Shown: positions 1-64,000 of the stretch, piece by piece | Layout: the number at the start of each line of letters is the position of its first letter | Position numbering within the stretch: the stretch's first letter is position 1 | Source: Methylophilus sp. | GTDB lineage: Bacteria > Pseudomonadota > Gammaproteobacteria > Burkholderiales > Methylophilaceae | Assembly (NCBI RefSeq): GCF_008015755.1 | Contig: NZ_SSGF01000010.1 | Coordinates: 1 to 64,000 of the forward strand | Length of the DNA stretch: 64,000 nucleotides | Reading direction: 5' to 3' | Program-made: the position numbers and the translations under genes | Notes under the pieces: model-generated | What the model saw: the letters and a program-made list of their open reading frames with translations, nothing else | Told to the model about the DNA's origin: nothing | The model's database searches: none

Positions 1-125
1 ATCGTCACTGGCGCTTTAGATCTTCTTCCCATGCATAATCTACCATTTAATTAAAGTTAGTCATTCTGCATAGTAGGTAAAATGCATTCTTAAATCAACT
101 GTTATTTAACAGATAGGAAAAGGCG

Positions 126-144
126 GCTAACGGCGGCCGTTAGC
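126..144 (-). terminator. Hairpin at the end of the esterase gene
   Basis: Two perfect 9-bp arms (126-134 and 136-144, GCTAACGGC and its complement) overlap the esterase stop codon. Read on the minus strand the hairpin is followed only by a short CCTTTTCC stretch, so it is a weak candidate terminator. Positions 1-125 hold no gene that I can support. Confidence 0.35.
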
Positions 145-1047
145 GTTAAAAAACTGCCAGATCACATCATTGGCAATCAGCGCATCAGAGCCAGCACTGC
201 CGCCACGCGGCTTGCTACCCCCAGGCCATGAGTGACCGCCGATCTCCGTGACGCACAGCTGCACTGGCGCCAATCCGCCACGGTGAACTTCGCAATAAGC
301 ACCCGCAACCTCCAATATACGCTCGGCCTGCGGATTAGCCTGATTGAGTTGCACCCACTTTTGTATCGTTGCTGGGACTGCGTTAAAACTCACATCGGCC
401 ATGGATTGCTGGCCTTTACCGCCATTAAACGGCACATGGTCATCGTCTTTGGCATGGATATGCAACACCGCGACCGGCTTGGCAGGCTGGCAGCGCTGGG
501 TATTGTCGGTGCCTGCGACCGAGGCGATGGCGCTGATGGTATCAGAGAGCTCACAAGCCAATCGGTAGCTCATCATGCCACCATTCGACATACCATCGAC
601 AAAAATACGCTTAGCGTCAATATTGGCGCGCTGCTGCATGTCCTGGATGATGGCGCGGATGACGGCCACATCATCACTTTGCTTTTTGACTGCCGGGCCA
701 CAACAATTGCCCGCATTCCAGGTCGCAAACTTGCCGCCCGGCAAGCGGCTGTAGCCGTTCGGGAACACCACGATATAACCGTATTTTTCAGCGGCCGACA
801 CTTGGTGGTAAAAGCGCTCATTGGCCTGCACTTGCATATTACCCAGGCCTCCATGCAGCACCAGCACCATCGGCAAGGCTTGGCTTGATTGTGCCTGCTT
901 GGGGATATGCACCAGATAAGGACGTTTGTCTCCATTCACGGTGACTGAAAATGCATCATCGCCTGCCGCCAATCCGGCCCACACCAGCGCAGGAAAAATC
1001 AGCAAACCCAGCAACACAGGGTAATATAAACGTTTAGGCAAAGTCAT
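127..1047 (-). CDS. Secreted PHB-depolymerase/feruloyl-esterase-like hydrolase
   Basis: Predicted alpha/beta hydrolase of the LpqC/poly(3-hydroxybutyrate) depolymerase-like family, 306 aa, acting outside the cytoplasm on an unknown ester. The N terminus has a hydrophobic signal segment ending near AGLAAG. The HGGLGN segment fits the oxyanion-hole region, DGMSNGGMMSY carries the GxSxG nucleophile serine, and a late GGHSWPGG holds the probable catalytic histidine. An open frame extends 71 codons upstream, but GGAG lies just before the ATG at 1047 and the signal peptide follows it, so that start was chosen. It is divergent from the MocA-like gene. Substrate class cannot be read from sequence. 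Confidence 0.8.
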   Translation of the reverse strand: MTLPKRLYYPVLLGLLIFPALVWAGLAAGDDAFSVTVNGDKRPYLVHIPKQAQSSQALPMVLVLHGGLGNMQVQANERFYHQVSAAEKYGYIVVFPNGYSRLPGGKFATWNAGNCCGPAVKKQSDDVAVIRAIIQDMQQRANIDAKRIFVDGMSNGGMMSYRLACELSDTISAIASVAGTDNTQRCQPAKPVAVLHIHAKDDDHVPFNGGKGQQSMADVSFNAVPATIQKWVQLNQANPQAERILEVAGAYCEVHRGGLAPVQLCVTEIGGHSWPGGSKPRGGSAGSDALIANDVIWQFFNANGRR

Positions 1048-1141
1048 GGCGGCTCCAGATAACCGAATGGCAAGCATACATGAACGCGCCAGTGAAGTGA
1101 GTTGTTGACCACGTGAGTTCAACCGATGCAATAGCAAATAT

Positions 1142-1741
1142 ATGACCCCTACTGACCCCACACAACGACCTGTCGTCGGTTTACTACTGGCAGGGGGCTT
1201 TTCGCGGCGCTTTGGTGCGCAGAATAAACTGCTACAACCACTCGCAGATGGGCAACTCATGGCACTGCGTGCCGCCCAAGCCTTGATTCAAGCCTTGCCG
1301 TACAGCATTGCGGTCATCCGTGGCTATGAGTCGTCGCTCGCTGGCCAGCTCATGTCACTGGGGTTTAAGGTAGTGGCCTGTGAAGAACAGCATCAAGAGA
1401 TGGCGGACAGCCTGAAGCTAGGGGTTGTGACAGCACAAACGCACTTTCCAACGCTATCCGGACTGGTGATTGCGCTGGCAGATATGCCATACATTCAGGC
1501 AGCGACAATTACTCGCGTCGCCCAACAACTGACGCAAGCACGATTGGTACAGCCCATATTTCAGGGCCAGCCTGGGCACCCGGTTGGCTTTGCCAGTGAC
1601 CTGATGCCGGAATTACTGCAGGTTGAAGGAGATCAGGGCGCGCGCGCGGTGTTGCGTGCGCATCAGGCCGAGATGTTAAGATTTGAATGCCAGGATGCAG
1701 GCATCTTGAAGGATATTGACACCCCTGCAGACCTGGTTTAA
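1142..1741 (+). CDS. MocA-like molybdenum cofactor nucleotidyltransferase
   Basis: NTP-transferase-fold protein of 199 aa resembling MocA/MobA enzymes that join CTP or GTP to molybdopterin. The N-terminal LLLAGGFSRRFG is the nucleotide-binding loop, followed by NKLL, a metal-binding LADMP segment, GHPVGF and a C-terminal DIDTPADL, all typical of MocA-like cytidylyltransferases. It converges on the xdhC-like gene (11-bp gap), and the adjacent Mo-hydroxylase genes make a role in producing molybdopterin cytosine dinucleotide for that enzyme likely. Family membership is seen in sequence; nucleotide specificity is inferred. Confidence 0.8.
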   Translation: MTPTDPTQRPVVGLLLAGGFSRRFGAQNKLLQPLADGQLMALRAAQALIQALPYSIAVIRGYESSLAGQLMSLGFKVVACEEQHQEMADSLKLGVVTAQTHFPTLSGLVIALADMPYIQAATITRVAQQLTQARLVQPIFQGQPGHPVGFASDLMPELLQVEGDQGARAVLRAHQAEMLRFECQDAGILKDIDTPADLV

Positions 1742-1752
1742 CACCATACGGA

Positions 1753-2736
1753 TCAAGCCGCAGCCAGATTGGCACTGGCTTGCGCGAGCCCAAGCTGTTG
1801 CAACTGCGACCGCACCTGAATCAATTCAGCCAGAATAGACACCGCAATTTCAGCCGGGGTGCGGCTCCCAATGCGCAAGCCCACCGGGCCATGCAGGCGA
1901 TTGACTTCCTGCTCACTTAAATCAAAGCTACGCAAACGCTGCTTGCGCTTTTCCTGGTTTTTAACCGACCCCAAGGCGCCGATATAAAATGCCTCTGACT
2001 TTAAGGCCTCCAGCAAAGCCATGTCATCCAGCTTGGGGTCATGCGTCACCGCCACAATCGCCGTATGCGGGTCAGGCGTAATGTCCAGCACCACATCGTC
2101 CGGCATACCCGGCAACCAGTCTGCGCCCTCTACATGCCATTCGGCACGCATTTCTTCACGCGGGTCACAAATCATGACATGAAAATCCAGCGCTTGCGCC
2201 ATAGCGGCCAGCACCGAGCCCAATTGGTTGGCGCCAATGATCAGCAAGCGCCATTGCGGGCCAAAGTAGCTGTGAAACCAGTCGTTCTCCAGATACGGTA
2301 AGCCCTCTGGCAACACAGGCTGATGGCGTATCTCACCACTGTGCAAATTGACCGAGCGCTTTAACAAACGGCGCTGTGACAAGCTCTCCAGCATAGGGGC
2401 CAGTTGCGCGGCCTGCGTCAGCGGTTCAGCAAAAATTTTAAGCTGGCCACCACACGGGATGCCAAAACGTTGCGCTTCGTCCTGGTGAATGCCGTATTCA
2501 AGAATAGCCGGCTGCGTGGGTAACTGCTGGTGTTTGGCTTTATCTGCCAGGTCGTCCTCAATACAGCCGCCAGACACCGAGCCAATCAAATGCCCATCTT
2601 CACGCACCACCAGAATGGCGCCCGGCAAACGCGGCGCCGAGCCCCAGGTCTGGATCACGGTAAACAGGTGCGCGCGATAGCCTTGTTGCAGCCAATCACT
2701 GGCGCGTTGCAGCACTTCCCAATCTGTCGATTGCAT
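1753..2736 (-). CDS. XdhC/CoxI-family molybdenum hydroxylase maturation protein
   Basis: A 327-aa XdhC-type protein. This family inserts the (sulfurated) molybdenum cofactor into xanthine-dehydrogenase-type enzymes. The N-terminal XdhC/CoxI domain shows TWGSAPRLPG and GSVSGGCIEDDL; the C-terminal Rossmann-like half has IGANQLGSVLAAMAQAL, followed by the conserved YIGALGS and GLRIGSRTPAEIAVSI segments. It starts 4 bp after the stop codon of the large molybdenum subunit and is the third gene of a minus-strand operon with the iron-sulfur and molybdenum subunits. Confidence 0.88.
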   Translation of the reverse strand: MQSTDWEVLQRASDWLQQGYRAHLFTVIQTWGSAPRLPGAILVVREDGHLIGSVSGGCIEDDLADKAKHQQLPTQPAILEYGIHQDEAQRFGIPCGGQLKIFAEPLTQAAQLAPMLESLSQRRLLKRSVNLHSGEIRHQPVLPEGLPYLENDWFHSYFGPQWRLLIIGANQLGSVLAAMAQALDFHVMICDPREEMRAEWHVEGADWLPGMPDDVVLDITPDPHTAIVAVTHDPKLDDMALLEALKSEAFYIGALGSVKNQEKRKQRLRSFDLSEQEVNRLHGPVGLRIGSRTPAEIAVSILAELIQVRSQLQQLGLAQASANLAAA

Positions 2737-2740
2737 ACGC

Positions 2741-4903
2741 TTACGCCAGTTGCTCGCCTATGGGCAGGCGGCGGATACGTTTACCAGTGGCGGCAAATAT
2801 CGCATTGGCCACCGCAGGCGCCAATGGCGGCACGCCCGGCTCACCGACACCGCCCATTTTCTCGGTGCTGGCGACAATGTGCACCTCGACCTTGGGCATG
2901 TCTTTCATGCGCAACACCTGATAATCGTGAAAATTAGATTGCACCACTTGCCCGTCTTTAAAACTGATTTCACTGCTCAATGCCGCGCCCAGCGCATAGG
3001 CAACCGAAGACTCCATTTGCGCCTTGACGCCATCCGGGTTCACCGCCAGGCCGCAATCAATCGCCACCACCACACGGTGCACTTTCACTTCGCCGTCTTT
3101 CACAGACACCTCAGCCACTTGCGCCACATAACTGCCAAACGACTCATGCACGGCAATCCCGCGGAACACGCCCTTGGGTAATGGTTTGCCCCAGCCGGCT
3201 TTATCAGACGCCAGGTTGAGTGCAGCCAGATGGCGCGGATGGTCTTTGAGTAATTGACGTCTATAGGCCAGCGGATCTTGTTTGCTGGCGTGCGCCAGTT
3301 CATCGATCAGGCTTTCCATGACAAAGCCTGAATGGCTATGGCCCACCGAGCGCCACCACAACACCGGTACATCGCTCTGCACTGAATGCAGTTGCACCTG
3401 ATGGTTGGCGGTGCCTTTCACATAGGGCGAATCTGCCACGCCCTCCACCGAGGTCGCATCGATGCCTTCTTTAATCATAAAAGCTTCAAACGGCGTGCCT
3501 TTGATGATGGATTGCCCGACCAGAGTATGTTGCCAGGCCAATGGCTTGCCCTGTTTGTCCAGCGCAACCGTCGCGCGGTGCACAAACATCGGTCGGTAAA
3601 AACCACCCTTGATATCATCTTCGCGGCTCCACACCGTTTTTACTGGCAGGCCAGCGGCTTTGGCCACCTGCACCGCCTCAGACACAAAATCCGCCCGCGG
3701 ATTAGCGCGACGGCCAAAGCCACCGCCTAAAAACTGGGTATGGATATTCACTTGTTCTGGCTTGAGACCCAAAATTTTAGCAGCCGAAGCCTGGTCCGTG
3801 GTTTGCATTTGCGTCCCGGTCCAGATGTCGCAGCCCTGGTCAGAAATTTTCACCGCGCAGTTGAGCGGCTCCATCGGCGCATGCGACAAATAAGGCAACA
3901 CATACTCTGCCGTCACGGCCTGCTTGGCCTGTTTGCTGGCAGCAACCACATCCCCCGCGTTGGCCGCCTGCAAGCCTGGCTGTTGTGCCAGTGCCTGATA
4001 TTGCTTCAACAAGGCCGCGGAGTCCGGCTTGTCATGCCCGGCCACATCCCACTCTAATTTAAGCGCTTCGCGCCCTTGCTTGGCCGCCCAGTAATGTTCG
4101 GCAATCACCGCCACGCCCGTTGGCACTTTCACCACCTTAATCACGCCCGGTATTTTTAGCGCCGCGCTGTCATCCACAGTTTTCAAGCTGGTGCCAAACA
4201 CCGGCGCACGCGCTACCATGGCCACTTTCAGTCCGTCAAATTGCACATCCTGGCCAAATTTGGCCGTGCCATTGATTTTTTCTGTGCTGTCCAGACGCTT
4301 GGTTGCTTTGCCAATAAATTTCCATTGTTCCGGTTTTTTCAGCGTCACGCTGGTGGGTGTTTCTAGCTGGCTCGCGGTTTCTACCAGTTGGCCATAACGC
4401 AATTGTTGTGTGCCATGAATCACCGCGCCGTTTTCAGTGCGTAACTCCGTCACTGGGACATTCCATTGCTTAGCAGCCGCCTGCATTAACAGCGCACGCG
4501 TCAAAGCACCCGCCTGGCGATAACGATCAAACTCAGACCAGGTGGTCGATGAGCCACCAGTAATCTGGATGCCATACGCGGTGTGGATATAGGCCGGCGC
4601 GGCAGGTGCATGCTCAACCTTGACCTTGCTCCAGTCCGCATCCAGCTCATCCGCAATCAGCATCGGCAAAGTCGTCCATACGCCCTGCCCCATTTCGCTA
4701 TGCGCCAGCATCACCGTAATACTGTCATCAGCGCCTATGCGCAAAAAGGCATTTGGCGCAGGCAAGGGCATCGCCTCTGCCGCATTCGCCACGCCCATAA
4801 AACGCTTGGCCTGCGGAATGCTAAAAGCCACCACCAAGCCACCGGCCACCAGCGCAGTACTTTTAATAAAGCTGCGACGCGAGAGATTAATCATATCGTT
4901 CAT
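2741..4903 (-). CDS. Tat-exported molybdopterin subunit of an IorB-type dehydrogenase
   Basis: Large subunit (720 aa) of a two-subunit xanthine-oxidase-family hydroxylase, closest in layout to isoquinoline 1-oxidoreductase/aldehyde dehydrogenase beta subunits. The N terminus carries a twin-arginine signal (SRRSFIKSTALVAGG), so the complex is probably periplasmic. Seen motifs are FLGGGFGRRANPRADFV for cofactor binding and GGVGEPGVPPLAPAVANA with the likely catalytic glutamate. The start at 4903 has AGGGGAG upstream. It follows the 2Fe-2S subunit by 12 bp. No FAD subunit is nearby, fitting the IorAB type in which electrons pass to a cytochrome. Substrate unknown; aldehydes or N-heterocycles are possible. 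Confidence 0.88.
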   Translation of the reverse strand: MNDMINLSRRSFIKSTALVAGGLVVAFSIPQAKRFMGVANAAEAMPLPAPNAFLRIGADDSITVMLAHSEMGQGVWTTLPMLIADELDADWSKVKVEHAPAAPAYIHTAYGIQITGGSSTTWSEFDRYRQAGALTRALLMQAAAKQWNVPVTELRTENGAVIHGTQQLRYGQLVETASQLETPTSVTLKKPEQWKFIGKATKRLDSTEKINGTAKFGQDVQFDGLKVAMVARAPVFGTSLKTVDDSAALKIPGVIKVVKVPTGVAVIAEHYWAAKQGREALKLEWDVAGHDKPDSAALLKQYQALAQQPGLQAANAGDVVAASKQAKQAVTAEYVLPYLSHAPMEPLNCAVKISDQGCDIWTGTQMQTTDQASAAKILGLKPEQVNIHTQFLGGGFGRRANPRADFVSEAVQVAKAAGLPVKTVWSREDDIKGGFYRPMFVHRATVALDKQGKPLAWQHTLVGQSIIKGTPFEAFMIKEGIDATSVEGVADSPYVKGTANHQVQLHSVQSDVPVLWWRSVGHSHSGFVMESLIDELAHASKQDPLAYRRQLLKDHPRHLAALNLASDKAGWGKPLPKGVFRGIAVHESFGSYVAQVAEVSVKDGEVKVHRVVVAIDCGLAVNPDGVKAQMESSVAYALGAALSSEISFKDGQVVQSNFHDYQVLRMKDMPKVEVHIVASTEKMGGVGEPGVPPLAPAVANAIFAATGKRIRRLPIGEQLA

Positions 4904-4915
4904 GGTTTTCTCCCC

Positions 4916-5371
4916 TTAAGCCAGTTTAGCCGCAGCTTCGTGAATCGCTGTGCGGATACGTTGATAAGTGCCGCAACGACAGATATTGCCGCTCATGGCG
5001 GCATCGATATCGGCATCGCTGGGCTTAGGATTTTGCTTAAGTAATGAGGTGGCAGACATGATCTGACCAGACTGACAATAGCCGCATTGCACCACATCAA
5101 TCTGCTGCCAGGCGGCTTGCACCGCTTGCCCGACTTTGTCGTCCTGCATGGCCTCAATAGTAGTGATTTGTTTACCTACCGCCGCGCTCACCGGCGTCAC
5201 ACATGAGCGGATGGCCTGGCCATCCAGATGCACGGTACAAGCGCCACATTGCGCCATGCCACAGCCAAACTTGGTGCCCGTCATGCCCGCCACATCGCGA
5301 ATCGCCCACAAAATAGGCATATCATCGCTGACATTTAACTCGGTCTCTTTGCCATTGATTGTTAGTTTCAT
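4916..5371 (-). CDS. 2Fe-2S subunit of an IorA-type molybdenum hydroxylase
   Basis: Small iron-sulfur subunit, 151 aa, transferring electrons from the molybdenum subunit. The N-terminal plant-ferredoxin-like cluster site reads [15 protein letters not shown], and the helical C-terminal domain holds CGYCQSGQ and [12 protein letters not shown], the full eight-cysteine pattern for two 2Fe-2S clusters. The frame is open for 38 more codons, but AAGGA sits at the right distance before the ATG at 5371 and family members begin at this MKLTING-like start. It has no signal peptide and presumably crosses with the Tat-exported partner. First gene of the operon with the molybdenum subunit and xdhC. Confidence 0.9.
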
Positions 5372-5450
5372 GGGGGTTGTTCCTTTTGAAAATTTGTTGA
5401 TGCCAGTCGGCAGAACCAATCTCAAGTTGGTTATCGTGAAAAATATACTA

Positions 5451-5468
5451 ACATACACATCTGTATGT
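5451..5468. promoter_or_regulatory. Perfect inverted repeat ACATACA-N4-TGTATGT
   Basis: The 18-bp sequence has two perfect 7-bp arms (5451-5457 and 5462-5468). It lies in the 278-bp space between the divergent iron-sulfur subunit and dehydrogenase genes, 80 bp before the former's start. Size and symmetry fit a dimeric repressor operator (TetR type, for instance), but no regulator gene is adjacent. Confidence 0.5.
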
Positions 5469-5649
5469 ATGTGTGTTTCATGCACGATAAACAGGAAATT
5501 TAATATTGTTAACGGCTGCGCACCGGTCCGCTATGTCTGCATGAAAGCTACGATTGATGTGGATCATGTACATCCAGTCGACAGCACGGCACAATCAAAA
5601 ACATAGCGTCCACCATCTATGTCTGATGACGATGCTTGAGGAGAATGAA

Positions 5650-6657
5650 ATGAGTAAAACCATTATTTTGCAAGCCGGTGGCGGCTATCACAACGTGACC
5701 ATCGGCACACGCGCAGCCAATGCGCCTAACGCAGGAGAAATCACGGTCAGGCTGTATGCCAATTCCCTTAACTACCACGACTTTGCCGTGGTCAGCGGCA
5801 TGTGGGGGCCGAGTGAGCCACGCATCCCGATGGCCGATGGCGCGGGTGAAGTGGTTGCCGTCGGCGAGGGTGTCACTGAGTTTAATGTCGGCGATGCGGT
5901 GGTCAGTACGTTTTTCCCCACCTGGCAATCTGGCGAACCGCAAGTCGAAGGTTTTGCCACCGTGCCCGGCGATGGCATCGATGGCTATGCACGCGAACTG
6001 GTCACCGCATCAGTGGCGTCATTCACGCGCGCACCCACAGGCTGGAGTCATATTGAGTCCTCTACCCTCACCACTGCCGCACTCACGGCCTGGCGATCGC
6101 TGATGGCAGACGACCATCTCAAACCTGGCGATACCGTGCTGGTGCAAGGCACGGGCGGCGTGTCTATGTTTGCGCTGCAATTTGCCAAACTGGCAGGCGC
6201 TACTGTGATTGCCACTTCGTCCAGCGACGCCAAACTAGAAAAACTGCGCGCCTTGGGTGCAGACCACCTCATCAACTACAAAAGCACGCCGCAATGGGGC
6301 CCGCTGGCGCGAGAAATATCGGGTGGTCGCGGCGTCGACCATATTGTGGAAGTCGGTGGTCCAGCCACCCTGGAGCAATCGATGCTCGCCGCGCGTGTGG
6401 GCGGCCATATCTCGGTGATTGGCATTTTGACTGGCCTGGCGGGCGATTTTCCGCTGGTGACGGCGCTGATCAAACAATTACGCTTACAAGGCGTACTGGT
6501 CGGCAATCGGGCGCAGCAACAAGCCATGATTCAGGCCATTGATGCCAATGGTTTACGCCCTGTGATTGATCAGGTGTTTGCCGTAGAAGACATCGTGCAA
6601 GCATTTCAATACCAGGAAACCAACCAGCACGTTGGCAAAATCTGCCTGCAGATTTAG
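5650..6657 (+). CDS. Zinc-type alcohol dehydrogenase/quinone reductase family protein
   Basis: Medium-chain dehydrogenase/reductase of 335 aa. The N-terminal GroES-like half includes the YANSLNYHDFAVVSG and PMADGAGEVVAVGEGV segments; the Rossmann half has VQGTGGVSMFALQFAKLAGA for NAD(P)H binding and then LGADHLINYK. The catalytic-zinc cysteine normally found in the first domain is absent, suggesting a zinc-independent quinone-reductase-like member. The start was placed at 5650 because GAGGAG precedes it; an upstream in-frame extension lacks a ribosome site. Divergent from the molybdenum hydroxylase operon, so a linked oxidation pathway is possible. Substrate unknown. Confidence 0.82.
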   Translation: MSKTIILQAGGGYHNVTIGTRAANAPNAGEITVRLYANSLNYHDFAVVSGMWGPSEPRIPMADGAGEVVAVGEGVTEFNVGDAVVSTFFPTWQSGEPQVEGFATVPGDGIDGYARELVTASVASFTRAPTGWSHIESSTLTTAALTAWRSLMADDHLKPGDTVLVQGTGGVSMFALQFAKLAGATVIATSSSDAKLEKLRALGADHLINYKSTPQWGPLAREISGGRGVDHIVEVGGPATLEQSMLAARVGGHISVIGILTGLAGDFPLVTALIKQLRLQGVLVGNRAQQQAMIQAIDANGLRPVIDQVFAVEDIVQAFQYQETNQHVGKICLQI

Positions 6658-6740
6658 GCTGATGTGCAGGCGGGCTGACGCAATCGCGACACGCATGGTT
6701 TGCGACGATACCAAAAGGTAATTGTGTTAAGTCTGGTGTG

Positions 6741-8468
6741 TTAAATCTGGGGCAGGCAGGCCAGCGAGGCATACGCCTGATATTGCGTCAGATAAATCTG
6801 GCCATTGAGGTGTTGAGGCAAGGCACTGTGTTGCAGCAGGTCCATCACCGGCCCCTTCACCTCGGACAAATGAAAGCCTATGCCCAGCCGCGACAAGTGG
6901 TGGTTGATCATTTCCAGCACCTCCAGCGCACTGCCGTCTATCTCATTCACAGCCGAACACATCAGCACCAGATGTTTCAGTTGTGGCTGGTCAGCCACTA
7001 CTTCGAGCACCTTTTGTTCCAGGTATCTGGCGTTCGCAAAATACAAGCTTTCATCCACACGCAAGGTCACCACATCGGGGCACACCTGCACCTGATGCCG
7101 CGCAATATTGCGAAAATGCTCGGTGCCGGGAACTTGCCCAACAACCGCAATATGGGGTCGACTGCTGCGATACAGATGCATGGCAATCGACAGCAGGACG
7201 CCAGCACCGAGGCCTGTCTCCACGTTCACCAACAAGGTAATCAGAAAAGTGATGACCAGCGCCATCAGGTCACTGCGATTGCGGCGCCAGGTTACGATAA
7301 ATACCTGGGCATCAAACACACTGAGTACGGCAACCATAATCGTCGCCGCCAGGACAAATCTGGGTAAATCACTCAGCCAGTTTGCTAAACACAGCGTGGC
7401 CAGCAACATGCCGAGCGCAGTCAAAAAACCGGCAGCCGGTGTTTGTGCCCCGGCATCCATATTGACCACCGAACGGGCGACGCCGCCAGCTACTGGTTGG
7501 CCAGCACTCACACTCGCCAGCAGATTGGCGGCACCTAATGCGATTAGTTCCTGATCGGGGTCGATACGCTCGCGACGCTGCATGGCCAAATGCTGGGCCA
7601 CAGAGATGGATTCAACATACCCCACCACCGAAATCAGCAGCGCTGGCATCAGCAATGATTGCCAGAGTGGGCCTTGCCAGGGTGGCAAAGCCAGCGCAGG
7701 CAACCCTGCCGGAATCTCGCCGAGGAGTCGCACGCCAGACATCCAAGACCACTTGGCCTGCGCGGCCAGCGTCGCGACAATCACGACTAGCGCAGGCAGC
7801 AAACGACTCAGGGTATGTGCCCAATCATGACTCAGGCCTAACCACTGGCCAACCGCGGACCCATAACGCCGCCCCGCCAGAAGCAGCAGCAAGGTGAGGC
7901 TGGAGAGCATGACGGTGGGTGGGTGGATTGCAGGCAGATGTACCAAGAGGTTCTGCCATAAGGTGAGCAAATGGTCACCACCCGCTGACAACCCCAGCAA
8001 GATGGGTAACTGGCTGCTGGCAATCAGCAGACTGGTGGCATTAAGAAACCCGGCCATGACCGGATGTGACAGAAAGTTTGCCAGAAAGCCGAGTCGCAAG
8101 AAGCCTGCTAATACCAGCATCAGGCCGGAGAGACAGGCCAGAATCATCGCCGCTTGCATGCCAGCGGCGGCATCTTGGGCCGAATAAGGCGCAATCGCGC
8201 TCGCCGTCATCAATGCCGCCACGGCCACCGGCCCGACGGCTAGCGTGCTGCTGGTGCCGAGCAACGCATAGGCGACCAAAGGTAACATACTGGCGTATAA
8301 GCCGACTTGCGGCGGCAAGCCTGCAAGCATGGCATAAGCCAGCGCCTGTGGCACCAGCATCAGCGCCACAATCACGGCGGCGGTGGCATCGCGCAGTGCT
8401 TGCGGGCGCTGATAGCCAGAAGCCCAGCGCAGGCATGGTAAGTCACGTTGCCAGCGCTGAGGGCTCAT
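6741..8468 (-). CDS. SulP-family anion permease with STAS domain
   Basis: Inner-membrane SLC26/SulP transporter, 575 aa. The N-terminal signature DATAAVIVALMLVPQALAYAMLAGLPP is followed by many hydrophobic segments, then a C-terminal STAS domain (about residues 440-560) with LRVDESLYFANARYLEQ and VNEIDGSALEVLE. Sulfate, bicarbonate and other anions are known family substrates. Its ATG overlaps the stop of the persulfide dioxygenase gene by 4 bp (ATGA), so translation is coupled. The product of the upstream enzyme is sulfite, which makes movement of sulfite or sulfate out of or into the cell the most plausible role; direction is not visible. Confidence 0.88.
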   Translation of the reverse strand: MSPQRWQRDLPCLRWASGYQRPQALRDATAAVIVALMLVPQALAYAMLAGLPPQVGLYASMLPLVAYALLGTSSTLAVGPVAVAALMTASAIAPYSAQDAAAGMQAAMILACLSGLMLVLAGFLRLGFLANFLSHPVMAGFLNATSLLIASSQLPILLGLSAGGDHLLTLWQNLLVHLPAIHPPTVMLSSLTLLLLLAGRRYGSAVGQWLGLSHDWAHTLSRLLPALVVIVATLAAQAKWSWMSGVRLLGEIPAGLPALALPPWQGPLWQSLLMPALLISVVGYVESISVAQHLAMQRRERIDPDQELIALGAANLLASVSAGQPVAGGVARSVVNMDAGAQTPAAGFLTALGMLLATLCLANWLSDLPRFVLAATIMVAVLSVFDAQVFIVTWRRNRSDLMALVITFLITLLVNVETGLGAGVLLSIAMHLYRSSRPHIAVVGQVPGTEHFRNIARHQVQVCPDVVTLRVDESLYFANARYLEQKVLEVVADQPQLKHLVLMCSAVNEIDGSALEVLEMINHHLSRLGIGFHLSEVKGPVMDLLQHSALPQHLNGQIYLTQYQAYASLACLPQI

Positions 8469-9175
8469 GATGACTGCTTGATCCTGTCCGCCTGCTTGCC
8501 ACAGGCCTGGTTGGCGGGCAGCGCGACATCGATCTGCTTGGGATACGCCAGTTTCAAATTCGCCATCAGTTCTATAAACGCTGCGCGGGTGATGTGTCCA
8601 CCAAGACGCGCATTACTCTGTTTTTCATGACCCACGGTCGATACCGTCCGTCCGTGGTAATCATGCCCAGGGTATACCAGCGTGGCATCCGGTAGCGTGA
8701 AAATCTTGTGGTGTATGCTGTCATACAGCTGCCCGGCATCGCCCTGTTGAAAGTCAGTGCGCCCACAGCCATTAATCAGCAAGGCATCTCCGGTAAAGAT
8801 ACGGTCGCCCACCAAATAACTGACACAGCCATTGGTATGGCCTGGGGTGTAGCGCACATCGATCTCCAGCGCGCCGACCTGCAGACGCGTGCCCTCCGTC
8901 ACCAGCAAGTCACCGCACAACGCACCGGCATCCCGATGCACCACACTCTTGCTGCCCAGGCGTTGACGCAAGGCATCTGCGGCGGTCACATGGTCGGCGT
9001 GGACATGGGTTTCCAGCGTATAAATCAGCGTCAGGCCATGCCCCGCCAAAGCGTCAATATAGCGCGCCACATCCACCGCCACCGGGTCGATCAGCACGGC
9101 TTGCCGACTATCTTCACAGCCGAGCAAATAGGTGTAGGTACTACTGTCTGGTTCAAAAAATTGCTCAAAAATCAT
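8465..9175 (-). CDS. ETHE1-type persulfide dioxygenase
   Basis: Metallo-beta-lactamase-fold protein, 236 aa, of the ETHE1/PDO group, which oxidises glutathione persulfide to sulfite with mononuclear iron and O2. Seen: the metal motif THVHADH, TPGHTNGCVSYL, TGDALLINGCGRTDFQQGD (diagnostic for persulfide dioxygenases over glyoxalase II) and YPGHDYHGR. The ATG at 9175 was chosen because GGAGG lies 9 bp before it; an ATG 11 codons upstream lacks such a site. It sits behind a sigma-54 promoter (9210-9224), is translationally coupled to the SulP gene and is divergent from a sigma-54 activator. Confidence 0.9.
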   Translation of the reverse strand: MIFEQFFEPDSSTYTYLLGCEDSRQAVLIDPVAVDVARYIDALAGHGLTLIYTLETHVHADHVTAADALRQRLGSKSVVHRDAGALCGDLLVTEGTRLQVGALEIDVRYTPGHTNGCVSYLVGDRIFTGDALLINGCGRTDFQQGDAGQLYDSIHHKIFTLPDATLVYPGHDYHGRTVSTVGHEKQSNARLGGHITRAAFIELMANLKLAYPKQIDVALPANQACGKQADRIKQSS

Positions 9176-9209
9176 CTGGTCTCGCCTCCATGTCACCCAA
9201 TAGGTCATA

Positions 9210-9224
9210 GCAAAAGCAATGCCA
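9210..9224 (-). promoter_or_regulatory. Sigma-54 (-24/-12) promoter of the persulfide dioxygenase operon
   Basis: On the minus strand the sequence reads TGGCAT-N5-TTGC, with GG and GC separated by exactly 10 bp, as required for RpoN. Transcription would start near 9198, 23 bp before the dioxygenase ATG. A sigma-54 activator gene lies directly divergent. Confidence 0.75.
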
Positions 9225-9300
9225 TTGTTTCAAATAATTTATATATTTATCAAAATCAATGACTTAGCATACCCATTGACTTGCCAGTGTCGAGATTAAA

Positions 9301-9341
9301 TGTTTCAATGAAACATCACAATTAAACACTGGAACGTTTCA
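9301..9341. promoter_or_regulatory. Candidate enhancer sites: GTTTCA/TGAAAC palindromes
   Basis: 9301-9315 is a perfect palindrome TGTTTCA-A-TGAAACA, and 9330-9341 (TGGAACGTTTCA) differs by one base from a perfect palindrome of the same half-sites in opposite order. Another GTTTCA is at 9227-9232 beside the promoter. The first site is about 85 bp upstream of the -24 element, a normal enhancer distance for the divergent sigma-54 activator. Confidence 0.5.
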
Positions 9342-9350
9342 AAACCTAAA

Positions 9351-10709
9351 ATGGAACAACCTAATATCGATTTTTTTGCGCATCCACCGCAACTCAGCCA
9401 GTCACAGGGCGAATCACTGGCCCGCATGATTGCACTAATCATGCCGGATGCCGCCGTGTTCACGGTGGACCGCGCCAAGAAAATTAGCTTTTGGAGCCCA
9501 GGCGCTGAAAAACTACTAGGCTACGCAGCACAAGCCCTGCGGGGCGAAAGCTGCCTCACCGCCAATCGTTGCATACAATGCATGCGCGGTTGCGGGCTCA
9601 CCGAGTCAGGGAAAGTCACCGCGTTTCCACTGCAGTTGCAGCGTGACGATGGCCAGCTACAAGGCGTGATTAAATACGCCATGGCTTTTCAGGCCGTCGA
9701 CGGCAGCTTTGACGGTGGCCTTGAAATCCTGTTACCACAGCGCGCAGCAGACGCGCGCCCGGCAGCCAGCGACATGGCAGAAAAATATGGCCTGATCAGT
9801 CATGCGCCGGAGATGTACAAAGTGTTCGAGATGATACGCCGCGTGGCTAACACCGACATGCCGGTACTGATTCGTGGCGACTCAGGCACCGGTAAGGAAT
9901 TGGTGGCGCGCGCGATTCATGGCGAAAGTGCCCGCCACAAGGCACCGTTTGTAGCCATTAACTGCGCCACGCTGAATGCGGGCATTCTGGAAAGTGAACT
10001 GTTTGGTCATGTGAAAGGCGCGTTTACTGGCGCGGTGCGCGATCACCAAGGCCTGTTTGGCCGTGCCGAAGGCGGCACATTATTGCTGGATGAAATCGCA
10101 GAGCTGCCAATTGCATTGCAGGCACGCTTGTTACGTGTGTTAGAGAGCGGAGAATACCTGCCTGTGGGCGCGGACAAACCCTTATTGGCGAATGTCCGTA
10201 TCCTGGCGGCCACGCATAAAGCGCTACGTGAAGAGGTCAAGGCCGGGCGGTTCCGGCAGGACTTGCTGTACCGCCTACGGGTCATTCCGCTGTTCATTCC
10301 GCCGTTAAATGCACGCAAGCAGGATATCCCGCTGATTATCCGCCACCTGTTAAAACAACAATTCAGTGATGATCGTTTGCCTGTGGTGAGCTCGGCCGCC
10401 ATGCAGCAATTGATGACCTATGACTGGCCAGGTAATGTGCGCGAATTACGCAATGTGATGCATTACGCCCTGGTGATGTGTGATGGCAAACAGATAGAGG
10501 TGACTGACTTACCAACGGAGTTACAAGCCACGCAGCAGGCAACTCCCAATATGGCGACTGTTAGCACTGGCCGAAAAACGCTGTCAGAAACAGAGATCTT
10601 ACAGGCGCTGGCAGCTAGCGACGGCAACCTGACCCAGGCCGCCAAACAATTGGGCGTTGGGCGAACCACCTTGTGGCGCTACCGCAAGCTCTGGCAAGAC
10701 CAGACATAG
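9351..10709 (+). CDS. PAS-domain sigma-54 activator, probably sulfane-sulfur responsive (FisR-like)
   Basis: Bacterial enhancer-binding protein, 452 aa. An N-terminal PAS-like sensor (about 25-130) contains four cysteines at 68, 74, 77 and 81 (C-x5-C-x2-C-x3-C). The AAA+ domain (about 145-375) shows the Walker [16 protein letters not shown], the sigma-54 contact loop GAFTGA and Walker [15 protein letters not shown] Fis-type helix-turn-helix ends the protein ([19 protein letters not shown]). FisR of Cupriavidus, which senses persulfide through cysteines, activates a persulfide dioxygenase gene; the divergent dioxygenase with its own sigma-54 promoter makes the same role likely here. Confidence 0.85.
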
Positions 10710-10713
10710 CGGC

Positions 10714-11133
10714 TTACAGCCAGCCGCGCCTGGCTGCCCAGGTATACAAGCCCATGCCTGCCAGCATGCTGGCCACAAATATCCACACCTCACGTCCGCC
10801 GATGAGGATTGACGCCACGGCCGGGCCAGGACAAAAACCAGCGATGCCCCAACCGGCGCCAAACAAGATGGCGCCAAGCACCAGCTTGCGATCAATCAAG
10901 GTGGTGGCAGGCAGTTGCATGGGGAGTCCCAGCCTGCTGATGGCCTGCCTGCGTGCAACTCTAAACGCAAAAAAACCGACGGCAATCGCCCCCATCATGA
11001 CAAATGCCAGTGAAGGGTCCCAATCACCGGCGATGTCCAGAAAGGCCAACACCTTGGCGGGATTGGTCATGCCACCGATGATGAGGCCCAGGCCAAAGAT
11101 CACGCCCGCCAATAATGCAATGACGCTCGACAT
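10714..11133 (-). CDS. YeeE/YedE half-transporter (PmpB-like)
   Basis: Small inner-membrane protein, 139 aa, with about four hydrophobic segments. It carries the family cysteine signature GWGIAGFCPGPAVASI near residue 95. YeeE/YedE proteins take up thiosulfate or related sulfur species, and full-length members are two-repeat proteins; here the two halves are separate genes, as in PmpA/PmpB. The ATG at 11133 has AAGGAG at ideal spacing; the longer frame is not used. It starts 10 bp after the stop of its partner and converges on the activator gene with a 4-bp gap. Substrate is inferred. Confidence 0.82.
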   Translation of the reverse strand: MSSVIALLAGVIFGLGLIIGGMTNPAKVLAFLDIAGDWDPSLAFVMMGAIAVGFFAFRVARRQAISRLGLPMQLPATTLIDRKLVLGAILFGAGWGIAGFCPGPAVASILIGGREVWIFVASMLAGMGLYTWAARRGWL

Positions 11134-11143
11134 GAGATTCTCC

Positions 11144-11557
11144 TTATGCATGACGCAAGAGCCACACCACCAGTATCGCCGTTGCCATAAACGTGAGCGT
11201 GGCAACCAGCGAGCGCAAGGATAAGCGCGACAAACCGCAAACGCCGTGGCCACTGGTGCAACCGCTGCCCAAGCGCGTGCCAAACCCGACCAGTAGACCG
11301 GCCACCACTAACATCGGTGTGCTGGTGGCTATTTGCACAGCGGGTAATGGCGCCCAACACACATACAATAGCGGGGCGAGCATCAGGCCGCTGATAAAGG
11401 CCAGGCGCCAGGCACGGTCACCCGCGGCGGCGGACCAGAGCTGGCCGACTATGCCACTGACACCAGCAATCTTACCCAGCCAGAGTATCATCAACAGGGT
11501 CGAAAAACCGATCAGCAGGCCGCCGATCAGCGATGGCAAGGGGGTAAAAGTCGTCAT
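11144..11557 (-). CDS. YeeE/YedE half-transporter (PmpA-like)
   Basis: Partner half-transporter, 137 aa, with about four membrane segments and the diagnostic motif [20 protein letters not shown] containing two cysteines near residues 103 and 110. In structurally known YeeE homologues, conserved cysteines line a thiosulfate path. Together with the following gene it would make a complete two-repeat transporter. It lies downstream of a small Cys-containing protein gene and beside the persulfide regulator, so the group probably handles reduced sulfur. Confidence 0.84.
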
Positions 11558-11608
11558 AAGGTTAGCTTGTTATCCAAGAAAAAATGCGCTGGCGATGGCG
11601 TGTAGCGC

Positions 11609-11830
11609 TTAGTCCACTTCATCGGCCATGTCTTCATGCGGCGTCGGCGTGTTGCGGTTGCACTCAAAGCCTGCTTTTTCCAGCGTCACGCGATACTCAC
11701 AACTGGGCAAATGTCCCTCGAGGCGGCCATTGATCTGCGTGGTCTCCTGCTTGCAAAACGCACAACGGTAGCGGTGTGCCTGCCCCTCAAAATGCTCTTG
11801 TGGATAATCGATATAAAACAGTCGCTTCAT
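11609..11830 (-). CDS. Small cysteine-containing protein, unknown function
   Basis: A 73-aa soluble protein not recognised by name. It has YRCAFCKQ (a CxxC knuckle) and two later cysteines (PSCEYR and FECNRN), so a small zinc- or iron-binding fold is possible. Two adjacent ATG codons occur; the second (11830) was chosen because GGAGG lies 5 bp before it. It is the first gene on the minus strand ahead of the two YeeE/YedE genes, with a 51-bp gap, and may share their transcript. Confidence 0.7.
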   Translation of the reverse strand: MKRLFYIDYPQEHFEGQAHRYRCAFCKQETTQINGRLEGHLPSCEYRVTLEKAGFECNRNTPTPHEDMADEVD

Positions 11831-12020
11831 CATGGCCTCCTTATTGGCAACAGTGATCAGCTTATGCTACGCCGCCGACTGCGGGCTGGCAATACACAAA
11901 AAATAGCGTTCAGCAAGAAATTTAGCAAAATATTTTTTACGTGCAGATTTTAATCACCCTCAATTTCATCATTAAAATCATAGTGTTAAACAATCCACCC
12001 ACAGCACATCCCAAAAGTTA

Positions 12021-12037
12021 TCCACAAAAAATGTGGA
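12021..12037 (-). terminator. Hairpin after the antiporter gene
   Basis: Six-bp perfect arms (TCCACA and TGTGGA) flank a 5-base A-run. On the minus strand this follows the antiporter stop by 11 bp and leads into TAACTTTT, a weak candidate terminator. Confidence 0.35.
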
Positions 12038-12047
12038 CAGGATGGTC

Positions 12048-13649
12048 TTATCCTCGACTATGTAAAGCCGCTATTTCCTGGATATCCAGGTCGCGCTCCA
12101 TCATATGCAGTAATTCATCATGAATCTGGCCCGAACGATGTAACTTGAGCAACTCCTCACGCCCGGCAGCTACTGCCGCCAGCACCACATTAAAATGCGC
12201 TTTACGGATATCGTCCGGCAGCATGGCATCATTTTTATGCTTGTCTGATAGGCTTTGGCGGTAGCCATATTGCTCCAGCAAACGCGGGTGTTGCAAGCTG
12301 CCTTGTGCGTCATACGCCAGCTTGTTCACCACCGCATATTGCGCCTGCTCGATGCGCGCCCAGGTTTGCGGCTCGTTGAGATAAGTCCGCTCATGCGTAG
12401 TCGCTTTTAATTTGAGCACGCGGATCACCCAGCCGATGGTCGTGCCCTGAAACAACACGGTGACCAGGATCACGGCAAACGCACACAACAGCATCAGGTC
12501 ACGTCCCGGCACCTCGGCGGGCACCGCCAGCGCAGCGGCCAGCGTGACCACGCCGCGCATGCCGGCCCAACTGGTTACAAACGACTCGCGCCAACTACTC
12601 GAGGCAGCGGTTGCCCGCTTTCTGAATAATCCGGCCAGTCCATCGACGGCAAACACCCAGACAAAGCGCGACATAATCACTACCGCCAATACCAGCAACA
12701 CCTCCAAGCTGTAATCCGCCATCGACTTGCTGCCTTCGGCAATCCGATCCCACACCCCGCGCAACGACAGGCCGATCAGGATAAATACCAGCGACTCAAA
12801 CACAAAAATCATGATTTCCCAAAAAGCGACCCCACGACGTCTGGCGGTAGCGGTCATGATTTCGTGCTGGTGCCAGCCCAGCATCATGCCGTAAGTCACC
12901 GTGGCAATCACGCCCGACACGCCAATATGTTCGCCCACCACATAGCAAATCCAGCCCGGTAAGGCAGAGGCGAGAATCATGAGCTCGGTGTCGTGCAAAT
13001 AGCGCAAGGTTTTATAGACTAAATAACCAAACGCGCCCCCGAGCAGGATGCCGCCAATGCTGAGCCAGGCAAACTCTTCAATCGCGCCTGTCATCGAAAA
13101 CACGCCAGTCAGCATGGCGACGATTGAGAACTTGTACAACACCAGGCCAGTGGCGTCATTGAGCAGGCTTTCCCCCTCCAGCAACACCAGCAATTTGCGC
13201 GGCAATGCCACCCGTTGCAACACCGCCTTGGCGGCGATGGCATCCGGTGGCGACACAATCGCCCCTAAGGCAAAACAGGCGGCCCATGGCAATGCAGGGT
13301 TTAAGCTATGCAGCGCCAGCCCCACCACCAGCGTGGTAAACAGCACGGCGCCTATCGCCAGTAGCAAAATGCCCGCCAGGTGACGCCTGAATTCATGCCA
13401 GACCGTGAAATAAGCGCCCGCCATCAACAGCGGCGGCAAAAACACCACCAACACTAGCGCAGGGTCGATTTCAAACGCAGGCAAGCCAGGGATAAATGCA
13501 ATCAGCACCCCACCAATCAGTTGCGCCACGGCAGGCGGCCAGCGTAGTTTTTTCGCCAGCACCTCCAGCGCGATAATCGCCACCAGAAAAAATAAAATCA
13601 GATTGAAATAGAACGCGTTGGACATATATTGGGGGCTGACAGCAGCCAT
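12048..13649 (-). CDS. Na+/H+ antiporter, CPA1/NhaP type
   Basis: Inner-membrane cation/proton antiporter, 533 aa, with about 12 hydrophobic segments in the first 410 residues and a cytoplasmic tail of about 120 residues. The ion-binding core reads ALGAIVSPPDAIAAKAVLQR (aspartate at the unwound helix) followed by LEGESLLNDATGLVLYKF, both standard for CPA1 exchangers; later SWAGMRGVVTLAAALAVP is also conserved. It would expel Na+ (or Li+/K+) in exchange for protons for pH and salt homeostasis. The first ATG is kept, although ribosome-site evidence is weak at every candidate. Monocistronic by context. Confidence 0.88.
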   Translation of the reverse strand: MAAVSPQYMSNAFYFNLILFFLVAIIALEVLAKKLRWPPAVAQLIGGVLIAFIPGLPAFEIDPALVLVVFLPPLLMAGAYFTVWHEFRRHLAGILLLAIGAVLFTTLVVGLALHSLNPALPWAACFALGAIVSPPDAIAAKAVLQRVALPRKLLVLLEGESLLNDATGLVLYKFSIVAMLTGVFSMTGAIEEFAWLSIGGILLGGAFGYLVYKTLRYLHDTELMILASALPGWICYVVGEHIGVSGVIATVTYGMMLGWHQHEIMTATARRRGVAFWEIMIFVFESLVFILIGLSLRGVWDRIAEGSKSMADYSLEVLLVLAVVIMSRFVWVFAVDGLAGLFRKRATAASSSWRESFVTSWAGMRGVVTLAAALAVPAEVPGRDLMLLCAFAVILVTVLFQGTTIGWVIRVLKLKATTHERTYLNEPQTWARIEQAQYAVVNKLAYDAQGSLQHPRLLEQYGYRQSLSDKHKNDAMLPDDIRKAHFNVVLAAVAAGREELLKLHRSGQIHDELLHMMERDLDIQEIAALHSRG

Positions 13650-13900
13650 ACTTTCTGATGCAAAGACTCAAGAAACGATACGCAATGGCGTCCTCTGTAG
13701 ACGCTTAACGAGTGTAATAGAAAACCTCCGCAGTCGTTTTATTTAAACTGGTAAAAGCAGTTTAATCCCTTAGACCAAGCGCAACACCCTGCATCAACTT
13801 CAACATTAAAAAACACATATTTACATATGTTATAAAAGCAGTGTTTAATAGCGGCTCCTATGCTTTCTATTTAATTGCGCCCCCATCAGCCGGAGTCATT

Positions 13901-16186
13901 ATGTCGCCGTTTTTGGCAGCCCTGAAGTTAGACTGGAGGATGTTCTGGCTGCTAGGCCTGCTCGCGGCTAGTTGCCTGCCCCTGCTGAGCCCCCTGGGGC
14001 TTAGAGATAGCTGGTATTTTTTAATTGCCTGCTCAAGTGCCGGAGTCATCTGGCTAGGCATTGGGCAACAAGGCCCGCGTCCAATCCAGCCATGGCGACA
14101 GTTTGCCATCGCCATCAGCGCGCAATGCCTGGGTGGGCTCATCGAGGCCAATACAGATGTCAGCGGTGCGTTTGGCATGCACTTGTCGCTCGCCGACATG
14201 TGCTTGCTCAGCGGGCATCTGGCCATGATGAGTAGCTTGTGGCAGTTAGCTTGCTACCAGCAGCCACAATTTCCGCGTCACGGTTTTTTTCAAGGCTGGA
14301 TACTGGCCACCAGCTTAATGCTGATTGGCTGGCAGTTCCTGTTTTTACCCACCATTCTGCATCACGGCTTTTCGTTAGACCGACCACAGATCTTTCGCAT
14401 GCTATACCCCTGCCTCTCATTTATAGAAATAGGCATGCTGCTATGGCTTTGGACCAGTAGTGCCGCTTATGCCTCACGGGTCTTTATCCAGTTATGCCTG
14501 GGCATTCTCTCTTTTGCGATCGGGGAGTGTGTTTTTCACGGCACCAGCAATAGCCTGGCCGTCCCTAGTGATCTCAATCTGCTGTTCTGGCTCATGGCTT
14601 ATGTGAATTTTGCCAGCGTCGCGTTACACCCTGACCTGGCGCAACTCAGCCAACCGCGTGCCAGTGAACATGGCCGTCATGCCAATCATATTCTGACGCT
14701 ATTGCTCCCGCTGGCACTGCTGTTTCCAGTGGCCTTGCTGCTACGCTATTTTCAAGCCTTGCACCCGGCCACTGTCGGCATTTTAGTGGGATTTTTTATT
14801 GTGTTTATCATTGGCTGGTTTCAACTCAGAGGCACCATGCAGCACATCATAGAGGTCAAGCAGCAACTGGAAAAACAAAATCGCACCGACTACCTCACCG
14901 GCGTTCCTAATCGCAATTACCTTGAACAAGTGGTCGAAAACAGCATTTATACCGCGCGCAAACCGCTACCGCATAGCTTCAATGCCATGTTACTGATGGA
15001 CATTGATGGCTTTAAAGCCTTTAACAATATTTTTGGCTTTGGCCTGGGTGATCTTATTTTAAAAGCTGTCGCTAAAAGGCTTTATCATGATAGCCAGGTG
15101 CACGGCGACCACTTTGCCCGCGTCGACGGTGATGAGTTTATTTTACTGATGCTCAATGTGCCGGAAAAAGCCATGGTAGAGCAACAAGCCTGGCATATTC
15201 ACCAACTGCTGGAACAACCGTTTATGGTCAATGGCCTCACCACCAAAGTCAGCTGTAGCATAGGCATCTCCATCGCAGCTTCTTTTTCCAAACATACGTT
15301 TGCCAACATGCAACGCGAAAGTGAGCGTGCACTCTTGTGGGCGAAAGAGAGCCAGTCGCAAGTCGAATGCTACCTGGCGATGCGTGATAAAACCGATGAT
15401 AAAAGCTGGGTCATCAACGAATTCAGGCAAGCCATTCAGCAGCAGCAAATTGTGGTTTACTACCAGCCAAAAGTACATTTAGCGACGCAAACCGTCATAG
15501 GGGTAGAGGCGCTGGTACGCTGGCAACATCCGCGACGGGGCTTGATTATGCCAGGCGAGTTTGTGCCGCAGATTGAAAACACCGACCTCATCCACACGCT
15601 GTTCAAATGGGTGCTCAATGAATCGACCCGGCAGTGGCAACGCTGGCATCAACAGCAGCTGGATTTGACCATCGCGGTGAACGTCACGGCACGTGACCTG
15701 ATGAACTTTGACCTGGTCAAAGAGATGCAACAGGCACTGGAAAAACATGGCATGCCTGCGCACAGAATAGAGGTCGAAATTACCGAGTCCAGCGCACTCG
15801 CGGATCCCAGACGCGTTAAGCAGTTGCTGTCAGGCCTGATTGCGCTAGGCATCAAAATCAGTATCGATGATTATGGCACCGGCTACAGCTCCCTGCTTTA
15901 CCTGCAACAACTGTCTTTGCACTACCTGAAAATCGACCAGCAATTTATCCGCGAAATGCATCAGGATGCTTCCAGCCTGGCGATTGTGCGCTCCACGCTG
16001 GAGCTAGCAAAAAACCTCAATATAGAAGTCATCGCCGAGGGCATACAGGCGGTTGTCAGCTTGGAGCAACTTAAAGCCATGCGCTGTTATGGCGCACAGG
16101 GCTTTTTATTCTCGGCGCCCATGCCCGCCAGTGAAATCCCTGCCATTGTCCAGCGCATAGAAGCCACGCGCTATGAACTCGACTAA
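13901..16186 (+). CDS. Membrane-anchored GGDEF-EAL protein
   Basis: Cyclic-di-GMP enzyme, 761 aa. The first 300 residues hold about nine hydrophobic segments forming a possible membrane sensor. The diguanylate cyclase domain (about 315-480) begins NRTDYLTGVPNRNYLE, and its active-site loop is RVDGDEF, with Asp replacing the first Gly, so cyclase activity is uncertain. The EAL domain (about 500-750) keeps VEALVRWQHP, EITESSAL, DDYGTGYSSL, KIDQQFI and AEGIQ and should be an active phosphodiesterase. GGAG six bases before the ATG at 13901 supports this start over an earlier in-frame ATG. No dedicated partner is adjacent. Confidence 0.88.
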   Translation: MSPFLAALKLDWRMFWLLGLLAASCLPLLSPLGLRDSWYFLIACSSAGVIWLGIGQQGPRPIQPWRQFAIAISAQCLGGLIEANTDVSGAFGMHLSLADMCLLSGHLAMMSSLWQLACYQQPQFPRHGFFQGWILATSLMLIGWQFLFLPTILHHGFSLDRPQIFRMLYPCLSFIEIGMLLWLWTSSAAYASRVFIQLCLGILSFAIGECVFHGTSNSLAVPSDLNLLFWLMAYVNFASVALHPDLAQLSQPRASEHGRHANHILTLLLPLALLFPVALLLRYFQALHPATVGILVGFFIVFIIGWFQLRGTMQHIIEVKQQLEKQNRTDYLTGVPNRNYLEQVVENSIYTARKPLPHSFNAMLLMDIDGFKAFNNIFGFGLGDLILKAVAKRLYHDSQVHGDHFARVDGDEFILLMLNVPEKAMVEQQAWHIHQLLEQPFMVNGLTTKVSCSIGISIAASFSKHTFANMQRESERALLWAKESQSQVECYLAMRDKTDDKSWVINEFRQAIQQQQIVVYYQPKVHLATQTVIGVEALVRWQHPRRGLIMPGEFVPQIENTDLIHTLFKWVLNESTRQWQRWHQQQLDLTIAVNVTARDLMNFDLVKEMQQALEKHGMPAHRIEVEITESSALADPRRVKQLLSGLIALGIKISIDDYGTGYSSLLYLQQLSLHYLKIDQQFIREMHQDASSLAIVRSTLELAKNLNIEVIAEGIQAVVSLEQLKAMRCYGAQGFLFSAPMPASEIPAIVQRIEATRYELD

Positions 16187-16276
16187 AGAAACTGACTCAA
16201 ACCATCACACCCATTAAATGGATGGCAAAATTAGTTTAATATGCGGTTAGTCATCGCCACAACGGCAGGAGTTGGT

Positions 16277-16516
16277 ATGTTTGCAATTAAAAAATGGATC
16301 TGGACACAATGGCAACAACTGCGGGGCGCCGACCGCGCCTATGCTAAATACCTGGCGCATTTTCAACATTACCAGACACAAGTGGTGGATGACGCGCTGC
16401 AGCAATCGCTCAACATACAGCCCATGAGCAAAGAGGCGTTTTTAAAAGCCTGGCAACACAAGGGCTTGAAGCCCGCCGGTAAATCCTGCGGTTGTAAAAC
16501 GGGTGGCTGCTGCTAG
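16277..16516 (+). CDS. Small YbdD/YjiX-like protein with Cys-rich tail
   Basis: A 79-aa protein. The spacing of the tryptophan/arginine start, AYAKYLAHF, MSKEAFLKAWQ and a terminal Cys-rich tail (CGCKTGGCC) resembles the YbdD/YjiX family, short partners of CstA-type peptide/pyruvate transporters, but no such transporter is nearby, so the assignment is tentative. GGAG six bases before the ATG at 16277 supports the start. The five cysteines in the last ten residues suggest metal binding. The next gene begins 5 bp after this stop. Confidence 0.6.
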   Translation: MFAIKKWIWTQWQQLRGADRAYAKYLAHFQHYQTQVVDDALQQSLNIQPMSKEAFLKAWQHKGLKPAGKSCGCKTGGCC

Positions 16517-16520
16517 CGTC

Positions 16521-16781
16521 ATGGACAAACGCCGCATCCACTCTGGCAAACTGCGCGCGATTGGTTACGATGCACAAACACGGACTTTAAGCGTAGAACT
16601 TGAAGATGGCAGCGCACTGGCATATGCCAACGTCGGCGAAAGTATTTGGCGTACCCTCAAAAATGCCAGCAGCCCGTGGAGCTATTACCGCGACAATATT
16701 GCAGAAGAATTCACGGCCAGCCGCGTTGCCAGCAAGCCAGCATCCAACGGTAAAAATCCGCTAGATGACTTATTTGGCTAG
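16521..16781 (+). CDS. KTSC-domain protein
   Basis: An 86-aa protein matching the KTSC domain: IGYDAQTRTLSVELEDG, then YANVGESIWRTLKNA and the conserved SYYRDNIAEEF. This short domain occurs alone or joined to lysyl-tRNA-synthetase-like and phage proteins; its function is not established. The ATG at 16521 directly follows the preceding stop, suggesting coupled translation. Its stop codon overlaps the stop of a broken gene fragment on the other strand (CTAG). Confidence 0.75.
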   Translation: MDKRRIHSGKLRAIGYDAQTRTLSVELEDGSALAYANVGESIWRTLKNASSPWSYYRDNIAEEFTASRVASKPASNGKNPLDDLFG

Positions 16782-16921
16782 ACGACTGGCGTCGCGGGGG
16801 GATTCAAGACCTGCCACAACAAATACACGCGGCAATCAAACTCATACTGCATATAGTTAGGCTCCATATGCAAACACAACTGGTAAAACGCCTTGTCGTG
16901 ATCGCGCTCTTTTAAGTGCGC
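16778..16921 (-). pseudogene. C-terminal fragment of a split YgjP-type metallopeptidase gene
   Basis: Reading the minus strand from 16921 gives AHLKERDHDKAFYQLCLHME and continues to a stop at 16778. It aligns position by position with the C terminus of the complete YgjP-type protein at 17366-17857 (HLKEKDHNKAFYKLC...). It lacks a start and the first half of the zinc motif; the missing front is the fragment at 17948-18326. The two halves were evidently one gene before the element between them arrived. Confidence 0.75.
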
Positions 16922-17146
16922 TTGTTTACTTACAAGTGGGCATCAAATGGACACATCAACATTGAAAAAAATCAATGCTTTAGACTTTCGGTGGGTGTCC
17001 ATCAGACTCGACTCAAATATGGACAATTCAAATTGCAAATGTCCATTTCAAAGTCTATCCTTTGGTTCAAATTACTATACAGAATTAGATTTATTTAAAC
17101 ACAACATTAAGAAATATAATTACTTTTGCGCATAAAGAATTAAGTG

Positions 17147-17325
17147 ATTTTGTAGTTATGGCCCAGTTTTTCTGGGCCTTTATGAGTTTAATAAGCTCTG
17201 AAAAAAGCTAAAGCTCAGTTACTAAATACCCCACCATCATCTTAAGCAATAGGTATTTAAAGCTGCTTAAAAATTAACTTTAGAAGTTTAATTTTTTACA
17301 AACTGCAATTTCATAACTACAAAAT
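17147..17325. repeat. 14-bp perfect inverted repeat around an A+T-rich 151-bp core
   Basis: ATTTTGTAGTTATG at 17147-17160 is repeated exactly inverted at 17312-17325. It could be the ends of a tiny nested MITE or the base of a structured RNA downstream of the YgjP-type gene. Confidence 0.45.
17160..17178. terminator. Hairpin GGCCCAG-TTTTT-CTGGGCC
   Basis: Perfect 7-bp GC-rich arms with a 5-base loop followed on the plus strand by TTTATGAG. It resembles a rho-independent terminator but lies about 190 bp past the end of the minus-strand gene, inside the inverted repeat 17147-17325. Confidence 0.45.
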
Positions 17326-17365
17326 GGTGGCTTCTGGACCTTATCAAGATTCTAGCTTTATCTGC

Positions 17366-17857
17366 TCACGAGAGATCTCGCCAAGTTAACCAAACCCGCA
17401 AATCAAACTCCAACTGGTGATAGTCCGGCTCCATATGACAACACAGTTTGTAAAATGCTTTGTTATGGTCCTTTTCTTTCAAATGCGAGAGCTCGTGTAT
17501 CACGATCACCCTTAAAAATGCCTCTGGTGTCTCACGAAAAAGCGCGGCAATATGAATTTCATTTTTACTTTTGAGCTTACCGCCTTGCACTCGCGATACG
17601 AATGTATTGGTGCCAAGTGTACCTTTCATGGGGTGCTGCTGACTGTCATATGCTACTTTGGCCAAAACTGACGAGTTTTTGATGTACTGCTGTTTGATAT
17701 CTGTTACGTACTGATAAAGCGCCTTGTCAGTTTGTATATCGTGGCGAGATGAATACTTGTGCTTTAGCCAGTCGCCAAGTTGATCTTGCTCCAGCAAATC
17801 TTCGATGCGTGCGATAAGTTCGGCAGGATAACCATTGAGGTAAGGAAGTTTGGTCAT
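17366..17857 (-). CDS. YgjP-type M48-like metallopeptidase (element cargo)
   Basis: A 163-aa cytoplasmic protein of the YgjP/DUF45 metal-dependent hydrolase family. The zinc site HELSHLKEKDHNKAFYKLC gives HExxH with the downstream conserved His/Phe pattern, and RVQGGKLKSKNEIHI is the family's central segment. The cellular role of this family is not settled. The gene is complete and lies within an element that splits a homologous gene, whose fragments flank it at 16778-16921 and 17948-18326. The two copies share the same architecture but differ clearly in sequence, so it is not a recent duplicate. No good ribosome site is visible before the ATG. Confidence 0.78.
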   Translation of the reverse strand: MTKLPYLNGYPAELIARIEDLLEQDQLGDWLKHKYSSRHDIQTDKALYQYVTDIKQQYIKNSSVLAKVAYDSQQHPMKGTLGTNTFVSRVQGGKLKSKNEIHIAALFRETPEAFLRVIVIHELSHLKEKDHNKAFYKLCCHMEPDYHQLEFDLRVWLTWRDLS

Positions 17858-17885
17858 GGCATGCTATAGCGAGTATTTTAATAGA

Positions 17886-18326
17886 CTAATTATGTCCATT
17901 TTTTGTTAACTTGAGCATTCTGGTACAAGATGAATTACTTGTGAGTACCAGCTCATGCACCACAATCATCTGCAAAAATTCCAGTGGCGCTGCTTTAAAA
18001 AATGCCGAAATACGGATTTCTTTTTTGGCCTTGAGTTTGCCGCCTTGCACGCGTGAAATGGCGGTGTTCAGGCCCAAGGTCTGCTTTTCAATGGTCAGTT
18101 TGTTGTCAAAATACACCTTATCGAGCAAGGGGGCGTTTTTTAAATAGCGCTGCTTGAGCGCCGTGCAAAAATCATACAAAGCCTTATCACTTTGTATCAC
18201 GTGCATCTGCGGATAACGTTGCTGAATATAAGCCCCCAGCTGCCCTTGCGCATGCAAGTGCGTTATTTGCGCGCGCACATGGGCAGGATAACCAGGAAGG
18301 TATTGTTGAATCAGTGTTGCAGACAT
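17886..18326 (-). pseudogene. N-terminal fragment of a split YgjP-type metallopeptidase gene
   Basis: The frame encodes a YgjP-type protein from MSATLIQQYLPGYPA through SRVQGGKLKAKKEIRIS to MIVVHEL, about 128 residues, then changes abruptly to an unrelated tail of about 18 residues read from the inserted element and stops at 17886. The second zinc-motif histidine and the C-terminal third are missing and are found about 1 kb downstream at 16778-16921. The truncated protein cannot bind zinc normally and is presumed inactive. Confidence 0.75.
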
Positions 18327-18488
18327 GCCACCATTTTAAAGAGCGGCTCTCATTCAAACAAGCTGCGCTTACATAGCTTATTTAACGTGCATAGCATATT
18401 CAACTGGCACATCTCATTTAACAGCTAATTTAAAAGATCGCCTGCGGCGTTAAGCGTAGCGTTAAATTTGTCGCCACTGGCCCCGGCA

Positions 18489-20309
18489 TTACTTTTCCCG
18501 GGTGTAGATCAGGCAACTATAAGCGCCAATGGTCACCGCCGCTGAGAACGTATAGCCGTCACGCGCTTCGGCATTGGCGGTGATATCGCCGGACACGGTG
18601 GCATCCAGTTGGTCGTTATACAGCGTTGCATCGCTATTAAAACGTAAGGTCCACGTCCCTGCCTGCGGCAAGCCAATCACATAATTGTCCTTGCGGCCCT
18701 CAGCAAAGTTAAACACCACAATCACGTCGTCGCCAGCGCCACCCTCTTGCCAGCGGTGCATCGCAATCAGTTTGTCAGTATCGTTGACGTGATACACCGC
18801 CGTGTGTTGCCCACTGAGGCCAGCCGAGTGGCCCCCTTGGTTTAAGCGCAGGCCGATCAAATCGCGGTAAAGCGTGGTGATATCGGCATAGCCTTCAGCG
18901 CGCTGCCAGTCAATCGGTCTATCGTCACGAAACCATTGGTCACGCAAGAATTCCTGGCCCTGAAACAGCATGGGGATACCAGGCGCCGTCATCACCAGCG
19001 CAGCGCCCAGGCAAGAGCGCTTGATGGCATAACGGCCCGGTTGTTCACTGGGGTCAATTTCTGACACCAGTCGTTGTTTGCCGTTGGCCACTTCGTCGTG
19101 CGACTCGGTATAGACCACACGCTGAAAGGCATCGTCGTTATAGCGCTGGAGCAAGGCATCACGCACCGCAGGCATGGCGCGATTGGTATCGTCGACCTCA
19201 ATCAGGGCAGCTCTCACCGGGTGCACAAACGCCGCATCCCACTGGCTGCTAAAGTGCGCGCCGCCATCTTCATGTTTCAAGGTCAGTGCAGCGCTATTTT
19301 GTAAATCTTCGGCAATGGTGATTTTGCCTGGGTAGCGCCGCTGCACTTCGCTATTAATCCACTGCAGCAAACTCCAGCCCTCAACAATCATGTCTTGGGC
19401 GCTGGCCTCCACGCTGCGGATATACAAAGTCATGTCATAGCGCAAGCCATCAGCGTGGTAATCCTCTAACCACATCATGGCATTATCAAAAATATATTGG
19501 CGCACCTCACCGCGGCCATAGTCGGGCCGCGTATCGCCCCACGGCGTTGTCGAGCGCCAGTCGTTATAAAAATAAATGCCGCCTTTACCGTTCTCCTGCC
19601 AGCCATCAAACTGCCACAAGCTGATGTCAGACGGCCCAAAATGGTTGTACACCACATCCACAATCACGGCGATGCCCAAGTCATGCGCAGCAGCAATAAA
19701 GCGCTTAAACGCCTCAGGCCCGCCATAAGCGCCCTCAACCGCAAAAGGATGCGCCGGGTTATAGCCCCACGAATAATCCCCGGCAAACTCGGCAACCGGC
19801 ATCACCTCCACCGCGTTGATGCCTAGCGTTTTCAAGTACGGCAAGCGTTCAATCGCCGTATCAAAAGTGCCCAGCGCCTCTGCGTGCGCGTTAAACGTGC
19901 CAATGTGCAATTCGTAAATCACCAGCTGGTGCCAGGGCGGCATCTTGAAGTCTGGTGCAGGCTGCGAAAACAAATCGGGCGCACATACCACCGCATTGCC
20001 TGCCGAATGGGTCACCATTCTGGCATAAGGGTCTATGCGCTGCAGTTGCTGCTCACCATTGATCAAATGATATTGATATTCATCGCCGGGCTTGGCATGC
20101 GCGAGGTCTGCATACCAGTAACCGTTGCCTTCGTTCACACACAGATCAACGCCCGCCTGCCAATCATTAAAGCTGCCGATCAACGAGACCTGCTCAGCAT
20201 GCGGCGCCCACACCCGGAAAGCCACGCCCTTGTCATGCGCAATCGCGCCCATGCCTGGCCGAGCGCCAATCTCAGCGGCTGTTTGTGATACGCGATTGGT
20301 AGAATCCAT
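18489..20309 (-). CDS. GH13 1,4-alpha-glucan branching enzyme-like protein
   Basis: Predicted glucan-active enzyme, 606 aa. An N-terminal CBM48-type domain (VAFRVWAPHAEQVSLIGSFN) is followed by a GH13 barrel with VVYNHFG, the nucleophile segment DGLRYDMT, the acid/base segment IAEDLQN and the third carboxylate in YTESHDEV, then a beta-rich C-terminal domain. EVMPVAEFAGDYSWGYNP is typical of branching enzymes, although trehalohydrolase-like enzymes share this layout. The ATG at 20309 has AGAGGA upstream and the frame beyond lacks one. No glycogen operon is adjacent. The acidic nucleophile and third carboxylate are both present, so it should be catalytic. Confidence 0.8.
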   Translation of the reverse strand: MDSTNRVSQTAAEIGARPGMGAIAHDKGVAFRVWAPHAEQVSLIGSFNDWQAGVDLCVNEGNGYWYADLAHAKPGDEYQYHLINGEQQLQRIDPYARMVTHSAGNAVVCAPDLFSQPAPDFKMPPWHQLVIYELHIGTFNAHAEALGTFDTAIERLPYLKTLGINAVEVMPVAEFAGDYSWGYNPAHPFAVEGAYGGPEAFKRFIAAAHDLGIAVIVDVVYNHFGPSDISLWQFDGWQENGKGGIYFYNDWRSTTPWGDTRPDYGRGEVRQYIFDNAMMWLEDYHADGLRYDMTLYIRSVEASAQDMIVEGWSLLQWINSEVQRRYPGKITIAEDLQNSAALTLKHEDGGAHFSSQWDAAFVHPVRAALIEVDDTNRAMPAVRDALLQRYNDDAFQRVVYTESHDEVANGKQRLVSEIDPSEQPGRYAIKRSCLGAALVMTAPGIPMLFQGQEFLRDQWFRDDRPIDWQRAEGYADITTLYRDLIGLRLNQGGHSAGLSGQHTAVYHVNDTDKLIAMHRWQEGGAGDDVIVVFNFAEGRKDNYVIGLPQAGTWTLRFNSDATLYNDQLDATVSGDITANAEARDGYTFSAAVTIGAYSCLIYTREK

Positions 20310-20514
20310 GAAATATCCTCTGCAAAAATCAATCAATACGGTCGGCACAGTATGGGCGAGTGGCCGGATGATGGAGAGATTATATAAAAATGCATCGGCG
20401 GCCTCATAGACGATGCATTCTGACAATGTTGTCAGTATCGTCTGTCATCGGCAGCCGCCTTCAGGCCACACACCTCATGTTAAACTTAGCCTCAGTATCC
20501 AACAGGCAATCCTC

Positions 20515-21378
20515 ATGATTCAATACAATCCCAAAGACTGGCTCACCTTTATCTTTCGTTTTCACGAGTCCGACACCTTCCGCCAGCTGATGCCCATGAT
20601 GGTGCTCATCGGCGCCTATGCCGGCGGTATTGCCTATCTTGAAATTGAATATTGGAAACTGGCCGACAGCAGCCATGTGAAGAACCTGTCTTTAATCCAC
20701 ACCACGGTTGGTTTTGTGCTGTCGTTATTGCTGGCCTATCGCACCAACACCGCTTACGACCGCTGGTGGGAGGGCCGCAAAGCCTGGGGCGCGCTGGTGA
20801 ACAACAGCCGCAACCTGTCGATGAAGCTATCGGCTTACTTATCGGACGAAAGCGATCGAGACTTTTTTAAAAAAATCATCCCGACTTACGCCTCGGTATT
20901 GTCCCAGCATTTAATGAATGCAGACGTCAGCAACATGCTGTTTGAAGGCCTTGATTTAGACATCGACCACCACGAGCACCATCCTAACCAGATCGCCCAA
21001 CGCATCTTTCACAAAGCCAACGAGCTCTACACCAGCGGCAAAATTACTGGCGACCAATTTTTTATTATTCACGAAGAGCTTAAATCGTTTACCGACGTCT
21101 GCGGAATCTGCGAACGCATTAAAAATACGCCCATCCCCTATTCATACAGTGCGTTTATTAAAAAATTCATCTTCTTTTATGTGATGACCTTGCCGTTTGG
21201 CTTTGTGTTCAGCCTGGGCTATTACGTGATCCCCGTCGTGGTCTTTATTTTTTACGTCTTAGCCAGTCTGGAACTCATCGCCGAAGAAATTGAAGACCCG
21301 TTTGGCACCGATACCAACGATTTGCCGACGCCCAAAATGGCGGCCAATATTAAAAAGCACGTGGAAGAATTACTTTGA
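20515..21378 (+). CDS. Bestrophin-family membrane protein (YneE type)
   Basis: Bacterial bestrophin homologue, 287 aa, a probable pentameric ion channel in the inner membrane. Seen are the HTTVGFVLSLLLAYRTNTAYDRWWEGRKAWG segment (quoted here only to mark the family core around residues 62-92), two further hydrophobic helices near residues 225-265, and a conserved EIEDPFGTDTNDLP calcium-clasp-like stretch near the C terminus. Ion selectivity of bacterial members varies (KpBest conducts Na+). The ATG at 20515 was chosen because the family starts here and the upstream part is not hydrophobic. It is divergent from the GH13 gene. Confidence 0.86.
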   Translation: MIQYNPKDWLTFIFRFHESDTFRQLMPMMVLIGAYAGGIAYLEIEYWKLADSSHVKNLSLIHTTVGFVLSLLLAYRTNTAYDRWWEGRKAWGALVNNSRNLSMKLSAYLSDESDRDFFKKIIPTYASVLSQHLMNADVSNMLFEGLDLDIDHHEHHPNQIAQRIFHKANELYTSGKITGDQFFIIHEELKSFTDVCGICERIKNTPIPYSYSAFIKKFIFFYVMTLPFGFVFSLGYYVIPVVVFIFYVLASLELIAEEIEDPFGTDTNDLPTPKMAANIKKHVEELL

Positions 21379-21403
21379 AAGTACACCTTTAGGAGTCAGC
21401 CTG

Positions 21404-21640
21404 ATGGAATCCTCACTACACACACTCAACAACCTATTTGCCCAACTTGGCTTGCCGAATAGTAATGACGAGATCGAAAGTTTTATTCAAACGCATAGTC
21501 ACTTGGCGGGCACGATTTCACTGGCTGACGCGCCTTATTGGACGCCCGCCCAAGCCGCCTTTTTGCGCGAAGAAATATTAAAAGATGCAGATTGGGCGGA
21601 GGTGATAGACCAGCTCAATGCACGTTTGCATGCTAAATAA
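21404..21640 (+). CDS. DUF2789-family small protein
   Basis: A 78-aa acidic cytoplasmic protein beginning MESSLHTLNNLFAQLGLP, a typical DUF2789 start, with the conserved FLREEILKDADWAEVIDQLN end. Function is not known for the family. AGGAG eight bases before the ATG at 21404 fixes the start. It lies 25 bp after the bestrophin stop on the same strand and may be cotranscribed. Confidence 0.82.
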   Translation: MESSLHTLNNLFAQLGLPNSNDEIESFIQTHSHLAGTISLADAPYWTPAQAAFLREEILKDADWAEVIDQLNARLHAK

Positions 21641-21671
21641 GCGCAGCGCCTGCCTGAGCAGGCTGCTGCGC
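21641..21671. terminator. Strong GC hairpin between convergent genes
   Basis: GCGCAGC-GCCTGC pairs with GCAGGC-TGCTGCGC around a CTGA loop with one bulge. It lies between the DUF2789 gene and the convergent DoxX gene and could act as a bidirectional terminator, though the nearest T-rich run starts ten bases later. Confidence 0.5.
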
Positions 21672-21707
21672 ATGCAGTGCTTATTTTAGGCGCTATCGTT
21701 TAGGCTC

Positions 21708-22160
21708 TTAGCGTTTAGGAGCCAGGCGCTCGAGAAAATAATCCAGCGAGGCCTTACCTGCGCCGCTAATCGCCAGCCAGGTAAACACGGCAAAATAAGT
21801 CGCCTCTTCAAAGCCGAGCAGGGTTTCTAAAGAATCAATATCCGCCAGCTTGGCCGAAATAATGGCGACCACCATCACCACGGCCAGGCCGCCGCCACAG
21901 ATTCTGGTCATCAAGCCCAGCATCAAACCCAGCCCGCCTAAAAACTCCCAGCCAGACACAAATGGCGTCAGCAATTCCGGGTAAGGGATGCCCCAGCCTC
22001 TAAAATTTTCTATCATGGCAGGCAAGTTCATCAGCTTGCCCCAGCCAGTGAGCATAAACGTGTAGCCAACCACAATGCGCGCGATCAACGGGCCCGCCCA
22101 TGAAAAATGTGCCGCGATGCGTTTTGGCCACCAGATCAATAAGTTTAAAACTGTGTGCAT
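21708..22160 (-). CDS. DoxX-family membrane protein of the bufferin-like operon
   Basis: Inner-membrane DoxX-like protein, 150 aa, four hydrophobic segments, with GYTFMLTGWGKLMNL near the front and the family-typical FLGGLGLMLGLMTR. DoxX proteins are common last genes in DUF692/bufferin and oxazolin operons (HvfD/BufD position); their exact role there is unknown. GGGAG lies 5 bp before the ATG. The gene begins 12 bp after the stop of the fused maturase gene, so the three genes form one minus-strand operon. Confidence 0.85.
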   Translation of the reverse strand: MHTVLNLLIWWPKRIAAHFSWAGPLIARIVVGYTFMLTGWGKLMNLPAMIENFRGWGIPYPELLTPFVSGWEFLGGLGLMLGLMTRICGGGLAVVMVVAIISAKLADIDSLETLLGFEEATYFAVFTWLAISGAGKASLDYFLERLAPKR

Positions 22161-22172
22161 GTGTACTCCCCT

Positions 22173-23816
22173 TTATGTGTCGTGTTGAGATGCCAATAAG
22201 CCATTGCGCATCCATTTTGAAAAATAAACCGTGATATTGTGATGCTCGGATTCATCGACGTCCGCCAACACCTCACCGATAGTCGCGCCGCTAAAAATAC
22301 GCGATAACAATGCAAACTCGTTTGCCTCCAGCGGCATGCGCCACACCACATCCTCATGCCGGAACACCGCCAGGTAAACCGGCGCCTTACTAGGCAGCAC
22401 ATCGGCCTCGCCATCCATCACCGTCTGATAATAGGCATTCACCTGATGGTCAAACTGCAGTAGTCGCAGTGCTTGCCGTGGAGACAGTGTTAAATCAAGA
22501 ATGCTCTCTACGGTCAGCCCTTGCAGATGGGATTCATTTAGCGCTTCGGTTTCTGCCGGGTCGGTCATTTGCGCCACGGTGGTTTCTAACTGACACAAGG
22601 CATGCGCAAAGGCATCGTCAGGCAATGCCTGTTGAATAAACGCAGGGAGCTTGAGCGCAAAGCGGCCAATATTAAAGTGGTCTGGCAACACCTCGGCCAC
22701 AAACGCCCACATCAGGTCAGCAAACGCTTGCTCTGTCAGGTAATGCTTGAGCACCGGATAATCTTCCGCCACCACATCATACAAACGGTAGCGGTATGCA
22801 TTGGCATACACCGACAACTGCTCGTGTGGCGCAAACGCATGTTTGGCGCGTATCCATTGCTCGGGGGCGCTGTCAAACCGGCTGCCCAGCGTCACCGCCT
22901 GCTGCATCTGGGTTTGCGCCGCGAGTAGTGGCATGTCAGGCGTGTCCAACACCACGCTGCCTGCCTGCGCTAGCTGCGGCAGGGTAAACTCGCTAGCGTG
23001 CTGCGCTGCCGTTTTGGCTTTATCCAGCTCGGCAAGCAACACCGGAAAATCGGGGATGCGGTCATCCCACTCAATCATGGTATTGGGCACACGCCCGGCA
23101 CGGTGCACCACATATTTGTAGAGGTTCCACACATCATCTATCACATGGTCATCATGGGTATCGACAATATGGTTGCCTTTATTGCTGTGCCCGGATAAAT
23201 GCACCTGTATCACGCGGTCCAAAGGCAGCGCGTCAAGATAGGTTTGCGCGTCCAGCCGGTGGTTATAACAGGTCACATAGACATTATTCACATCCAGCAG
23301 CAAATGGCAGTCGGCCTCGTTGGCCATGGCGGCCATAAACGTCGCCTCGGCAATAGTGGAGTGCTTAAACTCCAAGTAGGTCGACGGATTTTCCAGAGCG
23401 ATTCTGCGGCCCAGGCGGTCTTGTACTTGCTTAATCCGCTGCACCAGATGCTTCAGTGATTCTTCGGTGTAAGGCAGCGGCAGCAAGTCGTGCGTGTTTT
23501 TGTGCGCCACACCCGTCCAACACAAATGGTCAGAAATCCAGGCCGGATTCACCCAGTCAATCAGCGCTTTCAGTTTTGTAAGATATTCGGAATTTAACGG
23601 GTCCACACTGCCGATCGACATGGAAACCCCGTGCATCACGAGCGGATACAACTCTTTGATGCGCGCCAGATTGCGTTTAGGCTTGCCATCGGTATCCATA
23701 AAGTTCTCAGAAATAATCTCAAACCAGTCAACCTCAGGTTGATGTTCAAAAATAGTTGGGTAGTGCTGGGGTCGCAACCCAAGCCCAAAACCGAGAGATG
23801 GCGTGTCTAAAGACAT
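22173..23816 (-). CDS. Fused MNIO (DUF692) and DUF2063 RiPP maturase, BufB-BufC-like
   Basis: A 547-aa fusion. Residues 1 to about 285 are a DUF692 multinuclear non-heme iron oxidase: [54 protein letters not shown] and [11 protein letters not shown] supply the His/Asp/Glu metal ligands. Residues about 320-547 are a DUF2063 partner protein ([21 protein letters not shown], then the C-terminal domain), which recognises the precursor peptide. These are normally two genes (bufB/bufC, hvfB/hvfC). The pair converts cysteines of a precursor to thiooxazole-type groups. AGAGGA precedes the ATG. The Cys-rich precursor gene lies immediately upstream. Confidence 0.88.
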
Positions 23817-23828
23817 TTAAAAATCCTC

Positions 23829-23860
23829 TCAAAAAAGCAGGGCCATGCCTGCTTTTTTGA
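23829..23860 (-). terminator. Hairpin between precursor and maturase genes (attenuator)
   Basis: A perfect 13-bp stem with the 6-base loop GCCATG; the arms end in runs of A and T, so on the minus strand the hairpin is followed directly by a T-run. It lies 24 bp after the precursor stop and 13 bp before the maturase ATG. It should cause partial termination, giving more precursor than maturase mRNA. Confidence 0.7.
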
Positions 23861-23883
23861 TACTGGTTGAAATCGCTTCTAAA

Positions 23884-24153
23884 TTACTTGCTACCGTCAG
23901 TGGCGCAAGAACCATGGCCTTTACATGTATTTTTGCCATCGCCACCATTGCCTTTGCAAGAGTTTTGGCCTTTACACGCATGCTTCTCTTTGCCATCCGC
24001 AGTTTTGCAATTGGCCTTTTCCATCTTGGCGTTATCTTTGCCATTGCAGCTAGACTTACTATCCTCACCGGCAAAAGCTGGTGAAGCGGTCATCACAGAA
24101 GCAGTGAACAGGCCCAAAAGTGCAGCGGCGGCTAATTTGTTAGTAGTTTTCAT
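23884..24153 (-). CDS. Bufferin-like Cys-rich RiPP precursor (BufA2-like)
   Basis: An 89-aa precursor with a Sec signal peptide (KLAAAALLGLFTASVMTASPAFA) and a core rich in Lys, Gly and Cys. Seven cysteines follow the signal, in ACKGQNSCKGNGG and NTCKGHGSCATDG near the end and singly earlier. Repeated CKG-x-NSCKG units are typical of BufA2-type bufferins, whose cysteines are modified by a DUF692 enzyme to bind copper in the periplasm. Two adjacent ATGs occur; 24153 is preferred because AAGGA is 6 bp before it. A stem-loop separates it from the maturase gene. Confidence 0.82.
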   Translation of the reverse strand: MKTTNKLAAAALLGLFTASVMTASPAFAGEDSKSSCNGKDNAKMEKANCKTADGKEKHACKGQNSCKGNGGDGKNTCKGHGSCATDGSK

Positions 24154-24269
24154 CATATGTCCTTAAAGTAACGATCAAAAAGTGAATCAGTAAATGTGTA
24201 CTGCAATGCTTAGTCTGGCGATATAAAAGCGCCTTACAATTATTTTTTAATTATTTTGAAATAGGTTTT

Positions 24270-24287
24270 GCAAACAGGTCGCAAACA
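24270..24287. promoter_or_regulatory. Direct repeat GCAAACA, 11-bp period
   Basis: GCAAACA occurs at 24270-24276 and 24281-24287, one helical turn apart, in the 210-bp divergent region between the bufferin precursor and the M48 lipoprotein gene. It could be an activator site; no regulator is known. Confidence 0.25.
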
Positions 24288-24363
24288 CTGATAGTGACTG
24301 CATAGATTGAATTTCAATCAGATTTAGTTATAGTTGTAAAAAAATGCTGATAAGGCTTAAAAA

Positions 24364-25689
24364 ATGAAAGCAATTTTAATCGGGTGTCTGCTTGGTTTAT
24401 CCCTACTACTGTCGGGCTGCGTCACCAACAATATGACTGGTAGATCGCAACTAATGATTGTGTCTGAAGATGCGGCCATCAATAAAAGTTCGTCGTTGTA
24501 TAGCTCGATGATTGACGCTTACGATAAAGAAAAGAAACTCAGTGGTGACGTGGAGACCAATCAGCGTGTGCAAAAAATCACTAACCGACTGGTAGAACGT
24601 GCCGTGTTGTATAAGCCAGAATCGCAAAAATGGAAGTGGCAAGTCAATGTGGTAGTGTCAGAGGAGATTAATGCGTTTTGCATGGCTGGCGGCAAAATGG
24701 CGGTGTATACCGGCTTGCTAGAAAAAGTGAAACCGACAGACGACGAGCTAGCACAGGTCATGGGCCACGAAATTGCGCACGCACTGGCTAACCATACCGC
24801 AGAAAAAATGTCGGTGGACATTCTGACCAAAATCGCCGTCGCCACCGTCACCGTGGCTGTTGCTGCATCAAGCAACGGCACACAACAACAAAATAACAAC
24901 AATGTGCAAACCGCCAATCAGTTAGCCATTCTGGCTGGCGGTGCTTTTGTCACGCTACCCAACAGCCGTGGCGCAGAAACCGAGGCAGATAAACTGGGTA
25001 TCGAAATTGCAGCGCAAGCGGGCTACAACCCGGCGGCCTCAGTCACACTGTGGGAAAAAATGATGGAAGCCACCGGCAACAAAAGTAAAGGCGACTTTTT
25101 AAGCACACACCCATCACCGCCCAATCGCATCGAAGCATTAAAAGCGCTGCAAGAACCCATGCTAAAAATTTATGAGCAACGGTTGCCGGTGTATGCCGAC
25201 TACACACCCGAGTACACCTATGTGCGCACCGCCAAAAATGACTGGCTGGAAAATTCATCTAACGTGAGGGTGATTGAAGAAGGCAAATCCAGCCTGGCGG
25301 ATCCGCCGACAATAGACGCAGCCAAAGCCATCGCCTTTTACTCCAGCGATTTTGAAGCGTTTAAGGCAGGCACGCTAGAAATGAAATGTGAAACCTGTGG
25401 GCTTAAGTTTTACATGAATCAAAGCGATTTAAAAACGCTGCATAGCAAACAAGACTGGCGCGGCCTGGTGCATAAAGTCGTAAACATCAACTATATGTTT
25501 GACCTCTCCTATTACTATCTGGCCCAAGCCGCATACGGCATGCAGAATCATCTAGCGGGTGATCTATACATGTCAAAAGCTAAAGACTTGGCAAAAACCG
25601 ACAAATACGCCTGTGCCACGGCCAAGATGAATAAATGCGGGGAGATTAAAATCAGCGAAAAGGTTGAGGTACAAACAGTTAATAATTAA
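24364..25689 (+). CDS. M48-family metallopeptidase lipoprotein
   Basis: Periplasmic zinc peptidase, 441 aa, anchored by a lipoprotein signal (lipobox LLSGC, cysteine 19). The peptidase core has VMGHEIAHALANHTAEK (HExxH with glutamate), a preceding NAFCMAGGKMAVYTGLL and a third-ligand region ETEADKLGIEIAAQAGYNP with the conserved glutamate, followed by STHPSPPNRIEAL. It resembles LoiP/YcaL-type outer-membrane quality-control proteases. The C-terminal 150 residues are unlike the usual family and include CETCGLKFY, a CxxC pair. Divergent from the bufferin-like operon. Confidence 0.87.
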   Translation: MKAILIGCLLGLSLLLSGCVTNNMTGRSQLMIVSEDAAINKSSSLYSSMIDAYDKEKKLSGDVETNQRVQKITNRLVERAVLYKPESQKWKWQVNVVVSEEINAFCMAGGKMAVYTGLLEKVKPTDDELAQVMGHEIAHALANHTAEKMSVDILTKIAVATVTVAVAASSNGTQQQNNNNVQTANQLAILAGGAFVTLPNSRGAETEADKLGIEIAAQAGYNPAASVTLWEKMMEATGNKSKGDFLSTHPSPPNRIEALKALQEPMLKIYEQRLPVYADYTPEYTYVRTAKNDWLENSSNVRVIEEGKSSLADPPTIDAAKAIAFYSSDFEAFKAGTLEMKCETCGLKFYMNQSDLKTLHSKQDWRGLVHKVVNINYMFDLSYYYLAQAAYGMQNHLAGDLYMSKAKDLAKTDKYACATAKMNKCGEIKISEKVEVQTVNN

Positions 25690-25722
25690 TGACTGCGCAA
25701 GAAGTCAGTTTCCGTGTTTTTG

Positions 25723-25908
25723 TCACAAAGCGTTATGGGATTGCAGCACCTCAGCAGCAATCTCAGAAATACCTTTATCAGACACCTCACCGCGACTTAT
25801 CTCTGCTGCACGAGTAGTCAAGACTGACCTCAGCTCAGCAAAGCCATCTTCATCGCCATCGCCCGTTACTTGATGTTGATCAGTCATATCCATCGTCAAT
25901 CTGCTCAT
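25723..25908 (-). CDS. Possible small acidic protein, unknown
   Basis: An open frame of 61 codons with a protein-like composition; the end (FAELRSVLTTRAAEISRGEVSDKG) looks helical, like the tail of small antitoxins. It follows the PIN/RHH pair on the same strand after a hairpin (25913-25930). No ribosome site is visible at the ATG at 25908 or at a second in-frame ATG at 25893, so the start is uncertain and the gene may not be expressed. I do not recognise a family. Confidence 0.35.
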   Translation of the reverse strand: MSRLTMDMTDQHQVTGDGDEDGFAELRSVLTTRAAEISRGEVSDKGISEIAAEVLQSHNAL

Positions 25909-25912
25909 GATA

Positions 25913-25930
25913 GGTCTTTTTTAAAAGACC
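25913..25930 (-). terminator. Hairpin after the toxin-antitoxin pair
   Basis: Perfect 8-bp arms GGTCTTTT and AAAAGACC with a 2-base centre, 13 bp after the antitoxin stop and 4 bp before the possible small gene's ATG. No T-run follows, so it is either a weak terminator or a structure masking that start. Confidence 0.4.
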
Positions 25931-25943
25931 CAGCGCCTGTGAT

Positions 25944-26180
25944 TTACTTCCGATCAAATGCTTGAGGCTCTACATCTGGCACGTTAGCGAGTACGGTCTC
26001 AAACTGGGTTTTTGAGGCACGACTGGCGCGTTCTTGAATGTATTTTTCTGTCGTTAAGGCAGACACTTTTTCTGCCACAGCCGAGGCGATAAACTGATTA
26101 ATCGAGATAGAGTCTTCCGCCGCAACTGTTTTAACGACTTGGTGCAGTGAGTCAGGCAATCGAATACTTAATACGCTCAT
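25944..26180 (-). CDS. Ribbon-helix-helix antitoxin
   Basis: A 78-aa CopG/Arc-type antitoxin: MSVLSIRLPDSLHQVVKTVA forms the beta strand and first helix, and SINQFIASAVAEKVSAL the second helix of the RHH DNA-binding domain, with a C-terminal tail that would wrap the PIN toxin. AAAGGA precedes the ATG at 26180; a longer frame is not used. It begins 1 bp after the toxin stop. The toxin gene comes first, reversed from the usual antitoxin-first order. Confidence 0.8.
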   Translation of the reverse strand: MSVLSIRLPDSLHQVVKTVAAEDSISINQFIASAVAEKVSALTTEKYIQERASRASKTQFETVLANVPDVEPQAFDRK

Positions 26181-26181
26181 T

Positions 26182-26586
26182 TTAAAATCCTTTCTGCAAT
26201 AGTTCGGCGGGTGTGAACACTTTAATGCCAAACTGGCTGGCTAGGCCAAAATCTCTCACATTCCAAGTAATAATGCTGGCGTTTGATTTCACGGCCAACT
26301 CAAGAATGTGGTCGTCTTTAGGGTCTTTCAACATGGGTCGCCACAAATAAAAAATTTGGTGTGCCGTGCCAACCAGGCAAATGTAATCAATTAAGCTTTC
26401 GCAGTCTTGCGCTCGCTCCGCTTCAATTTCCCGTTTTAATATCGACTCATACTCAAACACTAAAGGGGTTGATATATTCATACGCCAATGACTACCATCT
26501 ATCATAGATAACAGCTTGAATGAATTGCCATTTCTGGACTTCATTGCAGCTACCAGCACATTCGTATCAATAATGATGTCAATCAT
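26182..26586 (-). CDS. PIN-domain ribonuclease toxin (COG1569 type)
   Basis: A 134-aa PIN-fold toxin. It opens with IIIDTNVLVAAMKS, carrying the first catalytic aspartate, has PLVFEYESILKREI with the conserved glutamate, then KDPKDDHILELAVKSNA with central acids and IITWNVRDFG with the last aspartate. Such proteins cleave RNA in a Mg-dependent way and are blocked by the partner RHH protein just downstream. No ribosome site precedes the ATG; a consensus promoter ends 6 bp before it, so the message is probably leaderless. Confidence 0.82.
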   Translation of the reverse strand: MIDIIIDTNVLVAAMKSRNGNSFKLLSMIDGSHWRMNISTPLVFEYESILKREIEAERAQDCESLIDYICLVGTAHQIFYLWRPMLKDPKDDHILELAVKSNASIITWNVRDFGLASQFGIKVFTPAELLQKGF

Positions 26587-26592
26587 TTTGAT

Positions 26593-26620
26593 ATTATAAG
26601 CAATACCAAAACCATGTCAA
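26593..26620 (-). promoter_or_regulatory. Consensus sigma-70 promoter of the toxin-antitoxin pair
   Basis: Minus-strand TTGACA (26620-26615), a 16-bp spacer and TATAAT (26598-26593) are perfect consensus boxes. The expected start of transcription, about 7 bases downstream, falls at 26586-26587, the first base of the toxin ATG or the one before it. This predicts a leaderless mRNA and a promoter strong enough to need repression by the antitoxin. Confidence 0.7.
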
Positions 26621-26720
26621 TCAACCATATTTGTGAGGTATCATTTGAATGCTGGGAATGCGCTTATACTTCCGAATGCTGTCATAAACATCATCAATCG
26701 CTCCATGTGAGTTCAGCATC

Positions 26721-27596
26721 ATGACTTACGATTTCACCCTGCCGCCAACATACATCACAGTGCGACTGCAAGACTTAAGCGTCGCCGAACAAACCCGCAT
26801 GCTGCCGCAGGTATTTACACTGGCGAGGGAACAATATCCCGAATGGCCCGCCGAGCAATTGCAAAACTGGCTTGCAGCGTTGGCGGGCGGCAATGACAAC
26901 GGCACCAAAATGGCGGTCTCGGTGGTGCTGGATGCGCAAGGCGACGTGGCGGCTGCCAGCGCGCTGGAGTTGTATCACAATGGCACAGCCATGATTAATT
27001 ACAGCCTGGCTCGCAAAGATGCTGACGACCACTCTTTCCCTGGCTGCGCCGCGCTGATTTACGCGGCCACTAAAGACATGGCCGCTGGCATTCAAGCGCT
27101 GCAGGCTCACGGTGAAGCTATCCACTTTGTCGGTAAAGAGCATCATTTAAACAGTCTGCGGGCGATTGCAGGGTATTATGCGGTGGGTCAGGTGCCGCTA
27201 GATGGGCCGACCTCCTTACTCACCCAGCACGTGAAATATTATGAAGTGGCCTATGGCGACCCGGCGCAGGTAGACAATCAGGCAAAAATCGCCCATGCCT
27301 ATCAGCTGGCTGACCCGAAACACGGATATACCGAGCAAGAAGATGTGCATTTATGGCTGCTGGGTGACTTTACGCCCAGCGACCTCAGCAAGCCGCTGGC
27401 CGAATCGCTCAGAGCCCTGGCGGAAGCCTATACCAAAGAGCACAGCATCTTTCGTGAAAAGGATCATCGCCTCGACCCCGGCTATCAGGCGCTACAGCAA
27501 CTGGCGGACCAGCTGCCTGCAAGTGCCACCTACCAGCAAGCGGTGCAAGCCTCTGCGCTTGGCGCTGCGCAGTGGATGGGCTTGAAAGAGGCATGA
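26721..27596 (+). CDS. Conserved-looking hypothetical protein
   Basis: A 291-aa cytoplasmic protein that I do not recognise. It has no signal peptide or membrane segment. The first 130 residues (AEQTRMLPQVFTLAREQYP, then VSVVLDAQGDVAAASALEL) could be an N-acetyltransferase-like alpha/beta fold, but no acetyl-CoA loop is clear. Coding-style GC and codon use match the neighbours. It is divergent from the PIN toxin and followed by a 220-bp gap before ovoA. Confidence 0.7.
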   Translation: MTYDFTLPPTYITVRLQDLSVAEQTRMLPQVFTLAREQYPEWPAEQLQNWLAALAGGNDNGTKMAVSVVLDAQGDVAAASALELYHNGTAMINYSLARKDADDHSFPGCAALIYAATKDMAAGIQALQAHGEAIHFVGKEHHLNSLRAIAGYYAVGQVPLDGPTSLLTQHVKYYEVAYGDPAQVDNQAKIAHAYQLADPKHGYTEQEDVHLWLLGDFTPSDLSKPLAESLRALAEAYTKEHSIFREKDHRLDPGYQALQQLADQLPASATYQQAVQASALGAAQWMGLKEA

Positions 27597-27818
27597 TCAC
27601 AGCCCCGTTGTCCGGCGTGTATAGGTTCAGCGACATGCAACAATCGATGGCGCGCGCATCAATAGATAGCATGTCAATGGAACCAATCATTTCCATTCTG
27701 ATTCAATAGACTAGCGCTGGCGAGTGGCTGCTTTCAACCAATCGTCTGTGTTCATCCCGTTTTGAGATATGCTACACATGCGCTTGCCAAGCAAGCCTCT
27801 AAATCAACCATTAAAAAT

Positions 27819-29924
27819 ATGAACAAACCCCCTCATCGCAGTATTGTCTTAAGCGCGGACCCCGCGTTGCTAAGCCGTGAGCAGATCCGTGCTTATTTTC
27901 ATGAAACCGCCGATATTTATGAGTCCTTGTTTGAGGTGCTCACCAGCGACGAGGCGTATTACGTTAAACCGATTCCGCTCAGACATCCGCTGATTTTCTA
28001 CTACGGCCACACCAACACGTTTTTTATTAACAAGCTGATTCTGGCCGGGCTGATCTCCGAGCGGGTCAATCCCAGATTTGAATCCATGTTTGCCGTCGGC
28101 GTCGATGAAATGGGTTGGGACGACGTGAACGAAGCCCACTATCAGTGGCCGACACCCGCCGAGGTCAAAGCCTACCGGGCGCAGGTGCGCGAAGTGGTCG
28201 ATCAATTAATCACGCGCCTGCCGCTTGAACTGCCTATCGACTGGGAGAGCCCGTGGTGGCCGATTTTGATGGGCATCGAGCATGAGCGCATCCACCTCGA
28301 AACCAGCTCAGTGCTGATCCGCCAACATAGCCTCCAATACGTGCAGTCATTACCTGCGTGGGCACCCTCTGCGGCACAAAACGTCGCCGCGCCAGAAAAC
28401 CGCCTGGTCAGCATCCCCGCCCGTGACATCGTACTCAACAAGTCAGCCAACTATTACGGCTGGGATAACGAGTACGGCCACTTTCACACCCACTGTACCG
28501 CGTTTGAAGCTGCGCAATACCTCACCTCGAATGCCGAGTTTTTACAGTTTGTCGAAGCCGGTGGCTACCAGACGGATGCCTACTGGCAAGAAGAAGGCCT
28601 GGCGTGGCGCCAATACACGCAGGCCCAACACCCGACCTTTTGGATCAAGCAAACCGATGGCTGGAAACTGCGCTTGACGACGGAAGAAGTCGACATGCCC
28701 TGGAGCTGGCCAGTCGAGGTCAATTACCATGAGGCCAAAGCATTTTGTCATTGGCTGTCTGCCCACACCGGCAAACCGGTACGCCTGCCCACCGAGGCTG
28801 AGTGGTATAGTCTGTATGAACACGCGGGCCTGTCAGACGACCACATCGCGCAGGGCAAACACGCCAATCTGTTTTTAGACCATGGCGCTTCGTCTTGCCC
28901 AGTCAATCAGTTTGCCCACGGTGAGTTATTCGACGTGGTCGGCAATGTCTGGCAATGGACAGAAACGCCGATTTTTCCGTTCGATGGCTTTAAAGTGCAT
29001 CCGCTCTACGATGACTTTACCACCCCAACTTATGATGGCCGCCATAACCTGATCAAAGGCGGCGCCTGGATTTCGACCGGCAACGAGGCGATTAAGCATT
29101 CGCGCTACGCCTTCCGCCGCCACTTTTTTCAACATGCAGGATTCCGCTATATTGTGACTGATACCGCCGTAGAACAAAAAGACGCCTATTACGAATCTGA
29201 CAAGCAATTGTCCGAGTATGCCGAGTTTCATTATGGCGACAGCTATTTTGGCGTGCCCAATTTTCCTAAAGCCTTGAGCGACTATGCCTTGCAGCATTTG
29301 CAGAGCAAGCCCAAGCGCACCGCGCTCGACTTAGGCTGTGCCACCGGGCGCGCCACTTTTGAGCTGGCGCGCGCGTTTGACCATGTCACCGGCATTGATT
29401 TTTCTGCGCGCTTTATTGGCCTGGCGATGCAAGCCGCCGAACAAGGCGTGCTGCGTTACACCATGGTCAACGAGGGCGACCTGGTCAGCTATCAAGAGCG
29501 CACGCTTAGTGGCTTGGGCTTAGACCAGCTGGGCGACAAGGTTGAGTTTTGGCAAGGCGACGCCTGTAACCTCAAGCCCCAGTTTAGCGGCTACGACTTT
29601 ATTCTGGCGGCCAATTTGATTGACCGGCTCTATAGCCCGCGCCAGTTTTTGAGCAGCATTCACGAACGCCTGAATATCGGCGGCGTGCTGATGATTACCT
29701 CGCCCTACACCTGGCTAGAAGAGCACACCCCGCGCGACGAATGGGTAGGCGGCTACAAGCAGGATGGTGAAAATGTCACCACGCTCGATGGCCTCAAAAC
29801 CTTGCTCGGCGACCACTTCACCCTCATGCAATCGCCAGTAGAGATTCCGTTTGTGATTCGTGAAACCCGCCACAAATTCCAGCATACGCTGTCCGAAGTG
29901 ACGCTGTGGGAGCGCATCCGTTGA
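27819..29924 (+). CDS. ovoA: OvoA: 5-histidylcysteine sulfoxide synthase with methyltransferase domain
   Basis: Ovothiol biosynthesis enzyme, 701 aa, joining cysteine sulfur to C5 of histidine with non-heme iron and O2. The N-terminal DinB-like domain (about 15-170) contributes iron ligands, visible as YYGHTNTFF and GIEHERIHLETSS. The FGE/sulfatase-modifying domain (about 190-460) has RLPTEAEWYSLYEHAG, VGNVWQWTE and FRRHFFQHAGFRY. The C-terminal SAM-dependent methyltransferase (about 490-700, ALDLGCATGRATFELA) N-methylates 5-thiohistidine. The ATG at 27819 matches the family start; an upstream in-frame ATG is less likely. OvoB follows with a 4-bp overlap. Confidence 0.92.
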   Translation: MNKPPHRSIVLSADPALLSREQIRAYFHETADIYESLFEVLTSDEAYYVKPIPLRHPLIFYYGHTNTFFINKLILAGLISERVNPRFESMFAVGVDEMGWDDVNEAHYQWPTPAEVKAYRAQVREVVDQLITRLPLELPIDWESPWWPILMGIEHERIHLETSSVLIRQHSLQYVQSLPAWAPSAAQNVAAPENRLVSIPARDIVLNKSANYYGWDNEYGHFHTHCTAFEAAQYLTSNAEFLQFVEAGGYQTDAYWQEEGLAWRQYTQAQHPTFWIKQTDGWKLRLTTEEVDMPWSWPVEVNYHEAKAFCHWLSAHTGKPVRLPTEAEWYSLYEHAGLSDDHIAQGKHANLFLDHGASSCPVNQFAHGELFDVVGNVWQWTETPIFPFDGFKVHPLYDDFTTPTYDGRHNLIKGGAWISTGNEAIKHSRYAFRRHFFQHAGFRYIVTDTAVEQKDAYYESDKQLSEYAEFHYGDSYFGVPNFPKALSDYALQHLQSKPKRTALDLGCATGRATFELARAFDHVTGIDFSARFIGLAMQAAEQGVLRYTMVNEGDLVSYQERTLSGLGLDQLGDKVEFWQGDACNLKPQFSGYDFILAANLIDRLYSPRQFLSSIHERLNIGGVLMITSPYTWLEEHTPRDEWVGGYKQDGENVTTLDGLKTLLGDHFTLMQSPVEIPFVIRETRHKFQHTLSEVTLWERIR

Positions 29925-31141
29925 CCAGCCGCTTTGACCAGCCCATCGACCGTGAAGGCAGCGGCGCGTTAAAGTTCGATGGTCGCGCGCAGACCTTCGG
30001 CACCACCGAAGTCACGCCGATGTGGGTGGCGGATATGGATTTTGCCGTGCCTGAGGCCGTGTCGCAGGCGCTACAAGCCCGCGTCGCGCATCCGGTGTTT
30101 GGCTACGCCCTGGCGCCCGAGAGTCTTTATCAAGCCTTGATGGACTGGCTGCATACGCAGCATGATTGGCACGTGCCGCGCGAGTGGATCGTACTCACGC
30201 CCGGCGTGGTGCCGTCACTCAACCTGGTCGTCGCCGCACTCACGCAGCCGGGCGATGGCGTGATTGTGCAACCGCCGGTGTACTTTCCGTTTTTTTCTGC
30301 GGCCACCGGGCAACAGCGTCGCTTGCTTGAAAACCCGCTGCGCCTGGTCAATGACGCCACCGGCCAGCCGCAATACCAGATGGACATGGATCACTTAACC
30401 GTCTGTGCCCAACAAGCACGGCTGTTATTGTTGTGCTCACCGCACAACCCGGTTGGTCGGGTGTGGCAGACGGCAGAACTTGAGGCGCTATTAGGCATCG
30501 CCGAGGCGCACGATTTAATCATCCTCTCCGATGAAATTCATGCCGATCTGGTCTACCCCGATGCACCGCCACATCAGCCGCTCAGCCGCTTGAGCGCGCA
30601 AGGAGTGGCGGATAGCGAGCTGGCCTCGTCGCACCGCATCATCACCGCCGTGTCGCCCAGCAAAACCTTTAATATCCCAGGCCTGGGCCTGTCGGCCTTA
30701 ATTGTGCCCAATGCGCAGCATCGGCAAGCCATTCAACGCCACCTAACAACGCTAGGCGTCTCGGTGACCAATCCGCTCAATATGGCCGCGTTTGAAGCGG
30801 CTTATCGCGGTGGGCACGCCTGGCAGCGTGCGTTGTTAGATTATTTGCAGGACACACGCGATGCCGCTATCGCCTACATTCAATCAGAACTGCCGAGTAT
30901 CAAAGCCGTCGCTCCGCAAGCGACCTATTTGCTGTGGCTAGATTGCCGTGCCCTCCAGCTCGACGACGACGCCCTCAAACACTTTTTTATTCAAGAAGCG
31001 CAACTCGGCCTCTCGCCCGGCGCCATGTTCGGCCACGGCGGTGAAGGCTTTATGCGCATGAACATCGCCACGCCCAAAGCCAACGTCATGGCCGCACTCG
31101 CGCAATTAAAAACCGCCCTCAGCCGTAAGGACCTCGCATGA
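29921..31141 (+). CDS. ovoB: OvoB: PLP-dependent C-S lyase for ovothiol synthesis
   Basis: MalY/PatB-type fold-I PLP enzyme, 406 aa, cleaving the histidylcysteine sulfoxide made by OvoA to 5-thiohistidine. Seen: WVADMDFAVP, TPGVVPSLNLVV, CSPHNPVGRVW, LSDEIHADLV, VSPSKTFNIPG with the PLP lysine, and a C-terminal RMNIATP arginine for the carboxylate. The preferred start is a TTG at 29921 that overlaps the ovoA stop as TTGA and has GGGAG 8 bp upstream; a GTG at 29906 is the alternative. This arrangement would couple translation to ovoA. Confidence 0.87.
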   Translation: MTSRFDQPIDREGSGALKFDGRAQTFGTTEVTPMWVADMDFAVPEAVSQALQARVAHPVFGYALAPESLYQALMDWLHTQHDWHVPREWIVLTPGVVPSLNLVVAALTQPGDGVIVQPPVYFPFFSAATGQQRRLLENPLRLVNDATGQPQYQMDMDHLTVCAQQARLLLLCSPHNPVGRVWQTAELEALLGIAEAHDLIILSDEIHADLVYPDAPPHQPLSRLSAQGVADSELASSHRIITAVSPSKTFNIPGLGLSALIVPNAQHRQAIQRHLTTLGVSVTNPLNMAAFEAAYRGGHAWQRALLDYLQDTRDAAIAYIQSELPSIKAVAPQATYLLWLDCRALQLDDDALKHFFIQEAQLGLSPGAMFGHGGEGFMRMNIATPKANVMAALAQLKTALSRKDLA

Positions 31142-31860
31142 TGCACCCTTTAAAAATGATATTTACCGGCGTGATATTGTGCGCACTCTTCACGACCAGC
31201 ATCGCGCAAGCCAACACGCTAGAAGAAGCCAGGCAAAAACTGGCCGAAAAAGACTTTGCCGCCGCCCACGCCATTTACTTATCACTCGCCAATCAAAACG
31301 ACGCCAAAGCCTGCTACAACTTAGGCCTGATGTACCAAGATGGTGACGGCGTGACCAAAAGCCTGGACGAAGCGGTCAAGTGGTACACCAAATCGGCAGA
31401 GCTCGGCTACAAAGAGGCGCAATACACGCTGGGGGCATTGGTGTTTCAGCGGCAGATTCAAACCATCAGCTACCCGCAAGCCGTCACCTATTACGAGCAA
31501 GCCGCCAAACAAGGCCACGTCAAATCGCAGCTTAATTTAGGCATGTTGTATTTTAGGGGCGATGTGATCGCGCAAGACTTACCCGCCGCCGTGCAATGGC
31601 TCAGCCTGGCGGCAAGCAACAATAATAGCGAAGCCCAAGGCTATATGGCCCAACTCTACCAGCAAGGCGCTGGGGTAGAACAAGACAGCGTCAAAGCCGC
31701 CATGTGGCTGATGATCGCTACCCAAAACGAAGACAAACGCTTTCTCAACCGTCATACCAAAATGCTGAGTTACCTGGCAGCACAAATGACCGAGGAACAA
31801 AAAACGGCAGCCAAACAACTGGCCGCACAATGCAACAGCCAGCAACTCAAAGGCTGCTAA
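31138..31860 (+). CDS. Secreted Sel1-repeat (TPR-like) protein
   Basis: A 240-aa protein with a Sec signal peptide (GVILCALFTTSIAQANT) followed by Sel1-like repeats of about 36 residues, visible as ACYNLGLMYQDGDGVTKSLDEA, QYTLGALV, QLNLGMLYFRGDVIAQDLPAA and QGYMAQLYQQGAGVEQDSVKAA. Such proteins are periplasmic scaffolds for protein interactions. Its ATG overlaps the ovoB stop by 4 bp (ATGA), so it belongs to the ovothiol transcript; a role in ovothiol biology is possible but not shown. Confidence 0.85.
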   Translation: MMHPLKMIFTGVILCALFTTSIAQANTLEEARQKLAEKDFAAAHAIYLSLANQNDAKACYNLGLMYQDGDGVTKSLDEAVKWYTKSAELGYKEAQYTLGALVFQRQIQTISYPQAVTYYEQAAKQGHVKSQLNLGMLYFRGDVIAQDLPAAVQWLSLAASNNNSEAQGYMAQLYQQGAGVEQDSVKAAMWLMIATQNEDKRFLNRHTKMLSYLAAQMTEEQKTAAKQLAAQCNSQQLKGC

Positions 31861-31874
31861 GCGAGGATTATCGG

Positions 31875-32966
31875 ATGCCCATCACTACCCTTTCTCGCGC
31901 AGACCGCATGCGCGGCGCCCTCTGGGGCATGTTTATTGGTGACGCCCTCGCCATGCCCGTGCACTGGTATTACAACATCGCCGCCCTCTGGCAAGACTTT
32001 GGCCAAATCCGCGATTATCAGGCGCCCAAAGCCAAGCATCCTAGCTCCATCATGCCCCTCGCCAGCACTGGCAAGGCGGGCCGTGGCACGCAAGCGGGGG
32101 ACATTGTCGGCAGTGTGATTTTAAAAGGCAAAAAACAGTTTTGGGGGCTGCCCAACGGCCATTATCACCAAGGCATGCAAGCTGGGGATAACACCCTTAA
32201 CCTGTTATGCACCCGGGTGTTGTTGCGCTCGCTCATCACCAACGGCCAGCCTGACCCGGCAGACTTTTTGCAGGCTTATGTGCGCTTTATGACCGAGCCC
32301 GATCAGCACAACGACACCTATGCCGAGTCGTACCACCGTGATTTTTTTGCCAACTACGCCAAAGGCATCGCCCCAGAAAAGTGTGCGGGCGACGAAGGCC
32401 ACGACACCGCTTCTATCGGCGGCCTGGTCAATATTCCGCTGGTGGTGATGGCCACGGTGAAGGCAAACGATCTGGCAGCCAGCCAGCAAGCCGCACTCAC
32501 CCAACAAAATCTCACGCACCGCTCAACCGAGCTACAACGCCATACGCTGGCACTCAGCCAATTGTTGTTTGATATTTTTAACTCCCAGCAACCAGACAAC
32601 GAACAACTCGCCAGCGCTGCCGCCAGTCAAGTCGGCTTTCCCGCCGCCAAAGTGGTTGAGCAAGTGCGCGCCACGCAAAAATCTGACCTCGATATCATTG
32701 GTGGCTTACTAAGCCCCGCCTGCTACATCGACCAATCGTTCCCATCGGTGCTCTACCTCGCCACCCGCTACCACGACGACTTTGAAAGCGCCTTAATCGC
32801 CAACACCAACGTCGGCGGGGATAATTGCCACCGTGGCGCCGTGCTCGGTGCCATTTTGGGCGCTTCATTAGGGGTGAGCGCCATCCCGCCACGCTGGATC
32901 ACAGGCCTCACCGCACACGATGCCATCCACCAGGAAATCGAGCAGTTTGTGGCGCAGTTTGCTTAA
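31875..32966 (+). CDS. ADP-ribosylglycohydrolase-family protein
   Basis: A 363-aa protein of the DraG/ARH fold. The N-terminal RGALWGMFIGDALAMPVHWYY carries the GxxxGDALGxPxE-like start (with His-Trp in place of the usual acid), and NTNVGGDNCHRGAVLGAILGA near residue 315 supplies the Mg-binding Asp-Asn and the metal cleft. ARH proteins remove ADP-ribose from protein or small molecules; the altered first motif leaves the substrate open. GAGG precedes the ATG at 31875, 14 bp after the Sel1 gene stop, so it is probably cotranscribed with the ovothiol genes. Confidence 0.83.
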   Translation: MPITTLSRADRMRGALWGMFIGDALAMPVHWYYNIAALWQDFGQIRDYQAPKAKHPSSIMPLASTGKAGRGTQAGDIVGSVILKGKKQFWGLPNGHYHQGMQAGDNTLNLLCTRVLLRSLITNGQPDPADFLQAYVRFMTEPDQHNDTYAESYHRDFFANYAKGIAPEKCAGDEGHDTASIGGLVNIPLVVMATVKANDLAASQQAALTQQNLTHRSTELQRHTLALSQLLFDIFNSQQPDNEQLASAAASQVGFPAAKVVEQVRATQKSDLDIIGGLLSPACYIDQSFPSVLYLATRYHDDFESALIANTNVGGDNCHRGAVLGAILGASLGVSAIPPRWITGLTAHDAIHQEIEQFVAQFA

Positions 32967-32986
32967 GATGGATGACTCATCAGACT

Positions 32987-33349
32987 ATGAACAACACCAT
33001 GCTGACAAGATTATTAGTATCGATCACTCTCATGTGCAGCAGCCTTGCCTTTGCTGCGGATCATTTAAGCTTTATTACCGAAGGGAAGCCATACAGCGAG
33101 GTCAAGCAGACGCTCATTGATCAAGGTTGGGCGCCCATTAAAAACGCAAAGATTGATCGGTCTAGCCTCTACGCGCAAGAAATCTACGCCATGGGCATGA
33201 CAGAAGTCACCGACTGCATCTCGATGGAAATTGATGGTTGCACATTCGTCTACCAAAAAGGCAAACAACGGCTAGAGATCAAAACCATCACCAGGCAATT
33301 GAGCGTGGCGTCTTTTCGTATTGATAAGAAATCGTCATTACCCCTTTAG
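32987..33349 (+). CDS. Small secreted protein, unknown
   Basis: A 120-aa protein with a signal peptide (LTRLLVSITLMCSSLAFAA) and a mature part containing VTDCISMEIDGCTFVYQKG, where two cysteines probably form a disulfide. I do not recognise the family. An ATG five codons earlier (32972) is an alternative start; neither has a good ribosome site. It follows the ADP-ribosylglycohydrolase gene by 20 bp on the same strand and is followed by a terminator. Confidence 0.65.
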   Translation: MNNTMLTRLLVSITLMCSSLAFAADHLSFITEGKPYSEVKQTLIDQGWAPIKNAKIDRSSLYAQEIYAMGMTEVTDCISMEIDGCTFVYQKGKQRLEIKTITRQLSVASFRIDKKSSLPL

Positions 33350-33372
33350 CCAGACCCCAGTCTATTCTGCAA

Positions 33373-33403
33373 TGACAAAAGCCGCTCGTAGCGGCTTTCG
33401 TCA
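33373..33403. terminator. Bidirectional terminator hairpin
   Basis: ATGACAAAAGCCGCT-CGT-AGCGGCTTTCGTCAT is a near-perfect inverted repeat with a GC-rich 6-bp core and A/T runs outside it. It lies between the plus-strand secreted protein gene and the convergent EF-hand gene. Confidence 0.7.
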
Positions 33404-33449
33404 TCTTAAAACAGGCCAAGGCTGCGCTATTACAGCACTTAATTCTAAA

Positions 33450-33914
33450 CTAGCGCCCAACCAGTTTTGCCACAAACTCTTGCGAATCCAGCTGTTTGTC
33501 GCCTGAAGTATCCAGTTTGGCAAACACCTTGCCCTGAAAAGTCAAAAACTCGTCTTGCGTCACCACGTGGTCGTGGTTGGCATCCGCGGCATCCATCATC
33601 GCCACATTACCCAACTCACGTAAATACCCGCCTGTGCCTAGCATCGCCAGCTTTTCAGACTTGGTACCCGTCCACTCTGACTTATCCAGCTTGCCATCAT
33701 GATTCTTATCTAACTCGTTAAATACCGCCGTGTGATACTGATTAAACTCCGCCTGGGTCACCATATGATTACCATCGGCATCCAGCATTTTCATCATGCC
33801 CATCTGCTGAAACTCACGCGCATAACCACCCGTCACCAAATCAGCAGCATTCGCCACATTGATAGAAACCACACCTAATAACAGTGCCGCCCATACATTT
33901 AATTGAATGTTCAT
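33450..33914 (-). CDS. Secreted EF-hand calcium-binding protein
   Basis: A 154-aa protein with a signal peptide (AALLLGVVSINVANA) and four EF-hand loops: DADGNHMVTQAE, DKNHDGKLDKSE, DANHDHVVTQDE and DTSGDKQLDSQE. The second and fourth fit the DxDxDG pattern best; in the third a His replaces the glycine. The two halves are similar (GGYAREFQQMG and GGYLRELGNV), indicating internal duplication. The ATG at 33914 has GGAG 8 bp upstream and is preferred over a GTG two codons earlier. Probably a periplasmic calcium sensor or buffer. Confidence 0.82.
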   Translation of the reverse strand: MNIQLNVWAALLLGVVSINVANAADLVTGGYAREFQQMGMMKMLDADGNHMVTQAEFNQYHTAVFNELDKNHDGKLDKSEWTGTKSEKLAMLGTGGYLRELGNVAMMDAADANHDHVVTQDEFLTFQGKVFAKLDTSGDKQLDSQEFVAKLVGR

Positions 33915-34166
33915 GTTCACTACTCCAAAAGAATTTAAAAAAGGTCGTTGTTAGCTAACACTCCTTCGTCGTCAGAAAATCCAACCCCTTACAGATTTAT
34001 CAAAACAATCTGCCTCACCGCATTCATCCTGTTGAATCAATGTGAACAAAACCAGCATCGTGGCATTGGTTTTAAAAGACCACACCACACAATCCGCATC
34101 GTCATGTGTAAGGCTTAACAGCCAGGCGCGACCAATCAACTCCAACCAATTGAAGGGTGTGAAGTC

Positions 34167-34943
34167 ATGAAAAAACAATCTATGTTCACCGCTTTATGCG
34201 CCATCGTGTTTGCGTCAAACGCCCTCGCACAACCACAATGCACCGCCGTCAGCGGCCCGCAAACCAATGCCCTGGTTGAGCTCTACACCTCAGAAGGATG
34301 CAGCAGCTGCCCACCCGCCGACCAATGGCTAAGCCGCCTCAAAAATCAAAGCAAACCGATTGGCAACATCGTGCCCATCGCCTTGCATGTGGATTATTGG
34401 GATTACATCGGCTGGAAAGACAACTTCGCCAACCCAGAATTTGCCAAACGGCAACGTGACATGGCCACCTTAGGGCGTGCCCGTGGCGTCTATACCCCGC
34501 AACTCGCCATCAATGGGCAAGATACGCGCAGCTGGTTAAATGATGCGCGCTTTAAAAGTGAAGTCGCAACCATTAATCACATGCCTGCCAAAGCCGAGAT
34601 TCGCCTGACAGTAAACGCACAAACGGCTAAGTCAGTGCAAGTCTCCACCAACATCAAAACCGTTGAGGCCGGGCCATTGGTCTATTACCTCGCGCTACAA
34701 GAAAACAACCTGCAATCCACCGTCAATGCTGGTGAAAACCGTGGCGAGCTGCTGCGTCATGATTATGTGGTTCGTCAGTGGTTAGGTCCGTTTAAGCTTG
34801 GGACAGATGGAAAAACAAGTGCAAGTCATGAAATACAACTTCAACCAGCCTGGAAGCAGCGGGATCTTAGCGTGGTGGCTTTCGTGCAGAACTCAACAAC
34901 GGGAGAGATTTTGCAGGGATTGGCGTTGGGGTTGTGCGAATAA
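34167..34943 (+). CDS. Secreted DUF1223 thioredoxin-like protein
   Basis: A 258-aa periplasmic protein with a signal peptide (FTALCAIVFASNALA) and the DUF1223 core: VELYTSEGCSSCPPADQWLS contains the CxxC-type pair, followed by HVDYWDYIGWKDNFANP and GVYTPQLAINGQ. The fold is thioredoxin-like and the cysteines suggest redox activity, but the family function is unknown. It stands alone between the EF-hand gene (divergent, 252-bp gap) and the A+T-rich region that begins the metal island. Confidence 0.85.
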   Translation: MKKQSMFTALCAIVFASNALAQPQCTAVSGPQTNALVELYTSEGCSSCPPADQWLSRLKNQSKPIGNIVPIALHVDYWDYIGWKDNFANPEFAKRQRDMATLGRARGVYTPQLAINGQDTRSWLNDARFKSEVATINHMPAKAEIRLTVNAQTAKSVQVSTNIKTVEAGPLVYYLALQENNLQSTVNAGENRGELLRHDYVVRQWLGPFKLGTDGKTSASHEIQLQPAWKQRDLSVVAFVQNSTTGEILQGLALGLCE

Positions 34944-35329
34944 TAGGCGGCATGATTATAGCCAATGGTGCCAGACCCCATTGATTCCTTTTTTTAGAAA
35001 AGAATTGCTAAAAGAATGACTACTGAAAAAATCAGAAAGCAGACTGATGTGTATTCCAGTAATACTGAGCAGTTATTCCACCATGTTGAGCAGCCATTCC
35101 AGCACAAATGAGCAACTATAAATAGCAATCTCTAAGGTGGCACACAATTTATATCGTATTGGCATATTGGTATGAATCAGTTAGCCAGTCATTGGTAGGC
35201 TAGTGATTAATTATTCTAGGCAGAAGAGAGTAGGCCTAGTTACACGCAAAAGATGGGAAATCGTAACCTTCTATTTAAAAATAGATGAAAGGTTGAAGCA
35301 TCCCGAAAATCTTAATTTACAGTACTTAC
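34944..35329. other. Gene-free junction between chromosome and metal island
   Basis: 386 bp with no supported gene. Base composition shifts to A+T rich. It contains the IS21-like repeat set at 35047-35114; the rest shows no other structure that I can name. Confidence 0.6.
35047..35114. repeat. Remnant of an insertion-sequence end (IS21-like phased repeats)
   Basis: The unit TGAGCAG-N2-ATTCCA recurs with a 21-22 bp period: TGAGCAG at 35066 and 35087, TGAGCA at 35109, ATTCCA at 35053, 35075 and 35096. Ends of IS21-family elements carry such multiple transposase-binding repeats. No transposase gene remains, so this is probably a scar of the event that delivered the adjacent island. Confidence 0.45.
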
Positions 35330-35752
35330 TTATGAGCCATTAATTGCAGCCATCACTTCTTTAAGTTTATCCGTCACAAAAGTTAACCCGGCTTCATAGC
35401 GAATTCCATTGTCCACATAGGCATTTCGTTCACCATCCATGTCTACCGTATTACCATCTACAGAGCCTTGTACTAAAGAACGGTATAGGGTATCTCCCGA
35501 ATTGGTTTTCACCGCGTTTAAATGTGATTCATTAGTCTGCTGCAACAGGCCTGCATGTTGGTCTGTTGGATTTTTACCTGACATTTGCTGCATCGCAGAT
35601 TGCATTGCCGCTTTAAAATCTATGTCTTTCGCTTTATATTGTGGGGTATCGGCATTTGCAATGTTAGAAGCAAGCAACTCTTGGCGCTGACTACGTATCC
35701 GTAAAGCGGCCTGCTGCAAATTCAATTCTTCATCCAACTTTTTGAGCAACAT
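35330..35752 (-). CDS. flgB: Orphan flagellar basal-body rod protein FlgB
   Basis: A 140-aa FlgB-type proximal rod protein. The N-terminal rod signature AALRIRSQRQELLASNIANADTPQYKAKDIDF and C-terminal DGNTVDMDGERNAYVDNGIRYEAGL are clear (each quoted only to locate the N- and C-terminal conserved blocks). GGGAGA precedes the ATG. No other flagellar gene is in the window; flgB normally starts flgBCDEFG. It lies 67 bp after cadA on the same strand, at the tail of the czc-cad operon. It may be a passenger from the island's earlier location. Confidence 0.85.
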   Translation of the reverse strand: MLLKKLDEELNLQQAALRIRSQRQELLASNIANADTPQYKAKDIDFKAAMQSAMQQMSGKNPTDQHAGLLQQTNESHLNAVKTNSGDTLYRSLVQGSVDGNTVDMDGERNAYVDNGIRYEAGLTFVTDKLKEVMAAINGS

Positions 35753-35819
35753 CTTTTCTCTCCCTAAAATGCTTCAACAAATGATTAGCCGTGAATATCT
35801 TTAGCAATTATTTCCGAAA

Positions 35820-38069
35820 TCAGCTTTTTGACTTAGGTTTGAAAGTAATCAGTCGCAAGCCATTAAACACCACTATCAAACTAGCCCCCATATCCGCAAA
35901 CACAGCCATCCACATAGATGCGTTGTCGAATAATGCTAAAAACAAAAATACAAACTTGATGCCTAAGGCGAGTACGATGTTCTGCCAAAGAATGGCGTGC
36001 GTTTGTTTTGAGAGTCGAATAGTTTCAGGTAGCCTACGTAAATCATCATTCATAACTAAAATATCCGCTGCTTCCATCGCGGTGTGCGTGCCAGCGGCGC
36101 CCATTGCAAAACCGATGTCTGCCCTTGCTAAAGATGGGGCGTCATTGATTCCATCACCGGTCATGGCGGTCACACCGAATTGTTTCTGAAGAGATTCAAT
36201 TTCCTTCAATTTGTCTTCTGGTAAAAGATTGCCTTTTACCTCTGAAATACCCGCTTGGACACCGACCGTTCTTGCTGTGGCCGCATTATCCCCGGTCAAC
36301 ATAATTGGTGTGACACCAAGTGATATTAGTTCTGAAACAGCTGTTTTGGAGGAGACTTTGATCGTATCGGCAACCGCGCAAACTGCCAGCACCTTTTCGG
36401 TAGTAGCTAACAAACTGACTGTGCGACCAGTGTTTTCCAATATCGATAATTGAGCTTCAATTTCTGGAGTGCAAAGTTCAAGCTCTTCAATCCATCGATG
36501 ATTACCCAGGAAATAAGTAATATCTGCTATTCGGCCTTGGACGCCTCGTCCTGCAATAGCTTTGAAGTTTTTAACCTCCTTCGCCTGCGCAGATAAGCCC
36601 TCTACAATGGCTTTGGAGACGGGATGGTCAGACCTGCTTGCCAAGCTTTTTGCAATGCCCTTCAATTCGGCTGAGTCAGCCTGCAATTCGAATACTTCGA
36701 AATTAGATAACTTAGGCTTACCTTCGGTAATCGTGCCGGTCTTGTCCAGTGCGACTGCTTTGATCTTGCGTGCCTCTTCAAGATACACGCCACCTTTGAT
36801 GAGTATTCCTCTCCTCGCTGCCGCAGCAAGGCCACTCACTACAGTCACTGGGGTGGATATCACTAATGCACATGGGCAAGCGATCACCAGTAAGACCAAG
36901 GCTTTGTAGATTGACTTCATCCATGTCCATTCCAGCAAGAATGGCATCCAGAGGGCTACGATGAGTGCAAGCACAAAGACCGCCGGGGTATAGAATGCCG
37001 CGAATGCATCTACAAATCTTTGTGTAGGTGCACGGGCTCCTTGGGCCTCCTCGACTGCATTGATGATTCTGGAGATTGTGCTATTCGAAGAAAGTGCAGT
37101 GATTCGAATCTCTAGTTCTGCGGCCTGGTTGATTGTCCCTGCAAATACCTCGTCATTGGGAGATTTATCAACCGGTAAGCTTTCACCGGTAACAGGCGAC
37201 TGATCTATTGCACTTTGACCAGAGATAACGATGCCATCCAGTGGAATACGCTCCCCCGGTCGAATGCGTACCTTTGAATCGATAGGGATGTCTTTGACTA
37301 ATTCACGCTTCCAAGCCCCATCCGGTTGCAAAACTTCGGCATCTTCTGGCGTTAATTCCATCAAACTCTTAATCGCATTCCTGGCTCTATCCACGGCCTT
37401 GGCTTCAATAGCTTCTGCAATGGCATATAGCGCCATGACCATTGCGGCCTCTGGCCATTGACCAATGAGGAAGGCGCCTGTGACAGCAACTGTCATTAAT
37501 GCATTGATGTTTAAGCGGCCATCACCGAAGGCTTTGAGGCCTTTTACGTAGACATCCAGTCCAGCGAGTATGATGGATATGCTGGCTAAAGCCATTCCAA
37601 GATATTTAATTTCTTGAATATCCGGATATGCAAACTCAAGGACTTCAGCAATCACAGCCAAGATTAGACCGCTGATTGGCCTGCCCCATGTATTCCAGAA
37701 TCCTTTTGATAGCTCTGAACCACTTTCAAAACTCTCTGCATCAGAAATTAACTCTGAATTGAAACCTGCCTTTTTGATTGCCTCGACGGCAAGTTGGATG
37801 CTGTCAACGTCGGCATTAATGATTAACTCCCGCGCCCCCAGATTAAATCTTAAGCTTTTAATTCCATCAATCTTAGCGAGTGCACGCCTGATTTCAGACT
37901 CCTCTGAGGCACAGTCCATGGAAGGTATACGAAATCTTGCGGCATTATCGTCTGCAGAAACTGAGTGGAGTGATGAGTCCTCTGAGATTCCAGCTACCTT
38001 TGTTGATTCTTTATCCATGCAGTCCGGGCACGGCACATTTTCATTTATATGACTTTTAGAACTATTCAC
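35820..38069 (-). CDS. cadA: Zn/Cd/Co/Pb-exporting P1B-type ATPase (CadA/ZntA)
   Basis: Inner-membrane P-type ATPase, 749 aa. An N-terminal CPDC pair and an HMA domain with the divalent-type motif PSMDCASEE precede eight membrane segments. The transport site is ACPCALVIS, phosphorylation occurs at DKTGTITEG, and MLTGDNAATA and GDGINDAPSLA complete the ATPase signature. Only one full HMA is present. It expels divalent soft metals to the periplasm, where CzcCBA can remove them. The start is a GTG with AGGAG 6 bp upstream. It is 98 bp after czcA in the same direction. Confidence 0.92.
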   Translation of the reverse strand: MNSSKSHINENVPCPDCMDKESTKVAGISEDSSLHSVSADDNAARFRIPSMDCASEESEIRRALAKIDGIKSLRFNLGARELIINADVDSIQLAVEAIKKAGFNSELISDAESFESGSELSKGFWNTWGRPISGLILAVIAEVLEFAYPDIQEIKYLGMALASISIILAGLDVYVKGLKAFGDGRLNINALMTVAVTGAFLIGQWPEAAMVMALYAIAEAIEAKAVDRARNAIKSLMELTPEDAEVLQPDGAWKRELVKDIPIDSKVRIRPGERIPLDGIVISGQSAIDQSPVTGESLPVDKSPNDEVFAGTINQAAELEIRITALSSNSTISRIINAVEEAQGARAPTQRFVDAFAAFYTPAVFVLALIVALWMPFLLEWTWMKSIYKALVLLVIACPCALVISTPVTVVSGLAAAARRGILIKGGVYLEEARKIKAVALDKTGTITEGKPKLSNFEVFELQADSAELKGIAKSLASRSDHPVSKAIVEGLSAQAKEVKNFKAIAGRGVQGRIADITYFLGNHRWIEELELCTPEIEAQLSILENTGRTVSLLATTEKVLAVCAVADTIKVSSKTAVSELISLGVTPIMLTGDNAATARTVGVQAGISEVKGNLLPEDKLKEIESLQKQFGVTAMTGDGINDAPSLARADIGFAMGAAGTHTAMEAADILVMNDDLRRLPETIRLSKQTHAILWQNIVLALGIKFVFLFLALFDNASMWMAVFADMGASLIVVFNGLRLITFKPKSKS

Positions 38070-38167
38070 GATATTCTCCTAGATGGAATCATGAAACATG
38101 TGTTTAAGATGACCAGGCTGTTCAAACGGCAACCTGGTACAAGCGATTGATTAACCAAAACTCCAAA

Positions 38168-41100
38168 TCAATTGATGATTTTGGCTTCGTTGAGCTCCCT
38201 TCTTGTTTCCATCCAGTCGTATGCAACTGGCAGGAAAACCAGGGTTAATGCAGTGGCGGTTAACAGACCTCCGATGACCACGACAGCAAGCGGCCTGAGG
38301 ATTTCTGAGCCCACACCGGTTGCCAGTAGGAATGGAATTAGACCGAAAATCTCAACCATGGCTGTCATCATCACAGGCCTTAATCGGAGCGTTGTACCTT
38401 CTAGTACAGCTTCATCTACGGTTTTACCTTCTTCCCGGAGCCCGTTGATAAACTCCACCAAAACAATACCGTTCAGCATGGCAACCCCGAATACGGCAAT
38501 GAAACCAATTGCCGCAGGCACTGACAGATACTGCCCGGCAATCGCCAGCGAGAAAATCCCGCCAATAGCTGCAAAAGGTACGTTGGCAATAATCAGCCCG
38601 GCATAGCGGAGTGAATGGAAGGCTGTATAGAGCAGCACGAATATCAAGCCAATCGTGAGCGGCACAATAATTGCCAGTTTAGACATGGCTCTTTGCTGGT
38701 TCTCAAATGCGCCGCCCCATTGAATCCAGTATCCACTTGGCAGTTTTACTTGCTGTTCGATCGCGGTCTGGGCCTCTTTAACGAAACCATCAATATCACG
38801 CCCTTGAACATCCATTTGGATGACGGCGTAACGTTGCAATTGCTCACGCCTGACGAATGAGTAGCCTTCCTCCACATCGACACTGGCTACTTGCGACAGT
38901 GGAATCAATGCACCTTGCGTTGTAGAGATAGGAATATCGTTGATCGCTCGGATATCACTGCGATATTCAGGCTGCAGCCATACCTGTATGGAAAACCGCT
39001 TTACCCCATCAATCAGGGTAGAGACTGTCTTGCCACCAATCCCTGATTGAACAATCTGCAGCACATCGTCTGCATTGATGCCATAACGGGCAATGGCCTC
39101 ACGATCTACATTAATAATGAGTTGAGGTTTGCCAATATTCGCCTCCAATGCCAAATCAGCAACACCATTGACCTTGGCGATGACTGACCGTACCTCAGTA
39201 GCAATACGATCTATGGTTGCCAGATCCTCGCCATAAACTTTGGCTGAAAGTGTAGCTCTCACCCCAGAGATGAGCTCCTCTACCCGCATTTGAATCGGTT
39301 GCGTTGCGCCTACAACAGCCTCTGGCACATCCTTCTCTAATTGGTCCTGAAGCTCTTGCGCAAGTTCACCATAGGTCATCATTTTTGGCCATGCACCAAC
39401 TGGCTTTAGATGCACCAATACTTCCATGTAGTTCACGTCAGCAGTTTCGCCTTTTTCAGCACGACCAATCATCGCTAGGCTACTTTGTACTTGCGGCATT
39501 TTTTTCAAACTCTTTGCAACTCGATCAGAGACTGCAATGGATTGATCCAAAGACGTTGAGGGGATGCTTGTTACGCGGAATAGAATGTCCTGTTCTTGCA
39601 GATTAGGCATAAACTCTTTACCCAAGAATGGAAACATCGCTAATGCGGCTATGAAGGCAATACCAGTTGAGCCGACGACTAACTTTTTATGTGACAAACA
39701 CCACTTTAACAGTGAGACATACTTAGGCTTAATCAAGCGTATCAGCCAAGGGTCTCTCTCCTCTTTTGGTTTCAATGCCAGAGAGCACAACACAGGGATC
39801 AGTGTGAGCGTCAGAATCATTGAGCCAATCATGGCGAAAGTCATATTGATGGCGAGCGGCTTAAACAGCTTCCCTTCTAAGCCAGTCAAGGAAAAGATAG
39901 GCAGGAAAACCACAGTGATGATCAGTACACCAAAAGTGATGGGATTGATCACTTCACGTGAAGCATCCAGGACGATTTTGGATCTATCCACCTTCTGACC
40001 AGCGAAATGCGCCAAGCGTCTGAAGCAATTCTCAACAAGTACTAACGGCCCATCAATGGTCATACCCAAGCCAATGATGAGGCCGCCTAATGACATCAAA
40101 TTTGCTGAGATGCCATATTTCTCCATAAAGATAAAAGCAATCAGACGACCCATAGGAATGGCGACAACCACGACCAGAGCGGAGCGAACTTCGCCAAGCA
40201 GCATGAATAATACGGCAATCACTAGTAATGCGCCTTCAATCATGGCGCGGTCTGCCATACGAATCGCTTTGTCGATAATCGCGGTGCGATCATAAACAGT
40301 TTCCAGCGTCACGCCTTTAGGCAAAGTGGCCTTAACCAGATTCAGCTTCTCTTTAGCGGCGTCAACAACTTGCTGAGCATTCTCACCAATCCTGGCAAGT
40401 ACCATTCCCATCACCACTTCTTTACCATCTTGCGTCACAGCACCAAAACGAGGCCCTGCGCCTTCAACGACGTTGGCAATGTTTTCGATATAGACTGGTG
40501 TACCTTGATTCTCAGAGACGACTACACGCTTAATGTCGCTGCTGTTCTTAACCAACCCTAAACCTCGCACCAAAAACTGCTCTTGGCCAATATTGACGTA
40601 CTGACCACCAACCTGATGATTATTTGTTACCAAACGGTCAATGACTTCGGAAAAGGTCAGGTCATACTTGAATAGCTTTTGTGGGTCTATTTGCACTTGG
40701 AATTGTTTCTCGTTACCTCCCCAGGATGTGATGTCATCCACTCCTGGTACAGTACGCATCACCATCCTCACATTCCAGTCATGCAATGTGCGCAGATCCA
40801 TTGTGGATCGCTTGTCTGACTTCAAGGTGTACCAGAGTACCTGACCTAAACCCGAGGTATTGGGGCCAAGCGTTGGTTCACCATAGCCTGCTGGCATTCT
40901 AGAGCGAGCATCCGCTAGCTTTTCACCCACCAGAAATCGAGCTTGTTGAATATCAGTTGTGTCAGAAAAATACACACTGACATAGGACAAACCAAACAAT
41001 GACACAGACCGAATTTCCTCTATACCTTTAAGGCCAGCCAGTGAACTTTCTACTGGAAAGGTAATGAGCTTTTCGACATCTTCTGAAGCAAGTCCGGGAG

Positions 41101-41257
41101 ATTCGGTATAAACGTTCACCTGTACAGGCGTCACATCGGGGAAAGCATCTAAAGGGACTTCCTGCCATGCTTTTACGCCGAAAAAAACCACGACAATAAA
41201 TGCCAGAATCACAAGTAGCTTGTATTTAAGAGCAGCATCTAATATCCAATTCAACAT
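38168..41257 (-). CDS. czcA: CzcA-type RND heavy-metal efflux pump
   Basis: Proton-driven trimeric inner-membrane pump, 1029 aa, 12 membrane helices with two large periplasmic loops. WQEVPLDAFPDVTPVQVNVYTESPG marks the HME-RND front. The fourth-helix signature is IGLGMTIDGPLVLVENCFRR, with the Asp-Gly form seen in divalent (Co/Zn/Cd) pumps rather than the Asp-Ala of CusA. It starts 9 bp after czcB with AGGAG upstream. With CzcB and CzcC it forms an envelope-spanning exporter. Confidence 0.9.
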   Translation of the reverse strand: MLNWILDAALKYKLLVILAFIVVVFFGVKAWQEVPLDAFPDVTPVQVNVYTESPGLASEDVEKLITFPVESSLAGLKGIEEIRSVSLFGLSYVSVYFSDTTDIQQARFLVGEKLADARSRMPAGYGEPTLGPNTSGLGQVLWYTLKSDKRSTMDLRTLHDWNVRMVMRTVPGVDDITSWGGNEKQFQVQIDPQKLFKYDLTFSEVIDRLVTNNHQVGGQYVNIGQEQFLVRGLGLVKNSSDIKRVVVSENQGTPVYIENIANVVEGAGPRFGAVTQDGKEVVMGMVLARIGENAQQVVDAAKEKLNLVKATLPKGVTLETVYDRTAIIDKAIRMADRAMIEGALLVIAVLFMLLGEVRSALVVVVAIPMGRLIAFIFMEKYGISANLMSLGGLIIGLGMTIDGPLVLVENCFRRLAHFAGQKVDRSKIVLDASREVINPITFGVLIITVVFLPIFSLTGLEGKLFKPLAINMTFAMIGSMILTLTLIPVLCSLALKPKEERDPWLIRLIKPKYVSLLKWCLSHKKLVVGSTGIAFIAALAMFPFLGKEFMPNLQEQDILFRVTSIPSTSLDQSIAVSDRVAKSLKKMPQVQSSLAMIGRAEKGETADVNYMEVLVHLKPVGAWPKMMTYGELAQELQDQLEKDVPEAVVGATQPIQMRVEELISGVRATLSAKVYGEDLATIDRIATEVRSVIAKVNGVADLALEANIGKPQLIINVDREAIARYGINADDVLQIVQSGIGGKTVSTLIDGVKRFSIQVWLQPEYRSDIRAINDIPISTTQGALIPLSQVASVDVEEGYSFVRREQLQRYAVIQMDVQGRDIDGFVKEAQTAIEQQVKLPSGYWIQWGGAFENQQRAMSKLAIIVPLTIGLIFVLLYTAFHSLRYAGLIIANVPFAAIGGIFSLAIAGQYLSVPAAIGFIAVFGVAMLNGIVLVEFINGLREEGKTVDEAVLEGTTLRLRPVMMTAMVEIFGLIPFLLATGVGSEILRPLAVVVIGGLLTATALTLVFLPVAYDWMETRRELNEAKIIN

Positions 41258-41266
41258 GCTGTTCTC

Positions 41267-42448
41267 CTAGTGCTCATCACTGATTTGTGATTTGAGTTGT
41301 CGAGCTTTAAGCGCGTATACACCGGTCTGAACGATACTTTCATCCTCACTCAGCCCAGTTTTAATTTCGACGTACTCGTTATATCGATCACCTAGTTCGA
41401 CCGCTCTTGCTTTGAAACCGCCACCTTCGCTGACATAGACATTTGGAATGCCTTGTACCATCACGACGGAGGTATTAGGCACAACCAAGACTTCTTTGCT
41501 ACCAGAATGGTCCAGCACAACCTTGGCGAACATATCAATGCGGAGTTTTTGATCTGCATTTGGGAGCTCGATACGTGCCTTCACCGTACGCGTGGTTTTG
41601 TCTACGACACTGGATAGATAACTTACTTTACCGGTAAAGACCTCATCAGGATAAGCAGTCACGGTTACACTCGCTGTTTTGCCGACCTCAAGATATCGCA
41701 AGTCTCGCTCGGGGACATCAGCATCAATCCAGACTGTGGACATATCGGCAATCGTGAAGATGGTATCTGCTGGATTAGCCAACTCACCAATGACCGCATT
41801 TTTCTCAATCACAATGCCATTGAATGGTGCTTTCAAGACGTAAGTAGAACCACTCGGCTGCCCCAGCCCGCCATACATTCTCAACCTTTCGGAGTCTGCA
41901 TAAAGTGCCGATTTAGCTCGCTCCAATGCTGACTGTGATTCGATGAATTGCTTTTGTGGAACAACCTTATCCTCATACAGCTTGGATATACGGTCGAAGT
42001 TTGCTTGGGCGAGCGCTAGATCAGTTTTAGAGCTTCTGAATTGGGCACGAGCTTCACCCATCTGGATACTGTCAATTTCAGCCAAGGTCTGGCCTGTTTT
42101 GACATGGTCCCCAAGATTGGCAATGACTTTAGACAGCTTGCCTTCAATACGGGGTGTCACGTGCGCCAGCTTGTTCTGATTGGCCAGAATATTAGCCGTA
42201 AAACTGAGTTGATCCTGTATGGGTTGCTTGGTGACTTTAGCAATAGTGACACTGCTTTGCTGAATTTCTGTGCTACTCAATTTGATTAAGTCTTCGTCAG
42301 TCTTGGCCTCTGTGGCAACTGTTGAAGGTTCTGCTTTTGCTTCTGCAGCTTGGTTGCTTTTTGAGCTGCACCCGCTTAAAAGTAGCAAGAAAATGATGAC
42401 TGAGCATGCCAGCGCTACGACGTATAAATTTTTGAAGAACTTTAGCAT
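41267..42448 (-). CDS. czcB: CzcB-type periplasmic adaptor lipoprotein
   Basis: Membrane-fusion protein of 393 aa. A hydrophobic signal ends at lipobox LLLSGC, so it is lipid-anchored. The middle has the adaptor pattern: a lipoyl-like half (HVTPRIEGKLSKVIANLGDHVKTG), a coiled-coil hairpin (residues about 130-190), the second lipoyl half (LKAPFNGIVIEKNAVIGE) and beta-barrel segments. It links CzcA to the outer-membrane CzcC. AGGAAA precedes the ATG and czcC ends 9 bp upstream. Confidence 0.9.
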   Translation of the reverse strand: MLKFFKNLYVVALACSVIIFLLLLSGCSSKSNQAAEAKAEPSTVATEAKTDEDLIKLSSTEIQQSSVTIAKVTKQPIQDQLSFTANILANQNKLAHVTPRIEGKLSKVIANLGDHVKTGQTLAEIDSIQMGEARAQFRSSKTDLALAQANFDRISKLYEDKVVPQKQFIESQSALERAKSALYADSERLRMYGGLGQPSGSTYVLKAPFNGIVIEKNAVIGELANPADTIFTIADMSTVWIDADVPERDLRYLEVGKTASVTVTAYPDEVFTGKVSYLSSVVDKTTRTVKARIELPNADQKLRIDMFAKVVLDHSGSKEVLVVPNTSVVMVQGIPNVYVSEGGGFKARAVELGDRYNEYVEIKTGLSEDESIVQTGVYALKARQLKSQISDEH

Positions 42449-42457
42449 TTTGATTTC

Positions 42458-43735
42458 CTAGTATTGATTGGCCGCAGCGACAGGGGATAACCAGCCTGAG
42501 ATGTATTCCAGCTCAATTTGCACAAGGCGAAGCTCCTTCTGAGCGTCAATAATATCCCGCTGAGCATCAACGACTTGTCGTTGAACGATTAACAACTGAG
42601 GCAGACCAATTTCACCGTTTTCAAACGCTAACTTAGATAAATTCAGGTTCTCTTCAAGCTTTGGATATACCTCGCTATTCAAGCGTCTGACGCGGTCTTT
42701 GATGTTTTCACGACGCAGCCATGCCGCCTCTACAGTCGCTTTTGCATTACGAGTACCAGAGGCCCGATTGATTTCAGATTGAGTGAGTTCAGCTGACGCC
42801 CGACCAATACCCGCTGCATTTCGGCGGAAAATAGGCAAAGGCATAGATACACCAATCGAAGAGATATTGTCGCTACCAGCCAGGCTAGCCTCGGTCGTAT
42901 TGATCAGGCTCACAGTTAAGTCTGGGTAACGCATGCTCTTTTGCAGTTCTAAACGAGAACGTGCCGAAGCTTCTTTACTGGTAAGTGCCTGGATGCCTGG
43001 CCGTGTATCTAGCTTACTGAAAAGATCCTGCAGCGTATATTGCGTTTGATTTGGCGTTAACTCGCCCATGACTTCAGGAAAGTCATTTGCATTAAGCTGC
43101 AGTGTTGCAGCCAGTTGAGTTCTTGCGCGCAATAATTGCTCATTGAGGGAGATCAGCTGATTTCTTGCGCGCTCTGCGTCCACGATGGCCAGATTGCCAT
43201 CAAGCAAACTATCCTCGCCGGCACTAACCCGTTTACGTGAGAGTGAGGTGTTCTGTTCGATGAGTTTGAGAATGCGCCTTTCAACGTCTATACGCTTTTG
43301 TAGCGCAAGTACGTTGATGAACTGCTCTTCTAATTGTGCATGCAAGAGCCGGTACTCTTCAGCGATATCCTGACTAATGGCCGTTTTGCTTTCTTCGGCC
43401 GCTTGTCTACGGAAGCCTTGTTGGCCTGCAATCTCAAAAGTCTGGGAAACACCAATACCATACTCACCGCGATACGGGTCTGAACCGCCTGTTTGCGCAA
43501 TTCGGCGTGTTCTGGCTTCCAAACTCATCGTTGGGTTGTAATAAAGTGGACCGGATGCATCCTGAAACTCGCCGGCAGGAATACTCTGGTTGGCGATCAT
43601 GCGCTTCAGATCGGGATTGTTCTGGGCAGCGATATTCCAAGCTGCGTCCAATGTTAACGGTTCCGCCTGTATAGATGGGGCTGACAAGAAAGCTATTGAA
43701 AGCAATAGCCATCTTTTAAAAGATGATTCAAACAC
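42458..43735 (-). CDS. czcC: CzcC-type outer-membrane efflux channel
   Basis: TolC-fold protein, 425 aa, with a signal peptide ending after SIQA. Two outer-membrane-factor repeats are visible as ALTLDAAWNIAAQNNPDLK and, later, the long helices with SLNEQLLRARTQLAATLQL and QLLIVQRQVVDAQRDIIDAQ. It forms the exit duct for CzcBA. The start is a GTG with AAAGG at good spacing. First large gene of the czcCBA-cadA operon, after a small periplasmic protein gene. Confidence 0.88.
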   Translation of the reverse strand: MFESSFKRWLLLSIAFLSAPSIQAEPLTLDAAWNIAAQNNPDLKRMIANQSIPAGEFQDASGPLYYNPTMSLEARTRRIAQTGGSDPYRGEYGIGVSQTFEIAGQQGFRRQAAEESKTAISQDIAEEYRLLHAQLEEQFINVLALQKRIDVERRILKLIEQNTSLSRKRVSAGEDSLLDGNLAIVDAERARNQLISLNEQLLRARTQLAATLQLNANDFPEVMGELTPNQTQYTLQDLFSKLDTRPGIQALTSKEASARSRLELQKSMRYPDLTVSLINTTEASLAGSDNISSIGVSMPLPIFRRNAAGIGRASAELTQSEINRASGTRNAKATVEAAWLRRENIKDRVRRLNSEVYPKLEENLNLSKLAFENGEIGLPQLLIVQRQVVDAQRDIIDAQKELRLVQIELEYISGWLSPVAAANQY

Positions 43736-43801
43736 GGGAAGACCTTTCTCGTTAGATCAATGATCAAGATGCCGAATAAAGCAGCATCTTAGAAAAATTG
43801 A

Positions 43802-44167
43802 TTAAGCGAGTTCAGGAGGTCGGTAGAGACTTTTTAGGACAGGATTAGTGAATTGATCTTTAGATTCGATTTTGAAAATCGTTGAATCTAATTCTGGTAG
43901 TGAATTAATAATTTCACTGGTTTCAATGGCCGTCATGTGCGCAGAGATATGGCAAGCATGATTACAGAACTGCTCCGGCATTGGCACATTCCCATTATCC
44001 GAAATGGAATTGACATGCGACTTATTAATCAAGTGTACATCTTGCATTATGGCTTGAGACGTCGTGGCATCATCAAACAAAACTTCTGGCGAAAAAGCCC
44101 ACCCTGATGAACTCATTACTGAGACCAGTGCAAGAAAAACCATAAATTTTTTCAGAATTTGATACAT
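43802..44167 (-). CDS. Small periplasmic CzcI-like protein
   Basis: A 121-aa protein with a signal peptide (MVFLALVSVMSSSGWAFS). The mature part contains EQFCNHACHISAHMTA, a Cys/His cluster suited to metal binding, and ends in SLYRPPELA, an ending shared in style with the small protein before cusCBA (57073-57456). Position at the head of czcCBA matches CzcI, a proposed periplasmic regulator or metal-binding accessory. The match is by context and pattern only. GAAAGGGC precedes the ATG. Confidence 0.65.
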   Translation of the reverse strand: MYQILKKFMVFLALVSVMSSSGWAFSPEVLFDDATTSQAIMQDVHLINKSHVNSISDNGNVPMPEQFCNHACHISAHMTAIETSEIINSLPELDSTIFKIESKDQFTNPVLKSLYRPPELA

Positions 44168-44251
44168 GCCCTTTCAAATCTAACAATAATTAGTCAATTA
44201 GTCAATTAGTCGTATGTAACGATTGTAAGGCATTAATGAAATTTGACAGTT

Positions 44252-44297
44252 CTGCAAAAATTGCAGAAGAAAAATAAAAGTCCTGCAAAAATTGCAG
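44252..44297. promoter_or_regulatory. Two copies of the palindrome CTGCAA-AAA-TTGCAG
   Basis: Identical perfect 15-bp palindromes at 44252-44266 and 44283-44297, 31 bp (three helical turns) apart. They lie 53-98 bp upstream of the sigma-54 promoter at 44350 and in the divergent region before the czc operon. The arrangement is typical of paired enhancer sites for an NtrC-type activator. Confidence 0.6.
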
Positions 44298-44349
44298 CAT
44301 TCAGAACAGAATATTTAAATAAATTATTAATTATCAGTATGTTATGAAT

Positions 44350-44364
44350 TGGCATCCGGCTTGC
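44350..44364 (+). promoter_or_regulatory. Sigma-54 (-24/-12) promoter of eptA
   Basis: TGGCAT-N5-TTGC with GG (44351) and GC (44363) exactly 10 bp apart, the RpoN consensus. Transcription would begin about 44376, 14 bp before the eptA ATG. Confidence 0.7.
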
Positions 44365-44389
44365 TTGTGGATAATGATATCAATAGAAA

Positions 44390-46087
44390 ATGAGCCAAAT
44401 GCTCTTAAGTACTTTCAAAACTCGGATTGCAAAATACTGTTTTCTACCAAATACACAAACAACGTGGATTTTGGCAGGTTCGTTATTTATCATGGTGACT
44501 GATAACCTTTCTCTTTTCCAAAACCTCCTAAAGACTTACCCATTCAATTTCCATAACTTACCTTTTCTAATTTCCTTAGTTATTTTCTTTTTTGCTACGA
44601 TCGCAATTGTTTTCCAAATTCTTTGCATTGGAAAATCTGCCAAATGGATTTTAGCCTTGTTAATAATTGTTTCCTCCATTAATGCTTATTTTATGGATAG
44701 CTTTGGAGTGGTCATTGATCACACTATGATGGATAACGTAGCTCAAACTGATCTTAAAGAGCTGCAAGGGTTAATTAGTATCGAACTATTAATGAGATTG
44801 ATTTTATTTGGATTGCTACCAGCGTATTTCGTTATTAAGTCCTTTCCAAAGGCAGGAGCATTTAATCAAGAAATCAAAGGGCGACTCAAAACTGTAGCAA
44901 CTTTAAGCTTAACCACCCTAATAGTCGTGATGCCATTTACCGCGGGTTATGCGTCGTTCATTCGAGAACATAAAATTGTGAGATTTTATGCAAATCCAAC
45001 TTACTCTATTTATTCTTCATACAAGTACTTGAATCAAGAAGCTAATGTTTATGAAGCACGCAATACACCTCTCAAAAAGATTGCAGAAGACGCTGTAAAA
45101 ACCTCTACAACCAGCAATAAACATAAGTTAGTGATTATGGTAGTTGGTGAAACTGCCAGATTTGACAGATTCTCCCTCAATGGCTATCAACGGCTAACGA
45201 ATCCCAATCTGGCTAAAGCCAATGTAATTAGTTTTGATGATGTTTCATCTTGCGGCACTTCAACAGGTGTTTCGGTTCCTTGTATGTTTTCATCCTTGGG
45301 TAAAAGACATTACGATAAGAAAGCTGCAGTGAATCAGGAAAATGTCATTGATGTGCTTGCCAGAAATGGTATCGACGTACTATGGAGAGATAACAACTCT
45401 GACTCAAAAGGGGTTGCATTGAGAGTCAAATACCAAGATTTTCAATCTACGACCTTAAATCCCATCTGCGACCCTGAGTGCAGAGATGTTGGAATGCTTG
45501 ATGGTCTTGATAAGCATATTCAGTCTAAAAGTGATAAAGACATTTTGATTGTGTTACATCAAATGGGAAATCATGGCCCAGAATACTTCAGAAGGTATCC
45601 GGCTGCCTTTGAGAAATTTAGTCCTGTTTGTAAATCCAAAGAGCTAAAGGATTGCACTAAACAGGAAATCGACAATGCTTACGACAACGCAATCTTGTAC
45701 ACCGATTACTTTTTGTCAGAGGTCATTAAGTTTTTGAAACCCTATGAAGAAAACTATGATGTTGGAATGATGTATATAGCAGATCATGGTGAATCGCTTG
45801 GGGAATACGGAATGTATCTTCATGCAGCGCCGGTGATGATTGCTCCCAAAGAACAGACTAGAGTTCCGCTCATCGTTTGGACAGGTAATACCTCATCCTT
45901 TCCCCAAAGTCATTTAAGACAACACAAAAATGTTGCGCTTAGCCATGATGATGTTTTTTGCTCTTTACTAGTAGCATATGACTTCCGCTCGAATGTTTGT
46001 ATGCCTTATGTGGAGTCAGCTAAACACCTATACAACTCATTAGATCACGATGTAATTGCAGTTGAAGATCAAGGCTCTACCAGCTAA
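44390..46087 (+). CDS. eptA: Lipid A phosphoethanolamine transferase (EptA type)
   Basis: Inner-membrane enzyme, 565 aa, with five N-terminal membrane helices and a periplasmic alkaline-phosphatase-fold domain from about residue 215. It moves phosphoethanolamine from phosphatidylethanolamine to lipid A and is related to MCR proteins, which lower polymyxin binding. The zinc/nucleophile motifs are VVGETARFDRFSLNGY, SSCGTSTGVSVPCMFS with the acceptor threonine, MGNHGPEYFRRYP and ADHGESLGEYGMYLH. Six or more cysteines (PICDPECRD, SPVCKSKELKDC) fit the family's disulfides. Divergent from the czc operon, with its own sigma-54 promoter. Confidence 0.9.
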   Translation: MSQMLLSTFKTRIAKYCFLPNTQTTWILAGSLFIMVTDNLSLFQNLLKTYPFNFHNLPFLISLVIFFFATIAIVFQILCIGKSAKWILALLIIVSSINAYFMDSFGVVIDHTMMDNVAQTDLKELQGLISIELLMRLILFGLLPAYFVIKSFPKAGAFNQEIKGRLKTVATLSLTTLIVVMPFTAGYASFIREHKIVRFYANPTYSIYSSYKYLNQEANVYEARNTPLKKIAEDAVKTSTTSNKHKLVIMVVGETARFDRFSLNGYQRLTNPNLAKANVISFDDVSSCGTSTGVSVPCMFSSLGKRHYDKKAAVNQENVIDVLARNGIDVLWRDNNSDSKGVALRVKYQDFQSTTLNPICDPECRDVGMLDGLDKHIQSKSDKDILIVLHQMGNHGPEYFRRYPAAFEKFSPVCKSKELKDCTKQEIDNAYDNAILYTDYFLSEVIKFLKPYEENYDVGMMYIADHGESLGEYGMYLHAAPVMIAPKEQTRVPLIVWTGNTSSFPQSHLRQHKNVALSHDDVFCSLLVAYDFRSNVCMPYVESAKHLYNSLDHDVIAVEDQGSTS

Positions 46088-46152
46088 GTTTTACCTATAG
46101 GTATTGTCCGAGTCTAATCGTTGTCATCTATTAGTCTTTTTAATACCTATAA

Positions 46153-46191
46153 ATGCGTGCAATGATTCCTCATCAACCATCCATTATTTGA
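46153..46191 (+). pseudogene. DUF305 gene remnant
   Basis: The reading MRAMIPHQPSII then stop matches MRAMIPHHSIAI in the intact DUF305 gene; the first 23 bases differ from 49576-49598 at one position only. It is a short leftover on the other side of the ars operon from the intact copy. Confidence 0.5.
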
Positions 46192-46462
46192 TGTATGTAA
46201 TCTAAATTACCTACCTCTAGAAGGTAGGTGACGTAATATAGTAAAGGCACCCATAGAACGTACCAACACACTTGTACCCCACTTGCAGCGTAACCTGGTA
46301 GCTTGGAAATTAATTTTGAGTGTGACTTTGGGGATGTCAGTTGAAATGTCGATTTAGCGATAATCACATAAAAATCGACTTCACCGTTGTTGTATTTTGT
46401 TTTTACATTACTACTGATTTTGATTAATCCTCTGCTTCATTCAAACCATCTAATGGTTGCAT

Positions 46463-46484
46463 TATTTCCATAATTATGGAAATA
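46463..46484. promoter_or_regulatory. 22-bp perfect palindrome, probable ArsR operator
   Basis: TATTTCCATAATTATGGAAATA is a perfect palindrome placed 8 bp before the arsR ATG and after a TTGCAT -35-like box. Such a position would let ArsR block RNA polymerase and release on arsenite binding. Confidence 0.7.
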
Positions 46485-46492
46485 TAGAATAC

Positions 46493-46834
46493 ATGGACAT
46501 CAAATCAGCAGTGACGCAACTTTCTTCAATTGCCCAAGAGGCTCGCTTAGAGATATTTCGCTTGCTTGTTCAAGCGGGGGTTGAAGGGCTGCCAGCGGGA
46601 AGCATTGGAGAGAAGCTTAATATTCCGCCCAGCACTCTCTCATTTCACCTTAAAGAGCTAAGCCATGCCGGACTGATTGACTCACGCCAGGTTAGTAGAT
46701 TCATTTACTACACCGCCAACTATGCCGCAATGAATGGCTTACTTGCCTACCTCACTGAAAATTGCTGTGCAGGTGTGAACGAGTGCTGTCCTGATATAAC
46801 AATCTGCAATCAAGAGAAAGGAAATGAACCATGA
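46493..46834 (+). CDS. arsR: ArsR-type arsenic repressor
   Basis: Winged-helix repressor, 113 aa. The recognition part reads GSIGEKLNIPPSTLSFHLKEL followed by the wing LIDSRQVSRFIYY. Arsenite-binding cysteines are probably in the C-terminal ENCCAGVNECCPDITIC, a type with C-terminal rather than helix-alpha3 cysteines. The ATG at 46493 was chosen from domain length; upstream codons overlap the operator. Its stop overlaps the next start (ATGA), so the ars genes are one operon under its own palindromic operator. Confidence 0.88.
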   Translation: MDIKSAVTQLSSIAQEARLEIFRLLVQAGVEGLPAGSIGEKLNIPPSTLSFHLKELSHAGLIDSRQVSRFIYYTANYAAMNGLLAYLTENCCAGVNECCPDITICNQEKGNEP

Positions 46835-47289
46835 AACGTATGCATTTGCACATCTCCGTTGATGACATCAATCAAAGTGTAGGTTTCTATAGCAATCTGT
46901 TTGGTGCTTCGCCCACAGTATCGAAACCGGATTATGCCAAGTGGATGTTAGATGATCCTCTAGTCAATTTTGCGATTAGCAAACGTGGCGCTAAAGCTGG
47001 CCTAGACCATATTGGTATTCAGGTTGAGAGTGAGTCAGAGCTTGAAGAAATCAAAGACCGCTTAGATAAGGCTGAGCTGAGCTTGCTTACTGAAGAAGGC
47101 ACGACTTGCTGCTACGCTAAGTCAGATAAGCATTGGGTACAAGACCCTTCGGGGATTGCCTGGGAAACCTATCGGACCTTAGACAGTGCTCCGACATTTA
47201 GCGGCCAAGAGACAACTGAGCCTAGCGCTGCATGTTGTGTGCCCGCTGCCCAGAAAGTAGAGTTTGCTACTAGAAAGCAGTGTTGCTAA
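46831..47289 (+). CDS. arsI: ArsI/CadI-family C-As lyase
   Basis: Vicinal-oxygen-chelate (glyoxalase-like) protein, 152 aa. ArsI enzymes use Fe(II) and O2 to break the carbon-arsenic bond of trivalent organoarsenicals. MHLHISVDDINQSVGFYSNLFG gives the first metal His, GLDHIGIQV the second, WETYRT the glutamate, and TTCCYAKSDKHWVQDPSG the vicinal cysteines that bind the arsenical. A second Cys tail (ACCVPA and KQCC) ends the protein. It overlaps arsR by 4 bp and touches acr3. Confidence 0.87.
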   Translation: MKRMHLHISVDDINQSVGFYSNLFGASPTVSKPDYAKWMLDDPLVNFAISKRGAKAGLDHIGIQVESESELEEIKDRLDKAELSLLTEEGTTCCYAKSDKHWVQDPSGIAWETYRTLDSAPTFSGQETTEPSAACCVPAAQKVEFATRKQCC

Positions 47290-48336
47290 ATGAATGCCAT
47301 CACTCAACCAAACTCAATAAGCAGCTTTGAGCGCAACCTGACATGGTGGGTTCTTGGATGCATTCTGGTCGGGATTGGATTAGGTGAAGCCTTTCCTAAG
47401 TTCTTTCAGGCTGTTGGAAGTCTCAAGATTGCAGAAGTCAACCTGCCTGTAGCTGCCCTAATATGGTTAATGATTATCCCGATGCTGCTAAAAATCGACT
47501 TCAAGACCATGGGAGACGTCTTGGCCCACAGCAAAGGGATAGGTGTTACTTTGTTCATCAACTGGATAGTAAAGCCTTTCTCTATGGCTTTACTCGCTTG
47601 GGTATTCATTCGTCATGTTTTCGGTGACTTGTTGCCCGCAGACCAGATTGATAGTTACATAGCCGGACTGATTCTCTTAGCTGCTGCCCCATGCACGGCT
47701 ATGGTTTTTGTTTGGAGCGGCTTGTGTGGCGGTGAACCCAAGTTTACGTTATCTCAGGTTGCACTCAATGACGCCATTATGCTGTTCGCTTTTGCACCAC
47801 TTGTAGGGTTGTTATTAGGCCTCTCGAATATCGTTGTGCCATGGGACACGCTTTTCCTGTCTCTAGTACTCTTCATTATTGTACCTGTGGTAATCAGCCA
47901 ATTTGTGCGAGAGGTAATATTGTCTGGCCGCCCAAAATCACTTGATGCATTACTTAAGCGTATTCAGCCTATTTCTTTGTCCGCTTTGCTGGCAACCTTA
48001 ATTTTGCTTTTTGGTTTTCAAGGCCAGCAAATACTTGCCCAGCCCATCGTTATTGTCCTGATAGCAGTGCCTATTATTATCCAGGTGTATTTCAACTCTA
48101 TGCTGGCTTACTGGCTGAATAAAAAACTTAAGGTAGCGCACTGCGTAGCTGCTCCATCCGCGCTGATTGGTGCTTCAAACTTTTTTGAGTTGGCTGTCGC
48201 AACGGCTATTGCACTCTTTGGATTTAATTCAGGCGCCGCTCTAGCTACCGTTGTAGGTGTGCTGATTGAAGTGCCTGTCATGTTGTCAGTCATCGCAATT
48301 GTGAATCGTAGCCGTCATTGGTACGAGAGTGCCTAA
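47290..48336 (+). CDS. acr3: ACR3-type arsenite efflux permease
   Basis: Inner-membrane arsenite exporter, 348 aa, ten hydrophobic segments. WLMIIPMLLKIDFKTMGDVL and AAPCTAMVFVWSGLCGGEP, with the essential cysteine of ACR3 in APCTAMV, are diagnostic, and IGASNFFELAVATAIALFG marks the last conserved block. It moves arsenite out using the proton gradient. Its ATG directly follows the arsI stop. This ACR3 is the bile-acid/arsenite fold, not the ArsB family. Confidence 0.92.
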   Translation: MNAITQPNSISSFERNLTWWVLGCILVGIGLGEAFPKFFQAVGSLKIAEVNLPVAALIWLMIIPMLLKIDFKTMGDVLAHSKGIGVTLFINWIVKPFSMALLAWVFIRHVFGDLLPADQIDSYIAGLILLAAAPCTAMVFVWSGLCGGEPKFTLSQVALNDAIMLFAFAPLVGLLLGLSNIVVPWDTLFLSLVLFIIVPVVISQFVREVILSGRPKSLDALLKRIQPISLSALLATLILLFGFQGQQILAQPIVIVLIAVPIIIQVYFNSMLAYWLNKKLKVAHCVAAPSALIGASNFFELAVATAIALFGFNSGAALATVVGVLIEVPVMLSVIAIVNRSRHWYESA

Positions 48337-48352
48337 TAATCGAAAGCTATCA

Positions 48353-48823
48353 ATGAATATTCTATTTTTATGTACAGGTAACTCATGCCGTTCAATTTTG
48401 GCTGAGGCAACATTCAATGCTCTGGCACCAACAGGCATGAAAGCAATGAGCGCCGGAAGCCAGCCTACAGGCGAGGTGCATCCACGTTCTATTGTATTGT
48501 TAAAGCGTGAAGGCATATCTACAGAAGGCTATTATAGCAAGTCATGGGATAGCCTGCCGGTGACCCCAGACATCGTTATTACAGTTTGCAGTAATGCAGC
48601 AGGGGAAACCTGTCCGGCCTATCTGGGAAATGTCTTAAGAGCGCATTGGGGAGTGGATGATCCTGCCAAAGCAACAGGCACAGATGCTGAGATAGAAGCT
48701 TCATTCGTTCAGGCTTATTCAATACTTCGCAAGAGGATTGAGGCATTTCTTAACTTAAGTCCAGACATCTTGAATGATAAAGAGAGACTTAAGCAAGAGT
48801 TACAGCTCATTGGTAATATTTGA
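48353..48823 (+). CDS. arsC: Arsenate reductase ArsC, phosphatase-fold type
   Basis: Low-molecular-weight-phosphatase-fold reductase, 156 aa, converting arsenate to arsenite for ACR3. The P-loop LFLCTGNSCRS carries the catalytic Cys-x5-Arg and follows the start closely; VCSNAAGETCP has the two redox cysteines used in the thioredoxin-coupled type, and HWGVDDPA supplies the acid. The ATG at 48353 (17 bp after acr3) fits the family start better than a GTG at 48329. Confidence 0.9.
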   Translation: MNILFLCTGNSCRSILAEATFNALAPTGMKAMSAGSQPTGEVHPRSIVLLKREGISTEGYYSKSWDSLPVTPDIVITVCSNAAGETCPAYLGNVLRAHWGVDDPAKATGTDAEIEASFVQAYSILRKRIEAFLNLSPDILNDKERLKQELQLIGNI

Positions 48824-49245
48824 ACGTTCCTATGGTGCTTCATGGGCCACTAATTAAAGTCTAAAACACTATATCGTTTGTTAGCAGTGCTGCTGCTAGG
48901 GACTCTATAGCGTTTTAGGTCATGAGTTAACCGCAGGTCGCGATGCTTTGTTAAATGGTATGCCGTTGATGATCACTGGCAAGTTTGTTGGTTTTGGAAT
49001 TTGTGTTATCGCCTCCCGCATGGGAGTAGCCGAAGAGAAGTTCGCATCACTACGATGGGGCGTATTTCATTCATGTGACCACGCATTCCACTGCCGAGCA
49101 ACTAATTGACCTCATCTTTCTAAAAATTTTTTTTAAAAGACTCTCAGCTTAAAATCTCCATGCCATTTTATGACGGCAAAGATCTTGAACTCATCACTTA
49201 AAACCATGTCATCTCTTAAATCAGACAACTGACCAGGAGAAGCCA
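48824..49245. other. Gap with a decayed open frame and short repeats
   Basis: 422 bp. A plus-strand frame from about 48900 to 49110 is open for 70 codons (GLYSVLGHELTAGRDALLNG and beyond) but has no normal start, so it may be a broken gene. An inverted repeat, CTAAAACACTATA/TATAGCGTTTTAG with one mismatch, lies at 48861-48918. ATTCCA-N6-GAGCAACTA near 49086 resembles the IS-like unit at 35096. Nothing else stands out. Confidence 0.4.
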
Positions 49246-49740
49246 ATGCAAAACTCTACTGCATCTCATCACAACCACCCGATGGGTTCAATGAAATACT
49301 CAAAATTTGTTCTAATGATTGTGGTAGGCACAATTGTCATGTTTGGGCTAATGTATCTGAATGTTTATTCGGTTGATCATGTTTTCTTTAGTGAAACTAG
49401 AGCATACATGGCACTGATCATGGGGGCGACCATGGCATTTGTTATGCTAGCTTTCATGTGGAATATGTACCCCAACAAACAAATCAATATACTCATTCTA
49501 GGGACTAGCGTCCTCGTTTTTGGGGTGTCACTGTGGTTAGTACGAAGTCAGACTACAGTCGATGATGTTGCATACATGCGTGCGATGATTCCTCATCACT
49601 CGATTGCTATATTAACTAGTGAACGGGCAAGAATAACTGATCCTAGAGTAAGGAAATTGGCGGACGAAGTTATTGAAGCGCAGCGCAAGGAGATAGATGA
49701 AATGAAAGGTTATATAACAGACCTGAAGCGGAATCAGTAA
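49246..49740 (+). CDS. DUF305-family membrane protein
   Basis: A 164-aa protein with three hydrophobic helices in the first 105 residues and a C-terminal four-helix DUF305-type tail bearing the signature YMRAMIPHHSIAI. The N terminus has SHHNHPMG, rich in His. DUF305 proteins are common in copper and silver resistance clusters and are ferritin-like, but the function is unproven. GGAG lies 7 bp before the ATG. It sits between the ars operon and the convergent multicopper oxidase gene. Confidence 0.82.
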   Translation: MQNSTASHHNHPMGSMKYSKFVLMIVVGTIVMFGLMYLNVYSVDHVFFSETRAYMALIMGATMAFVMLAFMWNMYPNKQINILILGTSVLVFGVSLWLVRSQTTVDDVAYMRAMIPHHSIAILTSERARITDPRVRKLADEVIEAQRKEIDEMKGYITDLKRNQ

Positions 49741-49815
49741 CGATTCTAGAGCATATGATTGGCCTGTGTAGCGTCTTTCTACCGACTAAAACCAACCATA
49801 TACTACCCAAATCAG

Positions 49816-51216
49816 TTAATGCCCTGAGTGGCCTGTTGGCTTTCTAACCTTAACGTCTGCATCATTTGTACTAACTGTATTCTTACGCTCAATCGGTGGC
49901 GCTTCTCTATCCACCGCATGAGCCACAGTGCCCGCCGGATGTTTATAATTTCCTGGATTTTTGTAATCATCTCGCTTCAGTCCATCTCTGACTTTAACAG
50001 TAGTGAACATCCCACCCATATCTATGGCACCAAATGGGCCTGTGCCCATCATCATAGGCAAGGTATTTTCGGGAATAGGCATATCCATCATCTCAGCCAT
50101 ATCAGTCATCTCTGACATGCCTGTTTCGCCCATTGGCATGTAGTCAGGTACCAATTTCCCTATTTTCTTGATGAGGTCTCCTTGTTTCACTCCAATCAGG
50201 GTGGGGACATCATGACCCATCGCATTCATTGTGTGGTGACTCTTATGGCAGTGGAATGCCCAGTCGCCCGGCGCATCTGCAATAAATTCAATCGCCCGCA
50301 TTTGACCAACCGCCACATCGGTCGTAACCTCAGGCCAACGAGCCGTTTTTGGTATCCATCCACCATCAGTGCCTGTCACTTCAAACTCATGTCCATGGAT
50401 ATGAATGGGATGATTGGTCATGGTTAGATTGCCCATCCGGATTCGCACGCGATCATTTTTGCCAACAACAATAGAATCGATACCTGGGAATGCTCTGCTG
50501 TTCCACGTCCAAAGATTAAAATCCAGCATGGTATTGGTTTTTGGCGTGTAACTGCCTGGTTCAATATCATATGCATTGAGCAAGAAGATAAAGTCACGGT
50601 CAACCGGCATAAAATTCGGGTCTTTAGGGTGTGTCACCCAACTTCCCATCATGCCCATTGCCATTTGCAGCATTTCATCAGCATGTGGGTGGTACATGAA
50701 TGTACCAGGACGTTTTGCTTCAAATTCGTAGACAAATGTCTTACCGGGTTCAATCGCAGGTTGCGTCAAGCCAGTTACTCCATCCATGCCATTCGGTAAA
50801 CGTTGACCATGCCAGTGTATACTGGTTCGCTCAGGAAGCCTGTTGGTAACATATATTCGTACTCGGTCGCCTTCCACCACCTCAATAGTTGGCCCAGGAC
50901 TTTGGCCGTTATAGCCCCATAGGTGTGCTTTCATACCAGGTGCAATTTCACGCACAACAGGTTCAGCTACCAAATGAAATTCTTTAACTCCATTGTTCAT
51001 ACGCCATGGCAGTGTCCAGCCATTTAATGTGACCACGGGATTATAAGGTCTACCGGTCGTAGGATGTAGTGGGGGTTGAGTAGTGGCCGCATCACTAGTT
51101 ACTATTTCGGGCAGCGCAGCCATTGCAACTTTGCTGACGCTAGAGATCGCAACACCCGCCATCCCGAGACCTGCATATTTAAAAAAACTTCTTCTGTTTA
51201 AACCTGGATTACTCAT
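49816..51216 (-). CDS. Tat-exported multicopper oxidase (CopA/CueO-like)
   Basis: Periplasmic copper oxidase, 466 aa, with a twin-arginine signal (NRRSFFKYAGLGMAG). Four copper motifs are present: IHWHGQRLPNGMDG, MYHPHADE, HPIHIHGHEFE and AFHCHKSHHTMNAMGH, the last with the type-1 cysteine. A Met-rich stretch (MSEMTDMAEMMDM) near residue 375 is a likely Cu(I) substrate site. It would oxidise Cu(I) to Cu(II) in the periplasm. GGAAGG precedes the ATG. It is the last gene of the minus-strand copper block, 2 bp after the TolC-type gene. Confidence 0.9.
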   Translation of the reverse strand: MSNPGLNRRSFFKYAGLGMAGVAISSVSKVAMAALPEIVTSDAATTQPPLHPTTGRPYNPVVTLNGWTLPWRMNNGVKEFHLVAEPVVREIAPGMKAHLWGYNGQSPGPTIEVVEGDRVRIYVTNRLPERTSIHWHGQRLPNGMDGVTGLTQPAIEPGKTFVYEFEAKRPGTFMYHPHADEMLQMAMGMMGSWVTHPKDPNFMPVDRDFIFLLNAYDIEPGSYTPKTNTMLDFNLWTWNSRAFPGIDSIVVGKNDRVRIRMGNLTMTNHPIHIHGHEFEVTGTDGGWIPKTARWPEVTTDVAVGQMRAIEFIADAPGDWAFHCHKSHHTMNAMGHDVPTLIGVKQGDLIKKIGKLVPDYMPMGETGMSEMTDMAEMMDMPIPENTLPMMMGTGPFGAIDMGGMFTTVKVRDGLKRDDYKNPGNYKHPAGTVAHAVDREAPPIERKNTVSTNDADVKVRKPTGHSGH

Positions 51217-51218
51217 GC

Positions 51219-52601
51219 TTATTGACCTTCCATCATTTGAGGACTTGCCACTAAAGTAGCTTGTAGCGCAGCGTCAGCCACCCAAAAGTCGCGTAATGAT
51301 TCAATGTATCCTTTGACGCTTTGAACTTGCGCACGGGCGTCACCAAACAACTCAAACGGACTGGTAAGCATGCCGTTATATCTGAGTAAACTCTGCTGCA
51401 GGGTTTTCTTGCGCAAAGGCACGATTTCATCGCGGATGTGTTTGGTTGTGTCATAGTAAGTTCGATACGTGTTATAGGATTCACGGATCTCTGATTGCGC
51501 ATTGATGACAGTTTGTGCCGTCCGATTCACTGCCTGCATATAAATGGCTTCTGCTCTCCCTACACGGGCGGTTCCCCAATCAAAAAGTGGAATTTCAAAA
51601 GAAAGATCGATGCCTTTTTTATAAGGATCACTACGCTTACCTTCTAGCACTCTAGCCGGGCCGATTTCGAGTACATTGATAAAACGTGTGGTTTTGGTAA
51701 GTCCGAGTTGTTTAGCGACGGCCTCCGTTTCCAAACGAACCTCCTGCAAATCCAGTCTTTGATCAAATGCACTCTGCTCAAAAGGCTGTAAATCATTAAT
51801 GGTCTTCGGTAAATCTGGCAGCCTCTCTTCCAAGTGAAGTTCTGTAACTGATACACCCAATAGCCGGGCCAAAGCCTCATAGGCTTTGACCTGTTTGTTT
51901 CTGGCATTGGCATAATCTAATGCAGCATCTGCGTAAAAACTTTGCTCACGCATTTGTTGTATCTGATTCCAGTTACCCACTTGAAACATTCGTTTAGCCA
52001 GCTCGGCACTAGCTTCAGCTGACTCTTTCACCTGTTCGCTGTATCGGGTGAGCTCAGCAGCAGCTACTGCATTGAAATATGCAGCTCGGGTGTGGTTTGC
52101 CAACTTAAGCACTTCCATGGCAGTAGACTTCTGAGTTTGCTCAAATCTCCGCTTTTCAATTTCCACAGCTTTTGGCATGGTAATCAAAGAAAAAATGTTA
52201 AACGTGAAGGCCTGTTCGATTTTGTACTCGCCATCATTTTTGGCATACAACATTGAAAAGCGTGGATTAGGCAATCTGCCGGCCTGTACCAAATCAGCCT
52301 CCGATATACCTAAATCATAAAAGGCAGCCTGTAAGCCTCGATTGTTCAGTAGTGCAATCTGGACAGCGGCATCCGCGTTGATTTTCTGGGATAGTAATGA
52401 CTGGACACGCTCATTGATCTTTTCATGTTCCTTTTCAGATTTAGGCCAAGCAATTTCCTGTTTAAGTTGTTTCTTGGCGATCTGCTGTACATTGTCAAAA
52501 CCACCGTCTTTAGTGAACGTCGCACATCCGGTTAATACGAACACCGAAGCAAGCGCTAGCAATATTCCTTTATGCTTCAATGCAGTATCATTAATGTTCA
52601 T
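51219..52601 (-). CDS. TolC-type outer-membrane lipoprotein
   Basis: Outer-membrane factor, 460 aa, with lipobox VLTGC near residue 23. The TolC repeats appear as ALLNNRGLQAAFYDLGISEADLVQAG and, later, YKKGIDLSFEIPLFDWG, typical of the metal-linked CusC/CopB group. AAGGAG precedes the ATG at 52601, and the frame beyond is not needed. The gene overlaps the DUF2231 gene by 11 bp and precedes the multicopper oxidase. It may act as a second outlet for copper; its pump partner is not in this operon. Confidence 0.85.
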   Translation of the reverse strand: MNINDTALKHKGILLALASVFVLTGCATFTKDGGFDNVQQIAKKQLKQEIAWPKSEKEHEKINERVQSLLSQKINADAAVQIALLNNRGLQAAFYDLGISEADLVQAGRLPNPRFSMLYAKNDGEYKIEQAFTFNIFSLITMPKAVEIEKRRFEQTQKSTAMEVLKLANHTRAAYFNAVAAAELTRYSEQVKESAEASAELAKRMFQVGNWNQIQQMREQSFYADAALDYANARNKQVKAYEALARLLGVSVTELHLEERLPDLPKTINDLQPFEQSAFDQRLDLQEVRLETEAVAKQLGLTKTTRFINVLEIGPARVLEGKRSDPYKKGIDLSFEIPLFDWGTARVGRAEAIYMQAVNRTAQTVINAQSEIRESYNTYRTYYDTTKHIRDEIVPLRKKTLQQSLLRYNGMLTSPFELFGDARAQVQSVKGYIESLRDFWVADAALQATLVASPQMMEGQ

Positions 52602-53745
52602 GCTGAGCTCCTTCTGTACCATGCTGATGACTATGGCCAGTACCTGAAGTAGCGGGTATAGATAACACGCCAATACCGTGACGATAAACCACTTCACCAC
52701 CTAACCAAGCAGTGACACTAATACCAATCGACAGTACCAATAATTGAATTACCATAAACAGAGATACTGGTTTTTTGAAGCCGTTCTTAGCGATATCCCA
52801 CACTGCGACTCCAACCAGACCTAGAGCAGTTGGGATCGCCCACACCCGATGAGTCAGCATGGCCAGATGGCCTCCTTCATCATGGTTAACAGAATTGAAA
52901 GCCAACCAGCCAAAAATAACTGCACCTATTGCACCCAATGCAGCGAGCCATAAACTCATATGAGAGGCCACCGAAAAATGTTCTGTAATGGCGTACCGGC
53001 GAGTAAGGTAGGCGATCAAACCCAGCAAAAATGCAACGAGTGTCAATGCAATCGGAAAATGCACAATTGCCGGATGTACATTGGGGATTATTTCAAACCC
53101 TGTAGTTTGGGTGGAGGGCTTTGAATCAGGCTGGTTATCTGCCGAATTTGTTTGATCCTCATGGTTATGACTCCCATGATCATGGTTGTTATGTTCACTA
53201 TTAGGCTCCGTTTGCTCTGCTGAATGCGTTTCCATTGCTGGCATGTCATCATGTTGATGTTCTTGCGGCATAGACTCATTCATGGATGTTGGTGACTCTT
53301 TAGCGTGAGCTTGTGAATTCACGTGCTCATGCTGGCTATGATCATGCATAGTGGCATGATCCATATTCATTGGTTGGCCTACATTACTTTTGGCTAATTG
53401 ATTTTTCTGAGAGGACTTTTCTGTGCCATGTTGCGAATGGTCCATATGGTTCATCTGCGAGTGATCCATGCCTAACAAGTCATTAGATGGCATATTGCGC
53501 ATGTCATGTCCTGCGTGACCACTTGAAGTTGGTGTATTGGCATCCATCCAATCTGTACGTTTTTGTTCAGTGTCACCTTTGTAATCATCAAACGCAGACT
53601 GATATGACTGTTCGGATTGACTATCCCCGGCGGCGCTCGTCTGACCGGACAATAACAGAATGACACTTGCGGCCGATAAGATATATTTAAACCAAGAGTA
53701 AGTGATATTGACTCTTGCCCCGTGTGGTCTTTCAATGAATGCCAT
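52591..53745 (-). CDS. His/Met-rich copper-binding DUF2231 membrane protein
   Basis: A 384-aa fusion. After a signal-like segment the periplasmic region (about 45-215) is very rich in His, Met and Asp, with repeated MDHSQM/MDHSQH units and NHDHGSHNHED, similar to CopB/PcoB copper-binding stretches. The C-terminal half is a DUF2231 membrane domain with four helices (VHPAIVHFPIALTLVAFLLG is its signature). The tail again has HSHQHGTEGAQHEH. It probably stores or presents periplasmic copper. Ribosome-site evidence is weak. Confidence 0.78.
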   Translation of the reverse strand: MAFIERPHGARVNITYSWFKYILSAASVILLLSGQTSAAGDSQSEQSYQSAFDDYKGDTEQKRTDWMDANTPTSSGHAGHDMRNMPSNDLLGMDHSQMNHMDHSQHGTEKSSQKNQLAKSNVGQPMNMDHATMHDHSQHEHVNSQAHAKESPTSMNESMPQEHQHDDMPAMETHSAEQTEPNSEHNNHDHGSHNHEDQTNSADNQPDSKPSTQTTGFEIIPNVHPAIVHFPIALTLVAFLLGLIAYLTRRYAITEHFSVASHMSLWLAALGAIGAVIFGWLAFNSVNHDEGGHLAMLTHRVWAIPTALGLVGVAVWDIAKNGFKKPVSLFMVIQLLVLSIGISVTAWLGGEVVYRHGIGVLSIPATSGTGHSHQHGTEGAQHEH

Positions 53746-53797
53746 AACAACTTTCGTGAACTAATAGCCAGCCTGTTGTAGGCTGGCCTGGTGAGAT

Positions 53798-54187
53798 TTA
53801 GTGTTTATGAGTACCGGATTCTGCAGAGCTGCCATTTAATTCGGTTACCATATGATAATCAGTCATCATCTGATCCATCATTTGGTTCATGATATTTTGG
53901 TGCTCGGCAAACCAGTCATCCCGCTCTTTTTCGGTCATGCCTGCTTTTGGTTTCATAGACCGGCAGGTATCCATATTCTCATGCATTAATTTCATATGGT
54001 TGTCTAAAAGTTTTTGCCGTTCGGCCCCTTTGGCTGCCTGTGCTTGTTGTTGGACTTGCTTTGCCTGGGTGACACGTTGGATAAGCTGGCGTTGAGCTTC
54101 ATCCATGCCAGCATTTGCGAGTGAAAAGAAGCCTGCAGCACAAAGTGCAATCACGATCATCATACGATTCAAAGTTTGCTTATTCAT
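53798..54187 (-). CDS. Small periplasmic Met-rich protein
   Basis: A 129-aa protein with a signal peptide (MIVIALCAAGFFSLANA). The mature part is helical and charged with many methionines: HMKLMHENMDTCRSMK and IMNQMMDQMMTDYHMV, plus a terminal THKH. It fits small copper-sequestering periplasmic proteins found beside cop/cus genes, but I do not recognise a named family. First gene of the minus-strand copper block, divergent from cusR. Confidence 0.72.
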   Translation of the reverse strand: MNKQTLNRMMIVIALCAAGFFSLANAGMDEAQRQLIQRVTQAKQVQQQAQAAKGAERQKLLDNHMKLMHENMDTCRSMKPKAGMTEKERDDWFAEHQNIMNQMMDQMMTDYHMVTELNGSSAESGTHKH

Positions 54188-54403
54188 CTTGAAGCCTTTC
54201 TTAAATAATTTAAGTATTTATGCCTTGAGCTTTACTTCTTATCATTTGGCATTGAAATGACAGTTACCATTTTGCGCTGGGCTTGTTGACCACAACCTGA
54301 CGGCAATATTACAAACTTGTCATGCTGTCTAGTGCGAACAAAAGCTGACATCATAAAAATGCCTATATTGATAGATGTTCCATAACTGATTGATGACTAG
54401 CGC

Positions 54404-54419
54404 ATTACATCTTTGTAAT
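54404..54419. promoter_or_regulatory. Palindrome ATTACA-N4-TGTAAT, probable CusR-type box
   Basis: A perfect inverted repeat in the 294-bp region between the copper block and cusR, 62 bp before the cusR ATG. Location and size fit the operator of an OmpR-type copper regulator controlling both directions. A second small palindrome, TGCAA-A-TTGCA (54470-54480), abuts the cusR start. Confidence 0.5.
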
Positions 54420-54481
54420 CTTTGCCAGAGCCGTTAAATCTCATGCACAATTGATAGCATTAAGCTCGGTGCAAATTGCAT

Positions 54482-55159
54482 ATGAAAATCCTGATTATTG
54501 AAGATGAAACCAAAACCGGAGACTACCTGAAACAAGGCTTGTCCGAAGCAGGATTTGTGACTGATATCATGCGCGATGGCATCGATGGCTTGCATATGGC
54601 GATGACAGAAGATTACGATTTAATTATTCTTGACGTCATGTTGCCTGGCATGGATGGCTGGCAAGTTGTGAAGACTGTGCGGCAAATCGGCAAAGAAATG
54701 CCTGTCCTCTTTCTTACCGCACGTGATCAGATTGAAGACCGTGTTAAAGGGTTGGAATTAGGTGCCGATGACTACCTGGTTAAACCATTTGATTTTTCTG
54801 AATTGCTTGCACGTGTCAGAACGCTATTAAGGCGCGGTAAAATCAAAGAGGCAGAAGTATTGGAAGCTGCCGATTTAAAGTTGGACCTATTACGCCGACG
54901 AGTCAGCCGAGCAGGTAAACGAATCGAACTTACATCCAAAGAGTTTTCATTACTGGAATTATTGCTTCGCCGCCAAGGTGAGGTACTGCCACGTTCGCTC
55001 ATTGCTTCCCAAGTTTGGGATATGAATTTCGATAGCGATACCAATGTCATTGAAGTCGCCATGCGACGCCTGCGTATGAAGGTGGACGATGACTTTGAAC
55101 CCAAGCTCATCCAGACCATAAGAGGGATGGGGTATGTTTTAGAAACCCCTGAAAAATGA
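54482..55159 (+). CDS. cusR: CusR/CopR-type response regulator
   Basis: OmpR-family response regulator, 225 aa. The receiver has acidic residues in IIEDETKT, the phosphorylation aspartate in [15 protein letters not shown] in FLTARD and K in LVKPFDF. The winged-helix C-terminal domain ends [17 protein letters not shown] and [10 protein letters not shown]. Sequence style places it with heavy-metal (copper/silver) regulators. The ATG at 54482 fits the family; a TTG two codons earlier is less likely. It overlaps cusS by 4 bp. Confidence 0.88.
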
Positions 55160-56550
55160 TGCGCCCGCAATCGATTACCTTTCGGCTAACTCTGTTTTTC
55201 TCGACAGCATCAACTATAGTTTTGCTTTTGATCGGGCTATTAGTTGACTCACTAGTAGAGTCACACTTTGAACATATGGACCAAACTGAGCTTGAAGGAA
55301 AGCTTCAGCTCATAAGGCATGCTTTAGCAAATGTCCACTCTGACATGGATATGACTGAATTACCCGGTAAGTTAAATGACGCGCTTGTTGGTCATGCAGG
55401 TCTATTTGCTGCCATTCTGGACGCAAAACAACACCTTGTTTTTTCAACGACAGATAAAGCATTGACCGATCACCTGATGAGCAGGTTGACATCAAAAATA
55501 TCATCTCAACATTCAAAAATGGTGATATTGAATCATGATGTTCAAATGTATAGAGGCCTATCTGCATATGCCGCCACTGACATACCAGGGCAGCCAAAAA
55601 TGTTAATTGGTTTGGCCACTAATATAGAACATCACCAAGAGTTCATGGCAGCATTCCATCGCAACCTGTGGTTAGCGATTTGTGCCTGTATTGTCTTAAC
55701 CATTCTATTAGGCTGGTTCGCTGCTAGGCGTGGTCTTGCCCCTGTTCGTGAAATGGCGGAAGTGACCAGAGGTGTTTCTGCAAGTCATTTAGGAGAGCGT
55801 ATTCCCCTTGAATCTGTTCCACTTGAGTTGAATGGGTTAGCGCTCGATTTTAATGATATGTTGGCACGGCTAGAAAGCTCCTTTAAGCGTCTTTCGGAAT
55901 TCTCATCTAATCTTGCTCACGAATTACGGACTCCGATTAGTAACTTGATGACCCAAACTCAGGTCATGCTGTCACGTGAGCGTTCTGCTGACGAGTATAG
56001 GGAAATACTATATTCAAGCCTGGAGGAGTATAAACGCCTGGCTCGCATGATCTCAGACATGTTGTTATTGGCCAAAGCTGATAATGGTCAACTTGTTCCA
56101 GATACAGAATTAATTGATTTGGCGCATGAGGTAAATGAACTTTTTGCGTTTTATGAAGCGGTGGCAGAAGAGAAAAATGTGGTGCTGACTGTATTGGGAG
56201 AGGCAACCACTAAAGGCAATAAGTTGATGTTGAGAAGAGCTCTAAGCAATCTTCTTTCTAATGCGATTCGACACACTTTAAAAAATAGTGAAGTCATAGT
56301 TCGGATTGAAACCCAACCAAATTTGGTGACATTGACGGTTGAGAATTCAGGAGAGCAGATCCCGTCGGAACATATACCTTTGTTGTTCAACCGTTTCTAT
56401 CGCGTAGATCCATCCCGACAGAAAACCAGCGATGGCGCAGGCTTAGGGCTGGCAATTACAAAATCAATCATCGAAGCTCATCAAGGCAAAATTCGTGTCG
56501 TTTCTGATCAACATTCGACTAGGTTCGAAATCACTTTAACCAAAGGCTAA
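55156..56550 (+). CDS. cusS: CusS/CopS-type sensor histidine kinase
   Basis: Membrane kinase, 464 aa. Two transmembrane helices (about 15-35 and 170-190) enclose a periplasmic metal-sensing loop. HAMP follows, then the H-box [15 protein letters not shown], the N-box [15 protein letters not shown] and the G-box [13 protein letters not shown]. Heavy-metal sensor kinases of this type control periplasmic copper or silver defence. The start overlaps the cusR stop (ATGA), indicating coupled synthesis. It would phosphorylate CusR. Confidence 0.88.
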
Positions 56551-56574
56551 TCTAACAATCGTCGAAAATGCCTC

Positions 56575-56605
56575 TTGACCTTACCATTATGGAAAGCTTT
56601 AGGAT
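56575..56605 (+). promoter_or_regulatory. CueR/MerR-type promoter of the cusF-cusCBA operon
   Basis: TTGACC (56575-56580), a 19-bp spacer and TAGGAT (56600-56605), with the dyad-like CTTACC/GGAAAG inside the spacer. Over-long spacers of 19-20 bp are the mark of MerR-family activation, and TTGACCTT with GGAAAG matches known CueR operators in form. A partial cueR gene lies at the far end of this operon. Confidence 0.7.
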
Positions 56606-56694
56606 GACCGTGTTCCTCAGATGCCAAGGAATATCAATGATGTGTAACATTGTATTGAAAGACCCCCATTAATTAGAGATCACAAGGATTAAAT

Positions 56695-57021
56695 ATGAAA
56701 AAAATCATTACAAGTGTGTTTGTTCTGATTGCAAGCGCAATAGCAATTCCCGGCTTTACCATGGATGATATGCCTATGTCGTCTGAAAAGGTTTCAGAAA
56801 AGGTAATCACTGGCAAGGGTAAGGTGATGTCTATCAACAAATCCACCAATCAAATTAGACTCAAACATGAGCCAATCCCAGCTTTGAATTGGCCGGCGAT
56901 GAATATGGAATTTAAGGTCAAAGAGAAAGCGTTACTCGACAAAGTAAAGATAGGTGACAACGTGACATTTACACTTGCTCCATCTGGTCAAGATTACGTT
57001 ATCACCAGCCTGAAACAATAA
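56695..57021 (+). CDS. cusF: CusF-like periplasmic copper chaperone
   Basis: A 108-aa protein with a signal peptide (SVFVLIASAIAIPGF) and the CusF beta-barrel domain: GKGKVMSINKSTNQIRLKHEPIPALNWPAMNMEFKV marks the whole core (residues about 40-75), with His, Trp and Met positions matching the Cu(I)-pi site (H, W, M-N-M). It passes Cu(I)/Ag(I) to CusB. It is the first gene behind the CueR-type promoter. A second CusF domain is fused to CusB (58845-60464). Confidence 0.87.
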   Translation: MKKIITSVFVLIASAIAIPGFTMDDMPMSSEKVSEKVITGKGKVMSINKSTNQIRLKHEPIPALNWPAMNMEFKVKEKALLDKVKIGDNVTFTLAPSGQDYVITSLKQ

Positions 57022-57072
57022 CGACCCAAACACTTGTTGGAATGTAACTTGACTGCTATATTCGGCAACTAT

Positions 57073-57456
57073 ATGAAGCTGATGCGCATAACGACCATGC
57101 TGTTGATACTGATACTGGCCTCTAGTCCAGTACTGGCGTCAGTGTGCTCTGTCTCCTGCGCATTGGATCAAGCTAGACACATGCAACAGGATAAGTTTGA
57201 AATTGCCATGCCATCTATGGATGTCGGTCATTGTGAGCATATGCAGCAATCGCCACCCGTCCAGCCTTCCGACACTCAAGACTCGTCACAGCAACATAAC
57301 CATTGTTCTATGGCTGGCTGCCACTTTTCAATCGCGGCCACCCTGGAGTTAGACAAACAGGATTTCATGCTGAATGTTCCTGAGCATCAGCTATTGCACT
57401 TCAATGACTTTAGACGTTCCGCAGAACTCCCTCCCCCGATAAAACCTCCGGCTTGA
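57073..57456 (+). CDS. Small Cys/His-rich periplasmic protein before cusCBA
   Basis: A 127-aa protein with a signal peptide (TTMLLILILASSPVLA) and a mature part with VCSVSCALDQARH, GHCEHMQQ and HNHCSMAGCHFS, a set of Cys/His/Met residues suited to metal. The end PPPIKPPA resembles the tail of the small protein before czcC. The start is uncertain (ATG 57073, ATG 57082, or a TTG at 57034); 57073 precedes the signal segment. Position suggests a CzcI-like accessory. Confidence 0.65.
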   Translation: MKLMRITTMLLILILASSPVLASVCSVSCALDQARHMQQDKFEIAMPSMDVGHCEHMQQSPPVQPSDTQDSSQQHNHCSMAGCHFSIAATLELDKQDFMLNVPEHQLLHFNDFRRSAELPPPIKPPA

Positions 57457-57519
57457 TTTGATATTCAGGGGCCCATACGTGCCCCTTGTTTGTCATTTTG
57501 AGTATTTCAGGAGTGTTTT

Positions 57520-58848
57520 ATGAAAATCCTATCTCTAGGTATGCGCCTACTTTGCGGCTGGTCGCTCTTTTTCACCTATTCAGTCTATGCAGAACATGCC
57601 ATGCATGGAGGCTTCGCCTCAGCGAATAGTCTTTCTTTAGGCGAGGCTATTGAATTATCAATTCAAAGGCAACCATTACTGCAGTCACTAGTAGATGCTG
57701 CCAAGGCGTCCAGAACCTCTGCTATCGCAGAAGCACAACTGCCGGATCCAAAAGTAAAACTTGGCATTATCAATCTTCCGGCAACAAATCGGGATGCATT
57801 TCGATTTGACCGTGAAGAAATGACCATGACCAGTATTGGCCTAGAGCAGGAAATGGTTCCGCAGGCCAAACGTGAGGCCACAGCGCAGTATTTGAATGCT
57901 GAGGCTAGACAATATGAAACGGAGCAATTAGTCAGCCAGCGCAACATACAGAGAGAGGTTGCCATCGCTTGGCTAGACACCTACGCTGCCCAACACAAGT
58001 TTGCACTGTATCGGGAAATCATAGAAACCATGCATGCCGAGCGCAAGGCCGCACTTGGTGCAGCCAGTACCGGTGGCAAGCCATTGAGTGACATCCTTAA
58101 ACTGGATGCTCAATTAGCGTCTGCCAGGGACAAATCCCTGATGGCTCAGTTGGAAGAAAGAAAAGCACGTGCAGGACTCGCACGTTGGCTGGGAAATGAT
58201 GCCAAAAGACAGCTCAGCGATGAGATGCGTCTTTATACGCCCAAACGCCCGCAGCTAACCATCCTAGACCAGCGTTCAGAACTGGAAGATAACCCTCAAT
58301 TACTCAATGCAAGACAACAAGAGGCTGTGGCAGTCTCTGACCTTGATCGCGCTCAACTAGGCAAGCTATCGAACTGGAGTTGGGAGGTCGGTTACGGCAA
58401 GCGTTTTGCAGGCGCAAGTGACATGGTGACTTTCCAGGTTGCCTTTGATTTGCAAACAGATAGAGCGCACCGCCAGGATCAGCGTACGGCCGAAAAACAG
58501 TTGTTGCTAGAACGGGCGCGCAAGCTAACAGAGGATCGCCGCTTAGAACTGTCAGCAGCACTGGAGGCTGCACGTGCAGACTGGGAAATCACTGAGGCTC
58601 GCGAACTCGAACATCAGCAGCGTCTCATTCCTGCTGCGGATGCCAGGCTCAAATTGCTAGAAGCTGCCTATCGTGCAGGCAAGCCTAACTTGGCAGAGGT
58701 CTGGGAAGCAAAACGAGATGTGTTGGAAATACAGATTGAGCATTTGAATATCCAGACTGAACTACAACGTGCAGCAATCAATATTGCATTCCTCTTGAAT
58801 GACGAACATTTTTTCACCGCACAATCACCTGCAGGGAGTCACCCATGA
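57520..58848 (+). CDS. cusC: CusC-type outer-membrane efflux channel
   Basis: TolC-fold outer-membrane factor, 442 aa, with a signal peptide ending near VYAEHA. SLGEAIELSIQRQPLLQSL and the long helical second half (ERARKLTEDRRLELSAALEA) give the paired repeats. AGGAG with suitable spacing precedes the ATG. It is coupled to cusB through a 4-bp overlap and provides the exit duct for the Cu/Ag pump. Confidence 0.86.
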   Translation: MKILSLGMRLLCGWSLFFTYSVYAEHAMHGGFASANSLSLGEAIELSIQRQPLLQSLVDAAKASRTSAIAEAQLPDPKVKLGIINLPATNRDAFRFDREEMTMTSIGLEQEMVPQAKREATAQYLNAEARQYETEQLVSQRNIQREVAIAWLDTYAAQHKFALYREIIETMHAERKAALGAASTGGKPLSDILKLDAQLASARDKSLMAQLEERKARAGLARWLGNDAKRQLSDEMRLYTPKRPQLTILDQRSELEDNPQLLNARQQEAVAVSDLDRAQLGKLSNWSWEVGYGKRFAGASDMVTFQVAFDLQTDRAHRQDQRTAEKQLLLERARKLTEDRRLELSAALEAARADWEITEARELEHQQRLIPAADARLKLLEAAYRAGKPNLAEVWEAKRDVLEIQIEHLNIQTELQRAAINIAFLLNDEHFFTAQSPAGSHP

Positions 58849-60464
58849 AACGCTTGAACCAGATATCACTTGTCATACTGTTTGCGCTGGTCAATATGGG
58901 AATTTGGTTGTGGTGGTTGCAGTCGCATGGCTCTGCTCCCTCATCGGAAACAACACCCAAAGCTGAGACATCTGCACCAATGATCAATGGTGTAGTACAG
59001 GACGGTAGTGGCAAAACCGTTGCATATTGGTATGACCCTATGGTCCCTACGCAGAAATTTAACAAGCCAGGCAAGTCACCGTTTATGGACATGCAACTGG
59101 AACCCAAATACATGGAAGCGAATACTGAAAATGCTGGGGTCTCTATCCCAGCGCAAATTCAGCAAAATCTGGGAATACGCTTAGCAACCGCCAGTATGTC
59201 CCAATTTGGGGAAACCTTGTCGGCAGTCGGCCGCATTGAACCAAACCAGCGCGGGTACTACGTAGTACAAACCCGTGTGCCAGGCTTTGTAGAGCGCTTA
59301 AGCGTACGCGCCATCGGAGATAATGTTGTCAAAGGACAAAAAGTCGCAGAGGTATATGCGCCTGAATTATTGACCGCACAACAGGAGTATTTAGCTCTAT
59401 TGGCATATCAGCCTGGTTCAGAGAATGCTAACGCCGGTGAAATGTCGTTCAATACCCGCGACCTTGCACAGGCTGCACGTAACCGTCTGAAGTTACTCGG
59501 GATGAGCGAGAGCGAAATTGTAGCCATCACCCATGCTGGCCGTGCCAATGCACGCTTCAGTGTTTATGCCCCGGCATCCGGCATCGTGACGGAATTGGGC
59601 TTGCGCGAAGGGGCACAACTGATGCCCGGCAGCAGCTTGATGCAAATCACTGACTTTTCGAATGTATGGCTAATAGCAGAAGTCCCGGAGCGGGATGTAG
59701 GCCGCGTACACCTAGGCAGCGAAGCAGACATCCAGCTACAAGGCATGCCAGGTGAAACATTAAAAGGTAAAGTCAGCTATGTTTATCCCACGCTGGATAA
59801 CACATCACGCACTATGCAGGTACGCATTGAGTTGCCAAATAAACAGGGCAAGCTGCGCACCGGCATGTTTGCCAATATTATGCTGGCAGGTGCTAAGCAT
59901 GAATCAATTGCTGTTCCGAGTGAGTCGGTCATCGTGACGGGCACCCGTAAAGTGGTGATCGTCAAACTGCCAACCGGGTTTAAACCGGTCGAGGTGACTA
60001 CCGGAGAAGAATATGCTGGCAATACCGAAATACTTTCTGGTTTGTCAGACGGTGACCAGGTTGTGGCATCCGGTCAGTTCCTGATTGACTCGGAAGCTTC
60101 GCTCTCAGGAGTACTTGCAAAGCTCTCACAGACAACACCCTCAGAAGCAACCGAAATATCGATGAAGATGGATGGACACAACACTCCCCAGTCTGCTCAG
60201 AAAATGCCACAGGGTAGCGGCAAAGTGACGGCCATAGATCGCAAAAATAGTCAGGTTACCCTCGCGCACGATCCGATTCCTGACTTGGGTTGGCCAGCTA
60301 TGACCATGGCCTTTCAGGTAAAGGATGTCATGCAGCTGGATACGCTTAAACCAGGCGACCAAGTGAGCTTCGACCTAAAGTCTGACCCGGTAACGGAACA
60401 GTACGACATCGAGCATATCCACAAACAGTCTGACCAAGCGCGTGTGATGAAGGGGCAGAAGTAA
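58845..60464 (+). CDS. cusB: CusB-type adaptor with fused CusF domain
   Basis: Membrane-fusion protein, 539 aa. The N-terminal anchor precedes a metal-binding [10 protein letters not shown]...[11 protein letters not shown] segment, degenerate for the usual CPMHP form. Adaptor domains follow: [19 protein letters not shown], helical hairpin, [16 protein letters not shown], the beta barrel and membrane-proximal region. Residues about 455-530 form a CusF domain ([29 protein letters not shown]). The fusion tethers a second copper chaperone to the adaptor. The ATG overlaps the cusC stop. Confidence 0.9.
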
Positions 60465-60466
60465 CC

Positions 60467-63400
60467 ATGCATACACCTAAACAACCATCTCACACACTTG
60501 GCGTCATCACTAGATTGATCCAGGTGTCGGCTGCCAACCCACTTCTGGTCATTCTGGTTAGCTTAATAATCACGGCCTGGGGTTTTTTTGCCATGCTACG
60601 AGCCCCTCTGGATGCCATCCCTGACTTGTCTGACACGCAAGTTATCATCCGTACGCCCTGGGCCGGCCAAGCACCACAGATTGTCGAAAACCAAATTACC
60701 TATCCGTTGACGACGACGATGCTTTCCGTACCTGGGGTGAAAACAGTACGCGGCTATTCTTTCTTTGGCGATTCATTTGTTTATATCTTGTTTAATGATG
60801 GCACAGATCAATACTGGGCCAGATCGAGGGTACTGGAATACTTAAGCCAGATATCTTCGCGCCTACCCAAAGGTGCTTCACCTAGCTTGGGTCCGGACGC
60901 AACTGGTGTGGGCTGGGTTTACGAATATGCATTGGTGGATAAATCCGGTCAGCATGATCTTGGTGAATTACGGGCCATGCAGGACTGGTTTCTCAAATTT
61001 GAGTTGAAAACCATCCCTGGCGTGGCCGAGGTAGCGACGTTAGGTGGTCTGGTTCGCCAATATCAAATACAGGTGGATCCAGATAAATTGCGTAACTACA
61101 GAATCCCATTATCGAAAGTGACTGCGGCCATTCAAAATGCCAATCAGGACACAGGTGGTGCAGTGATTGAGCTGGGCGAGGCGGAATACATGATACGGGC
61201 GCACGGTTATCTAGACACGCTAGAAGACTTCAAAGCCATTCCAATCAGTGTCTCGGAAGCGGGGACGCCGATTCTGCTAGCGGATATTGCCCGCGTGCAG
61301 CTAGGCCCAGAATTGCGCCGTGGCATAGCTGAGTTGAATGGTGAGGGGGAAGTTACAGGTGGCGTGATTGTCGTCCGTGCTGGTCAAAATGCATTACAGG
61401 TGATTGATGCCGTCAAATTAAAACTTGAAACACTAAAAAAGAGCCTGCCTGCAGGCGTCGAGGTAGTCACGACTTACGACAGGTCCCAACTAATCAAGCG
61501 TGCAGTTGATAATCTCACTCATAAGCTGATTGAAGAGTTTCTCGTCGTAGCGCTAGTATGCCTGGTGTTCTTATGGCATCTCAGGTCAGCCATGGTGGCG
61601 ATTGTCGCATTGCCACTGGGTATATTGATCAGTTTTATAGTTATGGACTATCAGGGCATCAATGCCAACATCATGTCACTGGGTGGTATTGCGATTGCCA
61701 TTGGCGCCATGGTCGATGCTGCCATTGTGATGATAGAGAATGCGCACCGCAAACTCGAAGAGTTTCGCATAGCAAATGGGGAGCCTGATCAGCGACAAAG
61801 AGCAGCGGTGATTATTGAGGCGGCCTGCGAAGTTGGCCCGGCTTTATTTTTCTCATTGCTGATTATTACCTTGTCATTCATTCCGGTATTTACGCTGGAA
61901 GCCCAAGAAGGAAAATTGTTTGCACCGCTGGCTTATACCAAAACCTATGCCATGGCCGCAGCAGCTGGTCTGTCAGTCACATTGATTCCCGTATTAATGA
62001 CCTTTTTCATTCGTGGCAAGATACGCCCCGAAGCTGATAATCCATTAAATCGCTGGTTGATCGCCATTTACAAGCCCATGCTTTCGCAAGTACTCAAGCA
62101 TCCGGTACTGACCTTGGGGGTGGCAGTACTCCTGGTCGTCATGACATTGATCCCACTCGGTAAACTGGGTAGTGAATTCATGCCTCCGCTTGATGAAGGA
62201 GATTTGCTCTACATGCCCACTGCTTTACCAGGCCTATCTGCGTCCAAAGCTTCCGAAATTTTGCAGTTAAGTGACCGCCTGATTAAGACGGTGCCTGAAG
62301 TGAAATCGGTATTCGGTAAGTCAGGTCGTGCAGAAACAGCTACTGACCCTGCGCCCCTCGAAATGCTGGAGACAACCATTCAATTCAAGCCACGTTCGGA
62401 GTGGCGTGCGGGCATGACCACCGAGAAACTGATCCATGAACTAGATACCAGATTGAAAATACCTGGCATGGCCAATGTCTGGGTGCAACCCATACGCAAT
62501 CGCATTGACATGCTATCTACTGGGATCAAAAGTCCGGTAGGTATTAAAATCGGAGGAGCGGATCTGGCCACTTTGGAGAAACTCGGTCAGGAAGTAGAAC
62601 GCATCATGAAAACGGTCCCCGGCGTGGGTTCGGTTATTGCTGAACGAGCTACTGGTGGACGTTATCTGGATGTGCGCATCGACAGATTGAAGGCAGCACG
62701 CTACGGTTTGAATATTACCGATGTCAACGAACTGGTTTCTAGCGCAATTGGCGGTGACAATATCGGCGAGAAGATTGATGGGCTGGCACGTTTTCCGATC
62801 AATCTGCGCTTTCCGAGGGAGGTCCGGGACTCCGCCGATAAGCTCAAAACGCTGCCTATCATTACAGAGTCAGGTGCCAGCGTACCCTTGGGAGCCATAG
62901 CAGAGGTTAGCTACACCAACGGTCCGCCGATGATCAAAAGTGAAAATGCACGCCCCAATGTCTGGGTGTATGTTGATATACAGGATAGAGACTTGGGTAG
63001 TTTTGTTAACGAAGCCAAGGCCACATTGGATAAACAATTACAACTTCCAGCTGGCTACTCACTCAACTGGTCTGGACAGTTTGAATATTTTGAACGCGCA
63101 TCTAAACGACTAAGTTATGTGGTGCCCATGACCATAGGGATCATTTTCATACTGCTGTTTATGGCATTTAAACGGATAGGGCCTGCTTTGTTAATCTTAA
63201 CCAGCCTGCCATTTGCTTTGGTGGGTGCCATCTGGTTTCTGTACCTGCTTGGTTACCATTTTTCTATTGCCAGTGGTGTTGGCATGATTGCCTTATCCGG
63301 TCTGGCTGCTGAATTCGGCATTATCATGTTGGTTTATCTGGATGAGGCTGTAGACCGTTACAGGCAAGCCGGAAAACTAAACAGCAAGCAAGATTGGCAT

Positions 63401-63622
63401 GATGCCTTGATTGAAGGTGCTGCTTTGCGAGTACGCCCTAAGGCCATGACAGTGGCCGTGATCTTGGCTGGCTTGATTCCGATATTGATTGGGGACGGAA
63501 CTGGCTCTGAGGCAATGAGTCGGATAGCAGCTCCTATGGTTGGAGGAATGTTAACTGCCCCATTACTGTCACTTTTTGTACTACCTGCAGCCTATATGTT
63601 GCTCATAAGAAAAACAAACTGA
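60467..63622 (+). CDS. cusA: CusA-type Cu(I)/Ag(I) RND efflux pump
   Basis: Proton-driven pump, 1051 aa, 12 membrane helices. [20 protein letters not shown] is the HME4 (monovalent) front. The fourth helix reads [20 protein letters not shown], the Asp-Ala form found in CusA/SilA rather than the CzcA form of the pump at 38168. [22 protein letters not shown] is conserved, and methionines for stepwise copper transfer lie in the periplasmic cleft. It starts 2 bp after the cusB stop. It is the last gene of the operon. Confidence 0.92.
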
Positions 63623-63628
63623 TAAAAA

Positions 63629-63660
63629 TAGGGCCGGAGCATGCCAGTGTGATGGCCCTA
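63629..63660 (+). terminator. Weak hairpin after cusA
   Basis: Seven-bp arms TAGGGCC/GGCCCTA enclose an 18-base loop just after the cusA stop; no T-run follows. It may be a terminator or a chance repeat. Confidence 0.3.
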
Positions 63661-63742
63661 AACACTCTTCAATTCTGAAGTCATCACCCTCACAGCTCGA
63701 TTAAACATTTTTAATAACAAGCATTCTTCAAGGCTAACCACA

Positions 63743-64000
63743 TCAGGCAACGTGATCCGATAAACCGTCAATAATAGGACACTCTGGCCGATCATCTCCA
63801 TGACAGCAGTCCACCAGCTTTTTTAGCTCAGATTTAATTTTCGCTAATTGTGTAATCTTTTGCTCCAAATCCTGTACATGCTTTTGGGCCAGTGCTTTTA
63901 CATCACTGCTCGACCGGTCTGGGTCTCCCCATAAACCAAGTAAATCCTCTATTTGTTTAATTGAAAACCCAAGATCGCGTGCATGACGGATGAAAGTTAG
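63743..64000 (-). CDS. cueR: CueR-type copper-responsive MerR regulator (partial)
   Basis: The right edge cuts this gene; 85 C-terminal residues remain on the minus strand. FIRHARDLGFSIKQIEDLL is the end of the MerR DNA-binding domain, followed by the dimerisation helix and the metal loop CCHGDDRPECPIIDGL. The C-x7-C spacing (second Cys of CC to CPI) and downstream CPII match Cu(I)-binding CueR/HmrR rather than ZntR or MerR. It is convergent with cusA and is the natural activator for the 19-bp-spacer promoter at 56575. Confidence 0.85.
   Translation of the reverse strand, partial: LTFIRHARDLGFSIKQIEDLLGLWGDPDRSSSDVKALAQKHVQDLEQKITQLAKIKSELKKLVDCCHGDDRPECPIIDGLSDHVA

Follow-up and report, generated by a model that had tools for sequence, protein, structure and literature searches.

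A diverged ygjP gene in a 1-kb insert that splits a ygjP-type gene of Methylophilus sp. within its HExxH codons

Described elements that split a gene and carry a copy of it

The element RME of V. cholerae S24 interrupts recA at a single site, brings with it, next to one of its ends, a complete copy of that gene with a diverged sequence and excises as a circle (PMC4405046). It is 32.8 kb long, has 9-bp inverted repeats, codes for a phage integrase and an XerS-type recombinase and took both orientations when its insertion was tested (PMC4405046). The same paper cites an insert in thyA of C. difficile (Knetsch et al., 2011). Tn6283 (SE-6283), a strand-biased circularizing integrative element (SE) of 13.8 kb, enters bcp of E. 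coli and carries a Bcp homologue with 54.8% identity; its copy on pSEA1 lies in another gene (PMC5991714, PMC10214605). Compensation was proposed by its authors, who also drew the comparison with RME (PMC5991714). The SE core genes are intA, tfp, intB, and srap, and the ends of these elements comprise the inverted motifs C and C′ with a one-sided 6-bp footprint (PMC10214605).

Another group, the GInts, was described in 2017 (PMC5385486) and is met with as a Tn6571-family transposon in PMC10121019, which notes defence cargo for E. coli GInts. GInts have a ginABCD operon, recombine by 6-nt staggered cuts and are bordered by 10–17-nt direct imperfect repeats. Their targets are mostly spared, as insertion affects 3′ ends or an outward promoter is present, and an nrdA-type target is duplicated in P. 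aeruginosa; no complete substitute is described in the passages on target genes (PMC5385486). Islands that split tRNA genes are known to restore them (PMC4383910).

Searches of the open-access literature found no paper that treats ygjP as a metallopeptidase and, among the matches listed, none that names it in connection with integration; the main texts of the GInt paper (PMC5385486) and the SE paper (PMC10214605) contain no mention of ygjP. The preliminary description of the present locus knew of no described element of this kind; this holds for ygjP as a target, but break-and-replace as such had already been published for recA (PMC4405046) and suggested for bcp (PMC5991714). As far as the searches go, the catalytic codons of ygjP as a target, the tie to a GInt-like island with defence cargo, the decayed state and the 1-kb form described below are new.

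The split ygjP gene of Methylophilus sp. and its insert

In E. coli, YgjP has a role in nucleotide hydrolysis. The window, a stretch of 64,000 nucleotides from the genome of Methylophilus sp., contains a short ygjP-type gene on the minus strand, which is interrupted by 1,027 bp between the codons for HEL and those for AHLKE, and hence inside the HExxH motif. The N-terminal part (18326..17948) ends with ...MIVVHEL and one further base, and its reading frame continues into the insert to a stop codon ending at 17886. The C-terminal part (16920..16778) runs from (G)CG CAC, encoding AHLKERDH, to a TAG codon. A long-form ygjP without stops on contig C22 of the same genome is a different paralogue.

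In searches with one genome per species, the short gene was matched in 15 of 21 congeners at 1e-10, with up to 93% identity to the N-part, and was absent from the matches in the other six. HELAHLK is uninterrupted in all 15, which represent the empty site. Compared with it, the left flank in the window keeps ...CATGAGCTGG and the right flank GCGCAC..., so that at most one base is shared and no target duplication is present.

The comparison with the empty sites places the insert at 16921..17947 on the minus strand, with 1,021 bp between the outer repeat ends and a spacer of 6 bp. Its termini are inverted repeats of 11 bp that differ at one position. The left terminal repeat (C side, minus-strand sequence TACTCACAAGT, 17937..17947) borders the N-part without a gap, whereas the near inverse ACTTGTAAGTA at the other end, which corresponds to the right terminal repeat (C′ side, TACTTACAAGT, 16927..16937, read on the plus strand), is followed by the spacer AACAAG (16921..16926, minus strand) and then by host DNA. 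Inverted repeats equally good within 10 bp of both ends occurred in 212 of 200,000 random pairs of places in the window. An inner repeat of the left end, CAAGTTAACAAAAAATGGACA (17893..17913, minus strand), has an inverted partner at 16933–16953 (76%). Read as a joined circle, the ends give ACTTGTAAGTA-AACAAG-TACTCACAAGT, i.e., repeat, 6 bp and inverted repeat.

Near the right end, four ATGGACA motifs in alternating orientation were found at 16947 (+), 16996 (−), 17019 (+), and 17040 (−), covering 16947..17046 with offsets of 0/49/72/93. This number was reached in none of 20,000 base shuffles of 16927–17060, and the motifs are probably recombinase-binding sites. The spacer has no resemblance to a ygjP site and may be a 6-bp footprint of the SE/Tn554 kind. 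The AT-rich part of the insert also contains a perfect 14-bp inverted repeat (17147–17160 and 17312–17325) around a hairpin that looks terminator-like by eye. A search of 16700–18400 against Rfam gave no match, and an integron cassette was discarded as a candidate, as no attC-like layout was seen by eye.

The insert carries a complete ygjP gene (163 aa) in the same direction as the broken gene (minus strand, 17366..17857), which starts 28 bp past the stop of the N-part reading frame. Its product matches the YgjP-like profile PF01863 (Pfam) with 38.8 bits at a cut-off of 26, has the HExxH motif as HELSH and is identical to the N-part at 62 of 123 aligned residues. The only other reading frames are two short ones on the plus strand (60 and 62 aa), and no recombinase is encoded. 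Because it has no recombinase of its own, the insert is a derivative and not a complete element.

One gene in two parts about 1 kb apart, a break inside HExxH and a complete, diverged gene of the same family between the parts had been noted in the preliminary description, and these points agree with the coordinates and similarities given here; the uninterrupted gene it proposed to look for in relatives is found in every congener that has the short ygjP.

The locus resembles RME in the split of a gene at one site, the complete diverged copy next to one end and the inverted repeats; it differs in target, size and recombinases. With SE it shares the inverted repeats of the C and C′ kind, 6 bp apart in the joined circle, and a split attB kept in both junctions, as also known for Tn554-like ends. 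It differs from Tn6283 in its target and size, no reading frame of the insert corresponds to any of the four SE core genes, and the accounts of Tn6283 do not describe its Bcp homologue as end-proximal (PMC5991714, PMC10214605).

An artefact of assembly or contamination might be considered, given that the genome is a draft (2.75 Mb, 40 contigs, 94.3% complete). However, both junctions lie within one contig of 78 kb, the insert DNA has no match elsewhere in the genome that could have been misjoined, and an independent case exists in another family (see below), which makes this explanation extremely improbable.

A recombinase island at the same codon and the origin of the insert

When 399 genomes of the order were searched at the protein level, three ygjP pieces turned up on one contig of a genome from another family, G566. 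It is the only one of the 399 with an occupied HEL site and homologous ends among the matches listed (E to about 4e-7), and no large relative of the insert was found among the other 186 genomes of the family to which the window belongs. The G566 island (locus L337) has a size of about 15 kb (15,083 bp including the spacer). Its order is the N-part cut after HEL, the left end, a complete ygjP in the same direction, GajA/GajB, a recombinase operon, more cargo and the C-part. GajA and GajB lie side by side on the opposite strand (E 4e-279 and 2e-240), as required for Gabija, which is cargo of this island and not of the window insert. The operon comprises four genes of 486, 636, 668, and 127 aa and is called gin-like by the number, order and size of its genes. 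Among 72,556 plasmid records, 175 carry relatives of its first recombinase; in 128 of these the match covers 80% or more of the length, and the best has 53% identity, so that the operon type is widespread.

The left end of the insert is the same as in G566: positions 17858–17948 of the window match it over 91 bp (E 2e-14). In 28 end comparisons, each against 500 shuffles, none of the shuffles was as good for the two left ends or for the two right ends. At the right end of the island, four ATGGAC[AT] motifs alternate in orientation as they do in the insert, with offsets of 0/49/70/91. Its spacer is AAATGG instead of AACAAG, and this difference fits the expectation for bases taken from a previous site. 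The stretch of approximately 320 bp that separates the motifs from the substitute gene had no match in G566 better than E 0.3.

Further searches did not add relatives. The insert DNA matched 13 records of the plasmid and three of the phage collections, with all matched ranges inside the ygjP coding sequence, and its non-coding half matched 11 others of the 399 order genomes over at most 41 bases. In viral contigs, the end pattern occurred in at least 120 stretches with one match each among the matches listed, and a longer left-end pattern in 11 contigs, none of which had ATGGACA within the next bases (best ygjP E-value 0.03); both were rejected as chance.

An ordinary DDE transposon with ygjP as a chance passenger would agree with the short inverted repeats, the AT-rich insert and a passenger gene as the only cargo. 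Mobile insertion cassettes are likewise small, have a passenger gene between repeats and are helped in trans; they depend on DDE transposases, and the target is duplicated. In the window the flanks share at most one base, so that such a duplication is missing, a recombinase island has homologous ends, and in two genomes the cargo is the very gene that was hit. An origin from a DDE transposon or a cassette is thus very improbable.

The phylogenetic position of the substitute was determined with a tree of 85 rows (79 different), consisting of 81 rows and four typed or joined ones. Its input were 44 of the 80 loci of one set and 38 others, with L051 left out for want of a stretch of 140 residues. 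The joined N- and C-parts group with the host genus, with the inner copy outside. The latter has a long end branch (0.25) and is the sister of the G566 element copy (98/88), with which it has 134 of 163 residues in common and a DNA identity of 82%. This pair falls into a group of six rows (96/87) together with Vogesella oryzae, Chromobacterium amazonense, a Pseudogulbenkiania bin and Neisseriaceae TC5R-5. To judge from these similarities, the substitute has its origin outside the genus, the nearest copies being those of Chromobacteriaceae and of the G566 element.

The tree also bears on a stepwise origin without any element, in which ygjP was duplicated at its own site and the copies diverged and decayed. 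Stepwise duplication and decay was named in the preliminary description as what would refute its reading, and it would account for three ygjP pieces in a row. It is contradicted by the empty site in 15 of 15 congeners, by junction sequences that are not derived from ygjP and match the ends of the G566 island, and by the inner copy standing apart from the host's own gene. Such a course is extremely unlikely, and the interruption is neither chance nor decay.

The targeted site proposed in the preliminary description is backed by the same codon being cut in the window and in G566 with homologous ends and by a decayed case in C. amazonense (L072, see below), although cases are few. They are also what the proposed search for other occupied sites with different cargo yielded, i.e., one at the same codon and one decayed. 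The idea of an element that destroys a gene and brings its substitute is borne out by the empty site and by G566, but the window insert itself, having no recombinase, is not a complete element. Very probably, it derives from a tyrosine-recombinase island that targets ygjP and has a GInt-like operon, and it lacks the recombinases of that island.

The G566 island resembles GInts in its three large recombinase-like genes and one small one, its cargo, which includes defence genes, and its site-specific insertion into a gene, a feature seen at the same codon in the window and G566 and in the decayed L072. The insert differs from GInts in having no gin genes. Direct imperfect repeats are not found either; in register on 6 bp, 9 of 22 positions agree between the two junctions of the insert, and 6 of 22 between those of G566.

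The genome of the window contains seven matches to the profile PF00589, four of them in three multi-recombinase clusters (contigs C29, C38, and C28). By reading of the junctions, the C28 element is 5.94 kb long (L314:3849-9789 = C28:6849-12789) and splits a tRNA-Leu gene. Its ends have CAGGCTAAA in inverse orientation, with CTACCA at both junctions and a 6-bp spacer. Its four genes correspond in order and size to those of the G566 operon, and their products are 29, 26, 28, and 19% identical to the G566 proteins in that order, the last only at E 5e-4. Adjoining the 5′ half of the broken gene, it carries a complete tRNA-Leu(UAG), as named from its anticodon tag, and no other cargo was recognised in it. 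C28 and G566 thus show one arrangement for two different targets, in which the complete substitute lies on the side of the cut where the promoter is. For the C29 and C38 proteins, BLASTP gave no match in G566 or C28 at 1e-3, and the insert ends aligned with those of C28 and C38 no better than shuffles (29 to 420 of 500 as good). These BLASTP misses and the absent direct repeats lower the assignment to the GInts, not the mechanism.

A multi-recombinase island of 30 kb interrupts comM in the congener G005 (C1, about 156.8–187.3 kb; L336, L333) and, at the same site, in the genome of the window (C38; L313, L315, L316); the two are about 99% identical over the parts compared. No substitute for comM was found in it. 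Hence, not every multi-recombinase island brings a substitute, which argues against a general rule. The comM island was rejected as a parent of the insert, since all that speaks for it is CAGCTCAT, common to the target sites in comM and ygjP; in one comparison of a G566 end with a comM island end, 5 of 500 shuffles were as good. A different insert of about 8.5 kb was seen in comM of another congener (L335; G004:C3:300500-311500).

Taken together, the following course is proposed. As read from both occupied sites, a circular island with its ends joined by a 6-bp spacer would recombine with a site in the HExxH codons of ygjP, presumably by a GInt-like recombinase set. The cut in the gene would leave the host bases at the left junction and place the six bases of the spacer at the right one, which fits the sequences. 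The complete ygjP borne by the island then comes to lie just inside the left end in the same direction, the arrangement observed here. Owing to this position and direction, the host promoter could read through the N-part, and YgjP function would be kept. Finally, the recombinase operon and other cargo, which are absent from the insert, would have been lost, leaving the ends and the substitute. Points against this reading are that the insert has no recombinase and that the resident ones are distant (C28 19–29% identical to G566).

The insert appears to be mobile by origin, and the 1-kb form may itself have moved as a mini-element, with an operon at another place acting on it in trans. Neither the two ends nor the motifs near them are damaged, the reading frames of the flanking gene halves are open and resemble those of congeners closely, and three multi-recombinase elements reside in the genome. 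In addition, a lone right-end-like sequence is present at C16:11928-11954. Against this stand the lack of a second copy of the insert in the genome, the exact end patterns being found in none of 60 relatives, and the divergence of the resident recombinases and C28 ends. Travel as a mini-element is thus possible though less likely, and a loss of the middle in place after insertion is favoured. The right-end-like sequence on C16 adjoins a truncated antitoxin-like fragment, which we take to be DUF2384, and a pseudogene named mazE-like by eye.

Decayed and broken ygjP copies in other genomes

A second ygjP fragment was found in two of 80 loci (L072, L146), at most 3 kb per side being covered. In C. 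amazonense (L072), the complete gene is directly preceded by a fragment of the N-part and a decayed version of the inner end, collinear with G566, and no C-part was found in 3 kb downstream. From this arrangement, the locus is read as an old occupied site at which the gene of the element has been retained.

Break-and-replace with a complete, end-proximal substitute in line with the target promoter, as for ygjP and tRNA-Leu, may be a widespread strategy of GInt-like islands, a proposal on which the present cases leave us nearly undecided, leaning slightly against. If true, clean excision would be neutral while deletion of the island would remove the working copy, so that the host is tied to the island. 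A decayed island, as seemingly in C. amazonense, would leave a foreign gene permanently in place of the native one, and the 1-kb insert would be the smallest such unit, comprising ends and substitute. This would provide a concrete mechanism by which a foreign gene can suddenly take the native place of a conserved one, with a link to a defence-carrying island. The targeting of a catalytic motif may be affordable, as conserved active-site codons are dependable across families and the damage would be covered by the substitute. With two ends and one gene, the insert is a natural substrate for testing what the recombinases need.

In Photobacterium carnosum (L146; 2679-2789, 3001-5000), the neighbours of a reversed C-part are a complete ygjP and an unrelated gene. 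The C-part begins at query residue 125, HEL being residues 121–123, and adjoins unrelated sequence, which may hint at an island of another type that uses this codon.

Among 187 genomes of the family, the short ygjP is read as broken by frameshifts in two (G028, G161), ends at contig edges in three (G167, G176, G194) and is matched only from residue 100 on in G145 and from residue 80 on in G165. Contig edges also account for the ends of ygjP in two of the 399 order genomes (G416, G507). In E. coli, the queried ygjP region was covered to at least 80% in one place in 5,361 of 5,426 genomes and had no match in 57; in the remaining eight, among the matches listed, one copy is broken near residue 56 and not at HEL. 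G447 was rejected as an occupied site, because its second ygjP fragment spans HEL and a cut there is thus missing. This genome has a complete ygjP with the decayed second fragment about 1.7 kb off (L338:5701-8186).
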